Below, one piece after another: positions 1 to 64,000 of a DNA stretch of 64,000 nucleotides (positions are counted from its first letter, which is position 1; each line of letters starts with the position of its first letter). A program made the position numbers and the translations under genes. The stretch covers positions 1-64,000 of the forward strand of contig CAJQOH010000043.1 in assembly GCA_905479915.1 (NCBI GenBank). Reading direction: 5' to 3'. This stretch comes from an uncultured Flavobacteriales bacterium (GTDB taxonomy: Bacteria > Bacteroidota > Bacteroidia > Flavobacteriales_E > Vicingaceae). The notes beneath the pieces were generated by a model. The model ran no database searches and was not told where the DNA came from. It saw only the letters and a list, made by a program, of their open reading frames with translations.

Positions 1-1
1 A

Positions 2-253
2 GGATCAAAATATACAGGAGGTCTTAAAGAAATGGCGATTGCTTTTGGAGGTTATTACAGGTTTGGAGATGCTTTCTCACCATCGGTTGAATTTGAAGTG
101 TCTGGCCTTTCATTAGGGTTTGCTTATGATATGAATGTTTCTTCATTATCTGCAGCAACAGGAGGAAGTGGCGGACCAGAGATCTTTATTAAATTTCAAA
201 ACCCTTCTTCTTCTACTTATAAAAGAAGGTCTAGATCAAGATCTAGGTTTTAG
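2..253 (+). CDS. PorP/SprF family type IX secretion membrane protein, C-terminal part (5' end outside window)
   Basis: The frame is open from the window edge, ten codons before the first internal ATG at 32, so this is the last 83 residues of a longer gene. Visible features are alternating glycine/aromatic beta-strands (AFGGYYRFGDAFSP, GLSLGFAYDMN, PEIFIKFQNP) typical of the last strands of PorP/SprF outer-membrane barrels, which work with T9SS and gliding adhesins. Members often sit directly downstream of very large secreted adhesins, but the upstream gene is not in the window. The protein ends in an unusual Arg/Ser run (KRRSRSRSRF) encoded by a short inverted repeat, where family members usually stop soon after the last strand. 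The family call is from pattern recognition and the substrate partner is unknown. Confidence 0.75.
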   Translation, partial: GSKYTGGLKEMAIAFGGYYRFGDAFSPSVEFEVSGLSLGFAYDMNVSSLSAATGGSGGPEIFIKFQNPSSSTYKRRSRSRSRF

Positions 254-358
254 AAAAAGTAAAAATAGAGGGTATAATTTTTTTAGTTCAAGTTAAGTTA
301 CATGCAAATCTGTTCAATGTGATAGTGTTTAGTTAATAATAGATGTATGTAGCGCTTA

Positions 359-394
359 AAGGCCAGGGTGAAAACCTTGGCCTTTTTGTTTTTT
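359..394 (+). terminator. Rho-independent terminator of the PorP/SprF gene
   Basis: A 10-bp stem (359-368 with 375-384, one G-T wobble) closes a TGAAAA loop and is followed by TTTTTGTTTTTT. It lies about 105 bp after the stop at 253. Confidence 0.85.
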
Positions 395-441
395 AAAGAA
401 ACCTATACCTATTAAAAAAAAATCGGTCGAGGTTTAAGAAA

Positions 442-457
442 GTGACTCCGGAGGGAT
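442..457. repeat. Degenerate direct copy of the tRNA-Arg 3' end
   Basis: These 16 bases match 581-596, the discriminator, acceptor 3' strand and start of the T arm of the tRNA, at 15 of 16 positions and in the same orientation. The two copies are 139 bp apart and similarity stops on both sides. Such partial copies can be left by integrases that target tRNA 3' ends or by slippage, but no integrase is present here. Confidence 0.5.
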
Positions 458-516
458 AATAAGATCCCATAAAACTCCGTTTTGAAAAATCACAAAAGAA
501 ACATGTGCTCGCTTTC

Positions 517-552
517 AAAAAACAAAAACGAGTTTTCGTTTTTGAAAACTCG
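517..552 (-). terminator. Rho-independent terminator downstream of tRNA-Arg
   Basis: On the minus strand a perfect 9-bp stem (552-544 with 537-529) with a 6-nt loop is followed by TTTTTGTTTTTT at 528-517. It lies 30 bp past the tRNA 3' end. A weaker outer pairing (about 487-497 with 567-577) extends the hairpin. Confidence 0.85.
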
Positions 553-581
553 CTGGTTTCACCTTTTTGTGATTTTATTCG

Positions 582-655
582 TGACCCCGGAGGGATTCGA
601 ACCCCCAACCAGCAGAGCCGAAATCTGCCATTCTATCCAGTTGAACTACGGAGCC
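582..655 (-). tRNA. tRNA-Arg, anticodon UCG
   Basis: Read on the minus strand, the 74 nt fold as a full cloverleaf. The acceptor is GGCTCCG/CGGGGTC, the D arm GTTC...GAAT, the anticodon stem GCAGA/TCTGC with loop TTTCGGC (anticodon TCG, reading CGA), and the T arm GGGGG-TTCGAAT-CCCTC. The discriminator is A. CCA is not encoded; the next bases are CGA. A -7-like TATATTTG lies 11 bp upstream (667-674) and a terminator follows. The fold was made by eye and isotype follows from the anticodon. Confidence 0.93.
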
Positions 656-666
656 ATTAATTTTAA

Positions 667-674
667 CAAATATA
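667..674 (-). promoter_or_regulatory. -7 promoter element for tRNA-Arg
   Basis: The minus strand reads TATATTTG, an exact TAnnTTTG match, 11 bp before the tRNA 5' end. No clear -33 TTG is seen at the expected distance. Confidence 0.5.
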
Positions 675-677
675 ACT

Positions 678-685
678 TATTTTTG
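678..685 (+). promoter_or_regulatory. -7 promoter element for the porZ operon
   Basis: TATTTTTG is an exact TAnnTTTG match 43 bp before the porZ start. It lies three bases from the oppositely oriented tRNA element, so the two promoters would compete for RNA polymerase. Confidence 0.5.
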
Positions 686-728
686 TACAATATAACTGAA
701 CATTTTCAGTTAACACGAGCACACAGTT

Positions 729-3011
729 ATGCTAAATAATATCTTAATATCACTATTCATCTTTACCGGAATTGGAAGTTGTCTTGGTCAAGAAATTCCT
801 GTTGGAAGTTGGCGAGATCATCTACCCTATTCAGATGCCATTTCTGTAACTGAGGGAAATGGCATGGTCTATTGTGCAACCAACTCTACAGTATTTACTT
901 ACAATAAATCTGACTTTACCGTTGAACGCTTAAACCTTGTAAATGGATTATCTGATGTTAACCCTAGTAAAGTTAAATTCAATGTCCACAATAACAGAGT
1001 TATAATAGCCTATGCAAATGGGAACATTGATATTATTGATGAAAATAAAAACATCGTCAATCTTTCTTTCATCAAGAACAGTAGTATTGTTGCCGATAAA
1101 AAAATTAACCATATATATCTTGTTGGAAAGTTAGCCTATCTCTCTACTGGTTTTGGTATTGTAGTAGTAGATACTGATAGATTAGAAATTGTAGATACTT
1201 ATTTATTTGGTCCTTTAGGAAACTTTGTTGTAACCAATGCTGTAACAATGGATAGTACAAAAATTTATGCAGCAACCGAACAAGGTGTTTTCTTTGCAAA
1301 TAAAACCAACCCCAACTTAGTTGATTATAACAACTGGTCCTTATTAACAGATCTTGGAACAACAAACTATAGTAATATCGCTACATTTTCTAATCGAGTA
1401 TTCGTTGGGTCAAATTCTGTAGCTTTAAATGGGGATACGATCTATTACAACGACTCAAATGTTTGGCAAAAGTTTATTCCTACAGGAGTAAGTCTTCAAT
1501 CGCTAACTGTTTCAAACAACAACCTGCTTATTACTACTTTAGGAATTATTAAGACTTATGATTTAGCACTAAATGAAACTCGAAATATTTTTACTGCAAA
1601 TGGTACTTTTTTTATAGACCCTAAAGAGGCTACTATCGATACTGATGAAATTATTTGGTATGCCGATAATTCTCATGGACTGATTAAATCTTCTGGAAAT
1701 TGGACCAACCTTTTGATAACACCAAATGGCCCATCCTCATCAGATGTTTTTGATATGGATTTTAAAAAGGATGAATTATGGATAGTTTCTGGCGGGCAAA
1801 ATTTATTTTTTTCTCAAAAATTAGTAAACCATAAAAATAAAGAAGGATGGGTTGAATTAGATAAAACGATCACTGATGGTTTTGGAAATAGAGCATTTGA
1901 TATGGTTAGTGTAGCAATTAACCCTAATTCTCCAAGTAATGTTTTTGTAGGATCATGGAGTAGCGGTTTATATGAATACAATAACGATCAAATTACAAAC
2001 ATATACAATGGGCAAAACAGTACCTTAGATAGTACTTTTTTAGGAAGTACATCGTGTAGCGCTTTAAGTTTTGATGACAATAATAACCTTTGGGTTATGT
2101 GCTCCTTTTCTGAAAATATTTTAAATGTAAAAACAACCGATAACAATTGGTTTAGTTACTCTTTCCCAAATTTCACAACAACCCTAGATCAATTCCAAGA
2201 TATTATTATTGATCAAAACAATTATAAGTGGATCGTAAATTCTCAAACAAAAGGTATTATCGTTTTTAATGACAACAATACACTTGCAGATAAAAGTGAT
2301 GATGTTTCAGTTTTAAATACAAATGTTCCCGGAAATAAAATAAAGAGTATCCTTGAAGATGATGATGGCGAAATATGGGTAGGAACTGATGAAGGAATTT
2401 CTGTTTTTTACAACCCTTCTAACGTATTTGACGAAAACATTGAAGCAGAACGTATTTATGTTCAACAAGATGGCCAAACACAAATACTCTTTGAAACAGA
2501 AACTGTTAATGCAATAGCCATTGATGGTGCCAATAGAAAATGGATAGGAACACTAAATTCTGGAGTCTTTTTAATGAGCGAGGATGGAACTGAAGAAATC
2601 CTTCACTTTAATACAGACAACAGTCCATTATTCTCAAACAATATATTTGATATTGATATTGACCCTAAAACAGGAGAAGTTTTTATTGGAACAGAAAAAG
2701 GTCTTCTATCCTATAAAGGAACTGCTACTGAAGCAGATGCTGATTTTAACAATGTTTTCGTCTATCCAAATCCTGTTAAACCAGATTTTACAGGAACCAT
2801 TGCAATTAGAGGTTTAGTAAAAGATACTGATGTTAGAATAACAGACATTAGTGGAAATATCGTTTATCAAACAACCTCTTTAGGCGGTCAAGCCGTTTGG
2901 GATGGTAAAGATTTTAACGGAAACAAAGTGCATACAGGAGTCTATATGATATTTAACGGAAGTCCAGGAGGGGAGCTAAAAGCTGTTGCAAAAATTCTCT
3001 TTATTCACTAA
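729..3011 (+). CDS. porZ: PorZ-like type IX secretion protein (beta-propeller, T9SS sorting tail)
   Basis: The protein is 760 aa with an N-terminal signal peptide ending near GSCLGQ. The body repeats WVGTDEGISVF- and WIGTLNSGVFLM-like propeller blades, as in two-component-regulator propellers. It ends, from about residue 680, with a C-terminal sorting domain starting at YPNPV and containing WDGKDFNGNKVHTGVYM. This architecture, the length and the position directly before recO match PorZ, a surface component of the T9SS attachment complex implicated in handling anionic LPS for cargo anchoring. The stop overlaps the recO start by one base (TAATG), so the two are translationally coupled. The identification rests on architecture and synteny; a generic propeller protein is the alternative. 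Confidence 0.8.
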   Translation: MLNNILISLFIFTGIGSCLGQEIPVGSWRDHLPYSDAISVTEGNGMVYCATNSTVFTYNKSDFTVERLNLVNGLSDVNPSKVKFNVHNNRVIIAYANGNIDIIDENKNIVNLSFIKNSSIVADKKINHIYLVGKLAYLSTGFGIVVVDTDRLEIVDTYLFGPLGNFVVTNAVTMDSTKIYAATEQGVFFANKTNPNLVDYNNWSLLTDLGTTNYSNIATFSNRVFVGSNSVALNGDTIYYNDSNVWQKFIPTGVSLQSLTVSNNNLLITTLGIIKTYDLALNETRNIFTANGTFFIDPKEATIDTDEIIWYADNSHGLIKSSGNWTNLLITPNGPSSSDVFDMDFKKDELWIVSGGQNLFFSQKLVNHKNKEGWVELDKTITDGFGNRAFDMVSVAINPNSPSNVFVGSWSSGLYEYNNDQITNIYNGQNSTLDSTFLGSTSCSALSFDDNNNLWVMCSFSENILNVKTTDNNWFSYSFPNFTTTLDQFQDIIIDQNNYKWIVNSQTKGIIVFNDNNTLADKSDDVSVLNTNVPGNKIKSILEDDDGEIWVGTDEGISVFYNPSNVFDENIEAERIYVQQDGQTQILFETETVNAIAIDGANRKWIGTLNSGVFLMSEDGTEEILHFNTDNSPLFSNNIFDIDIDPKTGEVFIGTEKGLLSYKGTATEADADFNNVFVYPNPVKPDFTGTIAIRGLVKDTDVRITDISGNIVYQTTSLGGQAVWDGKDFNGNKVHTGVYMIFNGSPGGELKAVAKILFIH

Positions 3012-3742
3012 TGTCCAGCTCAACCAAAGGAATAGTTATTCATCATTTTAAGTATTCTGAAAAAAGTGTAATTGCCAAAGTTTATACCGAAAAATATGGG
3101 CTACAATCTTACATTTTAAATGGAGTAAGAAATAAAAAATCCAAAAACAAAGCTGCTTATTTACAACCGCTCTCTTTAGTAGAAATAACTGCCAATCATA
3201 AAGAAAACAAAGGATTACAACGTGTAAAAACAATTGATTTAGAAACTCCTTTTCAAACCATTCCTTTTGATATCAGTAAATCATCTCTAGCTTTTTTCAT
3301 TGCCGAAATACTTTACAAATCAATCAAAGAAGAAGAAGATAACCCTCAACTTTTTGAATTTTTACACCAAGCCATTCAGGTATTGGATTTATCCGAAAAC
3401 AATTACGCCAATTTTCATCTCATATTTTTAGCAACATTAAGTAAGTACTTAGGCTTTAAACCCCAAATTTCTGCAGAACCAGAAATCAACTCTTTCTATT
3501 TTGACTTACAAGAAGGGTGTTTTCTAAATTTATTACCGTATCACCAAGCATTTGTTGCATCTCCAATTTCAACACAATTGTATCAAGTTTTTGGTACAAA
3601 TTTTGAGGCAATGGAAACCATAATAATTAACGGTAAACAACGAAAAATACTTTTAAGCACGCTTTTAAATTATTATAGTTTGCATTTGAGTAATTTCGAC
3701 AACTTAAAAACATTAGATATCTTAGAAGAGGTCTTAAATTAA
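3011..3742 (+). CDS. recO: DNA repair protein RecO
   Basis: RecO anneals single strands and loads RecA with RecR in RecF-pathway recombinational repair. The 243 aa match family length. The N-terminal OB-fold opens with TKGIVIHHFKYSEKSVIAKV, followed by YTEKYGLQSYILNGVR and YLQPLSLVEI, all typical of RecO, and the remainder is the helical C-terminal domain. The usual zinc-binding cysteine cluster of some RecO proteins is absent, as is common in this phylum. The gene overlaps both neighbours by one base (TAATG at each end), giving a tight three-gene operon. Confidence 0.9.
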   Translation: MSSSTKGIVIHHFKYSEKSVIAKVYTEKYGLQSYILNGVRNKKSKNKAAYLQPLSLVEITANHKENKGLQRVKTIDLETPFQTIPFDISKSSLAFFIAEILYKSIKEEEDNPQLFEFLHQAIQVLDLSENNYANFHLIFLATLSKYLGFKPQISAEPEINSFYFDLQEGCFLNLLPYHQAFVASPISTQLYQVFGTNFEAMETIIINGKQRKILLSTLLNYYSLHLSNFDNLKTLDILEEVLN

Positions 3743-6177
3743 TGCTCATTTTTACCAACATCACCATTCACCATATACTAAAAAGAACTCTTTTTTTAGC
3801 ACTGCTTTTTTCGTCCTTTTTTGCTTTTTCGCAAAACATAAAGGTTCAGAATTCAGAAACTAAACAAGGTGTTAGTGAAGTGTTTGTTTACAACAAAGAC
3901 AAATCTATTACTTCCGTTTCGGACTCCTCAGGACTAATTAACCTTTCTAGTTTTTCTAAACGTGACACCTTAATTTTTACTCATCAAAGCTATGCTACGT
4001 TTATGATTCCAAAGTTAAATGTTGGAAATGTAATATATTTGGAAGAACAAATCATCACTATTCCTTCCATTGAAATAGTTGCTGAACAAGAAAAAAGTAA
4101 AGCTTTAGAAGTAGTGTCAAAGATCGATCAAATTGATGCGAAAACGGTTCAATTTAACAATCCACAAACAGCTGCAGAAATGCTAGAATTAAGTGGAGGT
4201 GTTTACATTCAAAAAAGTCAGATGGGTGGAGGAAGTCCAATTATTAGAGGTTTTGAAGCAAATCGCGTTTTATTAGTAGTTGATGGTGTAAGGATGAATA
4301 ATGCCATTTATAGAAGTGGACATTTACAAAATGCCATAACACTAGACAATTCTATTATTGAAAAAACAAGCGTTATTTATGGGTCAAATTCTGTTGTTTA
4401 TGGAAGCGATGCAATTGGAGGAGTTGTACATTATGAAACAAAAGCTCCAAAATTTAGAGCTAAAAAAGACACCATTAATAACAATAGCGCAAATGCTTAT
4501 GCAAGATATGCCACGGCAAATCAAGAAAAAACAGTGCATTTTGATTTTAATCTAGGTGGAGAAAAACTAGCAGCTGTTACTAGCGTTACCTTTAGTCAAT
4601 TCGAAGATTTAAAAATGGGTGGAGGTATTAATTCTAAATACCCTGATTTTGGGATTGAAAAAAACTATGCTGATAGGATTAATGGTAATGATGTGATGGT
4701 TAGAAAAAATGATTTTACCAAACAAATCGGAACGGGTTATAGCCAAACAGATTTACTAGAAAAAATAAGCTATAAAGTTTCTGAAAACTTTTTATTGACT
4801 TTAAACACGCAGTATTCTACCTCATCTGATATTCCTAGATACGATCAATTAACAGATTATAAAAACGATGGTGATTTAAAATGGGCAGAATGGTATTACG
4901 GACCTCAAAATAGATTTTTAGGTTCACTTTCTGCTAAAATAAAATCAGACAGCAAATGGTTTGACAAAGTTGAAGTACTCACCCATTATCAAAAAATTGA
5001 TGAAGACAGGATTTCACGAAGATTTGGAAACGACATCAGAACAACTCGCGAAGAAAATGTTAATGTTTATGGAATCAACATTGATTTTATTAAAGATAAT
5101 GAAAACAAGTCTCAATGGTATTATGGTATAGAAGCAATTCACAACAATGTTATTTCTACTGCTTTCTCTGAAAATATCAACACTTCAGAACAAACCTCAG
5201 CTTCTACTCGTTACCCTGATAACGGAAGTACTTTAACTAGTGCTGCAGCTTACCTTACTTTTAAAAATAACTTTACAAAAAAAGCCACCTATAGTTTAGG
5301 AGCAAGGTATAGTTATGCTATGCTAACCGCATCTTTTACCGATACTACTTTTATCAAGCTTCCTTTTGATGAAATAAAAAATAGCAATGGAGCCCTAACC
5401 GGGAATGCCGGTTTAGTTTTTCATCCAAATAAAAAATGGAATATACAATTGGCAATTTCCACAGCATTTAGAAGTCCCAATATAGATGATGTTGGGAAAG
5501 TTTTTGCAAAAAATGATTTTGTTTTAATTCCTAATGATCAAGTAACACCAGAAAAGGCTTATAATGGAGAAATAGGTATTACTCGTTCTCTTTTTAAAGA
5601 AAAAGTTGTAATAAATGCAGTAGGGTTTTATACCATCCTTCAAGATGCAATAGTTAGGGATTTTTATTCTATTGACGGAACTGATTCATTAGAGTTTGAT
5701 GGAGAATTATTACAAATTCAAACAAATACAAACGCAAAACAAGGCGTAGTATATGGAACATCACTCAATCTTAAAGCCGAATTAAGCAAAGAGTTTAGTG
5801 TAAAAAGCTCATTAAATTATACCATTGGAAGAAATGTTACTGACGATCTTCCTTTAGGGCACATCCCTCCAGTTTATGGTAGAACAGATCTTATTGTTCA
5901 TTCAGCTCCTTTAACAATGAGTGTTTATGCAAAATATCAATTTGAAAAACCAATAGCTGATTATTCTCCTACTGGAGAAGACAATGAACATAAAGCAACG
6001 ATTGATGGAACTCCAGCTTGGTATACATTTAATATTAGAGCACAAATGCAGCTGAGTAAATCATTTTCTATACAAGCTGCTTTAGAAAACATGTTAGATG
6101 TTCATTACAGACCATTTGCTTCAGGAGTTAGTGGTGCTGGCAGAAATTTCATTTTCACACTAAGAGCCGATATTTAA
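3742..6177 (+). CDS. TonB-dependent outer-membrane receptor
   Basis: 811 aa. After a signal peptide (hydrophobic LFLALLFSSFFAF, cleavage near FSQ) comes a carboxypeptidase-regulatory-like domain (about 30-105), then a plug domain (about 140-235) with GSPIIRGFEANRVLLVVDG and YGSNSVVYGSDAIGGVV, then a 22-strand-type barrel. It ends in LENMLDVHYRPFASGVSGAG and a terminal beta-strand (IFTLRADI). The plug resembles the haem/haemoglobin-type receptor group, but the ligand cannot be assigned. Import would be powered by the ExbB/ExbD system at 40110-42493 or a paralogue. It overlaps recO by one base. There is no clear terminator in the 98 bp that follow. Confidence 0.88.
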   Translation: MLIFTNITIHHILKRTLFLALLFSSFFAFSQNIKVQNSETKQGVSEVFVYNKDKSITSVSDSSGLINLSSFSKRDTLIFTHQSYATFMIPKLNVGNVIYLEEQIITIPSIEIVAEQEKSKALEVVSKIDQIDAKTVQFNNPQTAAEMLELSGGVYIQKSQMGGGSPIIRGFEANRVLLVVDGVRMNNAIYRSGHLQNAITLDNSIIEKTSVIYGSNSVVYGSDAIGGVVHYETKAPKFRAKKDTINNNSANAYARYATANQEKTVHFDFNLGGEKLAAVTSVTFSQFEDLKMGGGINSKYPDFGIEKNYADRINGNDVMVRKNDFTKQIGTGYSQTDLLEKISYKVSENFLLTLNTQYSTSSDIPRYDQLTDYKNDGDLKWAEWYYGPQNRFLGSLSAKIKSDSKWFDKVEVLTHYQKIDEDRISRRFGNDIRTTREENVNVYGINIDFIKDNENKSQWYYGIEAIHNNVISTAFSENINTSEQTSASTRYPDNGSTLTSAAAYLTFKNNFTKKATYSLGARYSYAMLTASFTDTTFIKLPFDEIKNSNGALTGNAGLVFHPNKKWNIQLAISTAFRSPNIDDVGKVFAKNDFVLIPNDQVTPEKAYNGEIGITRSLFKEKVVINAVGFYTILQDAIVRDFYSIDGTDSLEFDGELLQIQTNTNAKQGVVYGTSLNLKAELSKEFSVKSSLNYTIGRNVTDDLPLGHIPPVYGRTDLIVHSAPLTMSVYAKYQFEKPIADYSPTGEDNEHKATIDGTPAWYTFNIRAQMQLSKSFSIQAALENMLDVHYRPFASGVSGAGRNFIFTLRADI

Positions 6178-6245
6178 ACCTTAGTTTTCAACACCATTTT
6201 TTAAGAACTATTTTTTAAGAGGGCACTCTCCTATATGCAATATTT

Positions 6246-6253
6246 TATCTTTG
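6246..6253 (+). promoter_or_regulatory. -7 promoter element for the enoyl-CoA hydratase operon
   Basis: TATCTTTG is an exact TAnnTTTG match with 22 bp between it and the ATG at 6276. The -33 region is not obvious. Confidence 0.6.
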
Positions 6254-6275
6254 CTTAAGATTAAAATTTAAAAAA

Positions 6276-7058
6276 ATGGAATACAACAACATCATTGTTG
6301 AAACTGAAGAAAACATTGCAGTTTTAACCATAAACAGGCCAAATCAATTAAATGCTTTAAATTCAGAAACCATTGCAGAATTGAGCGGTGCTTTTAAAAC
6401 CTTAGAAGCTGAAAATACGATCAAAGCAATTATCGTTATCGGTTCAGGAACAAAAGCATTTGTTGCAGGAGCTGATATTAAAGAGTTTTATCAATTTGAT
6501 GTTGCTCAAGGAAAAGACCTAGCCCTCAAAGGACACCAATCTTTATTTGATTTAGTTGCCAACTTAACTACTCCAGTTATAGGTGCTGTAAATGGATTTG
6601 CTTTAGGAGGTGGATTAGAACTAGCTATGAGCTGTCATTTTAGACTGGCATCAGATAATGCTAAATTAGGTTTACCAGAAGTTACCTTAGGAGTAATTCC
6701 TGGTTATGGAGGAACTCAACGTTTAGCACAACTTGTTGGTAAAGGTAGAGCCATGGAAATGATAATGACAGCTAAGATGTTAGGTGCCGATGAAGCTTTA
6801 AGTTATGGATTAGTAAATCAAGTAACTACTCAAGAAGAGTTGTTAGCTGCTTGTAAGAAAATAGCGTTAAAGATTGTTAAAAATTCGCCTGTAGCAATTG
6901 CCAGTGCAATAAGAGCAATTAATGCTGGTTATGAGGATGGTATTAATGGTTTTGAAGCAGAAATTGAAGAATTTGGTAAATGCTTTGGAACCGAAGATTT
7001 TAAAGAAGGAACAACTGCATTTATTGAAAAAAGAAAAGCAGATTTTCCAGGGAAATAA
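6276..7058 (+). CDS. Enoyl-CoA hydratase/isomerase family protein
   Basis: 260 aa, the normal size for a crotonase-fold hydratase that adds water to trans-2-enoyl-CoA in fatty-acid degradation. Visible motifs are the oxyanion-hole segments KAFVAGADIKEF and NGFALGGGLELAMSC. The catalytic segment LGLPEVTLGVIPGYGGTQRL keeps the glutamate expected of true hydratases (LPEVTLG). It is followed two bases later by the flippase gene, so they are likely co-transcribed although functionally unrelated. Substrate chain length is not predictable. Confidence 0.9.
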   Translation: MEYNNIIVETEENIAVLTINRPNQLNALNSETIAELSGAFKTLEAENTIKAIIVIGSGTKAFVAGADIKEFYQFDVAQGKDLALKGHQSLFDLVANLTTPVIGAVNGFALGGGLELAMSCHFRLASDNAKLGLPEVTLGVIPGYGGTQRLAQLVGKGRAMEMIMTAKMLGADEALSYGLVNQVTTQEELLAACKKIALKIVKNSPVAIASAIRAINAGYEDGINGFEAEIEEFGKCFGTEDFKEGTTAFIEKRKADFPGK

Positions 7059-7060
7059 GA

Positions 7061-8548
7061 ATGAGTAACCCATTAAAAAAACTAGCAAGTCAAACTGCAA
7101 TTTATGGATTAACAAGTATTGTTGGTCGTTTGCTTACTTGGTTTTTAGTACCTCTTTACACCAGTAAATTTACCCCAGATCAGTATGGAATAGTTACAGA
7201 AATGTATGCGTATGTTGCATTTTTGGTAGTTTTTTTAACCTATGGAATGGAAACGGCTTTTTTCCGTTTTTCAACGCTTAAAGAGCATGAATCAAAAACA
7301 GTTTATACCACTGTAATTTATTCTTTGATTGCTACCTCATTCTTCTTTATCTTGATTAGCTTTTTATTTGAGCAGCCTATTGCAAACTGGTTGCAGTACC
7401 CTAACAACCCTGAATTTGTTACTTGGTTTGCAATCATCGTAGGGTTAGATGCTATTTCTTCTATTCCATTAGCAAAATTACGAGCGGATAATAAAGCTGT
7501 AAAATTTGTTGCTGTAAACTTTACCAATATTATTGTTTTTGTGGGGCTCAATTTATTTTTCTTAGCCTACTGTTTTCCAAAATATCAGGCAGGAGAGACG
7601 AACTGGTTGATTGATACTTTTTACAATCCTGATATTGGGGTCGGATATGTTTTTATATCAAACCTAATAGCCGTTTGTGTTAAATTCATCTTATTGTTGC
7701 CAGAAATAATTAAAGCAAGATATGGCTTTGAGCTCTCCTTACTTAAACAAATGTTTATTTATGCACTCCCTCTACTAATCTTTGGATTAGCAGGAATTGT
7801 TAATGAAACGATTGACAGAATTATGCTCAAACGTATTTTAATAGAAACAAAAACGTTAAAAGAGACCATGTTTGAAATAGGAATTTATGGTGCTTGTTAT
7901 AAAATCTCTATCATAATTACTTTATTCATTCAAGCATTTAGGTACGCTGCTGAACCTTTCTTTTTTGCTCAAGAAAAAGAAAAAGATGCTAAAGAAACCT
8001 ATTCTAAGGTAATGACCTACTTTGTAATTGTATGTGCTACTATTTTCTTAGGAGTAATGTTATTTATGGATGTGATAAAGTACTTTATTCCGAATGAGGA
8101 ATATTGGATTGGACTTCAAGTAGTACCGATACTACTCTTTGCCAATATCGCGTTAGGAATTTATTACAATCAATCTATCTGGTATAAATTAAGTGGTAAA
8201 ACTATGTATGGTGCATATATTGGAGTATTCGGAGCTGCCCTAACGGTATTACTAAATTACATTTGGATTCCAATTTATGGATATATTGGATCAGCTTGGG
8301 CTACCCTAATTTGCTATGCCTCTATGATGGTCTTATCATTTATATTAAGTAGAAAGCATTACCCCATAAAATACGATCTCATAAAAATACTTTTATACCT
8401 TGGATTAGCTTTTGGTTTGTATTATTTTACTGCCTATTTATCCCTCTCTGCAGGCATGATTAAGTACTTTACTCACGGAGCAATTGTTGTTGTGTTTTTA
8501 GGTGTTATTCTCCTTGTTGAAAGACCTTTAAGAAATATTAAATCATGA
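7061..8548 (+). CDS. Polysaccharide biosynthesis flippase (Wzx/MATE-like)
   Basis: 495 aa integral membrane protein with about 12-14 hydrophobic segments. The N-terminus (KKLASQTAIYGLTSIVGRLL) is typical of the Bacteroidota oligosaccharide flippase group in the MVF superfamily. It would translocate a lipid-linked glycan across the inner membrane. It begins two bases after the hydratase stop. No glycosyltransferases flank it, which suggests a general rather than locus-specific role. The next genes (dut, nucleotidyltransferase, envelope lipoproteins) often follow it in related genomes. Confidence 0.85.
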   Translation: MSNPLKKLASQTAIYGLTSIVGRLLTWFLVPLYTSKFTPDQYGIVTEMYAYVAFLVVFLTYGMETAFFRFSTLKEHESKTVYTTVIYSLIATSFFFILISFLFEQPIANWLQYPNNPEFVTWFAIIVGLDAISSIPLAKLRADNKAVKFVAVNFTNIIVFVGLNLFFLAYCFPKYQAGETNWLIDTFYNPDIGVGYVFISNLIAVCVKFILLLPEIIKARYGFELSLLKQMFIYALPLLIFGLAGIVNETIDRIMLKRILIETKTLKETMFEIGIYGACYKISIIITLFIQAFRYAAEPFFFAQEKEKDAKETYSKVMTYFVIVCATIFLGVMLFMDVIKYFIPNEEYWIGLQVVPILLFANIALGIYYNQSIWYKLSGKTMYGAYIGVFGAALTVLLNYIWIPIYGYIGSAWATLICYASMMVLSFILSRKHYPIKYDLIKILLYLGLAFGLYYFTAYLSLSAGMIKYFTHGAIVVVFLGVILLVERPLRNIKS

Positions 8549-8604
8549 ATTATAACTGCTAAATAAAAAGTAACTTTATAACCTTTTAACTTTAACTCAA
8601 ATTA

Positions 8605-9039
8605 ATGGAAATTAAAATAGTAAATAAATCTAGTCATCCTTTACCTCATTATGGTACAGAGGCTGCTGCAGGAGTTGATTTAAGAGCAAACATTACAGAA
8701 CCTGTAACGCTAAAGCCCTTAGAAAGAACCTTAATAAAAACCGGTTTATTTATTGAACTACCTGTTGGTTATGAAGCTCAAGTAAGACCAAGAAGTGGTT
8801 TAGCATATAAGCATGGTTTAACAGTTTTAAATACTCCCGGAACTATTGATGCTGATTACAGAGGTGAAATAGGTGTTATTTTAGTAAACCTTTCTAATGA
8901 AGATTTTACAATAGAAAATGGAGAAAGAATTGCTCAAATGGTAATTGCAAAACATGAGCAAGCAAAATGGAATTTAGTAGAAGAATTATCCGATACTGAC
9001 AGAGGCGCAGGAGGATTTGGAAGCACTGGAAAAAAATAA
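8605..9039 (+). CDS. dut: dUTP diphosphatase
   Basis: Hydrolyses dUTP to dUMP and PPi, keeping uracil out of DNA and feeding dTMP synthesis. The 144-aa trimeric-type enzyme shows its motifs in order: [35 protein letters not shown] (with the catalytic Asp), [10 protein letters not shown] and the phosphate-binding tail [11 protein letters not shown]. It is the first gene of a conserved Bacteroidota run that continues through 14815. Confidence 0.96.
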
Positions 9040-9056
9040 AATTTAACGATAAAGAA

Positions 9057-10058
9057 ATGAAGATAATAGTACCAATGGCAGGAAGAGGTTCAAGATTAAG
9101 GCCTCATACATTAACAATTCCTAAACCTTTAGTTCCTGTTGCAGGAAAGCCAATTGTTCAACGCTTGGTTGAAGATATCACAAAAGTATGTGGAGAAAAG
9201 GTAGACGAAATCGCTTTTATTATTGGTGATTTTGGAGATCAAGTAGAGAAAGATTTAGTTAATGTTGCCGAAAGCTTAGGTGCAAAAGGAAGTATTTATC
9301 ATCAAGAAGAAGCTTTAGGTACAGCACACGCTATACTATGTGCAAAAGATAGTTTAGAAGGAAATGTTGTTGTTGCATTTGCAGATACCCTTTTTAGAGC
9401 GGACTTTACGTTAGATGCTAATGCTGAAGGAATTATTTGGGTAAGTCAAATAGATGACCCTAGTGCTTTTGGTGTAGTTAAATTAAATGATGAGAACATT
9501 ATTACTGACTTTGTAGAAAAGCCAACAGAATTTGTTTCTGATCTTGCAATCATTGGAATTTATTATTTCAAAGATGGTGAATACCTTAAAAGTGAGTTAC
9601 AATACTTAATTGACAACAATATTACAGACAAAGGGGAGTTCCAATTAACCGATGCTTTGGAAAACATGAAGCAAAAAGGCACAAAGTTTGCTCCTGGAGA
9701 AGTTAAAGAATGGTTAGATTGTGGAAATTACAAAGCAACTGTTTACACCAACCAACGTGTTTTAGAACACATTAAAGATGAAAATATAGTTGATGCTTCT
9801 TTACAAAAAGAAAATTCAACGATTATTGAACCTTGTTTTATTGGTAAAAACGTAGTATTAAAAAACACTACAGTTGGACCACATGTTTCAATTGGAGAGA
9901 ATACAGTAATTGTAGATTCAACTATTTCTAATACGATTATTCAAACAAATACAACAATTAATAGCTCAACATTAAACAACTCTATGATTGGAAATTTTGT
10001 GAAAATAAGTAACAATTCACAAGAATTAAGCGTTGGAGATTACAACGAAATAAATTAA
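9057..10058 (+). CDS. Sugar-phosphate nucleotidyltransferase
   Basis: 333 aa. The N-terminal Rossmann nucleotidyltransferase domain opens with the signature VPMAGRGSRLRPHTLTIPKP and contains EEALGTAHAI and the metal-binding region VAFADTLFRADF. A C-terminal left-handed beta-helix is seen as hexapeptide-like repeats (FIGKNVVL, VGPHVSIGENTVIV, TISNTIIQTNTTI). It would make an NDP-sugar, of the glucose-1-phosphate thymidylyl/uridylyl-transferase type, for surface glycans; the exact sugar and nucleotide are uncertain. It starts 17 bp after dut. Confidence 0.88.
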   Translation: MKIIVPMAGRGSRLRPHTLTIPKPLVPVAGKPIVQRLVEDITKVCGEKVDEIAFIIGDFGDQVEKDLVNVAESLGAKGSIYHQEEALGTAHAILCAKDSLEGNVVVAFADTLFRADFTLDANAEGIIWVSQIDDPSAFGVVKLNDENIITDFVEKPTEFVSDLAIIGIYYFKDGEYLKSELQYLIDNNITDKGEFQLTDALENMKQKGTKFAPGEVKEWLDCGNYKATVYTNQRVLEHIKDENIVDASLQKENSTIIEPCFIGKNVVLKNTTVGPHVSIGENTVIVDSTISNTIIQTNTTINSSTLNNSMIGNFVKISNNSQELSVGDYNEIN

Positions 10059-10060
10059 AA

Positions 10061-11815
10061 TTGATAAAGACAAAACATTACATATATCCCCTAGTTATTG
10101 CTTTTATGGTAGCATGTTCTCCTTCTGAGAAAGTTGAGCGTGCATCTAAACCCCAAAAACCTGCAAATAAAGATTTCGCTGATTTATCGGAAAAAGAACA
10201 AATCAAGTTTAAATTTTTATTCCATAATGCAAATAAAGAAAGGATTTTAGGGAACTATCAATTGGCTGCAAACCTCTTTAAACAATGCACCGAAATTGCA
10301 CCAAAAGAAGCAACGGCTTTCTATGAACTAGCCCATATTCTTGAAAATTCTAAAGAAAATGATTTAGCACTTCAATATGCAGAAAAAGCGGTTGAATTAG
10401 ATCCTAAAAATTATTGGTACCGTGTTTTATATGCTCATACACTTCAGCGAAAAGGAAAGTCTGATGCTGCCATAAAACAATATGAAACTTTAATAAAATC
10501 TAATCCAGGAAATGTTGATCTATATTTTGATTTAGCTGGTATTCAACTCTATTCAGGTAAATACAAAGAATCTATAGAAACATTTAATCAGATAGAAAAA
10601 CAAATGGGAATTACAGAAGAAATTTCTGTTCAAAAAGAAAAGATTTACATTAAACTTGGAGATGTTGATAAGGCTGCCTATGAAATTCAAATGCTGATTA
10701 ATGAATTCCCAAATGAATTAAAATACCAGGTACTTCTAGCAGATTTATACTTAGCAAACGACTTAACCGAAAAAGCATTTACTGTTTACCAAGAGATTTT
10801 AAAAAAGGACCCACAAAATCCTTATGCTAACTTATCGTTATATGATTACTATAAAATCAAAAATGAAAATGAGAAAGCTTCTAATTCACTAAAAAAAGCT
10901 TTTGCTAGTACCGATTTAGATATTGATACTAAAATGAAAATTTTACTATCCTATTACTCAACAACAGATAGTCAATTAAAAAAAGAAGCATTAGAATTAA
11001 ACAAAATTTTAATTAAAGCACACCCAAAAGATGCTAAAGCATACACCATTTATGCAGACTTTTTATACCAAGATAAAAAATTAGAAGGAGCTAAAGAAAA
11101 CTATTTAAAAGCATTAGAATTTGACAACTCTAAACTCCCAATATGGAATCAACTGGTTTTTATAGAGTCTGAATTACAAGATTTAGAAGGCTTGTTAAGA
11201 GACAGTAAAGCTGCAATAGAATTGTTTCCTAATCAACCATTATTCTATTTCTTTTATGGGGCAACAAACCTCCAAAACAAAAACTATACAGAAGCTGTTG
11301 AATACCTAACCCTTGGTAAAGATTATGTAATTGGAAACCCTCCTTTATTGGCCCAGTTTTATGCCAGTTTAGGTGATGCTCACAATAGCTTAAAACAATA
11401 TGAACAATCTGACAACGCTTATGAAGAAGCGTTAAAAATTGAGGCAAAAAATATTTATGTTTTAAACAATTATGCCTACTACTTATCACTACGAGAAGAT
11501 AAACTAGATCGTGCTGAAGAACTATCTGCACTATGCAATGAATTAGAACCAGATCAGCCTAACTATCAAGATACTTACGCTTGGATACTTTATAAACAAG
11601 GGAAATTTATCCAAGCAAAAGAATGGTTAGAAAAAGCCTTAGAAAATGGAGCATCATCAAATGCTGTTATACTAGAACATCTTGGTGATACTCATGCTAA
11701 ACTAAACAACATCATAAAAGCTTTAGAATATTGGAATAAAGCTAAAGCAATTAATAATGGACAAGGTACAGAGTTTTTAGATAAAAAAATTGCTGACAAA
11801 AAGCTTTATGAGTAA
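10061..11815 (+). CDS. TPR-repeat lipoprotein
   Basis: 584 aa, starting with TTG at 10061, two bases after the preceding stop. That start is supported because it yields a complete lipoprotein signal (MIKTKHYIYPL then FMVAC, Cys about residue 19), and no ATG upstream of it is in frame. The rest is a row of about ten tetratricopeptide repeats (for example PKEATAFYELAHILENSKEN, NPGNVDLYFDLAGIQLYSGK). It is probably an envelope-anchored scaffold; the partner is unknown. The last eight bases overlap the next gene (ATGAGTAA). It belongs to a conserved cluster with the nucleotidyltransferase, DUF4292 and M23 genes. Confidence 0.85.
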   Translation: MIKTKHYIYPLVIAFMVACSPSEKVERASKPQKPANKDFADLSEKEQIKFKFLFHNANKERILGNYQLAANLFKQCTEIAPKEATAFYELAHILENSKENDLALQYAEKAVELDPKNYWYRVLYAHTLQRKGKSDAAIKQYETLIKSNPGNVDLYFDLAGIQLYSGKYKESIETFNQIEKQMGITEEISVQKEKIYIKLGDVDKAAYEIQMLINEFPNELKYQVLLADLYLANDLTEKAFTVYQEILKKDPQNPYANLSLYDYYKIKNENEKASNSLKKAFASTDLDIDTKMKILLSYYSTTDSQLKKEALELNKILIKAHPKDAKAYTIYADFLYQDKKLEGAKENYLKALEFDNSKLPIWNQLVFIESELQDLEGLLRDSKAAIELFPNQPLFYFFYGATNLQNKNYTEAVEYLTLGKDYVIGNPPLLAQFYASLGDAHNSLKQYEQSDNAYEEALKIEAKNIYVLNNYAYYLSLREDKLDRAEELSALCNELEPDQPNYQDTYAWILYKQGKFIQAKEWLEKALENGASSNAVILEHLGDTHAKLNNIIKALEYWNKAKAINNGQGTEFLDKKIADKKLYE

Positions 11816-12641
11816 ACTAAAATTAGGATACTGGCTACCTATTTTCTTAATAGGCATTGTTCTCTTTTCTTGTAAAGCTCAAGAAAAAGACAATGTTAAA
11901 ATCAAGATAAAACATCGTTCTTCTAAGTTTCTTGTAAAGAAATTAAAAGAAAACGAATTTAAGTTTAATACCATTTCTGCAAAAGCAGCAATTGCCGTTA
12001 TTGACAGTTCCAATAAAAAAACATCCTTTAAAGCACATTTAAGAATAAAAAAAGACAGCGTAATTTGGATGTCTATTACACCAGCTTTAGGAATAGAAAT
12101 GGCTAGAGTAATTATAACTCAAGATTCTGTAAAACTTATCAATAGATTAAAAAAGGAATACTTCATTGGTGATTTTGCCTACATCAATAAACTATTTGGA
12201 GCCGATTTAGATTACCAAATGTTAGAAGCACTATTAATTGGTAACAGTCTTGATTTTGAAGGGAATGAAAAAATTCATTCTCGAGTTGATCGAAAAAAAG
12301 AACTTTACTTTTTAAGTACCGAGAAAAAAAGAAAAGTAAAAAAAGAGCTTCAAAAAGATAAAGAGAAAATCAGGAAAGAATCACAAGCCTTATGGTTAGA
12401 TCCCATTTCTTTTAAAATAAAAGAGCTGCTAATTTCTTCTCCCGAAACTAAAAGGTCTTTATCAGGGTCTTATTCGGATTATAAAGAAGTTGAAATGCAA
12501 TTAGTTCCTGATAAAATGCATTTTGAATTAAAGTCTCAAGCTACAACTACAATAGAAGTTGACTATTCTAAATTTTCAATTGGTAAATCCTTATCTTTCC
12601 CTTTTAAAATTTCATCTAAATATGTGGAGATTAAAAAATAA
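11808..12641 (+). CDS. DUF4292 lipoprotein
   Basis: 277 aa from the ATG at 11808, which overlaps the previous stop. An upstream TTG at 11790 is rejected because it adds residues before a complete lipoprotein signal (LPIFLIGIVLFSCKA). The body is a LolA/LolB-like half-barrel (SAKAAIAVIDSSNKKTSFKA, KDSVIWMSITPALGIEMARV) with a lysine-rich loop, the pattern of DUF4292. Structural relatives carry lipoproteins or lipids, so a role in outer-membrane lipoprotein handling is a reasonable inference. It overlaps the next gene by 20 bp. Confidence 0.85.
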   Translation: MSKLKLGYWLPIFLIGIVLFSCKAQEKDNVKIKIKHRSSKFLVKKLKENEFKFNTISAKAAIAVIDSSNKKTSFKAHLRIKKDSVIWMSITPALGIEMARVIITQDSVKLINRLKKEYFIGDFAYINKLFGADLDYQMLEALLIGNSLDFEGNEKIHSRVDRKKELYFLSTEKKRKVKKELQKDKEKIRKESQALWLDPISFKIKELLISSPETKRSLSGSYSDYKEVEMQLVPDKMHFELKSQATTTIEVDYSKFSIGKSLSFPFKISSKYVEIKK

Positions 12642-13851
12642 TAGCATACTACCTCTCTTCACTTTAATTTTATTGTTAGTGGCATCATCATCTTTTGCTC
12701 AAAACAAAAAGGATTTAGAACGAAAAAAGAAAAAGCTTCAAAAAGAAATTCAGCTTACCAATAAACTGCTTAAGGAAACACGAAAAAACAAGAGTTTATC
12801 TGTTGATGAGTTACTAAAATTAAAAAGTAAAATAAATTCCAGATCAAGTCTAATTGCTGCGATGAACTCAGAAATGAGGTTGATTAACAAAGAAATTCGC
12901 AATAGCAAACAAAACATTAACGACTTAGAAACAGAATTGGCGTACTTAAAATCAGAGTATTCTAAAATCATTTATTATGCTTTTAAACACAGAAGCTCTT
13001 ACGATAAAATGATGTTTATTTTCGCTTCTAAAGACATTAACCAAGCTTACAAAAGATTAAAATACATTCAGCAATATTCTGAATACAGAAAAGGACAGGC
13101 ACAAGAAATTGTTGCTACTCAAGCTGAGTTAATTGAAAAAATTGCAGCATTGAATAATTCTAATGCAGAAAAAACAATTCTTGTTTCCATGGAAGAACAA
13201 GAGAAACAAAATTTGGCAGTAGAGAAAGCAGAACAAGAAAATATTGTACAAAAATTACAAGGAAAAGAACAAGAGTTAAAAGACAAATTAAGAAAGAAAG
13301 AAAAAGCAAAACAAAAACTCCAGAAAGCAATACAGCGTATTATTGAAGAGGAAATAAGAAAAGCTAGAGAAGCTGCTAAAAAGTCAGGAAACACCTCTAA
13401 AGGCTTCCCTATGACTCCAGAGGCATTAAAGCTTTCTAACTCTTTTGCCTCCAACAAAGGTAAATTACCATGGCCAGTTAGTCAAGGAGTAATTACAGCA
13501 CAATTTGGTAAACACCCTCACCCTGTTTTAGCAGGAATTGTAATTAACAACAATGGAATAGACATCAGTACCACAAAAGGGGCTACATCTCGCGCCATTT
13601 TTAACGGAGTAGTAAGTTCTGTTGCAATTATTCCTGGAGAAGGAAAAGTAGTTATGATTAGACACGGAGAGTACCTCTCTGTTTATTCTTATATGAGCGA
13701 AGTTTTTGTTAGTAAAGGAGATAAAATAAACGTTAAACAAGATTTAGGTGTTTTAATTAATGAAGCTGGAAAATCTAAAACTCAAGTGCATTTAGAAATT
13801 TGGAAAGGGATGACTAAATTGAATCCTAAATATTGGATTTATAGAAAGTAA
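12622..13851 (+). CDS. EnvC-like murein hydrolase activator, M23/LytM family (degenerate active site)
   Basis: 409 aa from the ATG at 12622; the longer TTG-type frame from 12559 is rejected because it prefixes the signal peptide (NNSILPLFTLILLLVASSSFAQ). A long coiled coil (about 30-255) precedes a C-terminal LytM domain (about 290-409). In the LytM domain the usual zinc-ligand histidine before GIDI is Asn (NNNGIDIST). The usual HxH pair reads QVHLEIW, with one His lost, and YxHL is replaced by SVYSYMS. This matches EnvC/NlpD-type activators, which switch on amidases instead of cutting peptidoglycan themselves. It is probably active in cell separation at the septum. Confidence 0.85.
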   Translation: MWRLKNNSILPLFTLILLLVASSSFAQNKKDLERKKKKLQKEIQLTNKLLKETRKNKSLSVDELLKLKSKINSRSSLIAAMNSEMRLINKEIRNSKQNINDLETELAYLKSEYSKIIYYAFKHRSSYDKMMFIFASKDINQAYKRLKYIQQYSEYRKGQAQEIVATQAELIEKIAALNNSNAEKTILVSMEEQEKQNLAVEKAEQENIVQKLQGKEQELKDKLRKKEKAKQKLQKAIQRIIEEEIRKAREAAKKSGNTSKGFPMTPEALKLSNSFASNKGKLPWPVSQGVITAQFGKHPHPVLAGIVINNNGIDISTTKGATSRAIFNGVVSSVAIIPGEGKVVMIRHGEYLSVYSYMSEVFVSKGDKINVKQDLGVLINEAGKSKTQVHLEIWKGMTKLNPKYWIYRK

Positions 13852-13852
13852 T

Positions 13853-14815
13853 ATGAAACTTACAACTCCAGTTTCAATTCCAAAAAGCGATGTCGTTCTT
13901 GACCATCAAAATCCGTCATTATTAATCGGTTCCTGCTTTGCTCAAAACATTGGAGAAAAACTTATTGACCATAAATTTAATACTTGTATTAATCCTCACG
14001 GAATCATTTTCAACCCTATTTCTATAGTTAATTCACTCCAACGAATTATTGACAGCAGCCCTTATCTTGAGAATGAACTAACTGAACACAACAAAAAATG
14101 GTTAAGCTTAAATCACCATAGTTCATTTTCTTCATTTAAAAAAGAAGAATGTTTATCCCAAATTAATGATGCGCTAGAGTGTGCTCATCAACACATTCAA
14201 AACACAAAAACAATTTTCATCACCGTTGGTTCTTCTTGGGTTTATGAATTTGAAAAAATTGGTGTAGTAGCCAATTGTCATAAAATCCCCAACAAGCAAT
14301 TCTCTAAAAGATTACTTTCGGTAAAAGAAATTATAACCGCTTTTGAAACCATTAAAAACGAGTTAAAAGAGTACAACGTTGTCTTTACAGTAAGCCCTGT
14401 CAGACACGCTAAGGATGGCCTGCATGAAAACAACCTTAGCAAATCTACCTTGCTGTTGGCAATCAATAATCTAGTAGAGCAAAACGACAACTATTCTTAT
14501 TTTCCTGCTTATGAGTTAGTGATTGACGAGTTGAGAGATTATCGCTATTATAAAAATGATTTGGTACACCCAACCGACTTAGCTGTTAATTATGTTTGGG
14601 AGAAATTTAGCGACTGTTATTTTAGTGAATCGACTCAAACAATAAACGATAAAATTCAAAAAATAAAAATTGCAGTCAATCACCGCCCTTTTAATTTTAA
14701 CAGTGATGATCACCAAAAATTTATCGCAAAACAAACTCAAGAGATAAACACCATTTCTAAAGAATATCCTTTTTTGAATTTTGAAAAGGAGGTCACTCAA
14801 ATTTCTTCAGAATAG
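13853..14815 (+). CDS. GSCFA-domain protein
   Basis: 320 aa. The family signature LLIGSCFAQNIGEKL is at residues 22-36, followed by other SGNH-like features: a serine-containing GSSWVYE segment and a C-terminal YYKNDLVHPTDLAVNYVW with an Asp/His pair. GSCFA proteins are presumed to be esterase/acylhydrolase-like, but no reaction has been fixed for this one. It begins one base after the M23 gene and closes the operon. Its last 19 bp overlap the convergent acyltransferase gene, so the two transcripts run into each other. Confidence 0.85.
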   Translation: MKLTTPVSIPKSDVVLDHQNPSLLIGSCFAQNIGEKLIDHKFNTCINPHGIIFNPISIVNSLQRIIDSSPYLENELTEHNKKWLSLNHHSSFSSFKKEECLSQINDALECAHQHIQNTKTIFITVGSSWVYEFEKIGVVANCHKIPNKQFSKRLLSVKEIITAFETIKNELKEYNVVFTVSPVRHAKDGLHENNLSKSTLLLAINNLVEQNDNYSYFPAYELVIDELRDYRYYKNDLVHPTDLAVNYVWEKFSDCYFSESTQTINDKIQKIKIAVNHRPFNFNSDDHQKFIAKQTQEINTISKEYPFLNFEKEVTQISSE

Positions 14816-15780
14816 TTTAATTTTTTAGACCACTTCATTGATGGTTTCTCAATTATTCGATAAAACATCCATGAAGCCAAGACAGTAATTGGCAAACATA
14901 GAAACAACAATCCAGCTCTTTCCACTTCGGTCTCTAGATAATTTTGCAAAAAATTAATCATTCCATCTGTTCCAAAAGGGGTATGAATTAAATACAATGA
15001 ATAAGAAATGGTTCCTAAAAAAATAAGCGGTTTAATCGGCTTCTTCACAAACAAGATAAACCCTATTGCAATAATCGCACAAATTGGGGTTTGAAACCCT
15101 CCTTTGAAATATCCCAACACCAACAAAACAGTTGTTAATCCTAAAAATAAATTTCTACTCATTTGTTTTGTGAAAAACCAAAACAAAAGTACTCCAGGTA
15201 AAAACATGATAAAGTAATCTGTTACAAAAGTATCATCATTCAAAACAAAAGGAATCAAACAAAAAGTGGAGAAAAATAAAACTTGAACCACCCATTTTTT
15301 AATGGTCAACAAAGGGAATAACAATCCTATTAAAAGATAAAATTGAAACTCAATGGCAAGGGTCCAAAAAACAGGATTGAACCAATCTTGATCAGCAATT
15401 TTCACCAAATAAAAAATATGCAGTGCTGTTTTTTCGGTAACTATTTCTATAAGATTACCTTCACTAAATGGTGAAAGTTGTGCGATATAAGAAAGTAAGA
15501 ATATCCCCAAAATGCTTAACAAATATGGGGGGTCTAATCTTGTAATTCTCTTTATTAAAAATTTAAAATAATTTTTAATCGTGTAATTAGATTGATACAA
15601 AGAATATGGAATAATAAACCCTGTTATTGCAAAAAATATAGGAACACCATAGCCTCCAAATTTACCAAACTGAACAATTGATGTTGTATTTAAAGTTCCT
15701 AGAAAATGACCCAAACAAACTGCTAAAGAAGCTATTCCCCTAAGCATAGTAACAGAATGAATGTTCTTATCTGCTAACAT
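14797..15780 (-). CDS. Acyltransferase 3 family membrane protein
   Basis: 327 aa with about ten hydrophobic helices. The N-terminus SVTMLRGIASLAVCLGHFLG carries the R-x10-H arrangement of the acyltransferase-3 (OafA/NodX-like) family, whose members acetylate or otherwise acylate surface or exported sugars using acyl-CoA. Further typical segments are FFAITGFIIPYSL and WTLAIEFQFYLL, and a late ISYSLYLIHTPFG. It overlaps the upstream glycosyltransferase by 7 bp (ATGTTAG), so the two are coupled and probably act on the same glycan or glycolipid, which is not identifiable. Confidence 0.88.
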   Translation of the reverse strand: MLADKNIHSVTMLRGIASLAVCLGHFLGTLNTTSIVQFGKFGGYGVPIFFAITGFIIPYSLYQSNYTIKNYFKFLIKRITRLDPPYLLSILGIFLLSYIAQLSPFSEGNLIEIVTEKTALHIFYLVKIADQDWFNPVFWTLAIEFQFYLLIGLLFPLLTIKKWVVQVLFFSTFCLIPFVLNDDTFVTDYFIMFLPGVLLFWFFTKQMSRNLFLGLTTVLLVLGYFKGGFQTPICAIIAIGFILFVKKPIKPLIFLGTISYSLYLIHTPFGTDGMINFLQNYLETEVERAGLLFLCLPITVLASWMFYRIIEKPSMKWSKKLNYSEEI

Positions 15781-16850
15781 TCTAATAACGTTTTAATCGC
15801 CAAACCTCCATTAAAATCTCCTTTGGGAGAAAAATTCTTGCACTCAATTAATGCCTTCGCTAAATTAAAATCACTTTGTTTTTGAGTATAAAAATTCCCT
15901 TCCTTAAAATGATGGTCCGCCAAATACTCCTGTTCTGTTTGCCCTGGTGTGGGAACTAAAATAGCCTCTTTTCTTAAAGCGATTAAATCCATTATACTAG
16001 AATACCCTCCCCTACAAACAACTATTTTACTTTTTTGAATGTATTCGATAAAGTTTTCAGTTGAAAGATGATTAAAGATTTTTAATCCTGGGTACTCCAA
16101 TTGCAATTCCTCATTGACGCTTGGTAAACCCCTCACAATAACTGCTTTTAACTTATTGTTTTGAACCTGTTCTAAAATCATCTTTTCAAAAATTGAACGT
16201 TGTGGTTCTGGGCCTGATATAATTGCCATAACGTCATACTCTTCTGCTCTGCTCGGAGTGATACTCTTCAAATTAATTTTAGTGTTAAACCGACTCAAAG
16301 AACCAATGAAATGATGCCGATATTTAAACGGTTTAAGATGTGATAAATCTCCTGATAGATTAACAGGTCCTTCAACATCTGGAATCCAACATTGATCAAA
16401 TTTACCAATGAGCTGTGCTATCTTTTTATGAGCAATAGTTTCTCCTATTGGAGCTTTAACATACAATTGATGTGTAATAATAATTGATTGCACTTTCTTA
16501 CTCCATAACCCATAGCGGTTATCGGAAATAATTGTATCAATATTTAGTTCTTCAATTATAGCATCAATAAAAGTATTCTCTTTCTTTATGAAATTAAAAA
16601 ATTGAACACTTTCATAAAACAGTTTTAACGCGTTTTCTTTTTTACCATAGGTAACTTCATACCCAGGAATAACAACTGTTTTTAATTGAGGAAACTCTTG
16701 AGACAAAAAAGCCAATGGGTTTTTATCTGCACCGATTATCACCTGATGACCTAAATTTAATAGCCCATTGATAATTGGAACACAACGTGTTGCATGTCCT
16801 AAGCCCCAATCTAGAGGGCAAACCAATATGTTTTTAGAATCAGAAAACAA
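15774..16850 (-). CDS. MurG-like (GT28-type) glycosyltransferase
   Basis: The core begins NILVCPLDWGLGHATRC, the nucleotide-sugar glycosyltransferase N-terminus of a Bacteroidota family related to GT28. The C-terminal half has the donor-binding GGYSSIMDLIALRKEAILVP and PGQTEQEYLAD. No ATG precedes the core in frame. The frame is open from a TTG at 16898, but a TTG at 16850 (MFSDSKNILV...) gives a normal family N-terminus and is used here; the start is therefore uncertain. A separate-frame ATG at about 16917 leads to an early stop. It is translationally coupled to the acyltransferase. Confidence 0.78.
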   Translation of the reverse strand: MFSDSKNILVCPLDWGLGHATRCVPIINGLLNLGHQVIIGADKNPLAFLSQEFPQLKTVVIPGYEVTYGKKENALKLFYESVQFFNFIKKENTFIDAIIEELNIDTIISDNRYGLWSKKVQSIIITHQLYVKAPIGETIAHKKIAQLIGKFDQCWIPDVEGPVNLSGDLSHLKPFKYRHHFIGSLSRFNTKINLKSITPSRAEEYDVMAIISGPEPQRSIFEKMILEQVQNNKLKAVIVRGLPSVNEELQLEYPGLKIFNHLSTENFIEYIQKSKIVVCRGGYSSIMDLIALRKEAILVPTPGQTEQEYLADHHFKEGNFYTQKQSDFNLAKALIECKNFSPKGDFNGGLAIKTLLEC

Positions 16851-16956
16851 ATACAACAGCGAACAAAGAAATAGTTTTATAGATAATAAACAACGCAATA
16901 GGTTATTCTACTACCCATAAATTAACTTCTTTTAAGTTTTAGTTTATAAAGTTAGT

Positions 16957-16964
16957 TAATTTTG
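16957..16964 (+). promoter_or_regulatory. -7 promoter element
   Basis: TAATTTTG, an exact TAnnTTTG match, 33 bp before the ATG at 16998, in the spacer between divergent genes. Confidence 0.45.
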
Positions 16965-16997
16965 TAATCTATTATTAGTTAAATCTTTATCTGAAGT

Positions 16998-17783
16998 ATG
17001 AAAAAGAAAATTGGATACATCTTGTTAATCATCATCATAGGCATTCAATTTATTAGAACGGATAAAGCCATAATAGAATACCAAACATCGGATGATTTTT
17101 TAATTCAAACGAACGCTCCAGAAAACATACAGTCGCTCATAAAAAACTCTTGTTACGACTGTCATTCCAATTCAACCACAACTCCATGGTATGGAGAAAT
17201 TGCTCCTGTTTCTTGGTACATTAATGATCATATCAATGAAGGAAAAGAAGAATTGAACTTCTCTGCTTGGGGGACCTATAAACTAAAAAGACAAAAACAT
17301 AAATTAGAAGAGAGCTGGGAAGAAATTGAAAAAGAGAAAATGCCTCTTGAAGATTATATAAAATTGCACGGTGACGCTTCTTTTTCTGAAGAAGAAAAAA
17401 TACAATTAATTGAATGGCTTAAATCAATTGATTTAGACCCAAAAAAAGAAAATACTTTAAGCTTAAACAATGGTGAAAAGTGGGAGCCTAACGTAGAAAC
17501 AACGGATGGGATTAAAAGAATGTTAGCCCTTTTGAATGAAGAAATAAACGGTGACGAATTGGCTCAATATGCTAAAATAGGAAAAGCTTTTAATCTTGAA
17601 ATGAAAACCATATTCTCTCAATGTACAATGACTGGAGAAGGACATAATCAACTGCATAACTTTTTACTCCCTTTGGTAAAAAAGTTTAGAGAACTAGAAG
17701 AGTCTAAAACTATTGAGGAAGGCGAAGAAAAAATTAAACGAATCCGCAATCATCTAAATAACTATACAAACTACTTTAATTAG
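16998..17783 (+). CDS. Haem-binding domain protein, membrane-anchored c-type haem
   Basis: 261 aa. One N-terminal hydrophobic anchor (KIGYILLIIIIGIQFI) is followed by a haem-binding domain with a single CxxCH site (SCYDCHSNSTTTPWY, about residues 51-65) and the aromatic/Pro context WYGEIAPVSWYINDHI typical of this Bacteroidota family. The segment KEKMPLEDYIKLHGDASFS provides a candidate second axial ligand (Met). The C-terminal about 100 residues are helical and charged and may be a second domain. It is probably a periplasmic electron-transfer or sensor protein. The start of trmB follows after 11 bp. Confidence 0.82.
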   Translation: MKKKIGYILLIIIIGIQFIRTDKAIIEYQTSDDFLIQTNAPENIQSLIKNSCYDCHSNSTTTPWYGEIAPVSWYINDHINEGKEELNFSAWGTYKLKRQKHKLEESWEEIEKEKMPLEDYIKLHGDASFSEEEKIQLIEWLKSIDLDPKKENTLSLNNGEKWEPNVETTDGIKRMLALLNEEINGDELAQYAKIGKAFNLEMKTIFSQCTMTGEGHNQLHNFLLPLVKKFRELEESKTIEEGEEKIKRIRNHLNNYTNYFN

Positions 17784-17794
17784 GTCATTATAAA

Positions 17795-18484
17795 ATGGGA
17801 GGAAAAGGTAAATTACTCAAGTGGGAAGAGATGAAAACCTTCAATAATGTTGTAGAACCTACAACTGAAGAAGTATTTAGAAAAGACCATGCTTTAAAAG
17901 GAAAATGGAGAACCGAAATTTTTAAAAACGACAACCCTATAGTTTTAGAATTAGGTTGTGGTAAAGGAGAATACTCGGTTGGAATGGGAGAACAGTATCC
18001 CAACAAGAATTTTATTGGTGTTGACATTAAAGGAAATAGAATTTGGAGAGGAGCCAAAACGGCATTCGAAAACAAGATGAACAATGTCCATTTTTTAAGA
18101 ACACAAATTGACCATATTGCTTCTTTTTTTGCTGAAGGAGAGGTTGATGAAATATGGATTACTTTTCCAGACCCTCAACCCAAAGATAGATTAGAAAGAA
18201 AACGTTTAACGTCTCCTATGTTTATTAACCGTTATGCTGGGTTTCTAAAACCGAATGGGATCATTCATCTCAAAACGGATCATGAAGGTTTTTTTAGATA
18301 TACTTTGGATGAAGTAGAGCGCTGTAAATTTAAACTCTTGGAAAGCACCTTTAGTTTATACGATGAAATGGCTGAAGATTTAGATCCCAAAACACAAGAG
18401 ATTCTAAACATTAAAACCTTTTATGAAAAACTCTTTTCTGCAAAAGGACATAGTATTCATTATTGTCGATTTCAATTAAATTGA
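17795..18484 (+). CDS. trmB: tRNA (guanine-N7)-methyltransferase
   Basis: SAM-dependent enzyme that methylates G46 in the tRNA variable loop. 229 aa with the SAM-binding LELGCGKGEYSVGM, the acidic NFIGVDIKGNR, and the TrmB signature ITFPDPQPKDRLERKRLTSP followed by HLKTDHEGFF. The TGA stop overlaps the TTG start of the next gene. Confidence 0.95.
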   Translation: MGGKGKLLKWEEMKTFNNVVEPTTEEVFRKDHALKGKWRTEIFKNDNPIVLELGCGKGEYSVGMGEQYPNKNFIGVDIKGNRIWRGAKTAFENKMNNVHFLRTQIDHIASFFAEGEVDEIWITFPDPQPKDRLERKRLTSPMFINRYAGFLKPNGIIHLKTDHEGFFRYTLDEVERCKFKLLESTFSLYDEMAEDLDPKTQEILNIKTFYEKLFSAKGHSIHYCRFQLN

Positions 18485-18834
18485 ACTATTCTCAAAATAG
18501 CGAAAACTTCTTTCAACTGGTGTATCAAGTCTGTAGAGAAATTCCTAAAGGAAGAGCAACATCTTATGGTACAATTGCTAAATATTTAGGTTCTGGAAGA
18601 AGTTCTAGAATGGTTGGTTGGGCAATGAACAACGCACACCAACAAAACCCTCCAGTACCTGCACACAGAGTGGTAAATAGAAATGGTCAACTTACTGGTA
18701 AACATCATTTTGCCCATCCAAAAGAAATGGAGATACTTCTGAAAAAAGAGGGTGTTGAAGTAAAAGATGACAAAATCATCAATTTTAAAAGTGTTTTTTG
18801 GGATCCAAATAAAGAATTAGAAGTTGAGCTTTAG
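18481..18834 (+). CDS. Alkyltransferase-like (ATL) DNA-binding protein, MGMT family without the acceptor cysteine
   Basis: 117 aa from a TTG at 18481 that overlaps the trmB stop (TTGA); no ATG is available in frame before the domain begins. The sequence follows the C-terminal DNA-binding half of O6-alkylguanine transferases (IPKGRATSYGTIAKYLG, SSRMVGWAMNN, VVNRNGQLTGKHHF). The active-site PCHR reads PAHR. ATL proteins with this change bind alkylated guanine without repairing it and recruit nucleotide-excision repair. That role is inferred from the family; the Cys-to-Ala change is direct. Confidence 0.88.
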   Translation: MNYSQNSENFFQLVYQVCREIPKGRATSYGTIAKYLGSGRSSRMVGWAMNNAHQQNPPVPAHRVVNRNGQLTGKHHFAHPKEMEILLKKEGVEVKDDKIINFKSVFWDPNKELEVEL

Positions 18835-18880
18835 GATGCAAGATTCTTTATTCTTTTAAGTTTCAAATCAAAATACTGCT

Positions 18881-18888
18881 TAACTTCG
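18881..18888 (+). promoter_or_regulatory. -7-like promoter element for mrp
   Basis: TAACTTCG, the TAnnTTCG variant, 15 bp before the mrp ATG. Confidence 0.4.
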
Positions 18889-18903
18889 CAAAAACATTTT
18901 ACT

Positions 18904-20028
18904 ATGAGTTTTACGGAAGCCAAAATTAAGGAAGCATTAAGTTTTGTTGTTGAACCTGATTTAAAGAAAGATATTGTCGAACTAAACTTAGTTGCGAATA
19001 TTCAATCAGAAGGAAATAAAATCAGTTTCGATTTGCAGATTAACAATCCTGCAATGCACAATAAAAAAAGAGTTTTAGATGCATGTGAAATACATTTAAA
19101 CCGCATTCTAGAAACTTCTGTAGACCTAGATGTTACGATTACGCCTATTCCCAAAGCTCCTGAAACTCCGGCTGAAAATAAAGTATTGCCTCAAGTAAAA
19201 AACATTATTGCAGTAGCATCTGGTAAAGGTGGAGTAGGAAAATCTACCGTAACGGCAAACTTAGCTATTGCTTTAGCTCAAAAAGGATATAAAGTAGGAT
19301 TAGTTGATGCTGATATTTATGGTCCATCTATGCCGCTTATGTTCGATGTTGAACATGAGAAACCTATGCCAACAGATGTAAATGGTAAAAGCATGATTAA
19401 ACCAATAGAAAGCCACGGAGTAAAGTTACTTTCAATGGGATTCTTTGCTGATACTGACCAAGCAATTGTTTGGAGAGGACCTATGGCAACAAGAGCGTTA
19501 TCTCAATTGTTTACTGAAGCTGATTGGGGAGAATTGGATTACATGTTAATTGATTTACCTCCAGGAACAGGGGATATTCACCTTTCTTTAGTTCAAACTG
19601 TTTCAGTAACTGGAGCGATTGTGGTAAGTACGCCACAAAAAGTAGCACTAATAGATGCAAGAAAAGCTGTTGGAATGTTTAAAATGGATTCTATTAATGT
19701 TCCTGTTATTGGAATGATAGAGAACATGGCTTATTTTACTCCTTCAGAATTGCCTGACAACAAATACTACATCTTTGGACAAAACGGATTAAAAAGCCTT
19801 TCTGAAGAAACCAATATACCTTTACTAGGAGAAATTCCTTTGGTACAAAGTATTAGAGAAGCTGGTGATGCTGGTAGACCAGCAATATTACAAGAATCAA
19901 CTCCTCAAGCTAAAGCTTTTATGGCTTTTGCTGATAATGTTGTAGATGCTGTAAATACAAGGAATGAAAAGTTAGACCCTACTAAAAAAGTAGAAATCAC
20001 AAATATGGACGGTTGCTCTACTAATTAA
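18904..20028 (+). CDS. mrp: Mrp/ApbC family iron-sulfur cluster carrier ATPase
   Basis: 374 aa. The N-terminal MIP18/DUF59 domain (about 1-85) precedes a P-loop ATPase with the deviant Walker A ASGKGGVGKSTVTANLA and a VDADIYGPSMP switch region. These proteins carry and transfer Fe-S clusters. The CxxC seen after the ENM motif in many Mrp proteins is not present here (ENMAYFTPSELPDNKYYIFG), as in relatives from this phylum. The nfu scaffold gene lies 70 bp downstream, consistent with an Fe-S assembly role. Confidence 0.92.
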   Translation: MSFTEAKIKEALSFVVEPDLKKDIVELNLVANIQSEGNKISFDLQINNPAMHNKKRVLDACEIHLNRILETSVDLDVTITPIPKAPETPAENKVLPQVKNIIAVASGKGGVGKSTVTANLAIALAQKGYKVGLVDADIYGPSMPLMFDVEHEKPMPTDVNGKSMIKPIESHGVKLLSMGFFADTDQAIVWRGPMATRALSQLFTEADWGELDYMLIDLPPGTGDIHLSLVQTVSVTGAIVVSTPQKVALIDARKAVGMFKMDSINVPVIGMIENMAYFTPSELPDNKYYIFGQNGLKSLSEETNIPLLGEIPLVQSIREAGDAGRPAILQESTPQAKAFMAFADNVVDAVNTRNEKLDPTKKVEITNMDGCSTN

Positions 20029-20038
20029 ATAATTGTCT

Positions 20039-20077
20039 CCCTGAGCGGAGTCGAAGGGTAATAATTATCCTTTTTTT
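20039..20077 (+). terminator. Possible terminator overlapping an interspersed repeat
   Basis: After mrp, CCCT...AGGG (20039-20058) forms a short hairpin around the repeat core, and GGGTAATAATTATCC followed by seven T's gives a second weak terminator-like structure ending near 20077. Confidence 0.35.
20041..20056. repeat. Interspersed 16-bp repeat, copy 1
   Basis: CTGAGCGGAGTCGAAG. A second copy with one difference (CTGAGCGAAGTCGAAG) lies inverted at 27078-27093. Similar GC-rich intergenic words occur widely in flavobacterial genomes; this is recalled, not checked. Confidence 0.5.
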
Positions 20078-20098
20078 CCTAACTTGCACTATCGTTAG

Positions 20099-20353
20099 AT
20101 GAACAAAAAAGAAACCATAGAAAAAATTCATATTGCTCTTGAGCAAATTCGCCCTTTTTTAAAAGACGATGGTGGAGATATTGAATTTATAGAATTAACA
20201 GATGATAATATCGTTAAAGTGAAGTTCTTAGGAGCTTGTAGTGATTGCTCTATGAGTGCAATGACCTTAAAAGGTGGTGTTGAGGAAGCGATCAAAAAAG
20301 GTGTTCCAGATGTTCAATCTGTTATTATGGTTGAAGACTCTGTAGAAGCTTAA
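20099..20353 (+). CDS. NifU C-terminal domain Fe-S scaffold/carrier (Nfu)
   Basis: 84 aa, just the Nfu domain: IRPFLKDDGGDIEFIEL then the cluster-binding FLGACSDCSMSAMTLKGGVE with the CxxC pair. It would bind a [4Fe-4S] cluster at a dimer interface and hand it to apoproteins together with Mrp. Its stop overlaps the convergent gpsA stop by a few bases. Confidence 0.93.
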   Translation: MNKKETIEKIHIALEQIRPFLKDDGGDIEFIELTDDNIVKVKFLGACSDCSMSAMTLKGGVEEAIKKGVPDVQSVIMVEDSVEA

Positions 20354-21348
20354 GAAAGCTTATTTGTCAATAACCTCATCTCCATAATTGGAGAAATTTT
20401 TTCATACAGAATATTATAAACTGCATCTACTATTGGTAAGTCTACATTAAACTTCTTATTGATTTCATAGATTCCTTTCGCGGCATAATACCCTTCAGCT
20501 ACCATATTCATTTCAATTTGAGCAGATCGTACCGAGTACCCTTTACCAACCATACTTCCAAAGTTTCTATTTCTAGAAAACTGAGAATATGCGGTAACCA
20601 ATAAATCTCCTAAATATGCAGATGATTTAACATCCCTATGTATAGAATGCACTGAATCAATAAAATCTTTTGTTTCTCTAATCGCAGCAGCGATTAATAC
20701 TGCCTGAAAATTATCTCCATAACCTAAGCCATGACAAATACCGCTAGCAACTGCATAAACATTCTTTAAAATAGCCGACAATTCAGTACCTAACAAATCG
20801 TCTGAAGTAGATGTATTAATATACCTACAAGACATTGCTTCTGCAATGTATGATGCAATTTCTTGATCACTACAAGCTATTGTTAAGTAAGATAAACGTT
20901 CTAAAGCCACTTCCTCCGCATGACAAGGTCCAGCAATCATTCCTATTTTATCCCACGACACTTTAAACTTAATATTAAAGTACTCAGCAGGAATTTGATT
21001 GTATTCCGGAACCACACCTTTAACAGCAGAAATAATTACTTTATTTTCTATCCCTTTAATCTCAACCTCATCAAAAGCTTGAGCTAAAAATGCCGAAGGA
21101 ACTGCGACAATTATAATATCCGAATCGTCTACAATTTTTTGTAAATCAGTATCAACGTTAATTTTATTACCATCAAACTGAATAGATTGTATGTACTTTG
21201 GATTATGTTGAAATTGTTTAATGTGTTCAACGCTTTTCGCATCACGCATCCACCAATTTACCTGCTCTAGGTTTTCTGTAAGAATTTTCACAATAGCCGT
21301 TGCCCAACTACCTCCACCTAATACTGCTATCTTTTTATCAAACTCCAT
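20350..21348 (-). CDS. gpsA: Glycerol-3-phosphate dehydrogenase (NAD(P)+)
   Basis: Reduces dihydroxyacetone phosphate to sn-glycerol-3-phosphate for phospholipid synthesis. 332 aa with the Rossmann glycine motif IAVLGGGSWATAIVKIL, IISAVKGV, AGPCHAEEVALERLS and ILKNVYAVASGICHGLGYGD. The catalytic Lys (ILKN) is present. A TATATTTG -7 element sits only 7 bp upstream of the ATG, which would give a very short or absent leader. Confidence 0.95.
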   Translation of the reverse strand: MEFDKKIAVLGGGSWATAIVKILTENLEQVNWWMRDAKSVEHIKQFQHNPKYIQSIQFDGNKINVDTDLQKIVDDSDIIIVAVPSAFLAQAFDEVEIKGIENKVIISAVKGVVPEYNQIPAEYFNIKFKVSWDKIGMIAGPCHAEEVALERLSYLTIACSDQEIASYIAEAMSCRYINTSTSDDLLGTELSAILKNVYAVASGICHGLGYGDNFQAVLIAAAIRETKDFIDSVHSIHRDVKSSAYLGDLLVTAYSQFSRNRNFGSMVGKGYSVRSAQIEMNMVAEGYYAAKGIYEINKKFNVDLPIVDAVYNILYEKISPIMEMRLLTNKLS

Positions 21349-21355
21349 ACAGCAA

Positions 21356-21363
21356 CAAATATA
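21356..21363 (-). promoter_or_regulatory. -7 promoter element for gpsA
   Basis: The minus strand reads TATATTTG, an exact TAnnTTTG match, 7 bp before the gpsA ATG. No good -33. Confidence 0.5.
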
Positions 21364-21419
21364 ACTATTCTAATGAAGAAAGTAATATCTTTGATATAGT
21401 TATGGTACAAACTCCTTAA

Positions 21420-21824
21420 TCACAGCCTTTCTGAAAAAAGATATTGATTAACGTTCATTATTTTCTTATTCCATTCATAAGAATACTTAGAACTATAGGT
21501 AACCACATAATTATAAACAATTAGCGATTTCTTACAAAAACTAACTGATTCAAAATTTTTAGCTTTACCGATCTCAAAAATTATATCTGCGATACATTCT
21601 AATTCTTCAAATGATAAATTGTTTTTCAAGAGTTCCTTTAAAAATTTATAATCATCTATCTCAATTAATTCATCCATATTAAAACCTAACTTATTCTTTA
21701 AGTGTTCCTCTTTTACATTAATATGAATCTCTTCGCCATCAATCCCTTTTGAATAAGCAGGACCATCTATCTCTAGATTTAAACTCTCAGTCATTAATAC
21801 TTTTAGATAATCTAATTGTTCCAT
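21420..21824 (-). CDS. Hypothetical protein, 134 aa, unrecognised
   Basis: I do not recognise the family. The protein has no signal peptide or membrane segment. It is acidic and predicted mostly helical (KFLKELLKNNLSFEELECIA and similar), with a C-terminal tyrosine-rich stretch (IVYNYVVTYSSKYSYEW) that looks like a helical-repeat (TPR-like) end. Codon use resembles its neighbours. It stands alone between gpsA and lysS with its own spacers on both sides, so no operon partner helps. It may be a lineage-specific regulator or immunity-type protein, but nothing proves that. Confidence 0.7.
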   Translation of the reverse strand: MEQLDYLKVLMTESLNLEIDGPAYSKGIDGEEIHINVKEEHLKNKLGFNMDELIEIDDYKFLKELLKNNLSFEELECIADIIFEIGKAKNFESVSFCKKSLIVYNYVVTYSSKYSYEWNKKIMNVNQYLFSERL

Positions 21825-21871
21825 TACTTAATTAATATATGCCATGATAATAAATGGTAACCTTAAAAAGA

Positions 21872-21899
21872 TTGCCCTTTTATTTATTTCATAAATTCG
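21872..21899 (+). promoter_or_regulatory. Candidate promoter of a small ORF
   Basis: TTG at 21872-21874, a 17-bp spacer and TAAATTCG (TAnnTTCG variant) at 21892-21899, 39 bp before the ATG of the 36-codon frame. Confidence 0.35.
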
Positions 21900-21938
21900 A
21901 AAGTAAAAGTAATCTAGACATAGAACCTTGACAATACC

Positions 21939-22049
21939 ATGAACTACGGAAAACACCTAAGTGCTAGGACTAGCAAAAAAGAATATATTATAGGAGAACG
22001 TTTTAAAAGTCGAAAACGGGCCTTCAATCAGCTTAACGGAAAAATTTAG
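21939..22049 (+). CDS. Possible 36-aa basic microprotein
   Basis: An ATG-to-TAG frame in the 248-bp gap between the orphan gene and lysS. The product is strongly basic (motifs SARTSKKEY and RFKSRKRAF) with a normal-looking N-terminus (MNYGKHL). A promoter-like TTG-17-TAAATTCG lies upstream. No family is recognised. It could be a nucleic-acid-binding microprotein, the tail of a decayed gene, or chance. Confidence 0.35.
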   Translation: MNYGKHLSARTSKKEYIIGERFKSRKRAFNQLNGKI

Positions 22050-22072
22050 AAACTTAATTGTCGCTTAAAAGA

Positions 22073-23773
22073 CTAAGACTGCAGCACACAAACCTTATCA
22101 TCTCCATTCACCTCAACTTTAAGGATACCTTTCTTGTTCAATCCCTTCATCCCTTTATCCCATTGTTTTCCGCTTAGAGCTGCTTCTGTTTTCAATGCTC
22201 CTAATTCCATTCTTTCAGATTTTTTCAATATCTCAAAAATAGCTTTTTCAGCATCCGTTAATTCTACAGCCTTTTTTTCTGGTTTCATCTGAGGAAACAA
22301 GATTACCTCTTGAATAGATTCATTATTGGTTAAGAACATAATCAAACGGTCAATTCCAATTCCTAATCCAGATGTAGGTGGCATACCATATTCTAATGAC
22401 CTTAAGAAATCATAATCTATAAATTCTCCAGCTTCATCATCACCTCTTTTAGCCAATTCTAATTGATGCTCAAAACGTTCTTTTTGATCTATTGGATCGT
22501 TCAATTCTGTATAAGCATTTGCTAATTCTTTACCACAAATCATTAACTCAAAACGCTCAGTTAAACTTGGATCATCTCTATGTTCTTTACAAAGAGGAGA
22601 CATCTCTTTCGGGTAATCTGTTATAAAAGTTGGATCGATGTAGTTTCCTTCACACTTCTCTCCAAAAATTTCATCAATAAGTTTTCCTTTACCCATTGTA
22701 TCATCTACCTCAATACCATTTGCTTTACACCAAGTAGCCAATTCTTCTTCAGACTTGTCTTTAATATCAAACCCCGTAAAATCGATAATGGATTGACGCA
22801 TAGTTACTCTCTTGTAAGGGGCTTTAAAGTTTATTTTGTTTCCACCAAAAGTAGCTTCAGTAGTTCCGTTAACGGCAATAGCACAATGTTCTAATAATTT
22901 TTCTGTGAACTCCATCATCCAGTTGTAGTCTTTGTAAGCTACATAAATTTCCATCATAGAAAATTCAGGGTTATGTGTTCTATCCATTCCTTCGTTACGG
23001 AAAGTTTTTGCAAATTCAAAAACACCTTCAAAACCACCAATCAATGTCTTTTTTAAATACAACTCACAAGCAATTCTTAAATACTGAGGAACATCCATTG
23101 CATTATGGTGTGTAATAAACGGACGAGCAGCTGCTCCTCCAGGTATTGGTTGCAATATTGGTGTTTCTACTTCATAATACCCTTTCTCAACAAAGAAAGA
23201 ACGCATTGCGTGCATCAATTTGGCTCTCTTTATAAAAACCTCTTTTACATGAGGATTTACTACTAAATCTGCATAACGTTGTCTGTACCTCATTTCCGGA
23301 TCAGTAAATGCATCGTGTACATTTCCTTCAGCATCCGTTTTTGGTAAGGGTAAGGGTTTTAAAGATTTACTCAATAATGAAAAAATATTTACTCTAACAC
23401 TAATTTCTCCAACTTGTGTTTTAAATAGTGTTCCTTCAATTCCGATAAAATCACCTATATCTAAAAGTTTTTTATACACTTCATTGTACATCGTTTTATC
23501 CTCTCCTTCACAAATTTCATCTCTGTTAAAGTAAACCTGTATTCTCCCTTCACTATCTTGTAACTCGGCAAAAGAAGCTTTACCTTGATTTCTTCTAGAC
23601 ATTAATCTACCTGCAATTACCACCTTTTTACCCTCTTCATAATTTTCTTTTATCTCTTTAGATAAAATAGTTACTGGATATAATGCTTGAGGATATGGGT
23701 TAATTCCTAAATCTTTTAACTTCGTTAAAGATTCTCTTCTAACCAATTCTTGTTCTGATAATTGCTGAGCCAT
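22073..23773 (-). CDS. lysS: Lysyl-tRNA synthetase, class II
   Basis: Charges tRNA-Lys. The 566 aa comprise an N-terminal OB-fold anticodon-binding domain (about 55-150; VVIAGRLMSRRNQGKASFAE) and a class II catalytic core with motif 2 (FRNEGMDRTHNPEFSMMEIY) and motif 3 (GLGIGIDRLIMFLTN). About 60 extra residues follow the usual end (after FPQMKPEKK) and look like a small winged-helix tail, a feature of Bacteroidota LysRS. An exact -7 element lies 24 bp upstream. Confidence 0.96.
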   Translation of the reverse strand: MAQQLSEQELVRRESLTKLKDLGINPYPQALYPVTILSKEIKENYEEGKKVVIAGRLMSRRNQGKASFAELQDSEGRIQVYFNRDEICEGEDKTMYNEVYKKLLDIGDFIGIEGTLFKTQVGEISVRVNIFSLLSKSLKPLPLPKTDAEGNVHDAFTDPEMRYRQRYADLVVNPHVKEVFIKRAKLMHAMRSFFVEKGYYEVETPILQPIPGGAAARPFITHHNAMDVPQYLRIACELYLKKTLIGGFEGVFEFAKTFRNEGMDRTHNPEFSMMEIYVAYKDYNWMMEFTEKLLEHCAIAVNGTTEATFGGNKINFKAPYKRVTMRQSIIDFTGFDIKDKSEEELATWCKANGIEVDDTMGKGKLIDEIFGEKCEGNYIDPTFITDYPKEMSPLCKEHRDDPSLTERFELMICGKELANAYTELNDPIDQKERFEHQLELAKRGDDEAGEFIDYDFLRSLEYGMPPTSGLGIGIDRLIMFLTNNESIQEVILFPQMKPEKKAVELTDAEKAIFEILKKSERMELGALKTEAALSGKQWDKGMKGLNKKGILKVEVNGDDKVCVLQS

Positions 23774-23797
23774 TTCTATTCTAAATTTTTAAGACGA

Positions 23798-23805
23798 CAA
23801 AGATA
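23798..23805 (-). promoter_or_regulatory. -7 promoter element for lysS
   Basis: The minus strand reads TATCTTTG, an exact TAnnTTTG match, 24 bp before the lysS ATG. Confidence 0.55.
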
Positions 23806-23878
23806 GCTATTCAATGTTAAATTTTAAATGTTGCCCTGCGATTAAACCGATTTTATCATAATTGTTACATTTACATCC

Positions 23879-24649
23879 ATGATTTTAACCGATACACATA
23901 CCCATTTGTATTCAGAACAATTTAATGACGATATTGATCTTGTTATTAAAAACTGCCTAGACAATGGAATAGAACGCCTGTTTCTTCCAAATATAGATTC
24001 TTCATCAATAGACGGTATGCTAAAGTTAGGAGTTAATTACCCTAAAAATTGTTTTCCTATGATGGGTTTACACCCCACTTCTGTTGGTGAAAATTATAAA
24101 GAAGAATTAAACATCATGAAAGAATGGCTCAACAAACAAGATTTTTGTGCCATTGGAGAAATCGGAATTGATTTGTATTGGGATAAATCATTCTTAAAAG
24201 AACAACAGGATGCTTTTAGAACCCAAATTAATTGGGCTAAAGAAAAGGAGCTTCCATTTGTGATACACTGTAGAGAAGCTTTTGATGAAATTTTTGAAAT
24301 TTTAGATGAACTTAACGATGATAAAATGCGCGGTATTTTTCATTGTTTTACTGGAACTATTGAGCAAGCCAATCACATTATTAACTATGGTGATTTTAAG
24401 ATTGGTATTGGTGGTGTAGTCACTTTTAAAAACTCAGGATTAGACAAAGTAGTAGAACAAATCAATCTTAAACACCTTGTTTTAGAGACGGACTCTCCTT
24501 ACTTAGCTCCAACACCTTATCGAGGAAAGCGTAATGAAAGCGGATATTTATTGGGAATTGCTGAAAAAGTAGCCGATATTTACAACATCTCAATACAAGA
24601 AGTTGCAGAAATTACAACAGCAAATTCTAAAGATATTTTTGGATTTTAA
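23879..24649 (+). CDS. TatD family metal-dependent hydrolase/DNase
   Basis: 256-aa TIM-barrel metal-dependent hydrolase. Metal ligands and signatures: TDTHTHLYSEQF, AIGEIGIDLYWDKSF, FVIHCREAFDE, IFHCFTGTIEQA, and LETDSPYLAPTPYRGKRNE. TatD proteins have 3'-5' DNase activity and may act in DNA repair or turnover. The ATG of ansA follows the stop directly (TAAATG), so both are co-transcribed. Confidence 0.93.
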   Translation: MILTDTHTHLYSEQFNDDIDLVIKNCLDNGIERLFLPNIDSSSIDGMLKLGVNYPKNCFPMMGLHPTSVGENYKEELNIMKEWLNKQDFCAIGEIGIDLYWDKSFLKEQQDAFRTQINWAKEKELPFVIHCREAFDEIFEILDELNDDKMRGIFHCFTGTIEQANHIINYGDFKIGIGGVVTFKNSGLDKVVEQINLKHLVLETDSPYLAPTPYRGKRNESGYLLGIAEKVADIYNISIQEVAEITTANSKDIFGF

Positions 24650-25669
24650 ATGGGTTCTATTTTAATCATATATACTGGAGGAACTATAGGAATGGTTCGT
24701 GACGAAGAAACTGGTGCACTAAAGACTTTTAATTTTGATGCTTTAATGCAAGAGCTTCCAGAAATAAAAAAGTTAAAAGCGAATATCGAAACGTATTCAT
24801 TTGAAGAGCCTATCGATTCTTCAAATATGCAACCAGACAACTGGATGTCAATTGCTCAGACTATATACGACAATTATGACACCCATGATGGGTTTGTTGT
24901 TTTACACGGTTCGGATACAATGGCATACACTGCATCTGCTTTAAGTTTTATGCTTGAGAACCTAAGTAAACCTGTTATTTTAACTGGTTCACAACTTCCT
25001 ATTGGTGAAGTGAGAACAGATGCCAAAGAAAACCTCTTAACAGCTATTGAAATTGCTTCTTCTACTAAAGATTCAACCCCTTTAGTCCCTGAAGTTGCTA
25101 TTTATTTTGAATATGATTTATATCGAGGAAACCGTTCTACAAAATCCAATGCAGAAGATTTTGAGGCTTTTTCATCTCCCAATTACCCCATCTTAGCTGA
25201 AGCTGGAGTTTCCTTAAAGTTTAATACCTCAGCTATTTATAAGGTAAATGATAAACCACTTAAAATCAACAAATTTTCTGACAATCACATTGCTACAATT
25301 AAGCTTTATCCTGGAATTTCTGAAGAGGTCATCTCCTCTATCATCAACACTCCAAATTTAAAAGCTATTGTTTTAGAAACTTTTGGAGCAGGGAACGCAT
25401 CTACTCAAACTTGGTTTATCAGTTTATTAACTAAAGCCATTCAAAAAGACATTATTATCCTAAACATTAGTCAATGTGAGGGCGGAGGTGTTAGTCAAGG
25501 TAAATACGAAACCAGTTCGGCATTCAATCAAATTGGTGTAATTAGCGGTAATGATATGACTTATGAAGCTGCAGTAACTAAACTCATGTATCTATTAGGC
25601 ACTGACCTATCTACAACGGAAGTTAAAGAGTGGTTAGAAAAACCTTTAAGAGGAGAAATTACTGCTTAA
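24650..25669 (+). CDS. ansA: L-asparaginase, type I (cytoplasmic)
   Basis: 339 aa, hydrolysing asparagine to aspartate and ammonia. The first catalytic Thr is in ILIIYTGGTIGMV and the second in VVLHGSDTMAYTASALSF; SQLPIGEVRTDA follows. There is no signal peptide, so it is the cytoplasmic type I enzyme. Its last 11 bp overlap the convergent exported-protein gene. Confidence 0.93.
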   Translation: MGSILIIYTGGTIGMVRDEETGALKTFNFDALMQELPEIKKLKANIETYSFEEPIDSSNMQPDNWMSIAQTIYDNYDTHDGFVVLHGSDTMAYTASALSFMLENLSKPVILTGSQLPIGEVRTDAKENLLTAIEIASSTKDSTPLVPEVAIYFEYDLYRGNRSTKSNAEDFEAFSSPNYPILAEAGVSLKFNTSAIYKVNDKPLKINKFSDNHIATIKLYPGISEEVISSIINTPNLKAIVLETFGAGNASTQTWFISLLTKAIQKDIIILNISQCEGGGVSQGKYETSSAFNQIGVISGNDMTYEAAVTKLMYLLGTDLSTTEVKEWLEKPLRGEITA

Positions 25670-26114
25670 AACCTACTAAAAGAGCAACACAACCATTTGG
25701 AACTAAGTTTGTTCTTTGGTTACTTTTTTCCATTTTTGGAACTTTCAATTGAACAATCAACTGTTGCGTATTTTCAACTTTAAAATCCCAAGAAGGGTTC
25801 GTTTCTTTAGGGTCACTTTCATATAAAACCTTACGTGTTTGATCTAGAATTTTAAACTGTACATTCCCTATCTGTTCTTGATTACAAACCAAAATTCTAT
25901 ACTCTTTACCGCCATTAAAAGTTAAATCAATATCTGCATTATCTCCAGGGTTTAAAACAGCACTCGTTAATTGCCCGTTATGCATATAAGGACTTAATGA
26001 TGGTAAACAATGCTTTTTTGTATACTTTTTACATTGAGCAGTTGCATTATTGGTAAACCCAAATAACCCAACCAATACAAAAGCTAATAGAGTAACCTTA
26101 CGAAATAATTTCAT
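25659..26114 (-). CDS. Exported protein of unknown function
   Basis: 151 aa with a clear signal peptide (TLLAFVLVGLFGFTNNATAQ). The mature part has cysteines near the start (QCKKYTKKHC) and beta-rich segments (ADIDLTFNGGKEYRILVC, QLIVQLKVPKM), suggesting a small periplasmic beta-sandwich. I recognise no named family. It overlaps the upstream lipoprotein gene by 17 bp, so the two are coupled and probably act together in the envelope. Confidence 0.8.
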   Translation of the reverse strand: MKLFRKVTLLAFVLVGLFGFTNNATAQCKKYTKKHCLPSLSPYMHNGQLTSAVLNPGDNADIDLTFNGGKEYRILVCNQEQIGNVQFKILDQTRKVLYESDPKETNPSWDFKVENTQQLIVQLKVPKMEKSNQRTNLVPNGCVALLVGFKQ

Positions 26115-26985
26115 TTCTAATTTTTTGGATTGTTGTTGTTATTTCAAAAATAGTTTCAGTCTCAAATGTTAATACATTTCCTCCACCAATTGTTGCAACA
26201 CCTTCATTTTCAGAAACCGTAGTTTCTCCAGTTTTTACATCAATTTTATCGTACACCAATTGCAATGTTTTTAATTTATTAGATACTTCAATAACATCCT
26301 CATTATCATAAGTTGCTAGTAAATCTATTAAATTAAGTAATGAATATTTTTGATCTGCAATTCGTTGCATTAGCGCTTGATTTGGAGAAGCTTTATCAAG
26401 AGATGCTGTTCCTAAGTATAACCCTTCAATCCATCCTCCAGCAATAATCAAAATAGATAAATGATCTTGCCCATTCCCTTTCATGTGAGCATCTGTAATC
26501 CAAAAAGCATCATTAATTAACACCATTAATGAATCTCTATTGTTCATATTAGCTTCCATCCTCTCCATAGTCTCTACATCAAAAGCAGAAGTAACTCCTA
26601 ATCCATCAGCTAAAATTTTAGTACAATTCATATACAGCATAGATTCTTGTGATTGTTCAAAAATATTGGCAAAACTCAAATCAGCTCCATAAACACCTAA
26701 ATTTAAAGATTGGTGCGCAGCAGTAGCGTATTTTCTTACATTGTCTATAGGGTTTGTAATACTAGAATTATAACCAGATCCTGCTTCTTGAAATAATGAT
26801 GCTGTTTCTAAGGGAGAAGGAATTGTTTTAAACACCATCTGAGCTTTTTCTACTCTTTCTGATGTTTCTTCATTAGAAACAAGTTCCTCTACAACAGGCT
26901 CGTTTGCTTCTAATTCTGTAGTTTCTGTTCCACCACAACCTATTAAAAGGCTTGCTGAAAGTGTAAGATAAATGTACTTTTTCAT
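26098..26985 (-). CDS. Lipoprotein of unknown function
   Basis: 295 aa with a lipobox (SASLLIGCGG, Cys at about residue 17), a Glu-rich linker (about 22-45) and a helical body (for example QSLNLGVYGADLSFANIFEQ). Homologues are a conserved Bacteroidota hypothetical family as far as I can recall; no activity is known to me. It is first in a two-gene unit with the exported protein. A weak TACCTTTA sequence 23 bp upstream may be the -7 element. Confidence 0.8.
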   Translation of the reverse strand: MKKYIYLTLSASLLIGCGGTETTELEANEPVVEELVSNEETSERVEKAQMVFKTIPSPLETASLFQEAGSGYNSSITNPIDNVRKYATAAHQSLNLGVYGADLSFANIFEQSQESMLYMNCTKILADGLGVTSAFDVETMERMEANMNNRDSLMVLINDAFWITDAHMKGNGQDHLSILIIAGGWIEGLYLGTASLDKASPNQALMQRIADQKYSLLNLIDLLATYDNEDVIEVSNKLKTLQLVYDKIDVKTGETTVSENEGVATIGGGNVLTFETETIFEITTTIQKIRNEIIS

Positions 26986-27077
26986 TTTTTGTTTTTTTCT
27001 ACTTGCCGTAAAGGTAAAAAAATTAAGTCAAAAACCGATTTTATAGATTTCTGTAGTCTTGACATAAGGTTACTTTA

Positions 27078-27093
27078 CTTCGACTTCGCTCAG
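27078..27093. repeat. Interspersed 16-bp repeat, copy 2 (inverted)
   Basis: On the minus strand CTGAGCGAAGTCGAAG, one base different from 20041-20056. Short flanking arms TAAGGT (27065) and ACCTTA (about 27103) could make a stem around it, between the polA 3' end and the lipoprotein gene. Confidence 0.5.
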
Positions 27094-27125
27094 CATAAAC
27101 TCACCTTACAATAACATAAACAAGG

Positions 27126-29942
27126 CTAATGCGCCAATAACCAGTTTTCTGCAGCATTCATTTCTACATCTAACGGAACAACTAATTGAACAGCGTTTTC
27201 CATTTTATCTTTAACGATAGCTTTTATCTGATCTAATTCTGGTTTATAAACATCAAATACCAATTCATCATGCACTTGTAGTAACATTTTAGATTGAAAT
27301 TGTTGTTTTTCAAACTCTTCATGAATGTTAATCATGGCTATTTTAATAATATCTGCAGCTGACCCTTGAATTGGAGCGTTAACTGCATTTCGCTCTGCAT
27401 GACTCCGAACAATAGCATTAGCAGAATTAATGTCTTTTAAATTCCTTCTACGGTTCATTATGGTTTCCACATAGCCATGCTCCTTTGCAAACTCAACATT
27501 GTTCTCCATATAAGCTTTCAACTTAGGATACTGTTCAAAGTAAGTATCTATAATTTCTTTCGCTTCTTTTCTAGGGATATTTAAATTTTGAGATAATCCA
27601 AATGCTGAAACACCATAAATAATTCCAAAATTAACCGCCTTGGCCTTACTACGCATGTCTCTATCAACATCTTCTTTCGCTACCCCAAAAACCTTAGCAG
27701 CTGTAGCAGTATGAATGTCTTCTCCTTTTACGAAAGCTTCTTGCATGTTTTCATCCTCACTCAAAGCTGCAATAATTCTCAATTCTATCTGAGAATAATC
27801 TGCTGCCAACAACGTATAATCATCATTTCGTGGAATAAATGCTTTACGAATTTCTCTCCCCTTTTCAGTACGAATAGGAATATTCTGAAGGTTCGGGTTA
27901 TTAGAACTTAATCGTCCGGTAGCAGCAACTGTTTGCATATAGCTGGTGTGAATTTTTCCATCTTCAGCATTTACTAACTCTGGTAAAGCATCAACATAGG
28001 TAGATTTTAGTTTTTTTAATGAACGGTATTCTAATATTAATGGAACTATCTCATGCTTGCTCGCCAATTTAGACAACACATCTTCACTCGTAGAATATTG
28101 CCCTGTCTTTGTCTTTTTTGCTTTTTCTACAATTTGCATTTTATCAAACAAAACTTCCCCCAACTGCTTTGGTGAATCAACATTAAACTCTTCTCCAGAT
28201 AACTCAAGAATTTTTTGCGTTAATTCTTTTACAGAAATTTCTAATTCTTCAGAAAATTTAGCCAAAGCTGGAACATCTAAATTGATCCCCTCTTTTTCCA
28301 TAGCACTTAAAACAGGAATTAAGGGAGTCTCAATTTCATCCATTAATTTTTTAAGCGTTTCATTCATTTTAGGTTCAAACTGATTCTTTAATCTTAAAGT
28401 AATGTCAGCATCTTCACAAGCGTAATCTACAATTTCTTCTTGTGGAATATCACGCATTGTTTTTTGCTTCTTGCCTTTTTTACCTATCAATGTTTCTATA
28501 GAAACTGTTTTATACCCCAAATATGTTTCAGCTAACAAATCCATATTGTGACGCATGTCAGGTTGAATCAAATAATGCGCAATCATAGTATCAAACAAAG
28601 GGCCTTTTACCTGAACATTGTAATTGGTTAAAACATTGATATCATATTTAATGTTCTGCCCAATTTTTTCAATTTTATCATTTTCAAACAACGCTTTAAA
28701 TTCTTCTAAAACTGCTGTAGCTTCTTCCTTTTTTTCTGAAAAAGGGACATAGTAGGCTTCTCCTTCTTTCCAGGAAATTGATAACCCAACAACTTCTGCT
28801 TCAAAAGGATTTATTCCTGTTGTTTCTGTGTCAAAACAAAAAGATTTCTCTTTAGATAAATCCGCAATCAACTTTGCTCTTTCTTCAGCTGTTTGTACAA
28901 AGTGATAGTTGTGCTCACTATTGGTAATGTCTTTTGCTTCAAGCGGAGCTTCTTCAACAACATCTTGCTCTTGTTCTACTGCCGTTTCCATTACATTCCC
29001 AAACAAATCCATTTGACCTCCTGGTTGCACTGGAACAGCTGCTTGCTTAATTTGAATTTCTCTTCCTAAAATTCTTTTAGCCAAATTCCTAAATTCCAAT
29101 TCTGCAAAAAGCTCAGTTATTTTTTCTTCATCTGGCGCTTCTATTTTCGTATCCTCCAAATCATAATCAACTGGAACATCTAAAATAATTGTTGCCAACA
29201 TTTTTGATAGCAGTCCTTGTTCTGCAAAATTGATAACGTTCTCTTTTTGTTTTCCTTTTAATTCATGGGCATGCTCAATTAACCCTTCAACACTACCATA
29301 TTTTGCAATCAATATTTTTGATGTTTTTTCTCCAATCCCCGGAATTCCTGGAATATTATCTACCGCATCTCCCCACAACCCTAAAATATCAATAACTTGT
29401 AAAGGGTTTTCTACACCAAACTTTTCGCAAACCTCAGGAATCCCCATAACCTGAGCGGGTTTACCATACGCAGCAGGCTTGTACATGAAAATATTTTCTG
29501 AAACCAATTGTCCAAAATCCTTATCGGGAGTCATCATGTAAGTTTGGAAACCTTGCCTTTCAGCTTCCTTCGCCATAGTCCCAATTATATCATCGGCTTC
29601 ATACCCTTCTAATAAATACATTGGAATATTAAACGCTTCAATAATTTTTTTGATGTAAGGAATAGCTGAACGAATATCTTCGGGCATCGCTTCTCTTCCT
29701 GCCTTATAATCTGTAAAGACTTCTTCTCTATTTGAGGCTCCACCAGGTGCATCAAAAACTACAGCAATGTGTGTTGGTTTCTGTTTTTCTAACACTTCAA
29801 TTAATGTGTTCGTAAAACCCAACATTGCAGAAGTATTTAACCCTTTAGAATTGTATCGTTGATTCTTTCCAAAAGCAAAGTATGCTCTATAAATTAGAGC
29901 AAATGCATCGAGTAAAAAAAGCTTCTTATTGTTGTCTGACAT
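27126..29942 (-). CDS. polA: DNA polymerase I
   Basis: 938 aa with all three domains: the 5'-3' exonuclease/FEN domain (about 1-300; LFLLDAFALIYRAYFAF, YEADDIIGT), a 3'-5' proofreading domain whose DTE residues are kept (FCFDTETTGINPFEAE, about 369), and the polymerase domain with motif A (LLAADYSQIELRIIA), the O-helix RSKAKAVNFGIIYG and motif C (LQVHDELVFDV). It fills gaps in repair and removes Okazaki primers. Unlike many bacterial homologues, the proofreading residues look intact. Confidence 0.97.
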   Translation of the reverse strand: MSDNNKKLFLLDAFALIYRAYFAFGKNQRYNSKGLNTSAMLGFTNTLIEVLEKQKPTHIAVVFDAPGGASNREEVFTDYKAGREAMPEDIRSAIPYIKKIIEAFNIPMYLLEGYEADDIIGTMAKEAERQGFQTYMMTPDKDFGQLVSENIFMYKPAAYGKPAQVMGIPEVCEKFGVENPLQVIDILGLWGDAVDNIPGIPGIGEKTSKILIAKYGSVEGLIEHAHELKGKQKENVINFAEQGLLSKMLATIILDVPVDYDLEDTKIEAPDEEKITELFAELEFRNLAKRILGREIQIKQAAVPVQPGGQMDLFGNVMETAVEQEQDVVEEAPLEAKDITNSEHNYHFVQTAEERAKLIADLSKEKSFCFDTETTGINPFEAEVVGLSISWKEGEAYYVPFSEKKEEATAVLEEFKALFENDKIEKIGQNIKYDINVLTNYNVQVKGPLFDTMIAHYLIQPDMRHNMDLLAETYLGYKTVSIETLIGKKGKKQKTMRDIPQEEIVDYACEDADITLRLKNQFEPKMNETLKKLMDEIETPLIPVLSAMEKEGINLDVPALAKFSEELEISVKELTQKILELSGEEFNVDSPKQLGEVLFDKMQIVEKAKKTKTGQYSTSEDVLSKLASKHEIVPLILEYRSLKKLKSTYVDALPELVNAEDGKIHTSYMQTVAATGRLSSNNPNLQNIPIRTEKGREIRKAFIPRNDDYTLLAADYSQIELRIIAALSEDENMQEAFVKGEDIHTATAAKVFGVAKEDVDRDMRSKAKAVNFGIIYGVSAFGLSQNLNIPRKEAKEIIDTYFEQYPKLKAYMENNVEFAKEHGYVETIMNRRRNLKDINSANAIVRSHAERNAVNAPIQGSAADIIKIAMINIHEEFEKQQFQSKMLLQVHDELVFDVYKPELDQIKAIVKDKMENAVQLVVPLDVEMNAAENWLLAH

Positions 29943-30023
29943 ATCCTGAATTTTGAAAATACAAAATACGTTTTTTAATTACTCCAAAAGAATTCTTTCT
30001 TGAATTCTTATCGTAGTTAATTT

Positions 30024-32843
30024 CTAATTCTCCCGTTGTATTTTTATAATCATTTTAGTTCCTTGGGAGCTCCCTTCTGTATCATATAAATCTATCATTT
30101 CAACATTTACATCATTATCCTGCACAACACAATGAAGGTAATCTCCATCTTCTTTTATTCCAATTTTAATTACTCCCTTACCTTTTTTATTCATTAACCC
30201 ATGCCATATCGCATTTTCCACATAAGGTTGTAAAAGCATTGACGGAATTTCATCATAATCTACATCTATTCCATCATCAACTTCAATGAAGTAATCAAAT
30301 TGTTCTTCAAACCTCATTTTTTCTAAATTCATATACATAGTTAATATATCAATTTCCTCTTGTATCGTAATTACAGTTTTTTCAGACAAATGAAGAATCG
30401 TTCTTATTAACCTTGCAAACTGTACAATATATTTATTGGTATTCTTAAAATCGTTAGTAGCTATATAATGCTGAATAGAATTTAGTGTATTAAAAATAAA
30501 ATGAGGGTTCATTTGAGCTCTTAATGCTTTAAGTTCTAATTCTATCATTTTCTTTTCAGACTCTGCAATTTTTTGAGCCGCGTCATTTTTTTGGGACAAC
30601 TGTTTTTCTCGATACAAAAATATAGCGACAATAATCCCTATTCCAAATAAAATCTCTAATGAAATAAACCACCAAGTTAACCAGAAAGGTGGTGAAATTG
30701 AAAACGATAAACGTGTTGGATCGCTCCAGTAACCATCTTCGTTTTTTGCTTTTACTTCAAATTGATATTCATTAGGTTGTAATGTTGGATATTGTACAGA
30801 TCTACTAGTGATCTTTGTCCAATTCGTATCAACACCTAACATTCTATACTGATATTCTACCTTTCCTAAACTTCTATAATTTAAACCCTCAAAATAAATT
30901 TTAATGAAATTTTCTTTATATGTTAAACCTGTGTTCTCTTTAATCTCTCTTTCTTCAGAATTTACATTAAACTCGGTAATGTAAACCGGAGGATGAGTAC
31001 TATTTCCCCTCACTTTTGTTTTATCAAATTGAATCAACCCTTTTGGTGTTGCCGCATAAATAGTGCTTCTATAAGAATTTATCGCAATAACTTCTTCAGA
31101 AATTAATCCATGAATCTTTTTGATATTATAAACATCAAAATCATTTTCTCCTCTATAATTCAACTTACTCAAACCTTTACTCGTTCCTATCCATATCGTT
31201 TTCTCATTATCAACATGTATTGACTTAATCAAATTTTGAATCAATCCATTCTTTTCTGAAATTCGATCAATAACACTATTATTTTTTACAAGAAGAAGTC
31301 CTTTGCTTTTTGTTCCTGTTAATACTATACTATCGTTTAACCTAGCCATACACGTAATGTATGACGATAAATCTTTATCACTATGAAAAGGGTTACTTAT
31401 TTTATTGTTTTTATAAACTCTTATTCCAGCTTTACTTCCAATCCAAATATCTTCTCCAATTTTTAAAAGACTAGTACCCCAAATAGGTGGCTCTCCTAAA
31501 TCTGCAGAGTAATAAGACAACCTTTCATTTGTTCCAAAAAATAAAGAACCTCCTCCGATTCCATAAATTATATTTCCATCTATTAATAAATCTTTACTCT
31601 TAAGATAAGGAGTAGGAATAACTCCTTCCTTACTTATTTCCATACTATACTTAGGTCCTGAAACAATTATAGAGCCTGTTTCATAGTTCTGTTTTAAACT
31701 AAAAATTCGGTCATTTATATTGGCTATTGTTTTGAATATTAGTTGTTCTCTTCTCCTTACTTGAACGTCTCCATTATTAAATCCTAAATAAGTGGATTGA
31801 TTCACTGTGTCAACTTCCAAAGCGGTTATTGCACTATTAAATGATTTACTCACTATATTTTCTGATGATAAGTAATAAACTCCTTCTTTTAGTGTTTGAA
31901 ACCAAAAACCTCCTGCATTATCTTTAAAAACTCTAGATATAGTACTATTTTTAAAAAATCGATCAACAACAATTAAACGACCTCCTTTAATAATACATTT
32001 ATAAACACTACTATTTCGAATAGGAATAAAAAGAAAGCTATCACAAGTCATTATGTTTAATATCCCATTTTTAGTAGGAATTAATCCCTCTTCATTTATT
32101 TTTAACCTATCTCCATTTTTTTTTAAAAGAAGTAAATCATTAGACAATACAATCAAAACATCATTATCATATCGAATAAACTGCGATCCGGCACGGTCAT
32201 AATCATCTGCTCCGAAATTAATTCCCGTAGTGTTCTCGTCTATATGTATAACAAACTTATCTATTAATTCCTTCTTTTTTAAATAGATACTCTTTTGCCC
32301 CCAAATAGTCGTATTTTCAACTTTAAAACCCTTAAGAAGACTAACCTTATTTTTAGGAAGATTTACTAATTGAGTTATTTTTCCTTCTTTATCACACTTA
32401 AAAATCCCATCACTTAAAAATCCCATCCAAATATTCTCATTGGAATCGACATAAAATGACTGAAGAGATAAATTACCTTTCATCTTCTCGGCTATTTTAT
32501 TATTGTGCTGATAAGGATAAATACTATCGTTAAAATAATAGGAGAGTTGACAATTGAACGTTCCAAACCAGACTCTTCCTTTAGAGTCTTCTGTAATTAA
32601 AAAAACTGTATTATCTGTTAAGCCATCAGAAACATCAAAGTTTTCAAATTCATACCCGTTAAAACGACTAACACCTGCATCGGTTGCAAACCACATATAA
32701 CCTTTAGAATCTTGAAAAGCAGAGTACACTTCTGAAGAGGGTAATCCATCTTCTATTCCGTAGTGTTTGTATACATGAGATTGAGAGTAACTTATTTTAC
32801 TCCCGAAAATAAATATGAATATTATTAAAAGTGTTTTTTTCAA
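30024..32843 (-). CDS. Propeller-type LytS-like sensor histidine kinase with an apparently deleted ATP lid
   Basis: 939 aa. After a signal peptide come two propellers built of reg_prop blades (GYMWFATDAGVSRFNGYEF, TIWIGTSKGLSKLNY), a Y_Y_Y domain (YQYRMLGVDTNWTKI), one membrane helix (about 718-742) and a His_kinase domain with the phosphoacceptor RAQMNPHFIFNTLNSIQHY. The N-box is present (LLQPYVENAIWHGLMN). The G1/G2 region expected after VVQDN is missing, however: the chain goes straight to DVNVEMIDLYD and GTKMIIKI. The start is a TTG three bases after rlmN. No response regulator lies adjacent. Confidence 0.85.
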   Translation of the reverse strand: MKKTLLIIFIFIFGSKISYSQSHVYKHYGIEDGLPSSEVYSAFQDSKGYMWFATDAGVSRFNGYEFENFDVSDGLTDNTVFLITEDSKGRVWFGTFNCQLSYYFNDSIYPYQHNNKIAEKMKGNLSLQSFYVDSNENIWMGFLSDGIFKCDKEGKITQLVNLPKNKVSLLKGFKVENTTIWGQKSIYLKKKELIDKFVIHIDENTTGINFGADDYDRAGSQFIRYDNDVLIVLSNDLLLLKKNGDRLKINEEGLIPTKNGILNIMTCDSFLFIPIRNSSVYKCIIKGGRLIVVDRFFKNSTISRVFKDNAGGFWFQTLKEGVYYLSSENIVSKSFNSAITALEVDTVNQSTYLGFNNGDVQVRRREQLIFKTIANINDRIFSLKQNYETGSIIVSGPKYSMEISKEGVIPTPYLKSKDLLIDGNIIYGIGGGSLFFGTNERLSYYSADLGEPPIWGTSLLKIGEDIWIGSKAGIRVYKNNKISNPFHSDKDLSSYITCMARLNDSIVLTGTKSKGLLLVKNNSVIDRISEKNGLIQNLIKSIHVDNEKTIWIGTSKGLSKLNYRGENDFDVYNIKKIHGLISEEVIAINSYRSTIYAATPKGLIQFDKTKVRGNSTHPPVYITEFNVNSEEREIKENTGLTYKENFIKIYFEGLNYRSLGKVEYQYRMLGVDTNWTKITSRSVQYPTLQPNEYQFEVKAKNEDGYWSDPTRLSFSISPPFWLTWWFISLEILFGIGIIVAIFLYREKQLSQKNDAAQKIAESEKKMIELELKALRAQMNPHFIFNTLNSIQHYIATNDFKNTNKYIVQFARLIRTILHLSEKTVITIQEEIDILTMYMNLEKMRFEEQFDYFIEVDDGIDVDYDEIPSMLLQPYVENAIWHGLMNKKGKGVIKIGIKEDGDYLHCVVQDNDVNVEMIDLYDTEGSSQGTKMIIKIQREN

Positions 32844-32846
32844 AAC

Positions 32847-33899
32847 TTATTTAGCGGCTTCGTTCTTATTGGCTAACTGCCCACAAGCTGCATCAATATC
32901 TTTACCTCTACTTCTTCGAACATTAACAATTAAGTTAAAAGTATTTTCTAAAAAGGCTGCAAACTTATCGGTCTTTTCAGGATCAGCTTTTAGGAACTGC
33001 ACATCATCCACCGTATTGTATTCAATAATGTTAATCTTACAAGGAACAATTTTCGCAAAATTGGCTAGATCTTTAGCATCCTCTAATGAATCATTAAAGT
33101 CTTTGAAAATAATGTATTCAAAAGTAACTCTTGACCCCGTTTTTTCATGAAAATACTCCAGTGCTTCTGATAGTGCTTCTAATGAATTAGAATCGTTAAT
33201 CGGCATGATTTCACTTCGCTTAGCATCTGTTGCAGCATGTAAAGAAAGTGCTAAATTGAATTTTACATCATCATCTCCCAGCTGTTTGATCATCTTTGCT
33301 ATACCTGCTGTTGAAACCGTAATTCTTTTAGGGGACATCCCTAAACCTTCATCAGAAGTAATCTTTTCTATGGATTGAAGTACATTTTTGTAGTTCAATA
33401 AAGGCTCCCCCATTCCCATATAAACAATGTTGCTCAATGGTTTTTGGTAATGTTGCTCTGCCTGATTTTTTATAATTACTACCTGATCAAAAATCTCTTC
33501 TGCATCAATGTTTCGTAACCGGTCTAATTTACCAGTTGCACAAAAGGCGCAACTTAAACTACATCCAACTTGACTAGAAATACAAGCCGTCATTCTTCTT
33601 GGTGTAGGAATTAGAACTCCTTCGGTAATCTTTCCATCATAAAGCTTAAAAGCATTTTTAATGGTTCTATCTGAACTTACTTGTTTTTCAGCAACTCCAA
33701 CAGCATTTATTGCAAAATTCTCATTAAGCATTTCGCGCAAAGGCAAGGAAAGGTTACTCATCTCATCAAAAGTTGTTGCCCCCTTTTTCCAAAGCCATTC
33801 ATAAACTTGTTTAGCCCTAAATGCTTTTTCTCCTTTCTCAATAAAAAGAGCTGACAACTCTTCTTTAGTGAGTACGCGTATGTTCTTTTTCGATGACAT
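32847..33899 (-). CDS. rlmN: Dual-specificity 23S rRNA/tRNA adenine-C2 methyltransferase
   Basis: Radical-SAM enzyme that methylates C2 of A2503 in 23S rRNA and of A37 in some tRNAs. 350 aa with the cluster motif CSLSCAFCATG and the SAM-contact region VYMGMGEPLLNYKNV. The second catalytic cysteine is in AACGQLANK near the C-terminus. The kinase gene follows after three bases. Confidence 0.95.
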   Translation of the reverse strand: MSSKKNIRVLTKEELSALFIEKGEKAFRAKQVYEWLWKKGATTFDEMSNLSLPLREMLNENFAINAVGVAEKQVSSDRTIKNAFKLYDGKITEGVLIPTPRRMTACISSQVGCSLSCAFCATGKLDRLRNIDAEEIFDQVVIIKNQAEQHYQKPLSNIVYMGMGEPLLNYKNVLQSIEKITSDEGLGMSPKRITVSTAGIAKMIKQLGDDDVKFNLALSLHAATDAKRSEIMPINDSNSLEALSEALEYFHEKTGSRVTFEYIIFKDFNDSLEDAKDLANFAKIVPCKINIIEYNTVDDVQFLKADPEKTDKFAAFLENTFNLIVNVRRSRGKDIDAACGQLANKNEAAK

Positions 33900-33907
33900 T
33901 GTGAATG

Positions 33908-33915
33908 CAAAGTTA
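33908..33915 (-). promoter_or_regulatory. -7 promoter element for rlmN
   Basis: The minus strand reads TAACTTTG, an exact TAnnTTTG match, 8 bp before the ATG. Confidence 0.5.
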
Positions 33916-33937
33916 CAATTAGTTTTCCATTAAAGAG

Positions 33938-33969
33938 ATTGCTTCCTTGCCTACAATAAATTACTTTTG
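33938..33969 (+). promoter_or_regulatory. Complete promoter of the amidohydrolase gene, near-leaderless
   Basis: -33 ATTG (33938-33941), a 20-bp spacer and -7 TACTTTTG (33962-33969). Only five bases separate it from the ATG at 33975, so transcription should begin at or next to the start codon. Confidence 0.6.
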
Positions 33970-33974
33970 AAAAG

Positions 33975-35141
33975 ATGAAAAAAATCTCTGCTCAATTTAT
34001 TTTTCCTGGAAACACTTCGCCAATAAAGAATGGTGTAATTGTTTTTGATGAACACGGAATAATTGAAGCTGTTTTAAATCCAGAATTTGATGAAATAAAT
34101 TGGGATGAAGTGGAGCAATATGATGGCATTATTTGTCCTGGATTTGTAAACACACATTGCCATTTAGAACTTTCTTATTTAAAAGGAAAAATCGCAGAAG
34201 AAACAGAACTGCATGGTTTTGTAAAAGAGATCATGTCTGTCCGCAATAATTTCACAGAAGAAGATCGCTTAGCGGCAATAGAAATTGCTGACTCGGAAAT
34301 GCTAAACAATGGTATAGTTGCTGTTGGAGATATTGCCAACGGAAACACAACTTTTACTTCTAAAGAAAAGTCAAAAATTAATTACCATACTTTTTTAGAG
34401 GTCTTCAGTTTAGATTCTCAACTAGCTAACGATATTATTGATAAAGCAAATGGCTTAAAAAAAGAGTATCACAATTCAAACCAGATCTCTATTACACCGC
34501 ATGCTCCGTATTCTATGTCAAAAGAATTAATGCATAAAGTGAATGAAAATTCTTCTGAAATTCTTACCATTCACAACCAAGAAACTGTAAGTGAAAATGA
34601 ATTGTTTTTGAATAAATCAGGGAAACTTTACGAGCAACTATCAAGTTTTAGCGAAGACATTAAAAACTGGATTCCAACAGGCAAAAATTCATTACCATCC
34701 TATCTTCGTAGTTTTAATCCTAACAAAAGAATACTATTGGTTCACAATACATTTACCAGTAAAGAAGACATCACCTTTGCCAAAGATTATTCCAATAATC
34801 TTTATTGGTGCTTTTGTCCTAATGCGAACGAATATATTGAAAAAAAGCAGCCCAACTACGCTCTTTTTAAAAATGAAAAATGCACTATTGGCACGGATAG
34901 TTTAGCTTCTAATTGGAGCCTCTCCATTTTGGATGAAATCAAAACAATCTCCCAAAAGGATCCATCAATTTCTTTAGAAACACTACTAAAATGGGCTAGC
35001 TTTAACGGAGCAGAATTTTTAGGGTTTGATCTTTTAGGATCCATTGAAAAAGGAAAACAGCCTGGGTTGAATTTAATCGAAAATCTAGATTTTGAAACCT
35101 TATCGTTAAAACCTAATTCTTCTATTAAGAAGTTAATCTAA
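33975..35141 (+). CDS. Amidohydrolase family protein (deaminase-like)
   Basis: 388 aa, metal-dependent TIM-barrel hydrolase of the SsnA/ATZ/nucleoside-deaminase branch. Metal and substrate residues: PGFVNTHCHLELSYLKG (HxH), ITPHAPYSMS, LTIHNQETVSENELFL, LLVHNTFT and the late Asp in CTIGTDSLASNWSLS. A substrate such as an aminated purine or adenosyl compound is possible, but the sequence alone does not fix it. It carries its own promoter and is probably a single gene or paired with the next. Confidence 0.85.
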   Translation: MKKISAQFIFPGNTSPIKNGVIVFDEHGIIEAVLNPEFDEINWDEVEQYDGIICPGFVNTHCHLELSYLKGKIAEETELHGFVKEIMSVRNNFTEEDRLAAIEIADSEMLNNGIVAVGDIANGNTTFTSKEKSKINYHTFLEVFSLDSQLANDIIDKANGLKKEYHNSNQISITPHAPYSMSKELMHKVNENSSEILTIHNQETVSENELFLNKSGKLYEQLSSFSEDIKNWIPTGKNSLPSYLRSFNPNKRILLVHNTFTSKEDITFAKDYSNNLYWCFCPNANEYIEKKQPNYALFKNEKCTIGTDSLASNWSLSILDEIKTISQKDPSISLETLLKWASFNGAEFLGFDLLGSIEKGKQPGLNLIENLDFETLSLKPNSSIKKLI

Positions 35142-35171
35142 AATTCTTAACTTCAAGAAAAATTTAAACCT

Positions 35172-35996
35172 ATGAAAAACATTATCTCAACATTATTAAT
35201 CCTTTTTACAGTTTCTGTTATAGCTCAAGAAATAAAAGTGAAAGATGTGAAATACAAATTTAATAGTGGTGAAAAGTTTGCCTTAGAGGTAAATGTACAT
35301 TCAGATGACATTAAGGATGTAATGAAAGCATTTAAAAAGGAAACTGAAAAAGATGCAGGAACTATCCTTCAAAAAAAAGGAGAACTATTCTTAGACAATA
35401 CCATTATTAAAGCAATTAGCGAAGATAAAATAGACGTTTTTGCTGTAGTTAAAAAATCAAAAGATGGCACATCTAAGTTAATCGCTTGCTTTGAAATTAA
35501 TAACGAATACATTATGCCTAAAAGCAAGGCTTACAATAAAACTGAGAAACTTATGGAAAAGTTAGCTAAAGAAATTTCCATTATTGTCATTGAAAAAGAA
35601 TTGAAAAAAGAAAAAAAGAACTTGGCAAGTCTTAAAGAGAAGATTGAAAGCAAAAAAGAAAAAAACATCAATTTAGATGAAGACATCAAAAAAAGGGAAA
35701 AGAACATTGAAGACAATAAAAAAAACCTGAAAAATCTTTCTTCAGAGTTGAAAGATGTTAAAAAAGACATTAATAATGGAAAAGGAAAGCTAGAAAAGTT
35801 GGCAAAACAAAAAGAAAAATTAGATAAAAAATTTGAAAAATCAACCAAACAAATCTCTAAAGATGAAGGTGCAATTAAAGACAATTACAAAAAAATAGAG
35901 AAAAACAAAAAAGAGATTGAAACTTTAGAAAAGAAACAAGCTGACCAAGAAAAAGTGGTTAGTAAAGTAAAAAATAAGTTAACAGCTGTAAAGTAA
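35172..35996 (+). CDS. Exported coiled-coil protein of unknown function
   Basis: 274 aa. A signal peptide (IISTLLILFTVSVIAQE) leads a globular N-terminal part of about 120 residues. A long, lysine/glutamate-rich coiled coil fills about residues 135-274 (EKKNLASLKEKIESKKEK, LEKLAKQKEKLDKKFEK). No family is recognised. A periplasmic structural or tethering role is plausible. Its base composition is extremely A-rich on the coding strand. Confidence 0.8.
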   Translation: MKNIISTLLILFTVSVIAQEIKVKDVKYKFNSGEKFALEVNVHSDDIKDVMKAFKKETEKDAGTILQKKGELFLDNTIIKAISEDKIDVFAVVKKSKDGTSKLIACFEINNEYIMPKSKAYNKTEKLMEKLAKEISIIVIEKELKKEKKNLASLKEKIESKKEKNINLDEDIKKREKNIEDNKKNLKNLSSELKDVKKDINNGKGKLEKLAKQKEKLDKKFEKSTKQISKDEGAIKDNYKKIEKNKKEIETLEKKQADQEKVVSKVKNKLTAVK

Positions 35997-36671
35997 TTAT
36001 TTTGCAATAAAAGCTTCTGCTATTACCAGGTCTTCTACGGTTGTAATCTTAATGTTTGATCGATTACCTTCAACTAAATTAATCGTTTCTCCGAGCTTTT
36101 CTACAACTGTAGCATCGTCTGTGAATAATTTATCAAAATCTTGCTCATACGCCTTTAAAATGAGCGCTGATTGAAAGCATTGTGGAGTCTGAACTATTCT
36201 GTAACAACTTCTTGAAACAGCTTCGTTTGTTTTTTCTTGTTTAGAATAGTGTCTTAAAGAATCTACAACTTCAACAACAGGAATTGCATTTCCTTTTTCT
36301 GCAGCTCCAGCAAAACATCGTTCTATCGTTTCAGTACTTACCAATGGTCTAACACCATCATGAATTGCAACAAGGCTTTCTTCTTTAACCAGTTTTAATG
36401 CATTCTGTACAGAATGAAATCGAGTTGAACCGCCTTTTACGATCTGATGTTTTGGTTTTGAAACTTTGTATTCATGAAAAAGCCCTTCCCAAAAATCGAT
36501 TTGATTTTCAGGGAGGGCTAGTATAATTTCTATTGTTGGGTCTGTTTCTCTGAACTTCTCCAACGTATGTATTAAAATAGGTTTGCCGTTTAATTCGAGA
36601 AATTGTTTAGGAGTTTTAGCTCCCATTCTCTCGCCTTTACCACCAGCAACTATTATAACATACTTATGCAT
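35997..36671 (-). CDS. ispD: 2-C-methyl-D-erythritol 4-phosphate cytidylyltransferase
   Basis: MEP-pathway enzyme that joins CTP with MEP to form CDP-ME. 224 aa with the nucleotide-binding VAGGKGERMGAKTPKQFLEL and VAIHDGVRPLVS, and IVQTPQCFQ near the end. Its start overlaps the preceding gene by 8 bp, so it is expressed with the four-helix-bundle gene and probably queA. Its 3' end abuts the convergent coiled-coil gene. Confidence 0.95.
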   Translation of the reverse strand: MHKYVIIVAGGKGERMGAKTPKQFLELNGKPILIHTLEKFRETDPTIEIILALPENQIDFWEGLFHEYKVSKPKHQIVKGGSTRFHSVQNALKLVKEESLVAIHDGVRPLVSTETIERCFAGAAEKGNAIPVVEVVDSLRHYSKQEKTNEAVSRSCYRIVQTPQCFQSALILKAYEQDFDKLFTDDATVVEKLGETINLVEGNRSNIKITTVEDLVIAEAFIAK

Positions 36672-37194
36672 TCGTTAATTCGTCAGCACTAAAAAACTCA
36701 TCTGCATTAGCAGTAAAAGAATTTCCATCTGGTTCTGTTGTTGAAGCTGTTTCTGCAACATTACCGTTAGATTCTCCTTTTGTTTCAGTTTTGTTTTCTT
36801 CTCTATTGTTATTATAAGAAGGCTTGCTGTATGATTCGTCTTTTGGTCTACCAATAGAACGAATATAAGCGTTTAACATTCTGTGAATCTTCTCTACAAA
36901 CTCAATTAATTCATCAGATTTCTCTTCTCCAATTAATTCTCTTTCTTTAGACTTTAACAACCATCCTTTAGTCTTTAATAAATAACCTCTAGAAATGTAG
37001 CAATAATGCTTCTTGTCCTTAAAATTGTATCTTCCGTAACCTTGTGCAATGTTTCCTGAAATAGCATCAGCAGCCTGTACAAAAGGCTTTCCTACTGTAT
37101 CTTTATTAAACCCTTCCCATTCATTAACAATGTTCCAAACTTCTTGTTCAAAGTCCAAACACTCTTGGTAAAGTTTTAAATCTTCTAACTTCAT
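36664..37194 (-). CDS. Four-helix-bundle protein (23S rRNA-intervening-sequence protein family) with a low-complexity tail
   Basis: 176 aa. The first about 120 residues match the four helix bundle (IVS/S23) family: LEDLKLYQECLDFEQEVW, QAADAISGNIAQGYGRYN and SRGYLLKTKGWLLKSKE. Family members occur inside 23S rRNA insertions or free-standing; this one is free-standing between queA and ispD. Function is unknown, possibly nucleic-acid binding. About 50 polar residues (NREENKTETKGESNG and onward) extend beyond the bundle, which is longer than usual. The start was confirmed at the ATG. Confidence 0.88.
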   Translation of the reverse strand: MKLEDLKLYQECLDFEQEVWNIVNEWEGFNKDTVGKPFVQAADAISGNIAQGYGRYNFKDKKHYCYISRGYLLKTKGWLLKSKERELIGEEKSDELIEFVEKIHRMLNAYIRSIGRPKDESYSKPSYNNNREENKTETKGESNGNVAETASTTEPDGNSFTANADEFFSADELTNA

Positions 37195-37234
37195 TTAAAT
37201 AATTTTAATATTAATATACCTTTTTCTTTTCTTC

Positions 37235-38281
37235 TTATAGGATTAACATCGCATCACCATAGGTGTAAAAACGATATTTTTCTTTTATTGCTTCTTTGTA
37301 GGCTCTCATCACTAAATCATACCCTCCAAAAGCAGCAGTCATCATCAACAATGTTGATTCTGGTGTATGGAAATTTGTAATCATACAATTCGCTAAACTA
37401 AACTCATAAGGAGGGAAAATAAATTTATTTGTCCATCCATCAAATGTCTTTAACTCACCTTCTGTAGATACTGATGATTCCATCACTCTCATAGAAGTTG
37501 TTCCTACTGAACATATCTTCCTTTTATTTTTCTTTGCAGCATTCACTTGATCAACACAATCTTGCGGAATATGAATTTCTTCAGAATCCATCTTATGTTT
37601 TGTTAAATCTTCTACCTCTACAGATCTAAACGTTCCTAACCCAACATGCAATGTTAAATAAGCAAAATCTACCCCTTTAATCTCTAAACGTTTTAACAAG
37701 TGCTTACTAAAGTGCAGTCCTGCAGTTGGTGCTGCAACAGCTCCTTCATTTTTTGCATAAACCGTTTGATACCTTTCAGCATCTTCTGGTTCAACTTCTC
37801 TTGTAATGTATTTAGGGATTGGTGTTTCTCCCAATTTTTCGATAATTGCTTTAAACTCTTCATAAGGTCCATCAAATAAAAACCTTAATGTTCTTCCTCT
37901 TGATGTTGTGTTATCAATTACCTCCGCAACTAAATCATCATCACCAAAGTATAACTTATTTCCAATTCTAATTTTCCTAGCAGGATCAACTAAAACATCC
38001 CACAATAAGCTTTCTCTATTTAATTCTCTCAACAAGAAAACTTCAATACGAGCACCAGTCTTTTCTTTATTTCCATACATTCTTGCAGGGAAAACTTTAG
38101 TGTCGTTCATTACCATTAAATCTCCCTCATCAAAATATTCTAGAACATCTTTAAATTTTCTATGCTCAATTTCTCCAGTTTCTCTATGAAGCACCATTAA
38201 TCTTGACTCTTCTCTTTCTTCTGCTGGTCTTTCTGCAAGTAATTCTTCGGGTAATGTAAATTTAAATTTAGATAGTTTCAT
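37235..38281 (-). CDS. queA: S-adenosylmethionine:tRNA ribosyltransferase-isomerase
   Basis: Builds epoxyqueuosine on tRNA from preQ1 and SAM. 348 aa with the family signatures [45 protein letters not shown] and [17 protein letters not shown]. It is the first gene of a minus-strand run to ispD, driven by a complete promoter at 38334-38364. Confidence 0.95.
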
Positions 38282-38333
38282 GTATTGTATCTATTATATA
38301 GTAAGTGTCTTTTCTTTAATTGAAAATTGGCAG

Positions 38334-38364
38334 CAAATGTAACAATATATAACTCGGAAATCAA
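38334..38364 (-). promoter_or_regulatory. Complete promoter of queA
   Basis: On the minus strand: -33 TTG (38364-38362), a 20-bp spacer and -7 TACATTTG (38341-38334), 52 bp before the ATG. This fits the Bacteroidota consensus on both elements and spacing. Confidence 0.65.
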
Positions 38365-38443
38365 GTCTTATTGCCATTAACAAATGATGGTTTGATTTTT
38401 CTTTTCGCTAAAAAAGAAGCTCGTTTTTAACCTCTTTTTTACC

Positions 38444-39205
38444 TTATTTTTTTTTGCCGTTCTTGTTCGCTTTCTTAATATAAAGCTCCAAAGCTCTTGT
38501 CATTGATGGCGACTCTGGTTGAGGAGCTGCAATATCAATATTCAAGCCCGCTTCTTCGGCTGCTTTTGCAGTTGTTGGACCAAAAACAGCAATTCTTGTA
38601 TCGTTTTGTTTAAAGTCTGGGAAATTCTGATACAATGACTTAATTCCTGACGGACTAAAGAATACCAAAACATCATAGTTTACATCACTTAAGTCTGATA
38701 AATCACTACAAACAGTTCTATAAAGTGTTGCCGCTTTAAAATCAATTCCATTTTCCTCTAATAGATTTGGAATGTTTGATCTTAAAATATCAGAACATGG
38801 TAATAAAAAACTATTCTCTTTATGTTTTTTTAATAAAGGCACCAACTCAGCAAAACGTTGTTGTCCATGAAAAATCTTTCTTTTTCTATAAACAATGTAT
38901 TTCTGTAAATAAAACGCTGTAGACTCTGAAATACAAAAATACTTCATATCGTCTGGCACAGTTACACGCGCTTCTTCTGCTGCTCTAAAATAATGATCTA
39001 CAGCATTTCTACTTGTAAATATTACAGCAGTAAAATCTAGTATATTTATTTTTTGTTGGCGAAATTCATTTTTAGGAACACCTTCTATATGAATAAAAGG
39101 TCTAAAATCTATTTTCACTTTACAATCCGCAGATAAATCAAAATAAGGTGATTTTTCTGTTTCTGGTTTGGGTTGTGATACTAAAACGCTCTTTACTTTC
39201 AACAT
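38444..39205 (-). CDS. hemD: Uroporphyrinogen-III synthase
   Basis: Closes hydroxymethylbilane to uroporphyrinogen III in haem synthesis. The family is poorly conserved, but the 253 aa show its features: VLVSQPKPETEKSPYFDL at the start, AVIFTSRNAVDHYF, LPCSDILRSNIPNLL, YDVLVFFSPSGIKSLY and RIAVFGPTTAKAAEEAGL. It follows the DUF4271 gene by 30 bp, a pairing common in Bacteroidota. The final residues are Lys/Asn-rich. Confidence 0.9.
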   Translation of the reverse strand: MLKVKSVLVSQPKPETEKSPYFDLSADCKVKIDFRPFIHIEGVPKNEFRQQKINILDFTAVIFTSRNAVDHYFRAAEEARVTVPDDMKYFCISESTAFYLQKYIVYRKRKIFHGQQRFAELVPLLKKHKENSFLLPCSDILRSNIPNLLEENGIDFKAATLYRTVCSDLSDLSDVNYDVLVFFSPSGIKSLYQNFPDFKQNDTRIAVFGPTTAKAAEEAGLNIDIAAPQPESPSMTRALELYIKKANKNGKKK

Positions 39206-39235
39206 GTTCCTTTTTCTTTTTTAGTCTAATCCACT

Positions 39236-40036
39236 TTATTTAAGGACGAAAATCCGCCACATAACGACCAACGGTAAAATTTCGAGGGTGCAAAGGTACA
39301 CAAATATATAGAAGTACAAAATTCCTTTTGCCTTTCCAATCACAAACAGCCTTACCACCCTTAAAAGTAAGGTGATCGAGATTAAAGGAATCGCCATATA
39401 TACCAGGATATGTGAAAATGAAAGCGAAGAAAAGTAAGCAATACAAAGAATTACAATCAAAAACGCTCCAAGCAAGTTGTTATAAAGTGATACGTTAAAA
39501 ATATATTCTGGAGCAATGGTTGTATCATTGAAAACAAACAACAAAACCTTTGAGAACAGATACTTAACAATATAGATAAATAACAAGAATACCAGTATTA
39601 ACAAAAAGAAACTAAACCCATCTGAAGTAAAACTTCCTGTAGCAATAACATCTTTCAATTGATAAATAAACAAAGCTGTTGTAAACAGATGGATAATGGT
39701 AAACAAAATGTTTGATCGATGAAAAAACACCTTCTCTTCTCTTGTGATCTCTTGGGCTACTCCATAATTAAAAAGAGCCTTTATTCCTTGATTAAAACGA
39801 TTGTTACTAAATGCTTTAACAAAACCAAACAAAACTAATGTTCCTAGCAATATTACTATTTGCCAGTTGGCTACACTAATCGACCTAACATTAGGGTCAA
39901 AAAATTTCTCTACTGGTTTTTCTATCACCTCTTGGGGTTCTACCTTTCGAACTGGTATTAATTCACCATCGCTTACACCATAAACGGTATCTTTTAAGGT
40001 GGTGTCTAAATTTTGATATGGTGTAGGTGTTGGCAC
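39236..40036 (-). CDS. DUF4271 membrane protein
   Basis: 266 aa from a GTG start. A polar Pro-rich N-terminal segment of about 55 residues is followed by about six hydrophobic helices (WQIVILLGTLVLFGFVKAF, FLLILVFLLFIYIVKYLF). The FHRSNILFTIIHLFTTALFI segment is typical of DUF4271, which is conserved directly upstream of hemD in Bacteroidota. Its function is unknown; linkage suggests an envelope or haem-related role. The GTG lies five bases after a perfect -7 element, so the mRNA may be leaderless. Confidence 0.85.
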   Translation of the reverse strand: MPTPTPYQNLDTTLKDTVYGVSDGELIPVRKVEPQEVIEKPVEKFFDPNVRSISVANWQIVILLGTLVLFGFVKAFSNNRFNQGIKALFNYGVAQEITREEKVFFHRSNILFTIIHLFTTALFIYQLKDVIATGSFTSDGFSFFLLILVFLLFIYIVKYLFSKVLLFVFNDTTIAPEYIFNVSLYNNLLGAFLIVILCIAYFSSLSFSHILVYMAIPLISITLLLRVVRLFVIGKAKGILYFYIFVYLCTLEILPLVVMWRIFVLK

Positions 40037-40041
40037 GGTTG

Positions 40042-40049
40042 CAAAGGTA
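40042..40049 (-). promoter_or_regulatory. -7 promoter element for DUF4271-hemD
   Basis: The minus strand reads TACCTTTG, an exact TAnnTTTG match, five bases before the GTG start at 40036 and 10 bp downstream of the exbD terminator. Confidence 0.55.
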
Positions 40050-40052
40050 AAT

Positions 40053-40083
40053 ATAAAAAAAGCCCTCCAAAAAGGAAGGCTTT
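40053..40083 (-). terminator. Rho-independent terminator of the exbB-exbD operon
   Basis: On the minus strand AAAGCCTTCC (40083-40074), loop TTTTT, GGAGGGCTTT (40068-40059, one wobble), then a T run. It lies 26 bp after the exbD stop. Confidence 0.85.
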
Positions 40084-40109
40084 GATAATTTATACTTTTC
40101 TAATCTTAA

Positions 40110-40586
40110 TTAGTTTGAGATTTTATCTGTTTTCTTAGAGGAGTAATTCAACTTTAAAGCGTTCACTTTTCTTAACTCTTGCTTTACATCAGTAACAATA
40201 CCCATCTTAGTATTTACATCAACCTTTAACGACCATGTAATTCTGTTTCTTTCAGCTTCATCTCTTGCCTCTTTCTCCATTTCTACAAATAATGGGATGT
40301 CATCAACAGTTTTAAAAGCATCATTTAATTGAATTCTTGGTGCAGTACCAAAAGCACCTTGTAAATTCTTAACAGGCTTTCCTATATAAATGTAAGCGAC
40401 CAAAGATTTCTTTTCTAACTTAGACACTTCCGTTGCCTGTGGAGTTACATTTTCAACCTTAAGGGTTGTTTCTCTCATTACAGTTGTTACCATAAAGAAG
40501 AATAATAACATAAATACAATATCAGGTAATGACGCTGTATTTACCGCTGGCTGTCCTTTTTTTCCTTTTTTCCTAAATTTTGACAT
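40110..40586 (-). CDS. ExbD/TolR family biopolymer transport protein
   Basis: 158 aa. A basic cytoplasmic N-terminus (FRKKGKKGQ) is followed by one transmembrane helix with the proton-path Asp (TASLPDIVFMLLFFFMVTTV), then a periplasmic domain. It couples the proton gradient through ExbB to TonB or Tol-type partners. Its start overlaps the stop of the other exbD by one base, and two differing ExbD copies in one operon are typical of this phylum. Confidence 0.9.
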   Translation of the reverse strand: MSKFRKKGKKGQPAVNTASLPDIVFMLLFFFMVTTVMRETTLKVENVTPQATEVSKLEKKSLVAYIYIGKPVKNLQGAFGTAPRIQLNDAFKTVDDIPLFVEMEKEARDEAERNRITWSLKVDVNTKMGIVTDVKQELRKVNALKLNYSSKKTDKISN

Positions 40587-41191
40587 TATTCTGCTCCTCC
40601 TACTTTTTTAGGTTCTGCTTCAGAAATACGTTGAGGGTAAAATTTCTTTACCGCTTTCATTTTCTCTTTAATCAATTCAGAAGAACCAGATTTTTGAACT
40701 AGTTCAGTATATGGTTTTCCAAATTTTTGTTGTGCAAATTCATTTCTCAACTCATTGTATGCAGCAACCAATTCATTTTGCACTTTGATATACATCTCAT
40801 AAGATGTTCCGTTATCATTTTGCAATGAAATAATTTGTTTAGATACAGGAACTACCCCCAATTGAGGAATTTCAGTTTCTTTAAATTCTGGCATGCTTTC
40901 ATTTCCTGGTTCAGATTTTATAAAAACTTTAGCTTTTTCTCTTAACTCAGTAACTTGCATATATTCACCCTCTACTAACAACTGATCATTAGCATTAACC
41001 AAAATCTCAAATATATTACGCTGTTTCACCTTATCCTGATCTTCTACAGGCTCATCAATTGGTGGTGGCAACTTTCTAATTAAACCCGTATCCGTATCCA
41101 TTGTAGTGGTTACTAAGAAAAAGATAAGTAACAAGAAAGCAATATCCGCCATAGATCCGGCATTTATTTCTGGTATTTCTCTTCTACTCAT
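40586..41191 (-). CDS. ExbD/TolR family biopolymer transport protein
   Basis: 201 aa, the longer of two ExbD copies. Its transmembrane helix carries the Asp in SMADIAFLLLIFFLVTTTMD, followed by a Pro-rich RKLPPPIDEPV segment and a periplasmic domain. It lies between a small four-helix membrane protein and the second exbD; all are in one operon with exbB. Confidence 0.9.
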   Translation of the reverse strand: MSRREIPEINAGSMADIAFLLLIFFLVTTTMDTDTGLIRKLPPPIDEPVEDQDKVKQRNIFEILVNANDQLLVEGEYMQVTELREKAKVFIKSEPGNESMPEFKETEIPQLGVVPVSKQIISLQNDNGTSYEMYIKVQNELVAAYNELRNEFAQQKFGKPYTELVQKSGSSELIKEKMKAVKKFYPQRISEAEPKKVGGAE

Positions 41192-41201
41192 AATCGTTTA
41201 A

Positions 41202-41615
41202 TTATTTAAATGCTTTAGATACTTCTGCAAAGATTATAGAACCTATTGCAACAACACCTAAAATATAAAATGCTATTAATCCTCCTTCAGAAAGTTGTGA
41301 AGTTCCAGCTTCAGCTAAAATATCTCCATCCACATTAGAATGAACCTCATTTCCTGACATAAAGTAAGAAACTGCACAAATTACTACAAGAACAACTACT
41401 CCTAGTAAAGCGCTCTTAGCTTTTTTAGGGTTTTGAGCCATTCCCATTACAGAAAAACCTAATGTTGTAACAACAGCAATTCCTAGTAAAATGTAACACC
41501 AAGTTATTAATAAGCCTTCGCTAACTGCACCAAAAGCAAACAATAAACTTAATAGTGCTGAAAGCCCTAATAATGCAATTAATATGATGCTGAATAATTT
41601 ATTATTACCGCCCAT
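41202..41615 (-). CDS. Small membrane protein of the exbB-exbD operon
   Basis: 137 aa with about four hydrophobic helices (LFSIILIALLGLSALLSLLF, LITWCYILLGIAVVTTLGF, ALLGVVVLVVICAVSYFM, GLIAFYILGVVAIGSIIF). The family is unnamed to me but occurs at this place between exbB and exbD in Bacteroidota. It may be an accessory subunit of the energising complex, which is inferred from position alone. Confidence 0.8.
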   Translation of the reverse strand: MGGNNKLFSIILIALLGLSALLSLLFAFGAVSEGLLITWCYILLGIAVVTTLGFSVMGMAQNPKKAKSALLGVVVLVVICAVSYFMSGNEVHSNVDGDILAEAGTSQLSEGGLIAFYILGVVAIGSIIFAEVSKAFK

Positions 41616-41617
41616 AA

Positions 41618-42493
41618 TTATTTTTTATTTGTTAATTCATTTTTTACTAACATATCGATTAAAGAGATAGAAGCGTTTTCCATATCATTAACAATACTAT
41701 CTACTTTTGCAATAATGTAGTTGAAAAAGATCTGTAAGATAATCGCTACAATCAATCCAAATACTGTTGTCAATAAGGCAACTTTAATACCTACAGCAAC
41801 AACTTGTGGAGAAATATCTCCTGCTTCAGCAATTGCATCAAAGGCTCCAATCATACCAATTACAGTTCCCATGAAACCAAGCATTGGTGCTAAAGCAATA
41901 AACAATGAAATCCAAGAAATTCCTTTCTCTAACAATCCCATTTGAACACCACCGTAAGAAACAATTGATTTCTCAACCATATCAACACCTTCATGGCTTC
42001 TATCTAAACCTTGGTAGAAAATACTTGCAACAGGTCCTTTTGTATCTCTACAAACTTCTTTAGCTGCTTCAACTCCACCGCTATTTAAAGCAGACTCTAT
42101 GTTGTTTAACAATTTATCTGTGTTAGTTGTTGCCATATTTAAATAAATAATACGCTCAATAACTATAGCAAGTCCTAAAATAAGACAAACCAATACGATC
42201 CCCATAAATCCAGGACCACCTTCAATAAATTTTTGTTTTATTACTTGAGTAAATGATAAATCTTCAGCTGGTGCTTCAGCCATTTCTTCTGCTGGCGCCT
42301 CTACTGGTGCAGCTTCTTCAGCAGCTTCTTCTGCTTCCATTGCCTCTTCTTCTGCAGCTTCCTCAGCGGCAGCAGCTTCTGCTTCCATTGCCTCTTCTGT
42401 TGCTGCCTCTTCGGCACCTTGTGCGTAAACTGAATTAAACGTTCCGAAAGTTAACATTCCGGCAACTGTTAATAATGCAAATACTTTTTTCAT
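41618..42493 (-). CDS. exbB: MotA/TolQ/ExbB proton channel protein with acidic N-terminal extension
   Basis: 291 aa. The signal-like start (FALLTVAGMLTFGTFNSVYAQ) is followed by a run of about 48 Ala/Glu-rich residues (for example AAAEEAAEEEAMEAEEAA, VEAPAEEMAEAPAED). Then come three membrane helices and the conserved channel helices IALAPMLGFMGTVIGMIGAF and VALLTTVFGLIVAIILQIFF. It forms the pentameric stator with the ExbD proteins downstream. The periplasmic acidic extension is unusual compared with proteobacterial ExbB but is seen in Bacteroidota. Confidence 0.92.
   Translation of the reverse strand: MKKVFALLTVAGMLTFGTFNSVYAQGAEEAATEEAMEAEAAAAEEAAEEEAMEAEEAAEEAAPVEAPAEEMAEAPAEDLSFTQVIKQKFIEGGPGFMGIVLVCLILGLAIVIERIIYLNMATTNTDKLLNNIESALNSGGVEAAKEVCRDTKGPVASIFYQGLDRSHEGVDMVEKSIVSYGGVQMGLLEKGISWISLFIALAPMLGFMGTVIGMIGAFDAIAEAGDISPQVVAVGIKVALLTTVFGLIVAIILQIFFNYIIAKVDSIVNDMENASISLIDMLVKNELTNKK
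42268..42415 (-). repeat. Ala/Glu codon repeat in exbB
   Basis: Imperfect short repeats of GCA/GAA-type codons encode the AEEAA-type extension. The opposite strand reads as a Leu-rich frame, which is an artefact of these repeats. Confidence 0.6.
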
Positions 42494-42700
42494 AATTTAA
42501 ATAGTTTGTAATCTAACTGATTTTATTTTTACTTATTGTTTTATTAATTTTTTATTCAACTAAAGGTTGTGTTTCTTCATTTTTCGGCAGAAAACACTTT
42601 CCTCTATCTAAACAGGATGCCAAAATACAAAAAATATTTTTTAAAAAAATACTTTTAATGTAAAGGTTCTGTTAACGGTTATAATATCCCCAACAAAGGA

Positions 42701-43954
42701 CTATAAACTAAACGCTTTTTTCACCTTAGCAACATAGTCCAACTCTTCCCAAGGGAACAATTTAACTTTTACCTTCTTTGTTTTTCCAGAACCATCTGTA
42801 AAGGTTTTCTCCACTGTTTCAGTCGATCTTCCCATGTGCCCGTAAGCTGCTGTTTCAGAATAAATAGGTGTTCTTAATTTAAATCTTGTTTCTATAGCGT
42901 AAGGTCTCATGTCAAAAAGCTTTTCTACTTTTTTAGCAATTTGCCCGTCTGTTAATTTAGTTTTAGCAGTTCCATAGGTGTCTATAAATATTCCCATAGG
43001 TTTTGCTACACCAATTGCGTAAGCTACCTGAACCAATACCTCATCACAAAGGCCTGCAGCAACTAAGTTCTTAGCAACGTGACGCGTTGCATAAGCAGCT
43101 GATCGATCTACTTTACTTGGATCTTTTCCTGAAAAAGCACCTCCACCATGAGCTCCTTTTCCTCCGTAAGTGTCAACAATAATTTTTCTTCCTGTTAATC
43201 CAGTATCTCCATGTGGTCCACCAATTACAAAAATTCCTGTTGGATTAACGTGGTATTTAATTTTATCATTAAATAAATTCTGGATGCTCTTTGGCAATTT
43301 CTTTTTTACTCTAGGAATTAAAATGTTAATTACATCCTCTTTTATCTTCTTCAACATTTTAGATTCTGTATCAAAATCATCATGCTGAGTAGACAATACT
43401 ATCGCTTCAATTCTAACAGGCTTATTGTTATCATCATATTCAATAGTAACTTGCGATTTTGCATCAGGACGTAAATACTTTATCTTTTTATTTTCTCTTC
43501 TTAAAGCAGCTAATTCTACTAACAATAAATGAGAAATATCCAATGCCAAAGGCATGTAGTTTTTTGTTTCATTTGTAGCATAACCAAACATCATTCCTTG
43601 GTCTCCTGCCCCTTGATCTTCTTTTTTCTTTCTTTCTACTCCTTGATTAATATCTGGAGATTGTTCGTGAATTGCAGAAAATACTCCACAAGAGTTTCCA
43701 TCAAACATATAATCACTCTTAGTGTAACCAATTTTATTGATTACATCTCTAGCAATTTTTTGTACATCTAAGTATGTTTTAGATTTAACCTCTCCAGCTA
43801 AAACAACTTGTCCAGTAGTAACCAATGTTTCACAAGCTACTTTAGACTCCTTATCAAATGCTAAAAAGTTATCAATTAATGCATCAGAAATTTGATCGGA
43901 AACTTTATCCGGGTGCCCTTCTGATACTGATTCGGATGTAAATAAATACGACAT
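42701..43954 (-). CDS. metK: S-adenosylmethionine synthetase
   Basis: Makes SAM from ATP and methionine. 417 aa with [20 protein letters not shown], the metal/phosphate loops [10 protein letters not shown] and [19 protein letters not shown], and [17 protein letters not shown]. The protein is about 30 aa longer than the E. coli enzyme through a mid-domain stretch ([19 protein letters not shown]). The 235-bp leader contains an inverted repeat at 43983-44018. Confidence 0.97.
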
Positions 43955-43970
43955 ATTAATCTTTTATTTT

Positions 43971-44018
43971 AAATAAAAATCGGCTAAAAAGCTATGGTCT
44001 GTGATGACACATTTTAGC
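43971..44018 (-). promoter_or_regulatory. Terminator-like hairpin in the metK leader
   Basis: On the minus strand GCTAAAA (44018-44012) pairs with TTTTAGC (43989-43983), with a small inner TGTG/CACA hairpin, followed by CGATTTTTATTT. It lies about 30 bp before the metK ATG, where an attenuator would be, although only 7 bp are paired. No known SAM riboswitch consensus was recognised on the metK strand. Confidence 0.3.
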
Positions 44019-44189
44019 ATTTTTTTGTGTGGTTACAAGCAGCCAAATCATTCCACAATTATTTTAGATTGTCAAAAATCGTAATTTTTTATGGTTCAGA
44101 CAATAGATAATGGAGAAAAAAGAAGTAAGAGAAAAGAAACAAGACTACAGTCCCCTCCTGTCCTTTTATTTAAAAATAATACTACTTTT

Positions 44190-45092
44190 CTAAGCCGTTA
44201 ACTTTTTGAAAACGGCCTCTAAACTTTGAGTCTCTTTTTGCATCGTTAAAACAACTATTTCTTTTTGCATTGCAAATTGAAAAATGTTATTTCGAGCAGC
44301 ATCTTCTTTGATTTCAAATAACCAAATATTATTGTTAGAGTTTTTCACTTGCACTACTCCTTCTATTTTTTGCAGCTCACCAACTGTAACTAACTTGTCA
44401 AATTCTACCGTTAATACAATTTGATTCTTTTGCTGGCTTTGTAATTCTTCCGTTTTATCATTTGCTACAATCTGACCATGGTTTATGATAATTGTTTTGT
44501 CACAAATTGCCTCTACCTCCTGCATAATGTGAGTAGAAAGCATAATGGTTTTTTCTTTTCCAATATTCTTAATCAGCCCTCTAATTTCTTCAAGTTGATT
44601 TGGATCCAAACCAGTAGTGGGCTCATCTAAAATCAACACCTTAGGGTCATGAATAATTGCTTGAGCCAATCCAACTCTCTGTCTATAACCTTTAGACAAT
44701 GCACCTATTTTTTTATTTTGCTCTATTTCTAGACCAACCATATCTATCATGTCTTTAACACGTGCTTTCCTGTTCTCAATTTTATAAACTCCTCCAACAA
44801 AATCTAAGTATTCTTTAACATACATATCCAAATACAACGGATTGTGCTCTGGCAAATAACCAACTTGTCTTTTTACATCAATAGGGTTCTCTATAACATC
44901 GTATCCACATACATTAACACTTCCAGATGATTGGGGAATAAAACAAGTAATTATTTTCATCATTGTTGATTTTCCTGCTCCATTTGGCCCTAAAAACCCT
45001 ACAATATTTCCCGGCTCTACAGTGAAAGAAACATCATTCAATGCATTTTGCGCTCCATAAGTCTTAATTACATTTTTTACTTCTATCGACAT
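44190..45092 (-). CDS. gldA: Gliding-motility ABC transporter ATP-binding protein GldA
   Basis: 300 aa ABC ATPase with Walker A GFLGPNGAGKSTMMKII, Q-loop QVGYLPEHNPLYLDM, signature LSKGYRQRVGLAQAI and Walker B VLILDEPTTGLDP. The C-terminal about 80 residues match the GldA extension (VQVKNSNNNIWLFEI). GldA works with GldF and GldG in flavobacterial gliding; those genes are not in the window. An export ATPase of the same family is the alternative. Confidence 0.88.
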   Translation of the reverse strand: MSIEVKNVIKTYGAQNALNDVSFTVEPGNIVGFLGPNGAGKSTMMKIITCFIPQSSGSVNVCGYDVIENPIDVKRQVGYLPEHNPLYLDMYVKEYLDFVGGVYKIENRKARVKDMIDMVGLEIEQNKKIGALSKGYRQRVGLAQAIIHDPKVLILDEPTTGLDPNQLEEIRGLIKNIGKEKTIMLSTHIMQEVEAICDKTIIINHGQIVANDKTEELQSQQKNQIVLTVEFDKLVTVGELQKIEGVVQVKNSNNNIWLFEIKEDAARNNIFQFAMQKEIVVLTMQKETQSLEAVFKKLTA

Positions 45093-45160
45093 TTTCTTAA
45101 GTTATAAAGTTAAAGTGTGTTGAATTTCGCAAAACCACTCTCTATAAATTTTTAACAATA

Positions 45161-45168
45161 CGAAAGTA
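45161..45168 (-). promoter_or_regulatory. -7-like promoter element for gldA
   Basis: The minus strand reads TACTTTCG (TAnnTTCG variant), 68 bp before gldA, back-to-back with the rsgA promoter. Confidence 0.4.
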
Positions 45169-45197
45169 AGATTTTTAGGTAAACCCTTATTATTCTT

Positions 45198-45205
45198 TAC
45201 TTTTG
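45198..45205 (+). promoter_or_regulatory. -7 promoter element for rsgA-dtd
   Basis: TACTTTTG, an exact TAnnTTTG match, 16 bp before the rsgA ATG. Confidence 0.55.
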
Positions 45206-45221
45206 AATTTGAGTTAATCAT

Positions 45222-46157
45222 ATGAAAGGTATTGTTATAAAATCTACCGGTAGTTGGTATTCTGTTCGTTTAAGTGATGGAACAATAGTAGACGCTAGGA
45301 TAAAAGGCAAGTTTCGCTTAAAAGGTATAAAATCAACTAACCCTATTGCTGTTGGAGACAACGTGCTTTTAAAAGAAGAAGAGGATGGAACTGCTTTGAT
45401 TTTTGATATCGAAAAACGAAAAAATTATATCGTTCGTAAATCCATCAACCTTTCTAAACGTTCTCATATCCTTGCAGCAAATGTTGATCAAGCAATTCTA
45501 ATTGTAACGCTTTCACAACCTAAAACTTATACCGCTTTTATTGATCGCTTTTTAGTTTCTGCTGAAGCATACCATATTCCTACTATCATTGTTTTTAATA
45601 AAATCGATATTTATACTAAAGAAGAATTAGAAGAACTTTCTTTTCTAAAGTACTGCTATGAGAATATTGGCTATAAGTGTCTAGAAGTTTCTGCATTAAA
45701 AGAAACAAATCTAGATAGCCTAAAAGAAGTCATGAAAGATAAAACTTCTGTTATCTCTGGTCATTCTGGTGTTGGAAAAACAACTTTACTTAATACTGTA
45801 GAACCATCTTTAGATTTAAAAACAAGTGAGATTTCTGAAATGCACCTTCAAGGAAAACATACCACAACTTTTGCCGAGATGTTTGAATTGAATTTTGGTG
45901 GATATTTAATAGATACTCCTGGTATTAAGGCTTTTGGGTTAATTGACTTTAAAAAAGAAGAACTTTCTCATTACTTTTTAGAAATGAGAAACATTTTAAA
46001 CAATTGTCATTTTAACAATTGTGTGCATATTAACGAACCAAAATGTGCCATTAAAGATGCGCTGGAAGAGAATGAAATATCAGCTTTCAGATACAATAAT
46101 TATGTAAGTATTTACAATGATGATGAGGATGAAAACTATAGAGGTTTAGGGTATTAA
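45222..46157 (+). CDS. rsgA: Ribosome small-subunit GTPase RsgA
   Basis: 311 aa. N-terminal OB-fold (about 1-70), then a circularly permuted GTPase in the order G4 (IIVFNKID), G1 (SGHSGVGKTTLLN) and G3 (YLIDTPGIKAFG). The C-terminal zinc domain has Cys/His in ILNNCHFNNCVHINEPKC. It helps release RbfA and complete late 30S maturation. The stop is followed one base later by dtd. Confidence 0.95.
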   Translation: MKGIVIKSTGSWYSVRLSDGTIVDARIKGKFRLKGIKSTNPIAVGDNVLLKEEEDGTALIFDIEKRKNYIVRKSINLSKRSHILAANVDQAILIVTLSQPKTYTAFIDRFLVSAEAYHIPTIIVFNKIDIYTKEELEELSFLKYCYENIGYKCLEVSALKETNLDSLKEVMKDKTSVISGHSGVGKTTLLNTVEPSLDLKTSEISEMHLQGKHTTTFAEMFELNFGGYLIDTPGIKAFGLIDFKKEELSHYFLEMRNILNNCHFNNCVHINEPKCAIKDALEENEISAFRYNNYVSIYNDDEDENYRGLGY

Positions 46158-46158
46158 A

Positions 46159-46611
46159 ATGAAAGTAGTCATTCAAAGAGTAAATAAAGCTTCTGTAACT
46201 ATTAACGGTAACGTCAAGAGCAAAATTGACCATGGCTTATTAATCTTATTAGGAATAGAAAATGCAGATTCTATTGAAGATATTAATTGGTTATGCGGTA
46301 AAATATCTAAACTTAGAATATTTGGAGATGAGAATGGCGCAATGAATTTATCAGTAAATGATGTTGATGGAAACATCATTGTTGTTAGTCAATTCACCTT
46401 GTATTCCAGCACTAAAAAAGGAAATAGACCTTCTTTTATAAAGGCGGCAAAACCAGAAGTTGCAATTCCATTATACAATCGGTTTATTGGGCAACTTGAA
46501 AAAGAAACTCAAAAAACTATACAAACAGGTGAGTTTGGAGCTGACATGCAAATTGAACTAATAAATGATGGTCCTGTAACAATAACTATCGACTCCAAGA
46601 ATAAGGAGTAA
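46159..46611 (+). CDS. dtd: D-aminoacyl-tRNA deacylase
   Basis: Removes D-amino acids, and glycine from mischarged tRNA-Ala. 150 aa with the active-site motifs SQFTLYSSTKKGNRPSF and NDGPVTITIDS (the Gly-Pro motif). It is a direct operon partner of rsgA, with the convergent peroxidase-like gene ending two bases after its stop. Confidence 0.95.
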   Translation: MKVVIQRVNKASVTINGNVKSKIDHGLLILLGIENADSIEDINWLCGKISKLRIFGDENGAMNLSVNDVDGNIIVVSQFTLYSSTKKGNRPSFIKAAKPEVAIPLYNRFIGQLEKETQKTIQTGEFGADMQIELINDGPVTITIDSKNKE

Positions 46612-46612
46612 G

Positions 46613-47179
46613 CTATACCTCTCCGTACTTAAACCCAGAAGTGTCCTCTTCTAAATTAACCCCCAAACTCAATACAAGTCTATTTACAAAGTTAAAATAA
46701 GCAACCACTAGAGTTCCGTCTAGAATTTCTCGATCTGTTAATCCTTTTTCTCTGAGCAAGTTCGTATAACTTTGGTCATTTGTCTTTGATGGGTTTTTTG
46801 TTAGCTCCCAAGCAAAATCACACAATAACCTGTCTTGTTCAGTTAAATCCAACATTGTATAGTCTTGTTTTAGCTGTTCTACTTTTTTATCGTCTTTCCA
46901 GTAATGGTTAACTGCATCTGCATGATGTGTTTGACAATACTCACAGTTATTTGCCTTAGACACAACTACCGCCATCATTTCTCTCCTCACTCTTTTTAAT
47001 GGAGATTTCCCATACATAATAGTCATGTATAAATCCATATGATTGACAATTGACTCTGGGTTTAAGCTTTGAATTTTATGAACTTCAGCTATTTTTCCTC
47101 GAGAAGAAAGAATGTTATCGTAAACCTCTTTCAGTTTCCCTTCTGCATCTTTATGTGCTATCGTTTCTATAAAAGGCAT
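46613..47179 (-). CDS. AhpD/CMD-like peroxidase-related protein
   Basis: 188 aa, all-helical alkylhydroperoxidase D-like fold with the redox motif CEYCQTHHADAV (CxxC and histidines). It resembles the uncharacterised peroxidase-related family. It starts where the esterase ends (one shared base), and that esterase lies next to arsM. It is not the distinct peroxidase-like protein usually found in arsenosugar clusters, whose N-terminus I recall differently. Thiol-dependent peroxide reduction is a family inference. Confidence 0.83.
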   Translation of the reverse strand: MPFIETIAHKDAEGKLKEVYDNILSSRGKIAEVHKIQSLNPESIVNHMDLYMTIMYGKSPLKRVRREMMAVVVSKANNCEYCQTHHADAVNHYWKDDKKVEQLKQDYTMLDLTEQDRLLCDFAWELTKNPSKTNDQSYTNLLREKGLTDREILDGTLVVAYFNFVNRLVLSLGVNLEEDTSGFKYGEV

Positions 47180-48192
47180 TAGTCTATCATTATTTTTTCA
47201 CTAAAAACTCTTTTGTCCATATTCAATTTGAGAGAAACCATATAGGACCCGGCAGGCAAGTCGGTCAACTCCTTATCTATGTTGTTTACTCCTCTCTTAA
47301 TAATAAGGTTCATTTTTTTCAATTCTTTACCCTGTAAATCGAAAACACGAACTTCAGAATTTTGTTCTTTATGGTTTGATGTTACATCAATCGTTAACCC
47401 TTCCTTTTTATTAATAGGGTTAGGAAACATTGTTACTTCTAACTTAACAGCTGTTACTTCTTTTGTTGAAACAGAAAGGTTCGCACAATTAACGGAGTCA
47501 ATCCAGTCATAAGCTGTTGTTAAAATAGCGTCTCTATTCGGGAAATCTATTGTATGTCCTACTCCACTTTGTAAAAGAGAATTTACTATTGCACCACTAT
47601 TCGTTAATGCTGTACGTACAGGGTAAAAACGTGTGTTAGGTGCATCTGAATCTCCATGAAGGATGTACACAGGCTTTCCAGAGCTATTACTTTGTAGAGA
47701 AGCATTTACTTCATTTGTATTTGTTATGGCAGCACCAATAGGAAGGTAACCTCCAAAAACAGATGGTCTATTTAATCCATAAGTATAGGTTGTTAGTCCT
47801 CCCCAAGAAAACCCCATAGCGTAGGTTTTATCTGTATCAATATTGTACCAAATTCTAGCTGAATCTAAAAGGGTTGTTGTAAAAGCAGTATCAATAGCAT
47901 CATCCACTTTGCCATCAACTCCTCCATCCGGACAAACCAGAATTAAACCGTTTGCTTCTGCAAAGTTAATCAGCGTATCACACCAAGATTCTGCATTCCA
48001 TCGAGAGGTATTAAAAGGGTGCAATCCAAGCATCATTTTATTGGGCGTTCCTGCATTATATGAAGAAGGAATGTATAAAGAATATTTTTTTGCTGGATCT
48101 GTTTGAAAAGCAAAATTTCCATCAATTCTTTGTTGAGCAAATGCTTGCACCGAACAAAAAACAACGGTTATAATTAATAGAATTTTTTTCAT
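47179..48192 (-). CDS. Secreted PHB-depolymerase/LpqC-like esterase with T9SS sorting tail
   Basis: 337 aa from the ATG at 48192; an in-frame extension to 48249 is rejected because it overlaps arsM and precedes a clear signal peptide (KKILLIITVVFCSVQAFAQ). The alpha/beta-hydrolase domain has the nucleophile elbow MGFSWGGLTTY, a cap PDGGVDGKVDDAIDTAF, an Asp in LHGDSDAPN and the catalytic His in GVGHTIDFPN. The last about 80 residues form a type A T9SS sorting domain (FPNPINKKEGL, LPAGSYMVSLKL). It is probably a surface or extracellular esterase acting on polyesters or feruloyl-type substrates. Confidence 0.85.
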   Translation of the reverse strand: MKKILLIITVVFCSVQAFAQQRIDGNFAFQTDPAKKYSLYIPSSYNAGTPNKMMLGLHPFNTSRWNAESWCDTLINFAEANGLILVCPDGGVDGKVDDAIDTAFTTTLLDSARIWYNIDTDKTYAMGFSWGGLTTYTYGLNRPSVFGGYLPIGAAITNTNEVNASLQSNSSGKPVYILHGDSDAPNTRFYPVRTALTNSGAIVNSLLQSGVGHTIDFPNRDAILTTAYDWIDSVNCANLSVSTKEVTAVKLEVTMFPNPINKKEGLTIDVTSNHKEQNSEVRVFDLQGKELKKMNLIIKRGVNNIDKELTDLPAGSYMVSLKLNMDKRVFSEKIMID

Positions 48193-48202
48193 AATTGTAC
48201 GT

Positions 48203-49174
48203 TTAACAACATCCCCCTCCATCATAAAAATAGGTAGACTCAGAGACATAAATATCGGGTTTATTCAAATTTTCTAAAGCATTAGCTGTCTTATCACAAA
48301 CAGCCAAAGGCATTTGTTGCAATAATGTGTGTCCTTTATTATCATCAAACAACTCTTCTTCTCCAAAATAAATAGCCGACTTCCCTGTAAAAACACATGG
48401 TCCATCTTCTGGCATTGGATCTTTAATTGCACAGACCTCAACACTATCTATAAAAATATTTTTATCAGTATCATAATGGTTAGGAGACAATATCCTATAT
48501 GGTCTTTTCGCTCTTATCTCTACGGTTCCAAAACCAGCATCAGTTATCATTTTAATGTATTCTTCCAAAGGTAATGCTCCACTTAAACAAAGCGCTCTTA
48601 GTTTTTCATCATTCTTTAAAGATTCGGGCATTTGGCTTTCTGATGTTGGATCAGACAACACCAACCTTCCATGAGGTTTTAATACACGATACATTTCTGC
48701 TAAAGCCAGTTTTAAATCTTCTTTAGTAAAGATGTTAAATAAACAGTTCTGTGCCGCAACATCAATACTATTATCTTCTACTGGTAAGTTTAAAGCATCT
48801 CCTTTTTTTAAGTCAACAAAATCTGACTTAAACCATGGGTTTAAATTTTCTGCTTCAACAAAATTCTTTCTTGATGCTTCAAGCATTTCATCAACAACAT
48901 CAACTCCAATTACTCCATTTTTTTGCCTGCTGAAATATGCAAATTGTAACAATTCCATACCACCACCTACACCTACATAAAGAATTTTCGGATTGTTTAC
49001 TAAGTCTCTCGGGTTAACAGTGCTTCCACACCCATAATTCATTTCCAACATTATTGTTGGCATATCCAAATCTGGCAATTGCCATATCGGAGTTGTAGTA
49101 CAACAAAGTCCTACATCAGGAGTTTCTGCAGCTTTCTTATATACATCTTTTGTTGTTTCTAAATAATTTTCCAT
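48203..49174 (-). CDS. arsM: Arsenite methyltransferase, arsenosugar-type ArsM
   Basis: 323 aa from the ATG at 49174; a longer TTG frame to 49195 runs into the -7 element and is rejected. SAM motif YVGVGGGMELLQFAYFS and GVIGVDVVDEMLEASRK. Cysteines suited to binding trivalent arsenic occur in DVGLCCTTTPIW, NYGCGSTV, AAQNCLFNIF and the terminal DGGGCC. The Bacteroidota proteins I recall with this N-terminus (LPDLDMPTIMLEMNYGCGST) are annotated as ArsM of arsenosugar biosynthesis. The radical-SAM partner ArsS is not in the window. Confidence 0.82.
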   Translation of the reverse strand: MENYLETTKDVYKKAAETPDVGLCCTTTPIWQLPDLDMPTIMLEMNYGCGSTVNPRDLVNNPKILYVGVGGGMELLQFAYFSRQKNGVIGVDVVDEMLEASRKNFVEAENLNPWFKSDFVDLKKGDALNLPVEDNSIDVAAQNCLFNIFTKEDLKLALAEMYRVLKPHGRLVLSDPTSESQMPESLKNDEKLRALCLSGALPLEEYIKMITDAGFGTVEIRAKRPYRILSPNHYDTDKNIFIDSVEVCAIKDPMPEDGPCVFTGKSAIYFGEEELFDDNKGHTLLQQMPLAVCDKTANALENLNKPDIYVSESTYFYDGGGCC

Positions 49175-49192
49175 CCTTCTTAAATTAATAAC

Positions 49193-49200
49193 CAAAGGTA
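49193..49200 (-). promoter_or_regulatory. -7 promoter element for arsM
   Basis: The minus strand reads TACCTTTG, an exact TAnnTTTG match, 18 bp before the ATG at 49174. Confidence 0.55.
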
Positions 49201-49285
49201 CATCACTTCCTCCAAAGAAAAATGTCGTTTAAATTACAAATAAGGTCTTGAAATTTTGGATAGCTTTCCTGCTGCATAAAGAAAA

Positions 49286-52200
49286 TTATCTCACCAATGT
49301 TATAGATCCCTTTTTAACCATTCCGTTTATTTCTAAAACAAAGAAATAAGTACCGTCAGGAACTTCTATTCCTGCAGTAGTTCTTCCATCCCAACCTCCG
49401 TTTTGGCTAAAAGAATCATAAATCTTTATTCCCCAACGATTAAAAATTTGAAGGTCTGTACAGTTTCCAATTCCATCAGGAAGATCTATTTTAAACAAAT
49501 CATTAAGTCCATCTCCATTAGGAGTAAAAACTGATGGTGGGATTGGACTAAAGTAATCTTCAAAATTTCCTGTGTCAAAAGAAAAGCTTGCTGTATCGGA
49601 ACAAGTTCCTACTCCTAGTGCCGTTAAAATAGTTGTATAAGAACCCCCATAAACAAAAACATGTGTAGGGCTAACTTCTACCGATTGTTCTCCATCTCCA
49701 AAATCCCATAAGTAAGATAAAGCTCCAACGCTTGAATTAGTAAACTCAACAGAAATACCATCACAAACTGGTGTGCTTTCTTGAGTAAAACTAGCTGTTG
49801 GTGCTGGTTCAGCAACTACTGTTATAGAGGTTGTATCAGTACACCCATTGGTATCGGTTACGGTAACAAAGTACGTTATTGTTGCCTGAGTTGTTGTTGT
49901 AGGATTGGATACTGTAGTACTCGACAAACTTGTTCCAGGGCTCCATAAATAACTCGCTCCAACAGGACCATTAACTTGTAATTGAAGGGAATCACCTATA
50001 CAAACAACGGTGTCAGATAAATCTACCACAACCAAACTATTCACCACAACAGTAACGGTATCTGAATTAGAACAACCTTCAGTATCAATTCCGACAACGG
50101 TATAAAGAGTGTTTAAAGTAGGATAAGCTAATGGATTGGCAATCGTTGAATCTGTTAAACTACTTCCTGGTGACCAGGTATAGTTTACTCCTCCTGTTGC
50201 ATTTAACTGAACAGAATCGCCTGAGCAAACATTGGTTATTAGGCCCGCAGAAATTACAGGCAATGGATTCACATTTACAATTACAGAATCAAAGGCAGAA
50301 CAACCATTGGTATCTGTTATTAAAGCAATGTATTCTGTAGTATCTGTTGGAAACGCTATCGGATTAAAAATAGTAGAATCTGTTAAACTGTTTCCTGGAG
50401 ACCAGATATAAGTTACTCCTCCAGTTGCATTTAACTGGACAGAATCACCGAAACATATAGCCGTATCGGTTCCAAGGTTTGTAACCGGGGCCTGATTAAC
50501 GAAAATAGTTACAGAATCAATTTCCGTACACGTATCATTCGTTGCTACAATATAATATGTTGTAGTTGTTGTAGGAAATGCTGTTGGATTAGCTAAAGTA
50601 TCATCATCCAAGCTTGTATTTGGAAACCAAGAGTAAGTAGTTCCAACTGGTGAGGTTGGTGCTCCTCCTAATTGAATTGAATCTCCTATACAAATTGTTG
50701 TGTCTACACCTGGATCAATAGGTACATCATCATTAACCGTAACAAGGATAGTATCAACATCTGAACATCCATTTATATCAAACCCTTCAACAATATATGT
50801 TGCCGTGACTAACGAATTCACTATTGGGTCAAATATTGTTGTATCGCTTAGGCCTTGTGATGGCGACCATAAATAGGTTAACCCTCCTGTTGCATTCAGT
50901 TGTATACTATCGCCTGTACAAACCCAAACATCAGTACCTGCATTTATTGTTGGCAAAAGATTAACGGCAACATTAACACTTGCGGTATCAATACACCCAT
51001 TGGTATCTGTAACAGTAACTAGGTAATTGGTTAATACTGTCGGAAAAACGGTTGGGTTTGCCAAAGTATCGTCATCTAATGAAGCAGGTGGTGTCCATAA
51101 ATATGTTGCTCCGTTTGGACCTGTTGGTGCTCCTCCAATAACAATTGAATCTCCAATACAAACAGATGTATCAATACCTGCATCTACTGTTGGAAGCGCA
51201 TTTAGGCTTATTGTAACACTATCAGAATTGAGACATCCATTCGTGTCATTAACAATTACGATATATTCTGTTGGAGTTATCGTTGGAGTTGCTAAAGGAT
51301 TAGATAGGGTGTCGTCATCTAAAGAAACAGAAGGACTCCAAGTATAACTAGAATTTAATGGGCCTGTTGGTGCTCCTCCTAATGTGATAGACGAACCAAT
51401 ACAGATTGCACTATCTACTCCAGCATCAACAATAGGCAATGAATTAACTGTTATATCAACAGTACTACTATCAATACAACCATTTGTATCTGTTACTATA
51501 ACTTGGTATGTTGTTGTAATGATAGGAAAAACAGTAGGGTTTGCAAGAGTGTCGTCAACAATTGTTGCCGAAGGGCTCCAACTATAAGCCGCCCCATTTG
51601 GACCTGTTGGTGCTCCTCCTATGGTAAGAGAATCTCCTATACAAAGAGGTTGAGCAAGGCCTGCATCTACAGTTGGTAAAGCATTAACTACAATTGTTAC
51701 CGTATCAGTATTTGAACAGGTATTCGTATCTGTACCTGTTACGATATAATCAGTTGTTATCAATGGACATGCAACAGGGTTAACTATTGTTGTATCACTT
51801 AAGCCCGCAGATGGCGTCCATTCATAAGCTTGGCCTCCAGAGGCATTTAGTTGAACACAATTGCCCAGACAAATAGCGGTATCATTATTTGTTACTATGG
51901 TTGGAAGTAAATTAACCGTTACCGTTACACTGTCTTGACTAAAACAGGCTACAGAATTTAAAACATCTACATAATAGGTCGTTGTTGTTGTTGGGAAAGC
52001 ATTCGGAGAACCAATAGTTGAATCAGAGAGTGTAGCTCCTGGTGTCCATAAAAAAGAAGCTCCTCCAGAAGCTGAAATTTGTATAGAGTCTCCAAAACAA
52101 ACTGATGTATCTGGACTCATTGTTATCACTGGAATCGTATCTACATTTACCAATAACGTATCTATTCCAACACAACCTAAAGTATCTGTAATGGTAACAA

Positions 52201-54091
52201 TGTAGTTCGTTGTAACAATTGGAAAAGCCAATGGGTTTGAAATGGTAGTGTCAGACAGTCCTATTGATGGCGACCATGAGTAGGTGCCTCCTCCAACTGC
52301 TGAAAGTTGTGTGGTATCTCCGAGACATATTGAGGTATCAACTCCCGCAGCTATAGTTGCAGATCCAACTGATACGGTAATCGTATCCATTGAAGTACAT
52401 GTACCATTGTCAACGGTAACAATATAAGGAGTTGTTGAACTAGGCCAAACTAATGGGTTACTAGCTGTGGAATTACTAATGTTAGTGGCGGGTGTCCAAG
52501 ATGCAGTTGTACCCAATTGACCTGTTGGTGAACCTCCTATTTGAAGGGTATCTCCTGAACAAATATTAGAATCTAATCCCGCATCAACCAAAGGAACTGC
52601 AAGAATAGTTACAGCAGTATCAACCACCGCTGCCGGACAACCACAGGAACTAAATGCCTGAACAGAAACAGTTCCAACACCAACATTTGCCCAATTTACG
52701 TTTATGGAAGAAGATCCTTGCCCTGAAAGAAGGGTTCCATTGGTTACTGTCCATGTATAGGTAAATCCATTAATTGAATCTACAGAATATGTTTCTGTTG
52801 AGTTCTCACAAATTATAGGCGGTCCTGAAATTGAATCTGGAGGGGTTGGAGGATTAACGGTAACCTCGTATACGATATTCGTAGTTTTTGGCGGACAGCC
52901 ATTATCAGTTGTAGATACAGTAAATAAGTATGGTAACGCTTGTGCTGTTCCACAGGATGTTTGCCAATTAAAGTTTGCGGTAACAGTAGAATCACCAATC
53001 ACCAATGAATCAATTGTAGCTGCGGGATTAACAACTAACGGATCAAAAATTTGACCAGAAGTTGATAAGAATAAACTGTCTCCATTTGGATCTGTAAAAG
53101 TAACTGGGAATGATAATGTGTCACATTCTTCTAATGTATATTTTGTTGTTCCACTTCCGCCCGTTGCTGCCAAATTTGGTGGAGGGTTAGGAGGACAATT
53201 AATTACCAATAATTGTAAATCTCTTCTTGAAACGCCTATTAAATTTCCATTTCTAAACTCTCTTATTTCAACAGCAACTACATAGTTTCCTGTATTTGGC
53301 GCCATGTATTCTGTTAACCCTGTTGACCCATCAATAAATGAATATCCCCCAGCGCCAAAAGGCTGGGCAACTGAGTATCCTGCATCATAATTTATAGGTG
53401 CAATTGGCCATGCTAAAGGGTTTGGCATTGGCCCAAAACCTCCGTTAGGTCCTGCCATTGGTTCAACAAATGAAAATATTAATTGATCTCCATCAGGATC
53501 AATTGCTGAATTCAAGATGGAAACAGTATCATTAACACATAAAAATGGAACCGGATCATCAACAAATACTGGAGAACTATTTTGTATTAATGGTGGTGCA
53601 ATGTATGCGTGAAAAGCCATTACTGTACCTCCAGGATTTAGAAGGTTAGTAATAGCACCATTCCTTGCAAAATTTTCAAAATAAAGGTGATATCCTTCAA
53701 AATTTAAGGGAACATCAATTGTTCCTTCATACACTCCTTTAAAAATACATACTGATTGCCCAACAGGACATCCGCTTGCTATTGGAGGGCTTACCTCGTT
53801 AGAATCTACCAAGTTTAAAGTAACTAATTGGATTAAGTTCTTACTTCCTCCTCCCATTGGATCATTACTTATGTCTTGTTGGTAAACTCCTATATCTTGT
53901 GTAGCAACAGGTAGAGGTATATTCGATAACCCATCACAATTGTTGTAAACCGTTAAAATAACATTATAACGATAATTTCCACCAAACTGCCCTACATACT
54001 CATAACCTAAACTACCCCCAACTAAATGGGTTCCATATACACTAGTTCCTAGAGTAAAAAAGAGCAATACGTATAAAAGCTTTTTTATCAT
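49286..54091 (-). CDS. Large secreted modular protein with gliding-motility-associated (type B T9SS) C-terminal domain
   Basis: 1601 aa from the ATG at 54091. A signal peptide (LLYVLLFFTLGTSVYG) is followed by an N-terminal region of about 420 residues (DPDGDQLIFSFVEP, PPNLAATGGSGTTKY) and one Ig-like stretch. Twelve tandem modules of 75-81 residues follow (about 496-1425), each with the pattern CxGDS...YxWSP...L(D/T)D(D/S)T(L/I)xNP...DTNGC, then a PKD domain (YLWDFGDGEQS). It ends in a CHU_C/type B sorting domain (FTPNGDGLNDLFKI, IFNRWGIKIYDS, GGWDGRT, VPDGTYFFVLE). It is probably a surface adhesin or matrix fibre. It sits four bases after the GEVED/PKD gene. Confidence 0.9.
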   Translation of the reverse strand: MIKKLLYVLLFFTLGTSVYGTHLVGGSLGYEYVGQFGGNYRYNVILTVYNNCDGLSNIPLPVATQDIGVYQQDISNDPMGGGSKNLIQLVTLNLVDSNEVSPPIASGCPVGQSVCIFKGVYEGTIDVPLNFEGYHLYFENFARNGAITNLLNPGGTVMAFHAYIAPPLIQNSSPVFVDDPVPFLCVNDTVSILNSAIDPDGDQLIFSFVEPMAGPNGGFGPMPNPLAWPIAPINYDAGYSVAQPFGAGGYSFIDGSTGLTEYMAPNTGNYVVAVEIREFRNGNLIGVSRRDLQLLVINCPPNPPPNLAATGGSGTTKYTLEECDTLSFPVTFTDPNGDSLFLSTSGQIFDPLVVNPAATIDSLVIGDSTVTANFNWQTSCGTAQALPYLFTVSTTDNGCPPKTTNIVYEVTVNPPTPPDSISGPPIICENSTETYSVDSINGFTYTWTVTNGTLLSGQGSSSINVNWANVGVGTVSVQAFSSCGCPAAVVDTAVTILAVPLVDAGLDSNICSGDTLQIGGSPTGQLGTTASWTPATNISNSTASNPLVWPSSTTPYIVTVDNGTCTSMDTITVSVGSATIAAGVDTSICLGDTTQLSAVGGGTYSWSPSIGLSDTTISNPLAFPIVTTNYIVTITDTLGCVGIDTLLVNVDTIPVITMSPDTSVCFGDSIQISASGGASFLWTPGATLSDSTIGSPNAFPTTTTTYYVDVLNSVACFSQDSVTVTVNLLPTIVTNNDTAICLGNCVQLNASGGQAYEWTPSAGLSDTTIVNPVACPLITTDYIVTGTDTNTCSNTDTVTIVVNALPTVDAGLAQPLCIGDSLTIGGAPTGPNGAAYSWSPSATIVDDTLANPTVFPIITTTYQVIVTDTNGCIDSSTVDITVNSLPIVDAGVDSAICIGSSITLGGAPTGPLNSSYTWSPSVSLDDDTLSNPLATPTITPTEYIVIVNDTNGCLNSDSVTISLNALPTVDAGIDTSVCIGDSIVIGGAPTGPNGATYLWTPPASLDDDTLANPTVFPTVLTNYLVTVTDTNGCIDTASVNVAVNLLPTINAGTDVWVCTGDSIQLNATGGLTYLWSPSQGLSDTTIFDPIVNSLVTATYIVEGFDINGCSDVDTILVTVNDDVPIDPGVDTTICIGDSIQLGGAPTSPVGTTYSWFPNTSLDDDTLANPTAFPTTTTTYYIVATNDTCTEIDSVTIFVNQAPVTNLGTDTAICFGDSVQLNATGGVTYIWSPGNSLTDSTIFNPIAFPTDTTEYIALITDTNGCSAFDSVIVNVNPLPVISAGLITNVCSGDSVQLNATGGVNYTWSPGSSLTDSTIANPLAYPTLNTLYTVVGIDTEGCSNSDTVTVVVNSLVVVDLSDTVVCIGDSLQLQVNGPVGASYLWSPGTSLSSTTVSNPTTTTQATITYFVTVTDTNGCTDTTSITVVAEPAPTASFTQESTPVCDGISVEFTNSSVGALSYLWDFGDGEQSVEVSPTHVFVYGGSYTTILTALGVGTCSDTASFSFDTGNFEDYFSPIPPSVFTPNGDGLNDLFKIDLPDGIGNCTDLQIFNRWGIKIYDSFSQNGGWDGRTTAGIEVPDGTYFFVLEINGMVKKGSITLVR
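49815..52600 (-). repeat. Twelve tandem protein modules in the secreted adhesin
   Basis: About 2.8 kb of degenerate 225-243-bp repeats in frame. Two sub-types can be told apart: one with an insertion GGAPTGPxG before the YxWSP core (modules 1, 5, 6, 7, 9) and one with LNATGG or similar (2, 3, 4, 8, 10, 11). The twelfth is intermediate. Every module carries two Cys, likely a disulfide. Confidence 0.85.
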
Positions 54092-54094
54092 CAA

Positions 54095-56194
54095 TTATTG
54101 GAGATTAATTTTTCGAGTGCTTAGTCCCTTATTACTTAAAATGTTTAAAAAGTATAACCCTTTAGGAAGGTGAGAAATATCAACTTGCTGTTGATCTTGA
54201 GTTGCTAAACCTATTTTATTTAAAACAGGTTGCCCTAAAGCATTTAAAACAGTTATCTCTTCGATAATTAATCCCTCATTATTCATTGCTTTAATGTTAA
54301 TCAACCCTTCTGTTGGATTAGGAAAAACATTCAGATTATTTTCAGAAAGCTCTTCTTCGGGTAAACCAACAGTACAAGACCAAGAAGCTAAAAATCCAGG
54401 GTCAGTAGCGAACGCATCTGTTTTTTGCCTCACGGTTAAACTTCCTCCGGTAGAATTAATTACTGAAGGGGTAGCATTGGCTGTTAATGCAATAATTAAT
54501 GGGCTTGTCTTTGAAGGACCATCATAAATAAACAAAGTATCTCCTCCGGTAAAACCAACAAAATCAAAAAAAGCAAAAGATAAAGAAACTTGAGTTGCTC
54601 CGGCAGGGCTTATCACCAAAGTTCCATCCGTATTATTTGAATAGTTGCCAAACCCTCCATTATCTCGTAAATTTCCTGTACACGAAGATACATTCGATAT
54701 CCCTGCAATTGGCATCGTAATGTTTGAACAATCAATATTTATATAATTGCTAAATGCTATTGAATCTTGCCCAAAAGCATTCGTGGTAACTAAACTAACG
54801 GTAAACAAACCTGGTGTGCTGTAATAATGACAAGGACTTTGTAATGTACTTGTGTCTCCATCACCAAAATACCAAAGCCAACTTATAGGGTTTCCTGAAG
54901 TTAGGTCTGTAAAACAGATGGTATCAGAACAAGTTGACGTAATAGATGCTGTAAAATTATTGGAAGGTGGGTTTGTGTTTGGTTGAATAACAAGCCCATA
55001 ATCTTCTGTTTGCCCCAAATCATTATCATCACAAGCGGATTGTGCAACACCAACAACATCAGAAGAAACTCTTATTCTTAATGGGGTATTTAAGGTTGCT
55101 CCTGTAGGGATTGAAATATTTTGAGAAGGGTTTGATGCATTAGGCGCATCAAGAACCAATTCATTTGAATTGTTAAAAACACCATCATTATCAAAATCAA
55201 TCCAAACCCTTGTATCTTGAGGATTACTAGGTCCAGTTGTTATAGATAGGGTATGATTGCCCCCTTCTACTACTGTTGTAGCATTAGTACAAGAGAAATC
55301 CTGATACCCTTCTGATCCATCTCCTGTAACGTTATTAATGGTATTAAAAGCTACTCCAAAAATTCCATAATCACAACAGTAAGCTGTAGTAATAGGGCTA
55401 CAAGAAGCTGCAATAACCAACCCTGCGGTATTAACTGTAATATAATTTATTATCGAATCAACATTCCCTCCATTGGCATTGGTAGCAGTTAATTTAACTG
55501 TATAAGTACCATCTACTGTGTAAGTATGACAAGGGTTTTGTTGAAAAGAAGTGTTTCCATCTCCAAAGTCCCACAACCATCCGGTTGGTACGTTTAATGA
55601 TTGGTCGGTAAAACAAACAACTCCAGTACATGTTGTTGTATCAGATGCTGTAAATAAAGGTGTTGGAGGATTAGGGTTTGAGTTTATTATAACACCATAA
55701 TCTTCAGCCTGACCATAATCTAAATCTGCACAAGGAGTTGGAGCGGCACTTAGATCGTATTCTGCAGCAACTCTCATTCTTAAAGGGGTGTTTAGTGTTG
55801 CTCCAACCGGAATAAACACACTAGCTGATGTGCTGGTTTGAGAAGACTCTGTTAAAACCCTTTCTGTTACATCATTAAATACTCCATCATTATTAAAATC
55901 AATCCAAGCAGCAAAATTTTGTGTTGAAGATGCACTACTTTGTATTGATAGTGTATAACTCTGCCCTTCTAAAACGGTTGTCTGTACACAAGTAGAATCC
56001 ATGTATCCATCAGCTCCATCATTTGAGTTTTGGTTAATTGTATTAAAAGTAACATTGGTAATTCCAAAGCCACAACAATAGGTTAAGGTATTAGGGGTGC
56101 ACGAAGGAGCAGTAAGTGGAGGGCATGCTCCAAACAGCTTCATACCAGTAAAAAGAAGGAAGATAAAACTAGAATGCTTAATTACGTTTTTCAA
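54095..56194 (-). CDS. Secreted GEVED/PKD-repeat protein with type A T9SS sorting tail
   Basis: 699 aa from a TTG at 56194, needed to keep the signal peptide (HSSFIFLLFTGMKLFGA). The next in-frame ATG, at about residue 18, would remove it. It has two units of GEVED-like domain (AAWIDFNNDGVFND, TPLRMRVAAEYD, DYGQAEDYGVII) followed by PKD (WLWDFGDGNTS, WLWYFGDGDTS), then a CUB-like domain (GGDTLFIYDGPSKTSPLI). The type A sorting domain comes last (VFPNPTEGLINIK, LPKGLYFLNILSNKG). It is probably a surface adhesin or a carrier of bound enzymes. It is tightly linked to the larger adhesin and likely co-transcribed. Confidence 0.88.
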   Translation of the reverse strand: MKNVIKHSSFIFLLFTGMKLFGACPPLTAPSCTPNTLTYCCGFGITNVTFNTINQNSNDGADGYMDSTCVQTTVLEGQSYTLSIQSSASSTQNFAAWIDFNNDGVFNDVTERVLTESSQTSTSASVFIPVGATLNTPLRMRVAAEYDLSAAPTPCADLDYGQAEDYGVIINSNPNPPTPLFTASDTTTCTGVVCFTDQSLNVPTGWLWDFGDGNTSFQQNPCHTYTVDGTYTVKLTATNANGGNVDSIINYITVNTAGLVIAASCSPITTAYCCDYGIFGVAFNTINNVTGDGSEGYQDFSCTNATTVVEGGNHTLSITTGPSNPQDTRVWIDFDNDGVFNNSNELVLDAPNASNPSQNISIPTGATLNTPLRIRVSSDVVGVAQSACDDNDLGQTEDYGLVIQPNTNPPSNNFTASITSTCSDTICFTDLTSGNPISWLWYFGDGDTSTLQSPCHYYSTPGLFTVSLVTTNAFGQDSIAFSNYINIDCSNITMPIAGISNVSSCTGNLRDNGGFGNYSNNTDGTLVISPAGATQVSLSFAFFDFVGFTGGDTLFIYDGPSKTSPLIIALTANATPSVINSTGGSLTVRQKTDAFATDPGFLASWSCTVGLPEEELSENNLNVFPNPTEGLINIKAMNNEGLIIEEITVLNALGQPVLNKIGLATQDQQQVDISHLPKGLYFLNILSNKGLSTRKINLQ

Positions 56195-56297
56195 AATTTA
56201 GAATTTAATGCAGAAGCCAATTTAGGACAAAAAAGAGAAACTTCCTATTTAAATTTGTTTTCATCTTGGTAAGCTACTTCCAAAAAAAACAAATGTC

Positions 56298-56305
56298 TAT
56301 TTTTG
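56298..56305 (+). promoter_or_regulatory. -7 promoter element for the gamma carbonic anhydrase gene
   Basis: TATTTTTG, an exact TAnnTTTG match, 19 bp before the ATG. Confidence 0.5.
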
Positions 56306-56324
56306 AAAAATCTAACACTTTTAT

Positions 56325-56849
56325 ATGGCATTAATAAAACCCCTTTTAGGAAAAACACCTCAATTTGGCGAAAATTGTTTTTTAACTGAAAATGCAACAA
56401 TCGTTGGTGATGTTTTAATGGGAAACGACTGCAGCGTATGGTTTAATGCAGTAATTAGAGGTGATGTACATTATATCAGAATTGGGAATAAAGTAAACAT
56501 ACAGGATGGAGCTGTTATACATGCAACCTATAAAAAATCTCCTACCAATATTGGCAACAATGTTTCTATAGGACATAACGCTATGGTGCATGGATGCACT
56601 GTTAAAGATAATGTCTTAATTGGGATGGGAGCAATTGTAATGGATGATGTAATTATTGAAAGTAATTCTATTATTGCTGCTGGAGCAATTGTAACTAAAG
56701 GAACACACGTAGAAAGTGGTTGTGTTTATGCAGGAACTCCTGCAAAAAAAATCAAAGAAGTGGGTAGCGATTTATTAGAAGGCGAAATCAACAGAATTGC
56801 CGAAAGCTATTTGATGTATGCTGGTTGGTACTCGGAACCTGAGAAATAA
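56325..56849 (+). CDS. Gamma carbonic anhydrase family protein
   Basis: 174 aa left-handed beta-helix with hexapeptide repeats. The three zinc-binding His positions are present (DGAVIHAT, VSIGHNAMVHGCTV), as are CSVWFNAVIRGDVHYIRIG and the C-terminal helix RIAESYLMYAGWY. Members reversibly hydrate CO2 or act as acyl-transfer proteins (CaiE/PaaY group), so activity is not certain from sequence alone. It is a single gene with its own promoter. Confidence 0.9.
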   Translation: MALIKPLLGKTPQFGENCFLTENATIVGDVLMGNDCSVWFNAVIRGDVHYIRIGNKVNIQDGAVIHATYKKSPTNIGNNVSIGHNAMVHGCTVKDNVLIGMGAIVMDDVIIESNSIIAAGAIVTKGTHVESGCVYAGTPAKKIKEVGSDLLEGEINRIAESYLMYAGWYSEPEK

Positions 56850-56871
56850 TATTTCTCCCTTAAGTGCTTTC

Positions 56872-57381
56872 TTATTGAAATAATGCCTTCAGCTCAGAAG
56901 CTTCTTCAGGTTTCATTTTCCCTGCTAAAATTAAACTCAACTGTTTTCTTCTAAGCGCAGAATCATACCTTTCCTTTTCAAGCTCAGTTTCTGGCTCAAT
57001 TGGAGGAACAGCTATAGCACTACCATTTTGATCTACAGCTACAAAAGTATAAATAGCCTCATTACTTTTTACTTGTTTACCAGTAATTGGGTTTTCTACA
57101 AAAACATCAATATAAATTTCCATTGAAGAATTAAATGCTCTAGTTACTTTCGATTCTAAAGTCACTATAGATCCTAACTCAATTGATTTTCTAAATTCTA
57201 CATGATTCACAGAGGCTGTAACAACAACTCGTTTACAATGCCTATGGGCCGAAATAGCACCAACATTATCCATCCAGTGCAGTAAATTCCCTCCGTAAAG
57301 GTTATCTAACATATTGGTATCATTTGGTAAGACGACCTTAGTTGTAACTGCTAATGATTCTGATGGAGCTTTTGCTTTCAT
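56872..57381 (-). CDS. Acyl-CoA thioesterase (hotdog fold)
   Basis: 169 aa from the ATG at 57381. A TTG frame reaching 57402 is rejected because it lies on top of the -7 element. The hotdog core shows YGGNLLHWMDNVGAISAHRH with the catalytic Asp, VTASVNHVEFRKSIELGSIV and AIYTFVAVDQNGSA, as in cytosolic acyl-CoA thioesterases. It hydrolyses acyl-CoA to free acid and CoA; the chain length is unknown. It is separate from the M28 peptidase operon upstream by its promoter. Confidence 0.9.
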   Translation of the reverse strand: MKAKAPSESLAVTTKVVLPNDTNMLDNLYGGNLLHWMDNVGAISAHRHCKRVVVTASVNHVEFRKSIELGSIVTLESKVTRAFNSSMEIYIDVFVENPITGKQVKSNEAIYTFVAVDQNGSAIAVPPIEPETELEKERYDSALRRKQLSLILAGKMKPEEASELKALFQ

Positions 57382-57399
57382 AACTTTTAATTTAGACGA

Positions 57400-57407
57400 C
57401 AAAGTTA
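57400..57407 (-). promoter_or_regulatory. -7 promoter element for the thioesterase gene
   Basis: The minus strand reads TAACTTTG, an exact TAnnTTTG match, 18 bp before the ATG at 57381. Confidence 0.55.
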
Positions 57408-57408
57408 A

Positions 57409-58671
57409 TTACAATTCATCTACGAAATCACGAATCAACCGAAAACAATCTTCAAACTTTGTAAGTGGTAAGGTTTTAGAAACATCATAAATATCATGGT
57501 ATGCTTTTATCCCTCCCATAGTATACATAAAAAACGAAGGAACGCCTTTTTCTGAAAACCAATAATGATCACTATTTGCTGCTTTCCCTCTAGATTTTAT
57601 TATTGGCAAATACTTATTTTGTGCATTTATTTCAACCAATTTGTCATAATGGTTTGTATACACTTTCCCATTCACAATCATAGCCCCTTCACTACCTGTT
57701 CCCATTAAATCCATGTTAAACACAAAATTGATTTTATCTAAGGTGATCAACGGATTTTCTACAAAATACTTTGACCCAATAATCCCAGCTTCTTCCGCCC
57801 CAAAGGCCATAAAAACAAGTGTTTTTTCAGGTGTTTTTCCTTTTGAATAGTGCGCTGATAAATTCAACAACATTGCTACTCCACTAGCGTTATCATTTGC
57901 CCCAGGAAAATAAACAGTTTCGCCCATTTTACCCAAATGATCATAATGCGCAGAAAACACAACAAAAGAATCTGGATGCACACTTCCCTCAATATAACCT
58001 ATTACATTTTGTGATTGAAAATCTCTAATAAATTCTTGATCAATTGTTAGTGTAATGGTTTTATAACTTCTTAAAATATGTTCTCTTTTTACCCTTAAAA
58101 TTCCAAACTCTTGGTATGTTGAAGACAAATGTTTGGTAAGCTTTTTATTTTCTATCAGAACAATTCCTGCGGCATTAAAAACATTTAATTTTAGTAACTG
58201 AAACGATTCATTTTCTTTAGCAACTCCTTCATCATCAATTACAATAAACTTATTGTCAAAGAAATTCCGACTAGACAATTTTTTCAATTCCTTTTTTGTT
58301 GGAACATTTTCTTTGTTGTACCACACCAAATCAAAAGTTCCGTCTATCTTCCCTGAAGAAGCATCAACTAAATAATCTTTACCTGCAATTAAAGTGGTAT
58401 TGTCAAAAGCAACATTAAGCTTTCCAGGAAATGTATTTATTGGATAATTAAATTCTTGAAAAAAAGAATTGTTAAAGCTCTTTAACCCTTGCTTTTCAAA
58501 TTCATTCGCAATATATTTTGCAGCTCTCTTTTCTCCATTATTGACTGCTCCTCTTCCTGCAAAACTTTCAGAAGTTAATGTATCAATAACCACTTTTGCA
58601 TACGTAACATTTTGTGCAAAAAAGGAACAATAAGTAAGCGAAAAAAAGAGAAAAACTATGCTCTTATTCAT
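57409..58671 (-). CDS. M28 family metallopeptidase, exported
   Basis: 420 aa with a signal peptide (VFLFFSLTYCSFFAQ). A PA-like insert (about 110-200) precedes the peptidase core with zinc ligands HYDHLGKMG, GANDNASGVAML, FGAEEAGIIGS, NMDLMGTGSEG and the late His in NSDHYWFSEKGVP. It is an aminopeptidase-type enzyme in the periplasm or outside the cell. It starts one base after the upstream coiled-coil gene ends and has no T9SS tail. Confidence 0.9.
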   Translation of the reverse strand: MNKSIVFLFFSLTYCSFFAQNVTYAKVVIDTLTSESFAGRGAVNNGEKRAAKYIANEFEKQGLKSFNNSFFQEFNYPINTFPGKLNVAFDNTTLIAGKDYLVDASSGKIDGTFDLVWYNKENVPTKKELKKLSSRNFFDNKFIVIDDEGVAKENESFQLLKLNVFNAAGIVLIENKKLTKHLSSTYQEFGILRVKREHILRSYKTITLTIDQEFIRDFQSQNVIGYIEGSVHPDSFVVFSAHYDHLGKMGETVYFPGANDNASGVAMLLNLSAHYSKGKTPEKTLVFMAFGAEEAGIIGSKYFVENPLITLDKINFVFNMDLMGTGSEGAMIVNGKVYTNHYDKLVEINAQNKYLPIIKSRGKAANSDHYWFSEKGVPSFFMYTMGGIKAYHDIYDVSKTLPLTKFEDCFRLIRDFVDEL

Positions 58672-58672
58672 C

Positions 58673-59254
58673 TTATAAAAACCTACGTTCTACTAAACTA
58701 GAAAAGGATATTGCATGTTCATTTTCATCATCCCAGCTTAAAGGGATAAGTAGTGCCTTTGCTTCATTTAAAGACAAACAACTATCAACAGATTTAACCA
58801 ACTCATTAAAAGCATTCATGTCTTTTTCAAAAAGCTCATTGGCAAATAAGTATCTATCATTCAATGTTAAAGCGTCTGATAACTTTGCAATTGATGGCTG
58901 ATCAAAATTGATTACTTGCGTTTCTGTTTCTACTTGAACTTGTGGTTCTGGTTCAACTACACTTTCTATGGCTTCTGCCGGCTTTTCTTCAGTAGTTAAA
59001 CTCTCGCTTTGGTCAACAACAATTTTCACATCAAAGTTTGTTGCATCCTTTCTTGGCCTTTGCTTTGCCAATTTTTCTCGCTCTTCTAACAAGTACCTTA
59101 AAACCGACATCCCTTCTTGTAATCTACTAATCTTAGTCAATACAGCTCCAACCTCTAAAGAGGGGATTGCTCTTTCGTCTGTATATCTATTTGAGTGTTC
59201 TAAAATATTATCTAATAATTGAGTTAACTCTTTGCGCATGTGTTCAATTTCCAT
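58673..59254 (-). CDS. Conserved Bacteroidota protein of unknown function
   Basis: 193 aa, soluble. The helical N-terminus (RKELTQLLDNILEHSNRY, RLQEGMSVLRYLLEEREK) is linked by an acidic Glu/Val/Gln-rich stretch (about 95-125) to a C-terminal domain ALTLNDRYLFANELFEKDM, SLNEAKALLIPLSWDDENE, SFSSLVERRF. I recall that last domain in other Bacteroidota hypothetical proteins, but no function. It is coupled to the M28 peptidase gene (one-base gap). Confidence 0.8.
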   Translation of the reverse strand: MEIEHMRKELTQLLDNILEHSNRYTDERAIPSLEVGAVLTKISRLQEGMSVLRYLLEEREKLAKQRPRKDATNFDVKIVVDQSESLTTEEKPAEAIESVVEPEPQVQVETETQVINFDQPSIAKLSDALTLNDRYLFANELFEKDMNAFNELVKSVDSCLSLNEAKALLIPLSWDDENEHAISFSSLVERRFL

Positions 59255-59348
59255 AACTTCGAGACTTGTAAATAAGATTAATAATTACTTAGAATAAAAC
59301 TAATAAAAAATAGTAAGTTTTATTCTTTATCCCGAATAATAAAAAATC

Positions 59349-59933
59349 ATGTTTTTAGAAACGGCTATAAATCCAAATAAAAAAAAGGGCTGGGTAGAAG
59401 TTATTTGTGGTTCTATGTTTTCAGGAAAAACAGAGGAGTTAATTCGCAGAATGAAACGTGCGAAATTTGCGAAACAAAATGTAGAAATTTTTAAACCTGG
59501 TATTGATACGCGGTATGATGACGAAATGGTTGTTTCTCATGATGCCAATGAAATTCACTCAACACCCGTTCCTTCATCATCTAATATTCCTATTTTAGCT
59601 ACAGATGTTGATGTTGTTGGTATTGATGAAGCACAATTTTTTGATGATGGATTAATAACAGTTTGCAATCAATTGGCGAATAGTGGTGTTAGAGTAATTG
59701 TTGCTGGTTTAGATATGGATTTTAAAGGTGTTCCTTTTGGACCTATGCCTGGTATTATGGCGTGTGCCGAATACGTAACAAAAGTGCATGCTATTTGTAT
59801 GAAGTGTGGTGATTTAGCCAACCATTCTCATAGAACTATTGAAAAGGAAGAATTGGTTTTATTGGGCGAGCTTGATGAATATGAACCACTCTGTAGATCA
59901 TGTTTTAACACTGCTACTACCACAAATGGGTAA
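59349..59933 (+). CDS. tdk: Thymidine kinase
   Basis: Phosphorylates thymidine for salvage. 194 aa of the type II family with Walker [50 protein letters not shown] and the zinc-lasso cysteines ([12 protein letters not shown] and LCRSCFN). It overlaps alr by 8 bp (ATGGGTAA). The start was taken at the ATG. Confidence 0.95.
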
Positions 59934-61032
59934 ACCGCTTGTATTCGATACTACCCTAGAAATCAACCTAAAGAATTTAGTTTCTAACTTAAACTATTTT
60001 AAATCTTTACTTAAACCAGACACCAAAATAATGGCAATGGTTAAGGCTTTTTCTTATGGTTTAGGAACGTATGATGTTGCAAAACTACTAGAAGAAAACA
60101 ACGTTGATTATTTAGGTGTTGCCAACACCTATGAAGGTATTGAATTACGTAAAGCGGGTATTGAGTTGCCGATTATGATCATGAAGCCTGAGGTTGATAG
60201 TTTCGATTTGGTTTTTGAATATCAGCTTACCCCAACTATATTTTCTTTTCATGCTTTACAAAAGTTAATTGAGGCTTGTGATAAAAACACAACAACCGCA
60301 ATAAGTATTAAGGTTGACACAGGAATGCACAGGATTGGGTTTGATGTAGATGAAGTTCCTGCTTTAATTTCAGAATTAAAAAAACATCCTCATCTAAAAA
60401 TTGAAAGTGTGTTTTCACACTTAGCTGCTTCGGATGAAAAACAACATGAAACATTTACGATTCAACAAATAGATCAGTTTAAATCAATTGCTGCCTCCAT
60501 TTGCAATTCGTTTGATTATGCCATTGATAAACACATTTTAAATTCCAATGGAATTATCAATTTTAACGATGCTCAAATGGAAATGGTCCGTTTAGGGATT
60601 GGATTGTATGGTGTCTCATCAGATCATGAATCGCAAAAGCAATTAAAATCTGCTAGTACATTAAAGTCTAAGATTGCTCAAATCAAACACATCAAACAGG
60701 GTGATACAATTGGTTATAGTAGAGCTGGTGTTGCTCAACAAGATATTTCTATTGCTACAATCCCTGTAGGGTATGCCGATGGTTTAAGCAGAAAACTCGG
60801 CAACGGAAATTGGAGCATGATCATAAATGGAACTAAAGCACCTATAATTGGAAATGTTTGCATGGATATGGTAATGATCGATGTCACTCATATCAACTGT
60901 AAAGAAGGAGATTCTGCCTTTATTTTTAGTGATGAGAATTCAATAACAGAAATGGCTAAATGCATAGGAACTATTCCTTATGAGATTTTAACTTCATATT
61001 CTCCAAGGGTAAGAAGGGTTTTTAAATCTTAA
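59926..61032 (+). CDS. alr: Alanine racemase
   Basis: PLP enzyme supplying D-alanine for peptidoglycan. 368 aa from the ATG overlapping the tdk stop. A longer frame from 59839 lies inside tdk and is rejected. The PLP lysine is in [20 protein letters not shown]. The [30 protein letters not shown] and [14 protein letters not shown] motifs follow, and the catalytic Tyr region is IGYSRAGVA. The stop overlaps the end of the trpS fragment on the other strand. Confidence 0.95.
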
Positions 61033-61145
61033 TATCCTATTTTGCCTCTAACGCGTTTTAAAACTCCTTGAGCAACAGTTCTTGCCTTGTCAGCCCCTAT
61101 TTTTAACTTTTCATCAAGCTCAGGAAGGTTGTCCATAAAGTGTTT
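61029..61145 (-). pseudogene. trpS: Isolated C-terminal fragment of tryptophanyl-tRNA synthetase
   Basis: Reading the minus strand gives about 38 codons ending in a stop, containing HFMDNLPELDEKLKIGAD, KARTVAQGVLKRVRG and KIGY. This is the characteristic end of TrpS (KxGAxKAxxxAxxVLxxVRxKxG). Upstream an in-frame stop (TGA) appears after about 39 residues and the rest of the enzyme is absent; the neighbouring sequence is the unrelated junction at 61151-61324. It is therefore a remnant, a displaced 3' end, or the edge of an assembly join. An intact trpS must exist elsewhere in a viable genome. Confidence 0.75.
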
Positions 61146-61192
61146 ATGGCTTCAGCAAGACCTTAATTTAAATAAACACTTCTGAAAAGCTT

Positions 61193-61280
61193 CCCAAAAA
61201 AGGATTTTAATATTCATTCTGGGAAATTTTCTTCCGCAACCCATCATAAATGCGCTGTATATCAGCACTTTATTTTTGGG
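61193..61280. repeat. Inverted repeat region at the trpS-remnant junction
   Basis: CCCAAAAA (61193-61200) is inverted at TTTTTGGG (61273-61280). Inside lie a GGGAAATTTTC segment and a quasi-palindrome GCTG-TATAT-CAGC (61254-61266). It could be a recombination or element end, or simply the leader of the downstream gene; no transposase is nearby. Confidence 0.45.
61271..61278 (+). promoter_or_regulatory. -7 promoter element for the terminal secreted protein
   Basis: TATTTTTG, an exact TAnnTTTG match, 46 bp before the ATG at 61325, overlapping the right arm of the inverted repeat. Confidence 0.4.
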
Positions 61281-61324
61281 CGTGATTTTTACAGGAAGTT
61301 CACAAACCCTTTAAATTTTATACT

Positions 61325-64000
61325 ATGAAACGTTTTATATCCCTTCTCGCGACTATTACTTTATTTTACTGGCAAGGCCTAGCACAATCAACTTTATACC
61401 TCACTAGCTCTGGGGGAAACTATACATCTGAAAAATGGGTTAGCATTACAGATGGGCCAAATGGCACAGGAAACATAATTTGGGCACAAGGAAATGGCAC
61501 TTATGGCGATAGTCAAGGTTTAGTCACTGATGCTAGTTTTATTATAACCAATGGAACAACTTATTATATAAACTGTTACGATAGATATGCAGATGGATGG
61601 GATGGCACAACATATGAAATAAGAACAGCACCAAATGGCCTTGGCCAACTCGTTGCTAATAATTCTGGCAGCAGCCCTAATGATTTAACCGACAATGACG
61701 CTACATCTGCTTGGGAAACCCCTATAGATGAGTTAGAGGGCTCAGAATTATTTTCATTTACTCCACAATCCTGCCCAGATCCATCCATAACTTCAGCTAC
61801 ACAAATTTTATCTAACTCCCTTCTTCTTAATTGGGTAGAAAATGGCTCTGCAATATTGTGGGATATAGAATATGGTAATACAAATTTTACACCAACAGGA
61901 ACACCTACTATAAGCAGTACATCTACAAATCCACATCTAGTTAGCGGATTAAGTGCTTTAACCGCTTACGATTTTTACGTCAGATCCGACTGCGGAGGTG
62001 GCTCTGAAAGTCAATGGGTTGGTCCATATACAATAAGCACTGCGGGAACGTGCGGCTTCTTTACCCTTGACTTAGAAGACTCCTTTGGTGATGGATGGAA
62101 TGGTGGTTATATTGATGTCTACGTTAATGGCGTTTTGTTCAGCTCTGGTATTACATTAATTAATGGTTATGGACCAGAATCAACTTCAATTCCTGTTAAT
62201 CAAGGGGATGTTGTTTCTATTGACTACACTGCAGGAAGTTATTCATATGAAAACAACTATTCGGTTTATGATCAAGCAACCAACCTTCTTGTAACTGAGG
62301 GAACCGGAAGCAGTATTCCAAACGATATTGGAGATTATACACTAAATACCGGTTTAAAAGCATGCCCTAATTGCCCTGAACCTACAGCATTAAATGCCTC
62401 AAATATAACACCTTCATCAGCTAATTTAACCTGGACTGAAATGGGATCTGCTACCCTCTGGGAAATTGAATACGGCATGTCAAATTTTACGCAAGGAACT
62501 GGAATTTCACTAACTACAAGTAACCTGTCTGAAACGATTTCCTCTCTATCTTCTTCAACTGTTTACGATGTTTATATAAAAGCTATCTGCGGAGCTGGTG
62601 ATAGCAGTGTATGGTCTGTTGTTCATTCTTTTGAAACAGCTTGTTTGCCTGTTATAGCGCCTTACACCGAAAGCTTTGAAAACAATGGTAGTTTACCTAC
62701 TTGTTGGAAACAAGGAGCCTCGAATGCAGAAAGTTGGATATTCTCAACTACAGGAGGTCATGTTGGAAATGCAGGTATAATTTCAGGAAGTAGCAGCAGT
62801 GGTAATTATTTTGCCTATGTTGATGATTCTTCTCCGCATAGCGCAACAACTTCACTCGAAAGCCCTCTAATTGATGTCTCAGCTTTATCAAACCCCACGC
62901 TTAGTTTTTACCTCATAAGCAACAATGAAAACAATTCCAATGTTGATTTCTCCGTTGATGTTTGGGATGGTTCAGCTTGGAATGTAGGACTATATACCAA
63001 TAATACGAATACACTTAACGGGGCTTGGGAATTGATTACTATTTCATTATCCTCTCTTACCTTAACTGGTAATATTCAACTTCGATTTGTTGTTGATGAA
63101 AATAATGGCTCAGATTATTTTGATGATGTAGCCATAGATGATATTAAAATCGATAATGCACCAACAAACGATTTAGGAGTTATTTCTATTAATTCAGTAC
63201 CATCTGGATGCAGTCTTGAGCAGGAAGAAGTCAATATATCTGTAAAAAATTACGGAGTAAGTACCATTTCAACATTCGACCTCATGTATAACCTGAATGG
63301 AACAAATGGAATCATAGAAACTGTAAATACGAACATCTTACCAGGTGATACATTCAATTATAGCTTTACTGCTCTTGCTGATATGTCTACTCCAAACTCC
63401 TATAGCATCAATGGAGCTTGTTATTTAGCTGGAGACTCTTCCCCTTTAAATGATAGCTTGCTAAACGGTTGGACTACTATTCATGCACCCACTTCACTAA
63501 CATTTAACGGAAATGAAACAATTAACACTCTTGAAGGAGTAAATACAATTATTTGTGCAGATGGACTAGTTCAAAACCCTATCAACTCTTGTTATCAATT
63601 AAGTGAATTAGTTATTGATTCTCTAATTCACCCTTGGAATGGAGATGTAGAAATCTGGTTAATTTCTCCAAATAATGACTCCGTAGAAGTTTCAACAGGA
63701 AACGGTGGAAGTTCAGCTAATTACATTAATGTTAGATTTAGTGATACCGCACAAATCAGTATTAACGGGGCCACGCCATCTCCAGGTGTTTTTAAACCTG
63801 AAGAAGCTACAGGTTTTTCTAAATTCAATGGTTTAGATCCAAATGGAATATGGACTTTATGGGTTTCGGACAACTTCCCTAGCATTGATGATGGACAACT
63901 CTTCAAATGGCACCTAGAATTTAAAGATTATAACCATATAGTTGATTTAGGAAGTGATACTAATGCCTGTTCTGAAGACCTCATTACGTTATCGGCTAAA
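61325..64000 (+). CDS. Large secreted multidomain protein (FN3, MAM, P-domain), 3' end outside window
   Basis: The frame stays open for 892 codons to the window edge with no stop. Signal peptide MKRFISLLATITLFYWQGLAQS. Domains by approximate residue: N-terminal beta domain with YADGWDG (25-145), fibronectin-III-like (148-240), a DSFGDGWNGGYIDVYVNG domain (242-345), second FN3 (350-438; NLTWTEMGSATLWEIEYG), MAM-like (445-613; SFENNGSLPTCWKQ, DYFDDVAIDDIKI), a CARDB-like domain (615-718), and a proprotein-convertase P-domain (725-870; HPWNGDVEIWLISPNND, GIWTLWVSDNF). T9SS cargo is likely, but the sorting tail would be beyond 64000. No protease catalytic motif is seen in this part. Confidence 0.88.
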   Translation, partial: MKRFISLLATITLFYWQGLAQSTLYLTSSGGNYTSEKWVSITDGPNGTGNIIWAQGNGTYGDSQGLVTDASFIITNGTTYYINCYDRYADGWDGTTYEIRTAPNGLGQLVANNSGSSPNDLTDNDATSAWETPIDELEGSELFSFTPQSCPDPSITSATQILSNSLLLNWVENGSAILWDIEYGNTNFTPTGTPTISSTSTNPHLVSGLSALTAYDFYVRSDCGGGSESQWVGPYTISTAGTCGFFTLDLEDSFGDGWNGGYIDVYVNGVLFSSGITLINGYGPESTSIPVNQGDVVSIDYTAGSYSYENNYSVYDQATNLLVTEGTGSSIPNDIGDYTLNTGLKACPNCPEPTALNASNITPSSANLTWTEMGSATLWEIEYGMSNFTQGTGISLTTSNLSETISSLSSSTVYDVYIKAICGAGDSSVWSVVHSFETACLPVIAPYTESFENNGSLPTCWKQGASNAESWIFSTTGGHVGNAGIISGSSSSGNYFAYVDDSSPHSATTSLESPLIDVSALSNPTLSFYLISNNENNSNVDFSVDVWDGSAWNVGLYTNNTNTLNGAWELITISLSSLTLTGNIQLRFVVDENNGSDYFDDVAIDDIKIDNAPTNDLGVISINSVPSGCSLEQEEVNISVKNYGVSTISTFDLMYNLNGTNGIIETVNTNILPGDTFNYSFTALADMSTPNSYSINGACYLAGDSSPLNDSLLNGWTTIHAPTSLTFNGNETINTLEGVNTIICADGLVQNPINSCYQLSELVIDSLIHPWNGDVEIWLISPNNDSVEVSTGNGGSSANYINVRFSDTAQISINGATPSPGVFKPEEATGFSKFNGLDPNGIWTLWVSDNFPSIDDGQLFKWHLEFKDYNHIVDLGSDTNACSEDLITLSAK

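Follow-up and report, generated by a model that had tools for sequence, protein, structure and literature searches.

Propeller-type LytS sensor kinases that carry Reg_prop and Y_Y_Y domains and are paired with LytTR regulators are found in Vicingaceae-like and other Bacteroidota (loci L042, L057, L058, L061 and L062), and they share both their domain order and their clade with the kinase gene described below. These pairs keep the G1 box, the ATP lid and the G2 box, together with an adjoining downstream regulator, whereas the gene examined here lacks both. A GHKL kinase deprived of its ATP-binding parts is very unlikely to autophosphorylate.

There are three described proteins with which this gene can usefully be compared. 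ChrS_CA-fs is a laboratory-evolved frameshift variant from Corynebacterium glutamicum that confers heme tolerance above that of a chrS deletion (PMC9491836). Its lesion, like that of our gene, affects the CA domain only and leaves the sensor and DHp in place, but it is a frameshift in another kinase, and both the regulator ChrA and the helper kinase HrrS are present (PMC9491836). RocA of group A Streptococcus is a reported pseudokinase that acts through CovS, for which two-hybrid results were negative and co-immunoprecipitation was positive (PMC7028121). DivL of Caulobacter is without kinase and phosphatase activity, yet it binds DivK~P (PMC4211667). RocA and DivL are histidine-kinase-like, as is the protein considered here, and both lack kinase activity. 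However, RocA has a partner in CovS, and DivL has DivK and CckA and keeps its ATP lid, whereas our protein is without a known partner and looks young (PMC7028121, PMC4211667). In the mostly open-access literature surveyed on pseudo-histidine kinases and lid deletions, we came across no LytS-type kinase with an in-frame lid deletion of natural origin.

The kinase gene and its domains

The window is the whole stretch of 64,000 nucleotides that was analysed, taken from an uncultured Flavobacteriales bacterium (GCA_905479915.1, contig CAJQOH010000043.1). The relevant features are as follows.

27126-29942, minus strand: polA, directly downstream of the kinase gene
30024-32843, minus strand: propeller / Y_Y_Y / LytS-type histidine kinase gene (ORF and Pfam matches to Reg_prop, Y_Y_Y and His_kinase)
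30027-30113, minus strand: residues 911-939, the last two CA strands (NVEMIDLYD..., GTKMIIKI), fused to the G1-box strand (alignment; low-confidence prediction)
30113-30119, minus strand: deletion junction, with a single GATAATG (DNA comparison with L042)
30114-30218, minus strand: residues 876-910, with the retained N-box (ENAIWHG, 876-882) followed by the strand whose last residues are the QDN of the G1 box (alignment with relatives)
30297-30536, minus strand: DHp / His_kinase (PF06580), with the phosphoacceptor His781 in NPHFIFN (779-785) (Pfam and alignment)
32847-33899, minus strand: rlmN, directly upstream of the kinase gene, its stop 3 bases before the TTG

The kinase ORF runs for 939 codons without interruption and ends in ...LHCVVQDNDVNVEMIDLYDTEGSSQGTKMIIKIQREN. 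A signal-like stretch is followed by Reg_prop propeller repeats, a Y_Y_Y domain, a membrane stretch and a LytS-type His_kinase domain, wherein the signal-like N-terminus and the membrane stretch were assigned by reading and the other domains by Pfam. The first start is a TTG located 3 bases past the rlmN stop and in the same frame, and the earliest in-frame ATG corresponds to residue 50. A relative in genome G002 (L058, 5920-8964) is likewise without an ATG ahead of its signal-like stretch, and thus a non-ATG start may not be unique to the window kinase. Scans for promoters and terminators gave no signal exceeding that of shuffled sequences. Membership in PF06580 is supported by E values of 4.7e-23 to 5.5e-24 in two runs and by the presence of NPHFIFN, and the alignment places the N-box of the CA domain in the window kinase. 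The sequence-only reading had stated that the phosphoacceptor His region and the N-box are kept, and this holds, since His781 in NPHFIFN and ENAIWHG are both present.

The missing ATP-lid segment

The VVQDN strand of the window kinase runs straight into DVNVEMIDLYDTEGSSQGTKMIIKIQREN. In relatives, about 36-40 residues lie between the same two strands, and these comprise the DNGIGR glycines, a lid with KSxGM and the helix ITKERL. According to the alignment, the window kinase lacks everything from the DNGIGR glycines through the last residue of the ITKERLDLI helix, and the Asp and Asn ahead of the G1 glycines are retained. No Pfam match to the HATPase_c domain (PF02518) was obtained for the window protein, even with the threshold relaxed to E<=10, whereas all five relatives tested match it (E from 3e-7 to 8e-5, with two exceeding the Pfam cut-off). 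A genome-wide HATPase_c search with 23 matches also does not list the window gene, but it says little on this point because three other LytS-type kinases, on contigs C12, C19 and C23, are unlisted too.

The sequence-only reading had proposed an in-frame deletion of the ATP-lid region and had named G1 and G2 boxes that are present but diverged as the contrary finding. We rejected divergence because the flanking strands align on either side of the gap, and this alignment together with the lost HATPase_c match indicates that the G1 glycines, lid and G2 box are deleted, as first proposed. Relative to the closest relative (L042/L059) the loss amounts to 36 codons (108 bp) with the frame intact, slightly smaller than the 'roughly 40' residues originally estimated. 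Because the ATP-binding parts are missing, the kinase activity of the window protein has presumably been lost.

An AlphaFold2 model of the window protein, built with 15 aligned sequences, gives block pLDDT values mostly of 73-94, with two blocks near 60, for most helices, the DHp and the first half of the CA domain. Past the junction the values fall to 38-51, versus 61-86 for the blocks of the intact relative L059 from the same point on. In a fold search of the PDB, the GanS kinase domain (6swj/6swk) is the first solved match for both models, and the window model fits it less well (E 5.6e-9 versus 8.6e-12). At E<=0.001, the window model matches 21 chains and the intact model 322. The search with these predicted models only confirms a histidine-kinase fold, and no more.

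The junction itself carries a possible record of how the segment was lost. L042 (G010:C147, of which L059 is the same stretch) is the closest relative in which the region is readable. It lies on the window kinase's own sister branch with full support in the tree, and L059 shares 79% identity with the window kinase over the last 221 residues. GATAATG is located at each end of the lid segment in L042, with the copies 108 bp apart, and the window has one copy whose flanks resemble the relatives' sequence on either side. In the compared stretches, repeats of at least 6 bp are absent from three of four other relatives, and the fourth (L062) has a single 6-bp repeat at a different offset. Across nine kinase genes, 14 of 25,728 positions have a 7-bp repeat at an offset of 108, as do 2 of 2,594 positions in L042, the GATAATG pair included. 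Since the GATAATG copies sit at the breakpoints and such a repeat is rare by chance, a deletion between short direct repeats is the likely origin of the lesion as judged from the sequence, wherein the pair is read in the relative L042 and not in the actual ancestor. The length of 108 is a multiple of three, and an in-frame length alone has a one-in-three chance.

There is only one carrier of the inactive form, the window, in the order and class sets among the matches listed. The order search, for which the last 101 residues of the window kinase served as query, covered 46 genomes and gave 118 matches, and the whole query (1-101) was aligned in the window alone. The segment is kept at all seven other places that reach residue 91 or beyond, one of which (G064) has the second G1 glycine altered. 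It is also kept in the three that were read of the four matches that reach residues 88-89, G015:C10 being the fourth. The class search covered 395 genomes that overlap the order set, 230 of them with a match. Among the matches listed there, from which a low-scoring carrier might be missing, the segment is kept in each of the 17 others that extend to residue 91 or beyond.

Another LytS-type kinase of the same genome (L003, G000:C11:25177-28623, minus strand) is interrupted in its N-box by an in-frame stop, the sole internal stop among the 118 matches in the 46 genomes. The remainder of its CA domain, its DHp and its downstream LytTR regulator (L136) are intact. Thus, two of the six His_kinase places in this genome are CA-defective, which may be due to chance.

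The absent regulator and the position of the gene

The clade used for comparison consists of twelve loci with an identity of 43% or more, two of which (L044 and L051) may be pieces of one gene. A REC-LytTR regulator is located directly 3' of the kinase in all ten clade loci with readable downstream DNA, wherein the regulator domains were tested by Pfam in L042 only and the L043 regulator runs to the contig end. L050 and L051 were left out of this count because these loci stop with their contigs. No cognate REC-LytTR regulator is present beside the window kinase, whose next gene is polA, and a search of the window for a regulator remnant gave a best E of 0.11 among the best 20 matches.

A remote LytTR regulator had been suggested as a check, and the draft genome to which the window belongs does hold eight LytTR matches, which were compared with seven regulators of relatives. 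The identities are 24-43% over the length of the regulators. Among the nearest relatives of the window kinase, the regulators share 47-58% identity with each other, and the identity between the relatives' two regulator subclades is about 39-44%. Moreover, the best full-length candidates, on C11 and C12, adjoin LytS-type kinases of their own. Given these low identities and the existing pairing of the best two, there is no clear orthologue of the lost regulator among the eight places in this assembly. This is a judgement, because the highest values reach the level seen between the subclades, and the assembly is 97.5% complete in 74 contigs, so that the regulator could sit in an assembly gap.

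Elsewhere in the genome, a protein of 160 residues (L139, G000:C21:66356-66637) has a LytTR domain without a receiver domain. Its LytTR part shares 27-44% identity with the seven relatives' regulators, and by reading only it adjoins pilin-like and prepilin-peptidase-like genes.

The location of the kinase gene is also unusual. There are nine relatives in which rlmN and polA are found on one piece, and in none of them does the kinase lie between these genes. PolA directly follows rlmN in eight of the nine, and two unrelated genes intervene in G013. In G006, G009 and G010, a kinase of the window clade comes after polA and is followed by a regulator in G006 and G009 and by the contig end in G010.

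The rlmN-polA gap (window 29942-32850; L174-L187) is variable in the genus, being empty in eight relatives. In G004, as read from contig ends, it holds what is apparently a propeller-type gene on the opposite strand. G010 has multiple clade kinases (L042/L059, L013, L050) that are at least partly in tandem with regulators, and one of its contigs shows the order kinase, regulator, kinase start, an arrangement that could favour recombination. L013 begins with a regulator tail that shares 94% identity with the L042 regulator tail over 35 residues.

Evolution of the remaining protein and explanations for the locus

The rest of the protein evolves at the rate of its sister. In the tree, the end branch of the window kinase has a length of 0.60, and the paths from the same node to two sister sequences measure 0.52 and 0.84. 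Unique amino-acid changes in the window protein and in L042 number 87:85 with one outgroup and 80:80 with another. Among positions that are invariant in the other eight full-length members, the window protein breaks 9 of 181, and the corresponding values for the eight intact members range from 3/175 to 18/190. Whole-protein tests for relaxed selection versus L042 were negative. These observations suggest a young lesion or else continued selection on the protein, with its receptor in use.

There is an excess of replacements in DHp+CA on the window branch with the first outgroup (11/9 versus 4/20, p 0.011 uncorrected), the single p below 0.05 among fourteen comparisons of the window with L042, and the second outgroup gives 5/9 versus 3/16 (p 0.24). 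For the tail alone, unique changes are 7:2 or 3:3, depending on the outgroup. Because the intact relatives L014 and L043 show a similar excess (p 0.021), we do not count the DHp+CA excess as evidence.

We assign a probability of roughly 0.6 to the explanation that the window gene is an orphaned LytS-type sensor kinase, recently kinase-dead and early in decay, and most likely heading toward a pseudogene. The sequence-only reading had left the choice between a recent inactivation and a protein that binds a ligand and dimerises without kinase activity. The former is favoured because of the deletion footprint, the missing regulator and the unusual position, none of which that reading had mentioned, and because of the unaccelerated evolution, and the latter becomes an alternative. 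Perhaps the kinase gene came into the rlmN-polA gap without its regulator, and the orphaned kinase then underwent the deletion between short repeats by replication slippage or a similar process, although the move, the loss of the regulator and the deletion may have come in another sequence. The product would probably still enter the membrane and dimerise via its intact DHp, and from its sequence it is expected neither to bind ATP nor to autophosphorylate.

One alternative, which we consider unlikely, is that the gene encodes a working pseudokinase whose receptor senses a ligand and acts via dimerisation or by docking to a regulator or another LytS-type kinase. The intact sensor, DHp and N-box, the sister-like rate of evolution and a lost piece that spans from strand to strand with the frame left open are all consistent with this, as are the precedents of ChrS_CA-fs (PMC9491836), RocA (PMC7028121) and DivL (PMC4211667) and the second CA-broken kinase with an intact DHp in the same genome. 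However, neither a regulator nor a kinase adjoins the gene, nothing elsewhere in the assembly is clearly related to the lost partner, and among the matches listed there is no further carrier of this single occurrence to show retention. The replacement excess in DHp+CA would at most weigh slightly against such a role, being weak and confined to one outgroup, and in the ChrS study the truncated variant itself was not seen to heterodimerise in two-hybrid (PMC9491836). A bolder version is more doubtful still: the locus would be a natural receptor-type pseudokinase at birth, wherein one slippage event removed the nucleotide module, the DHp heterodimerises with other LytS-type kinases or titrates their regulators, and the C11 lesion, with its N-box stop and intact regulator, reflects selection for kinase-dead sensors.

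A real deletion that is merely polymorphic at the level of the strain or culture, in a species that has an active kinase, would account for its presence in one genome only and for the lack of any sign of age (open frame, unaccelerated branch). The regulator is also missing and the gene position is odd, which points to a longer orphan history and makes this explanation improbable. An assembly or sequencing artefact is harder to credit, even for a draft in 74 contigs, since assemblers would seldom join across a 7-bp repeat and the junction is relative-like on either side. An unusual yet active lid-less GHKL kinase would fit with the presence of the N-box and the Asp of the G1 box, but the G1 glycines, lid and G2 box are all lost and the tail is poorly predicted. 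In addition, the segment is kept in all 24 other alignments that extend to residue 91 or beyond among the matches listed, and in the three that were read of the four that end at 88-89, so that we regard such an enzyme as scarcely believable.

We thus take the window protein, in all likelihood, for a sensor kinase that was disabled recently and not for a novel type of machine. Counts of two-component genes often rely on the DHp or sensor domains, and this case indicates that a seemingly complete sensor kinase, with a healthy-looking frame and a mostly healthy-looking sequence, can be catalytically dead and orphaned. If the protein does not act, the locus is an ordinary inactivation whose footprint is unusually readable. 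If it does retain a function, the protein would parallel in nature the ChrS pseudokinase that was evolved in the laboratory, and it would illustrate how such receptors originate.
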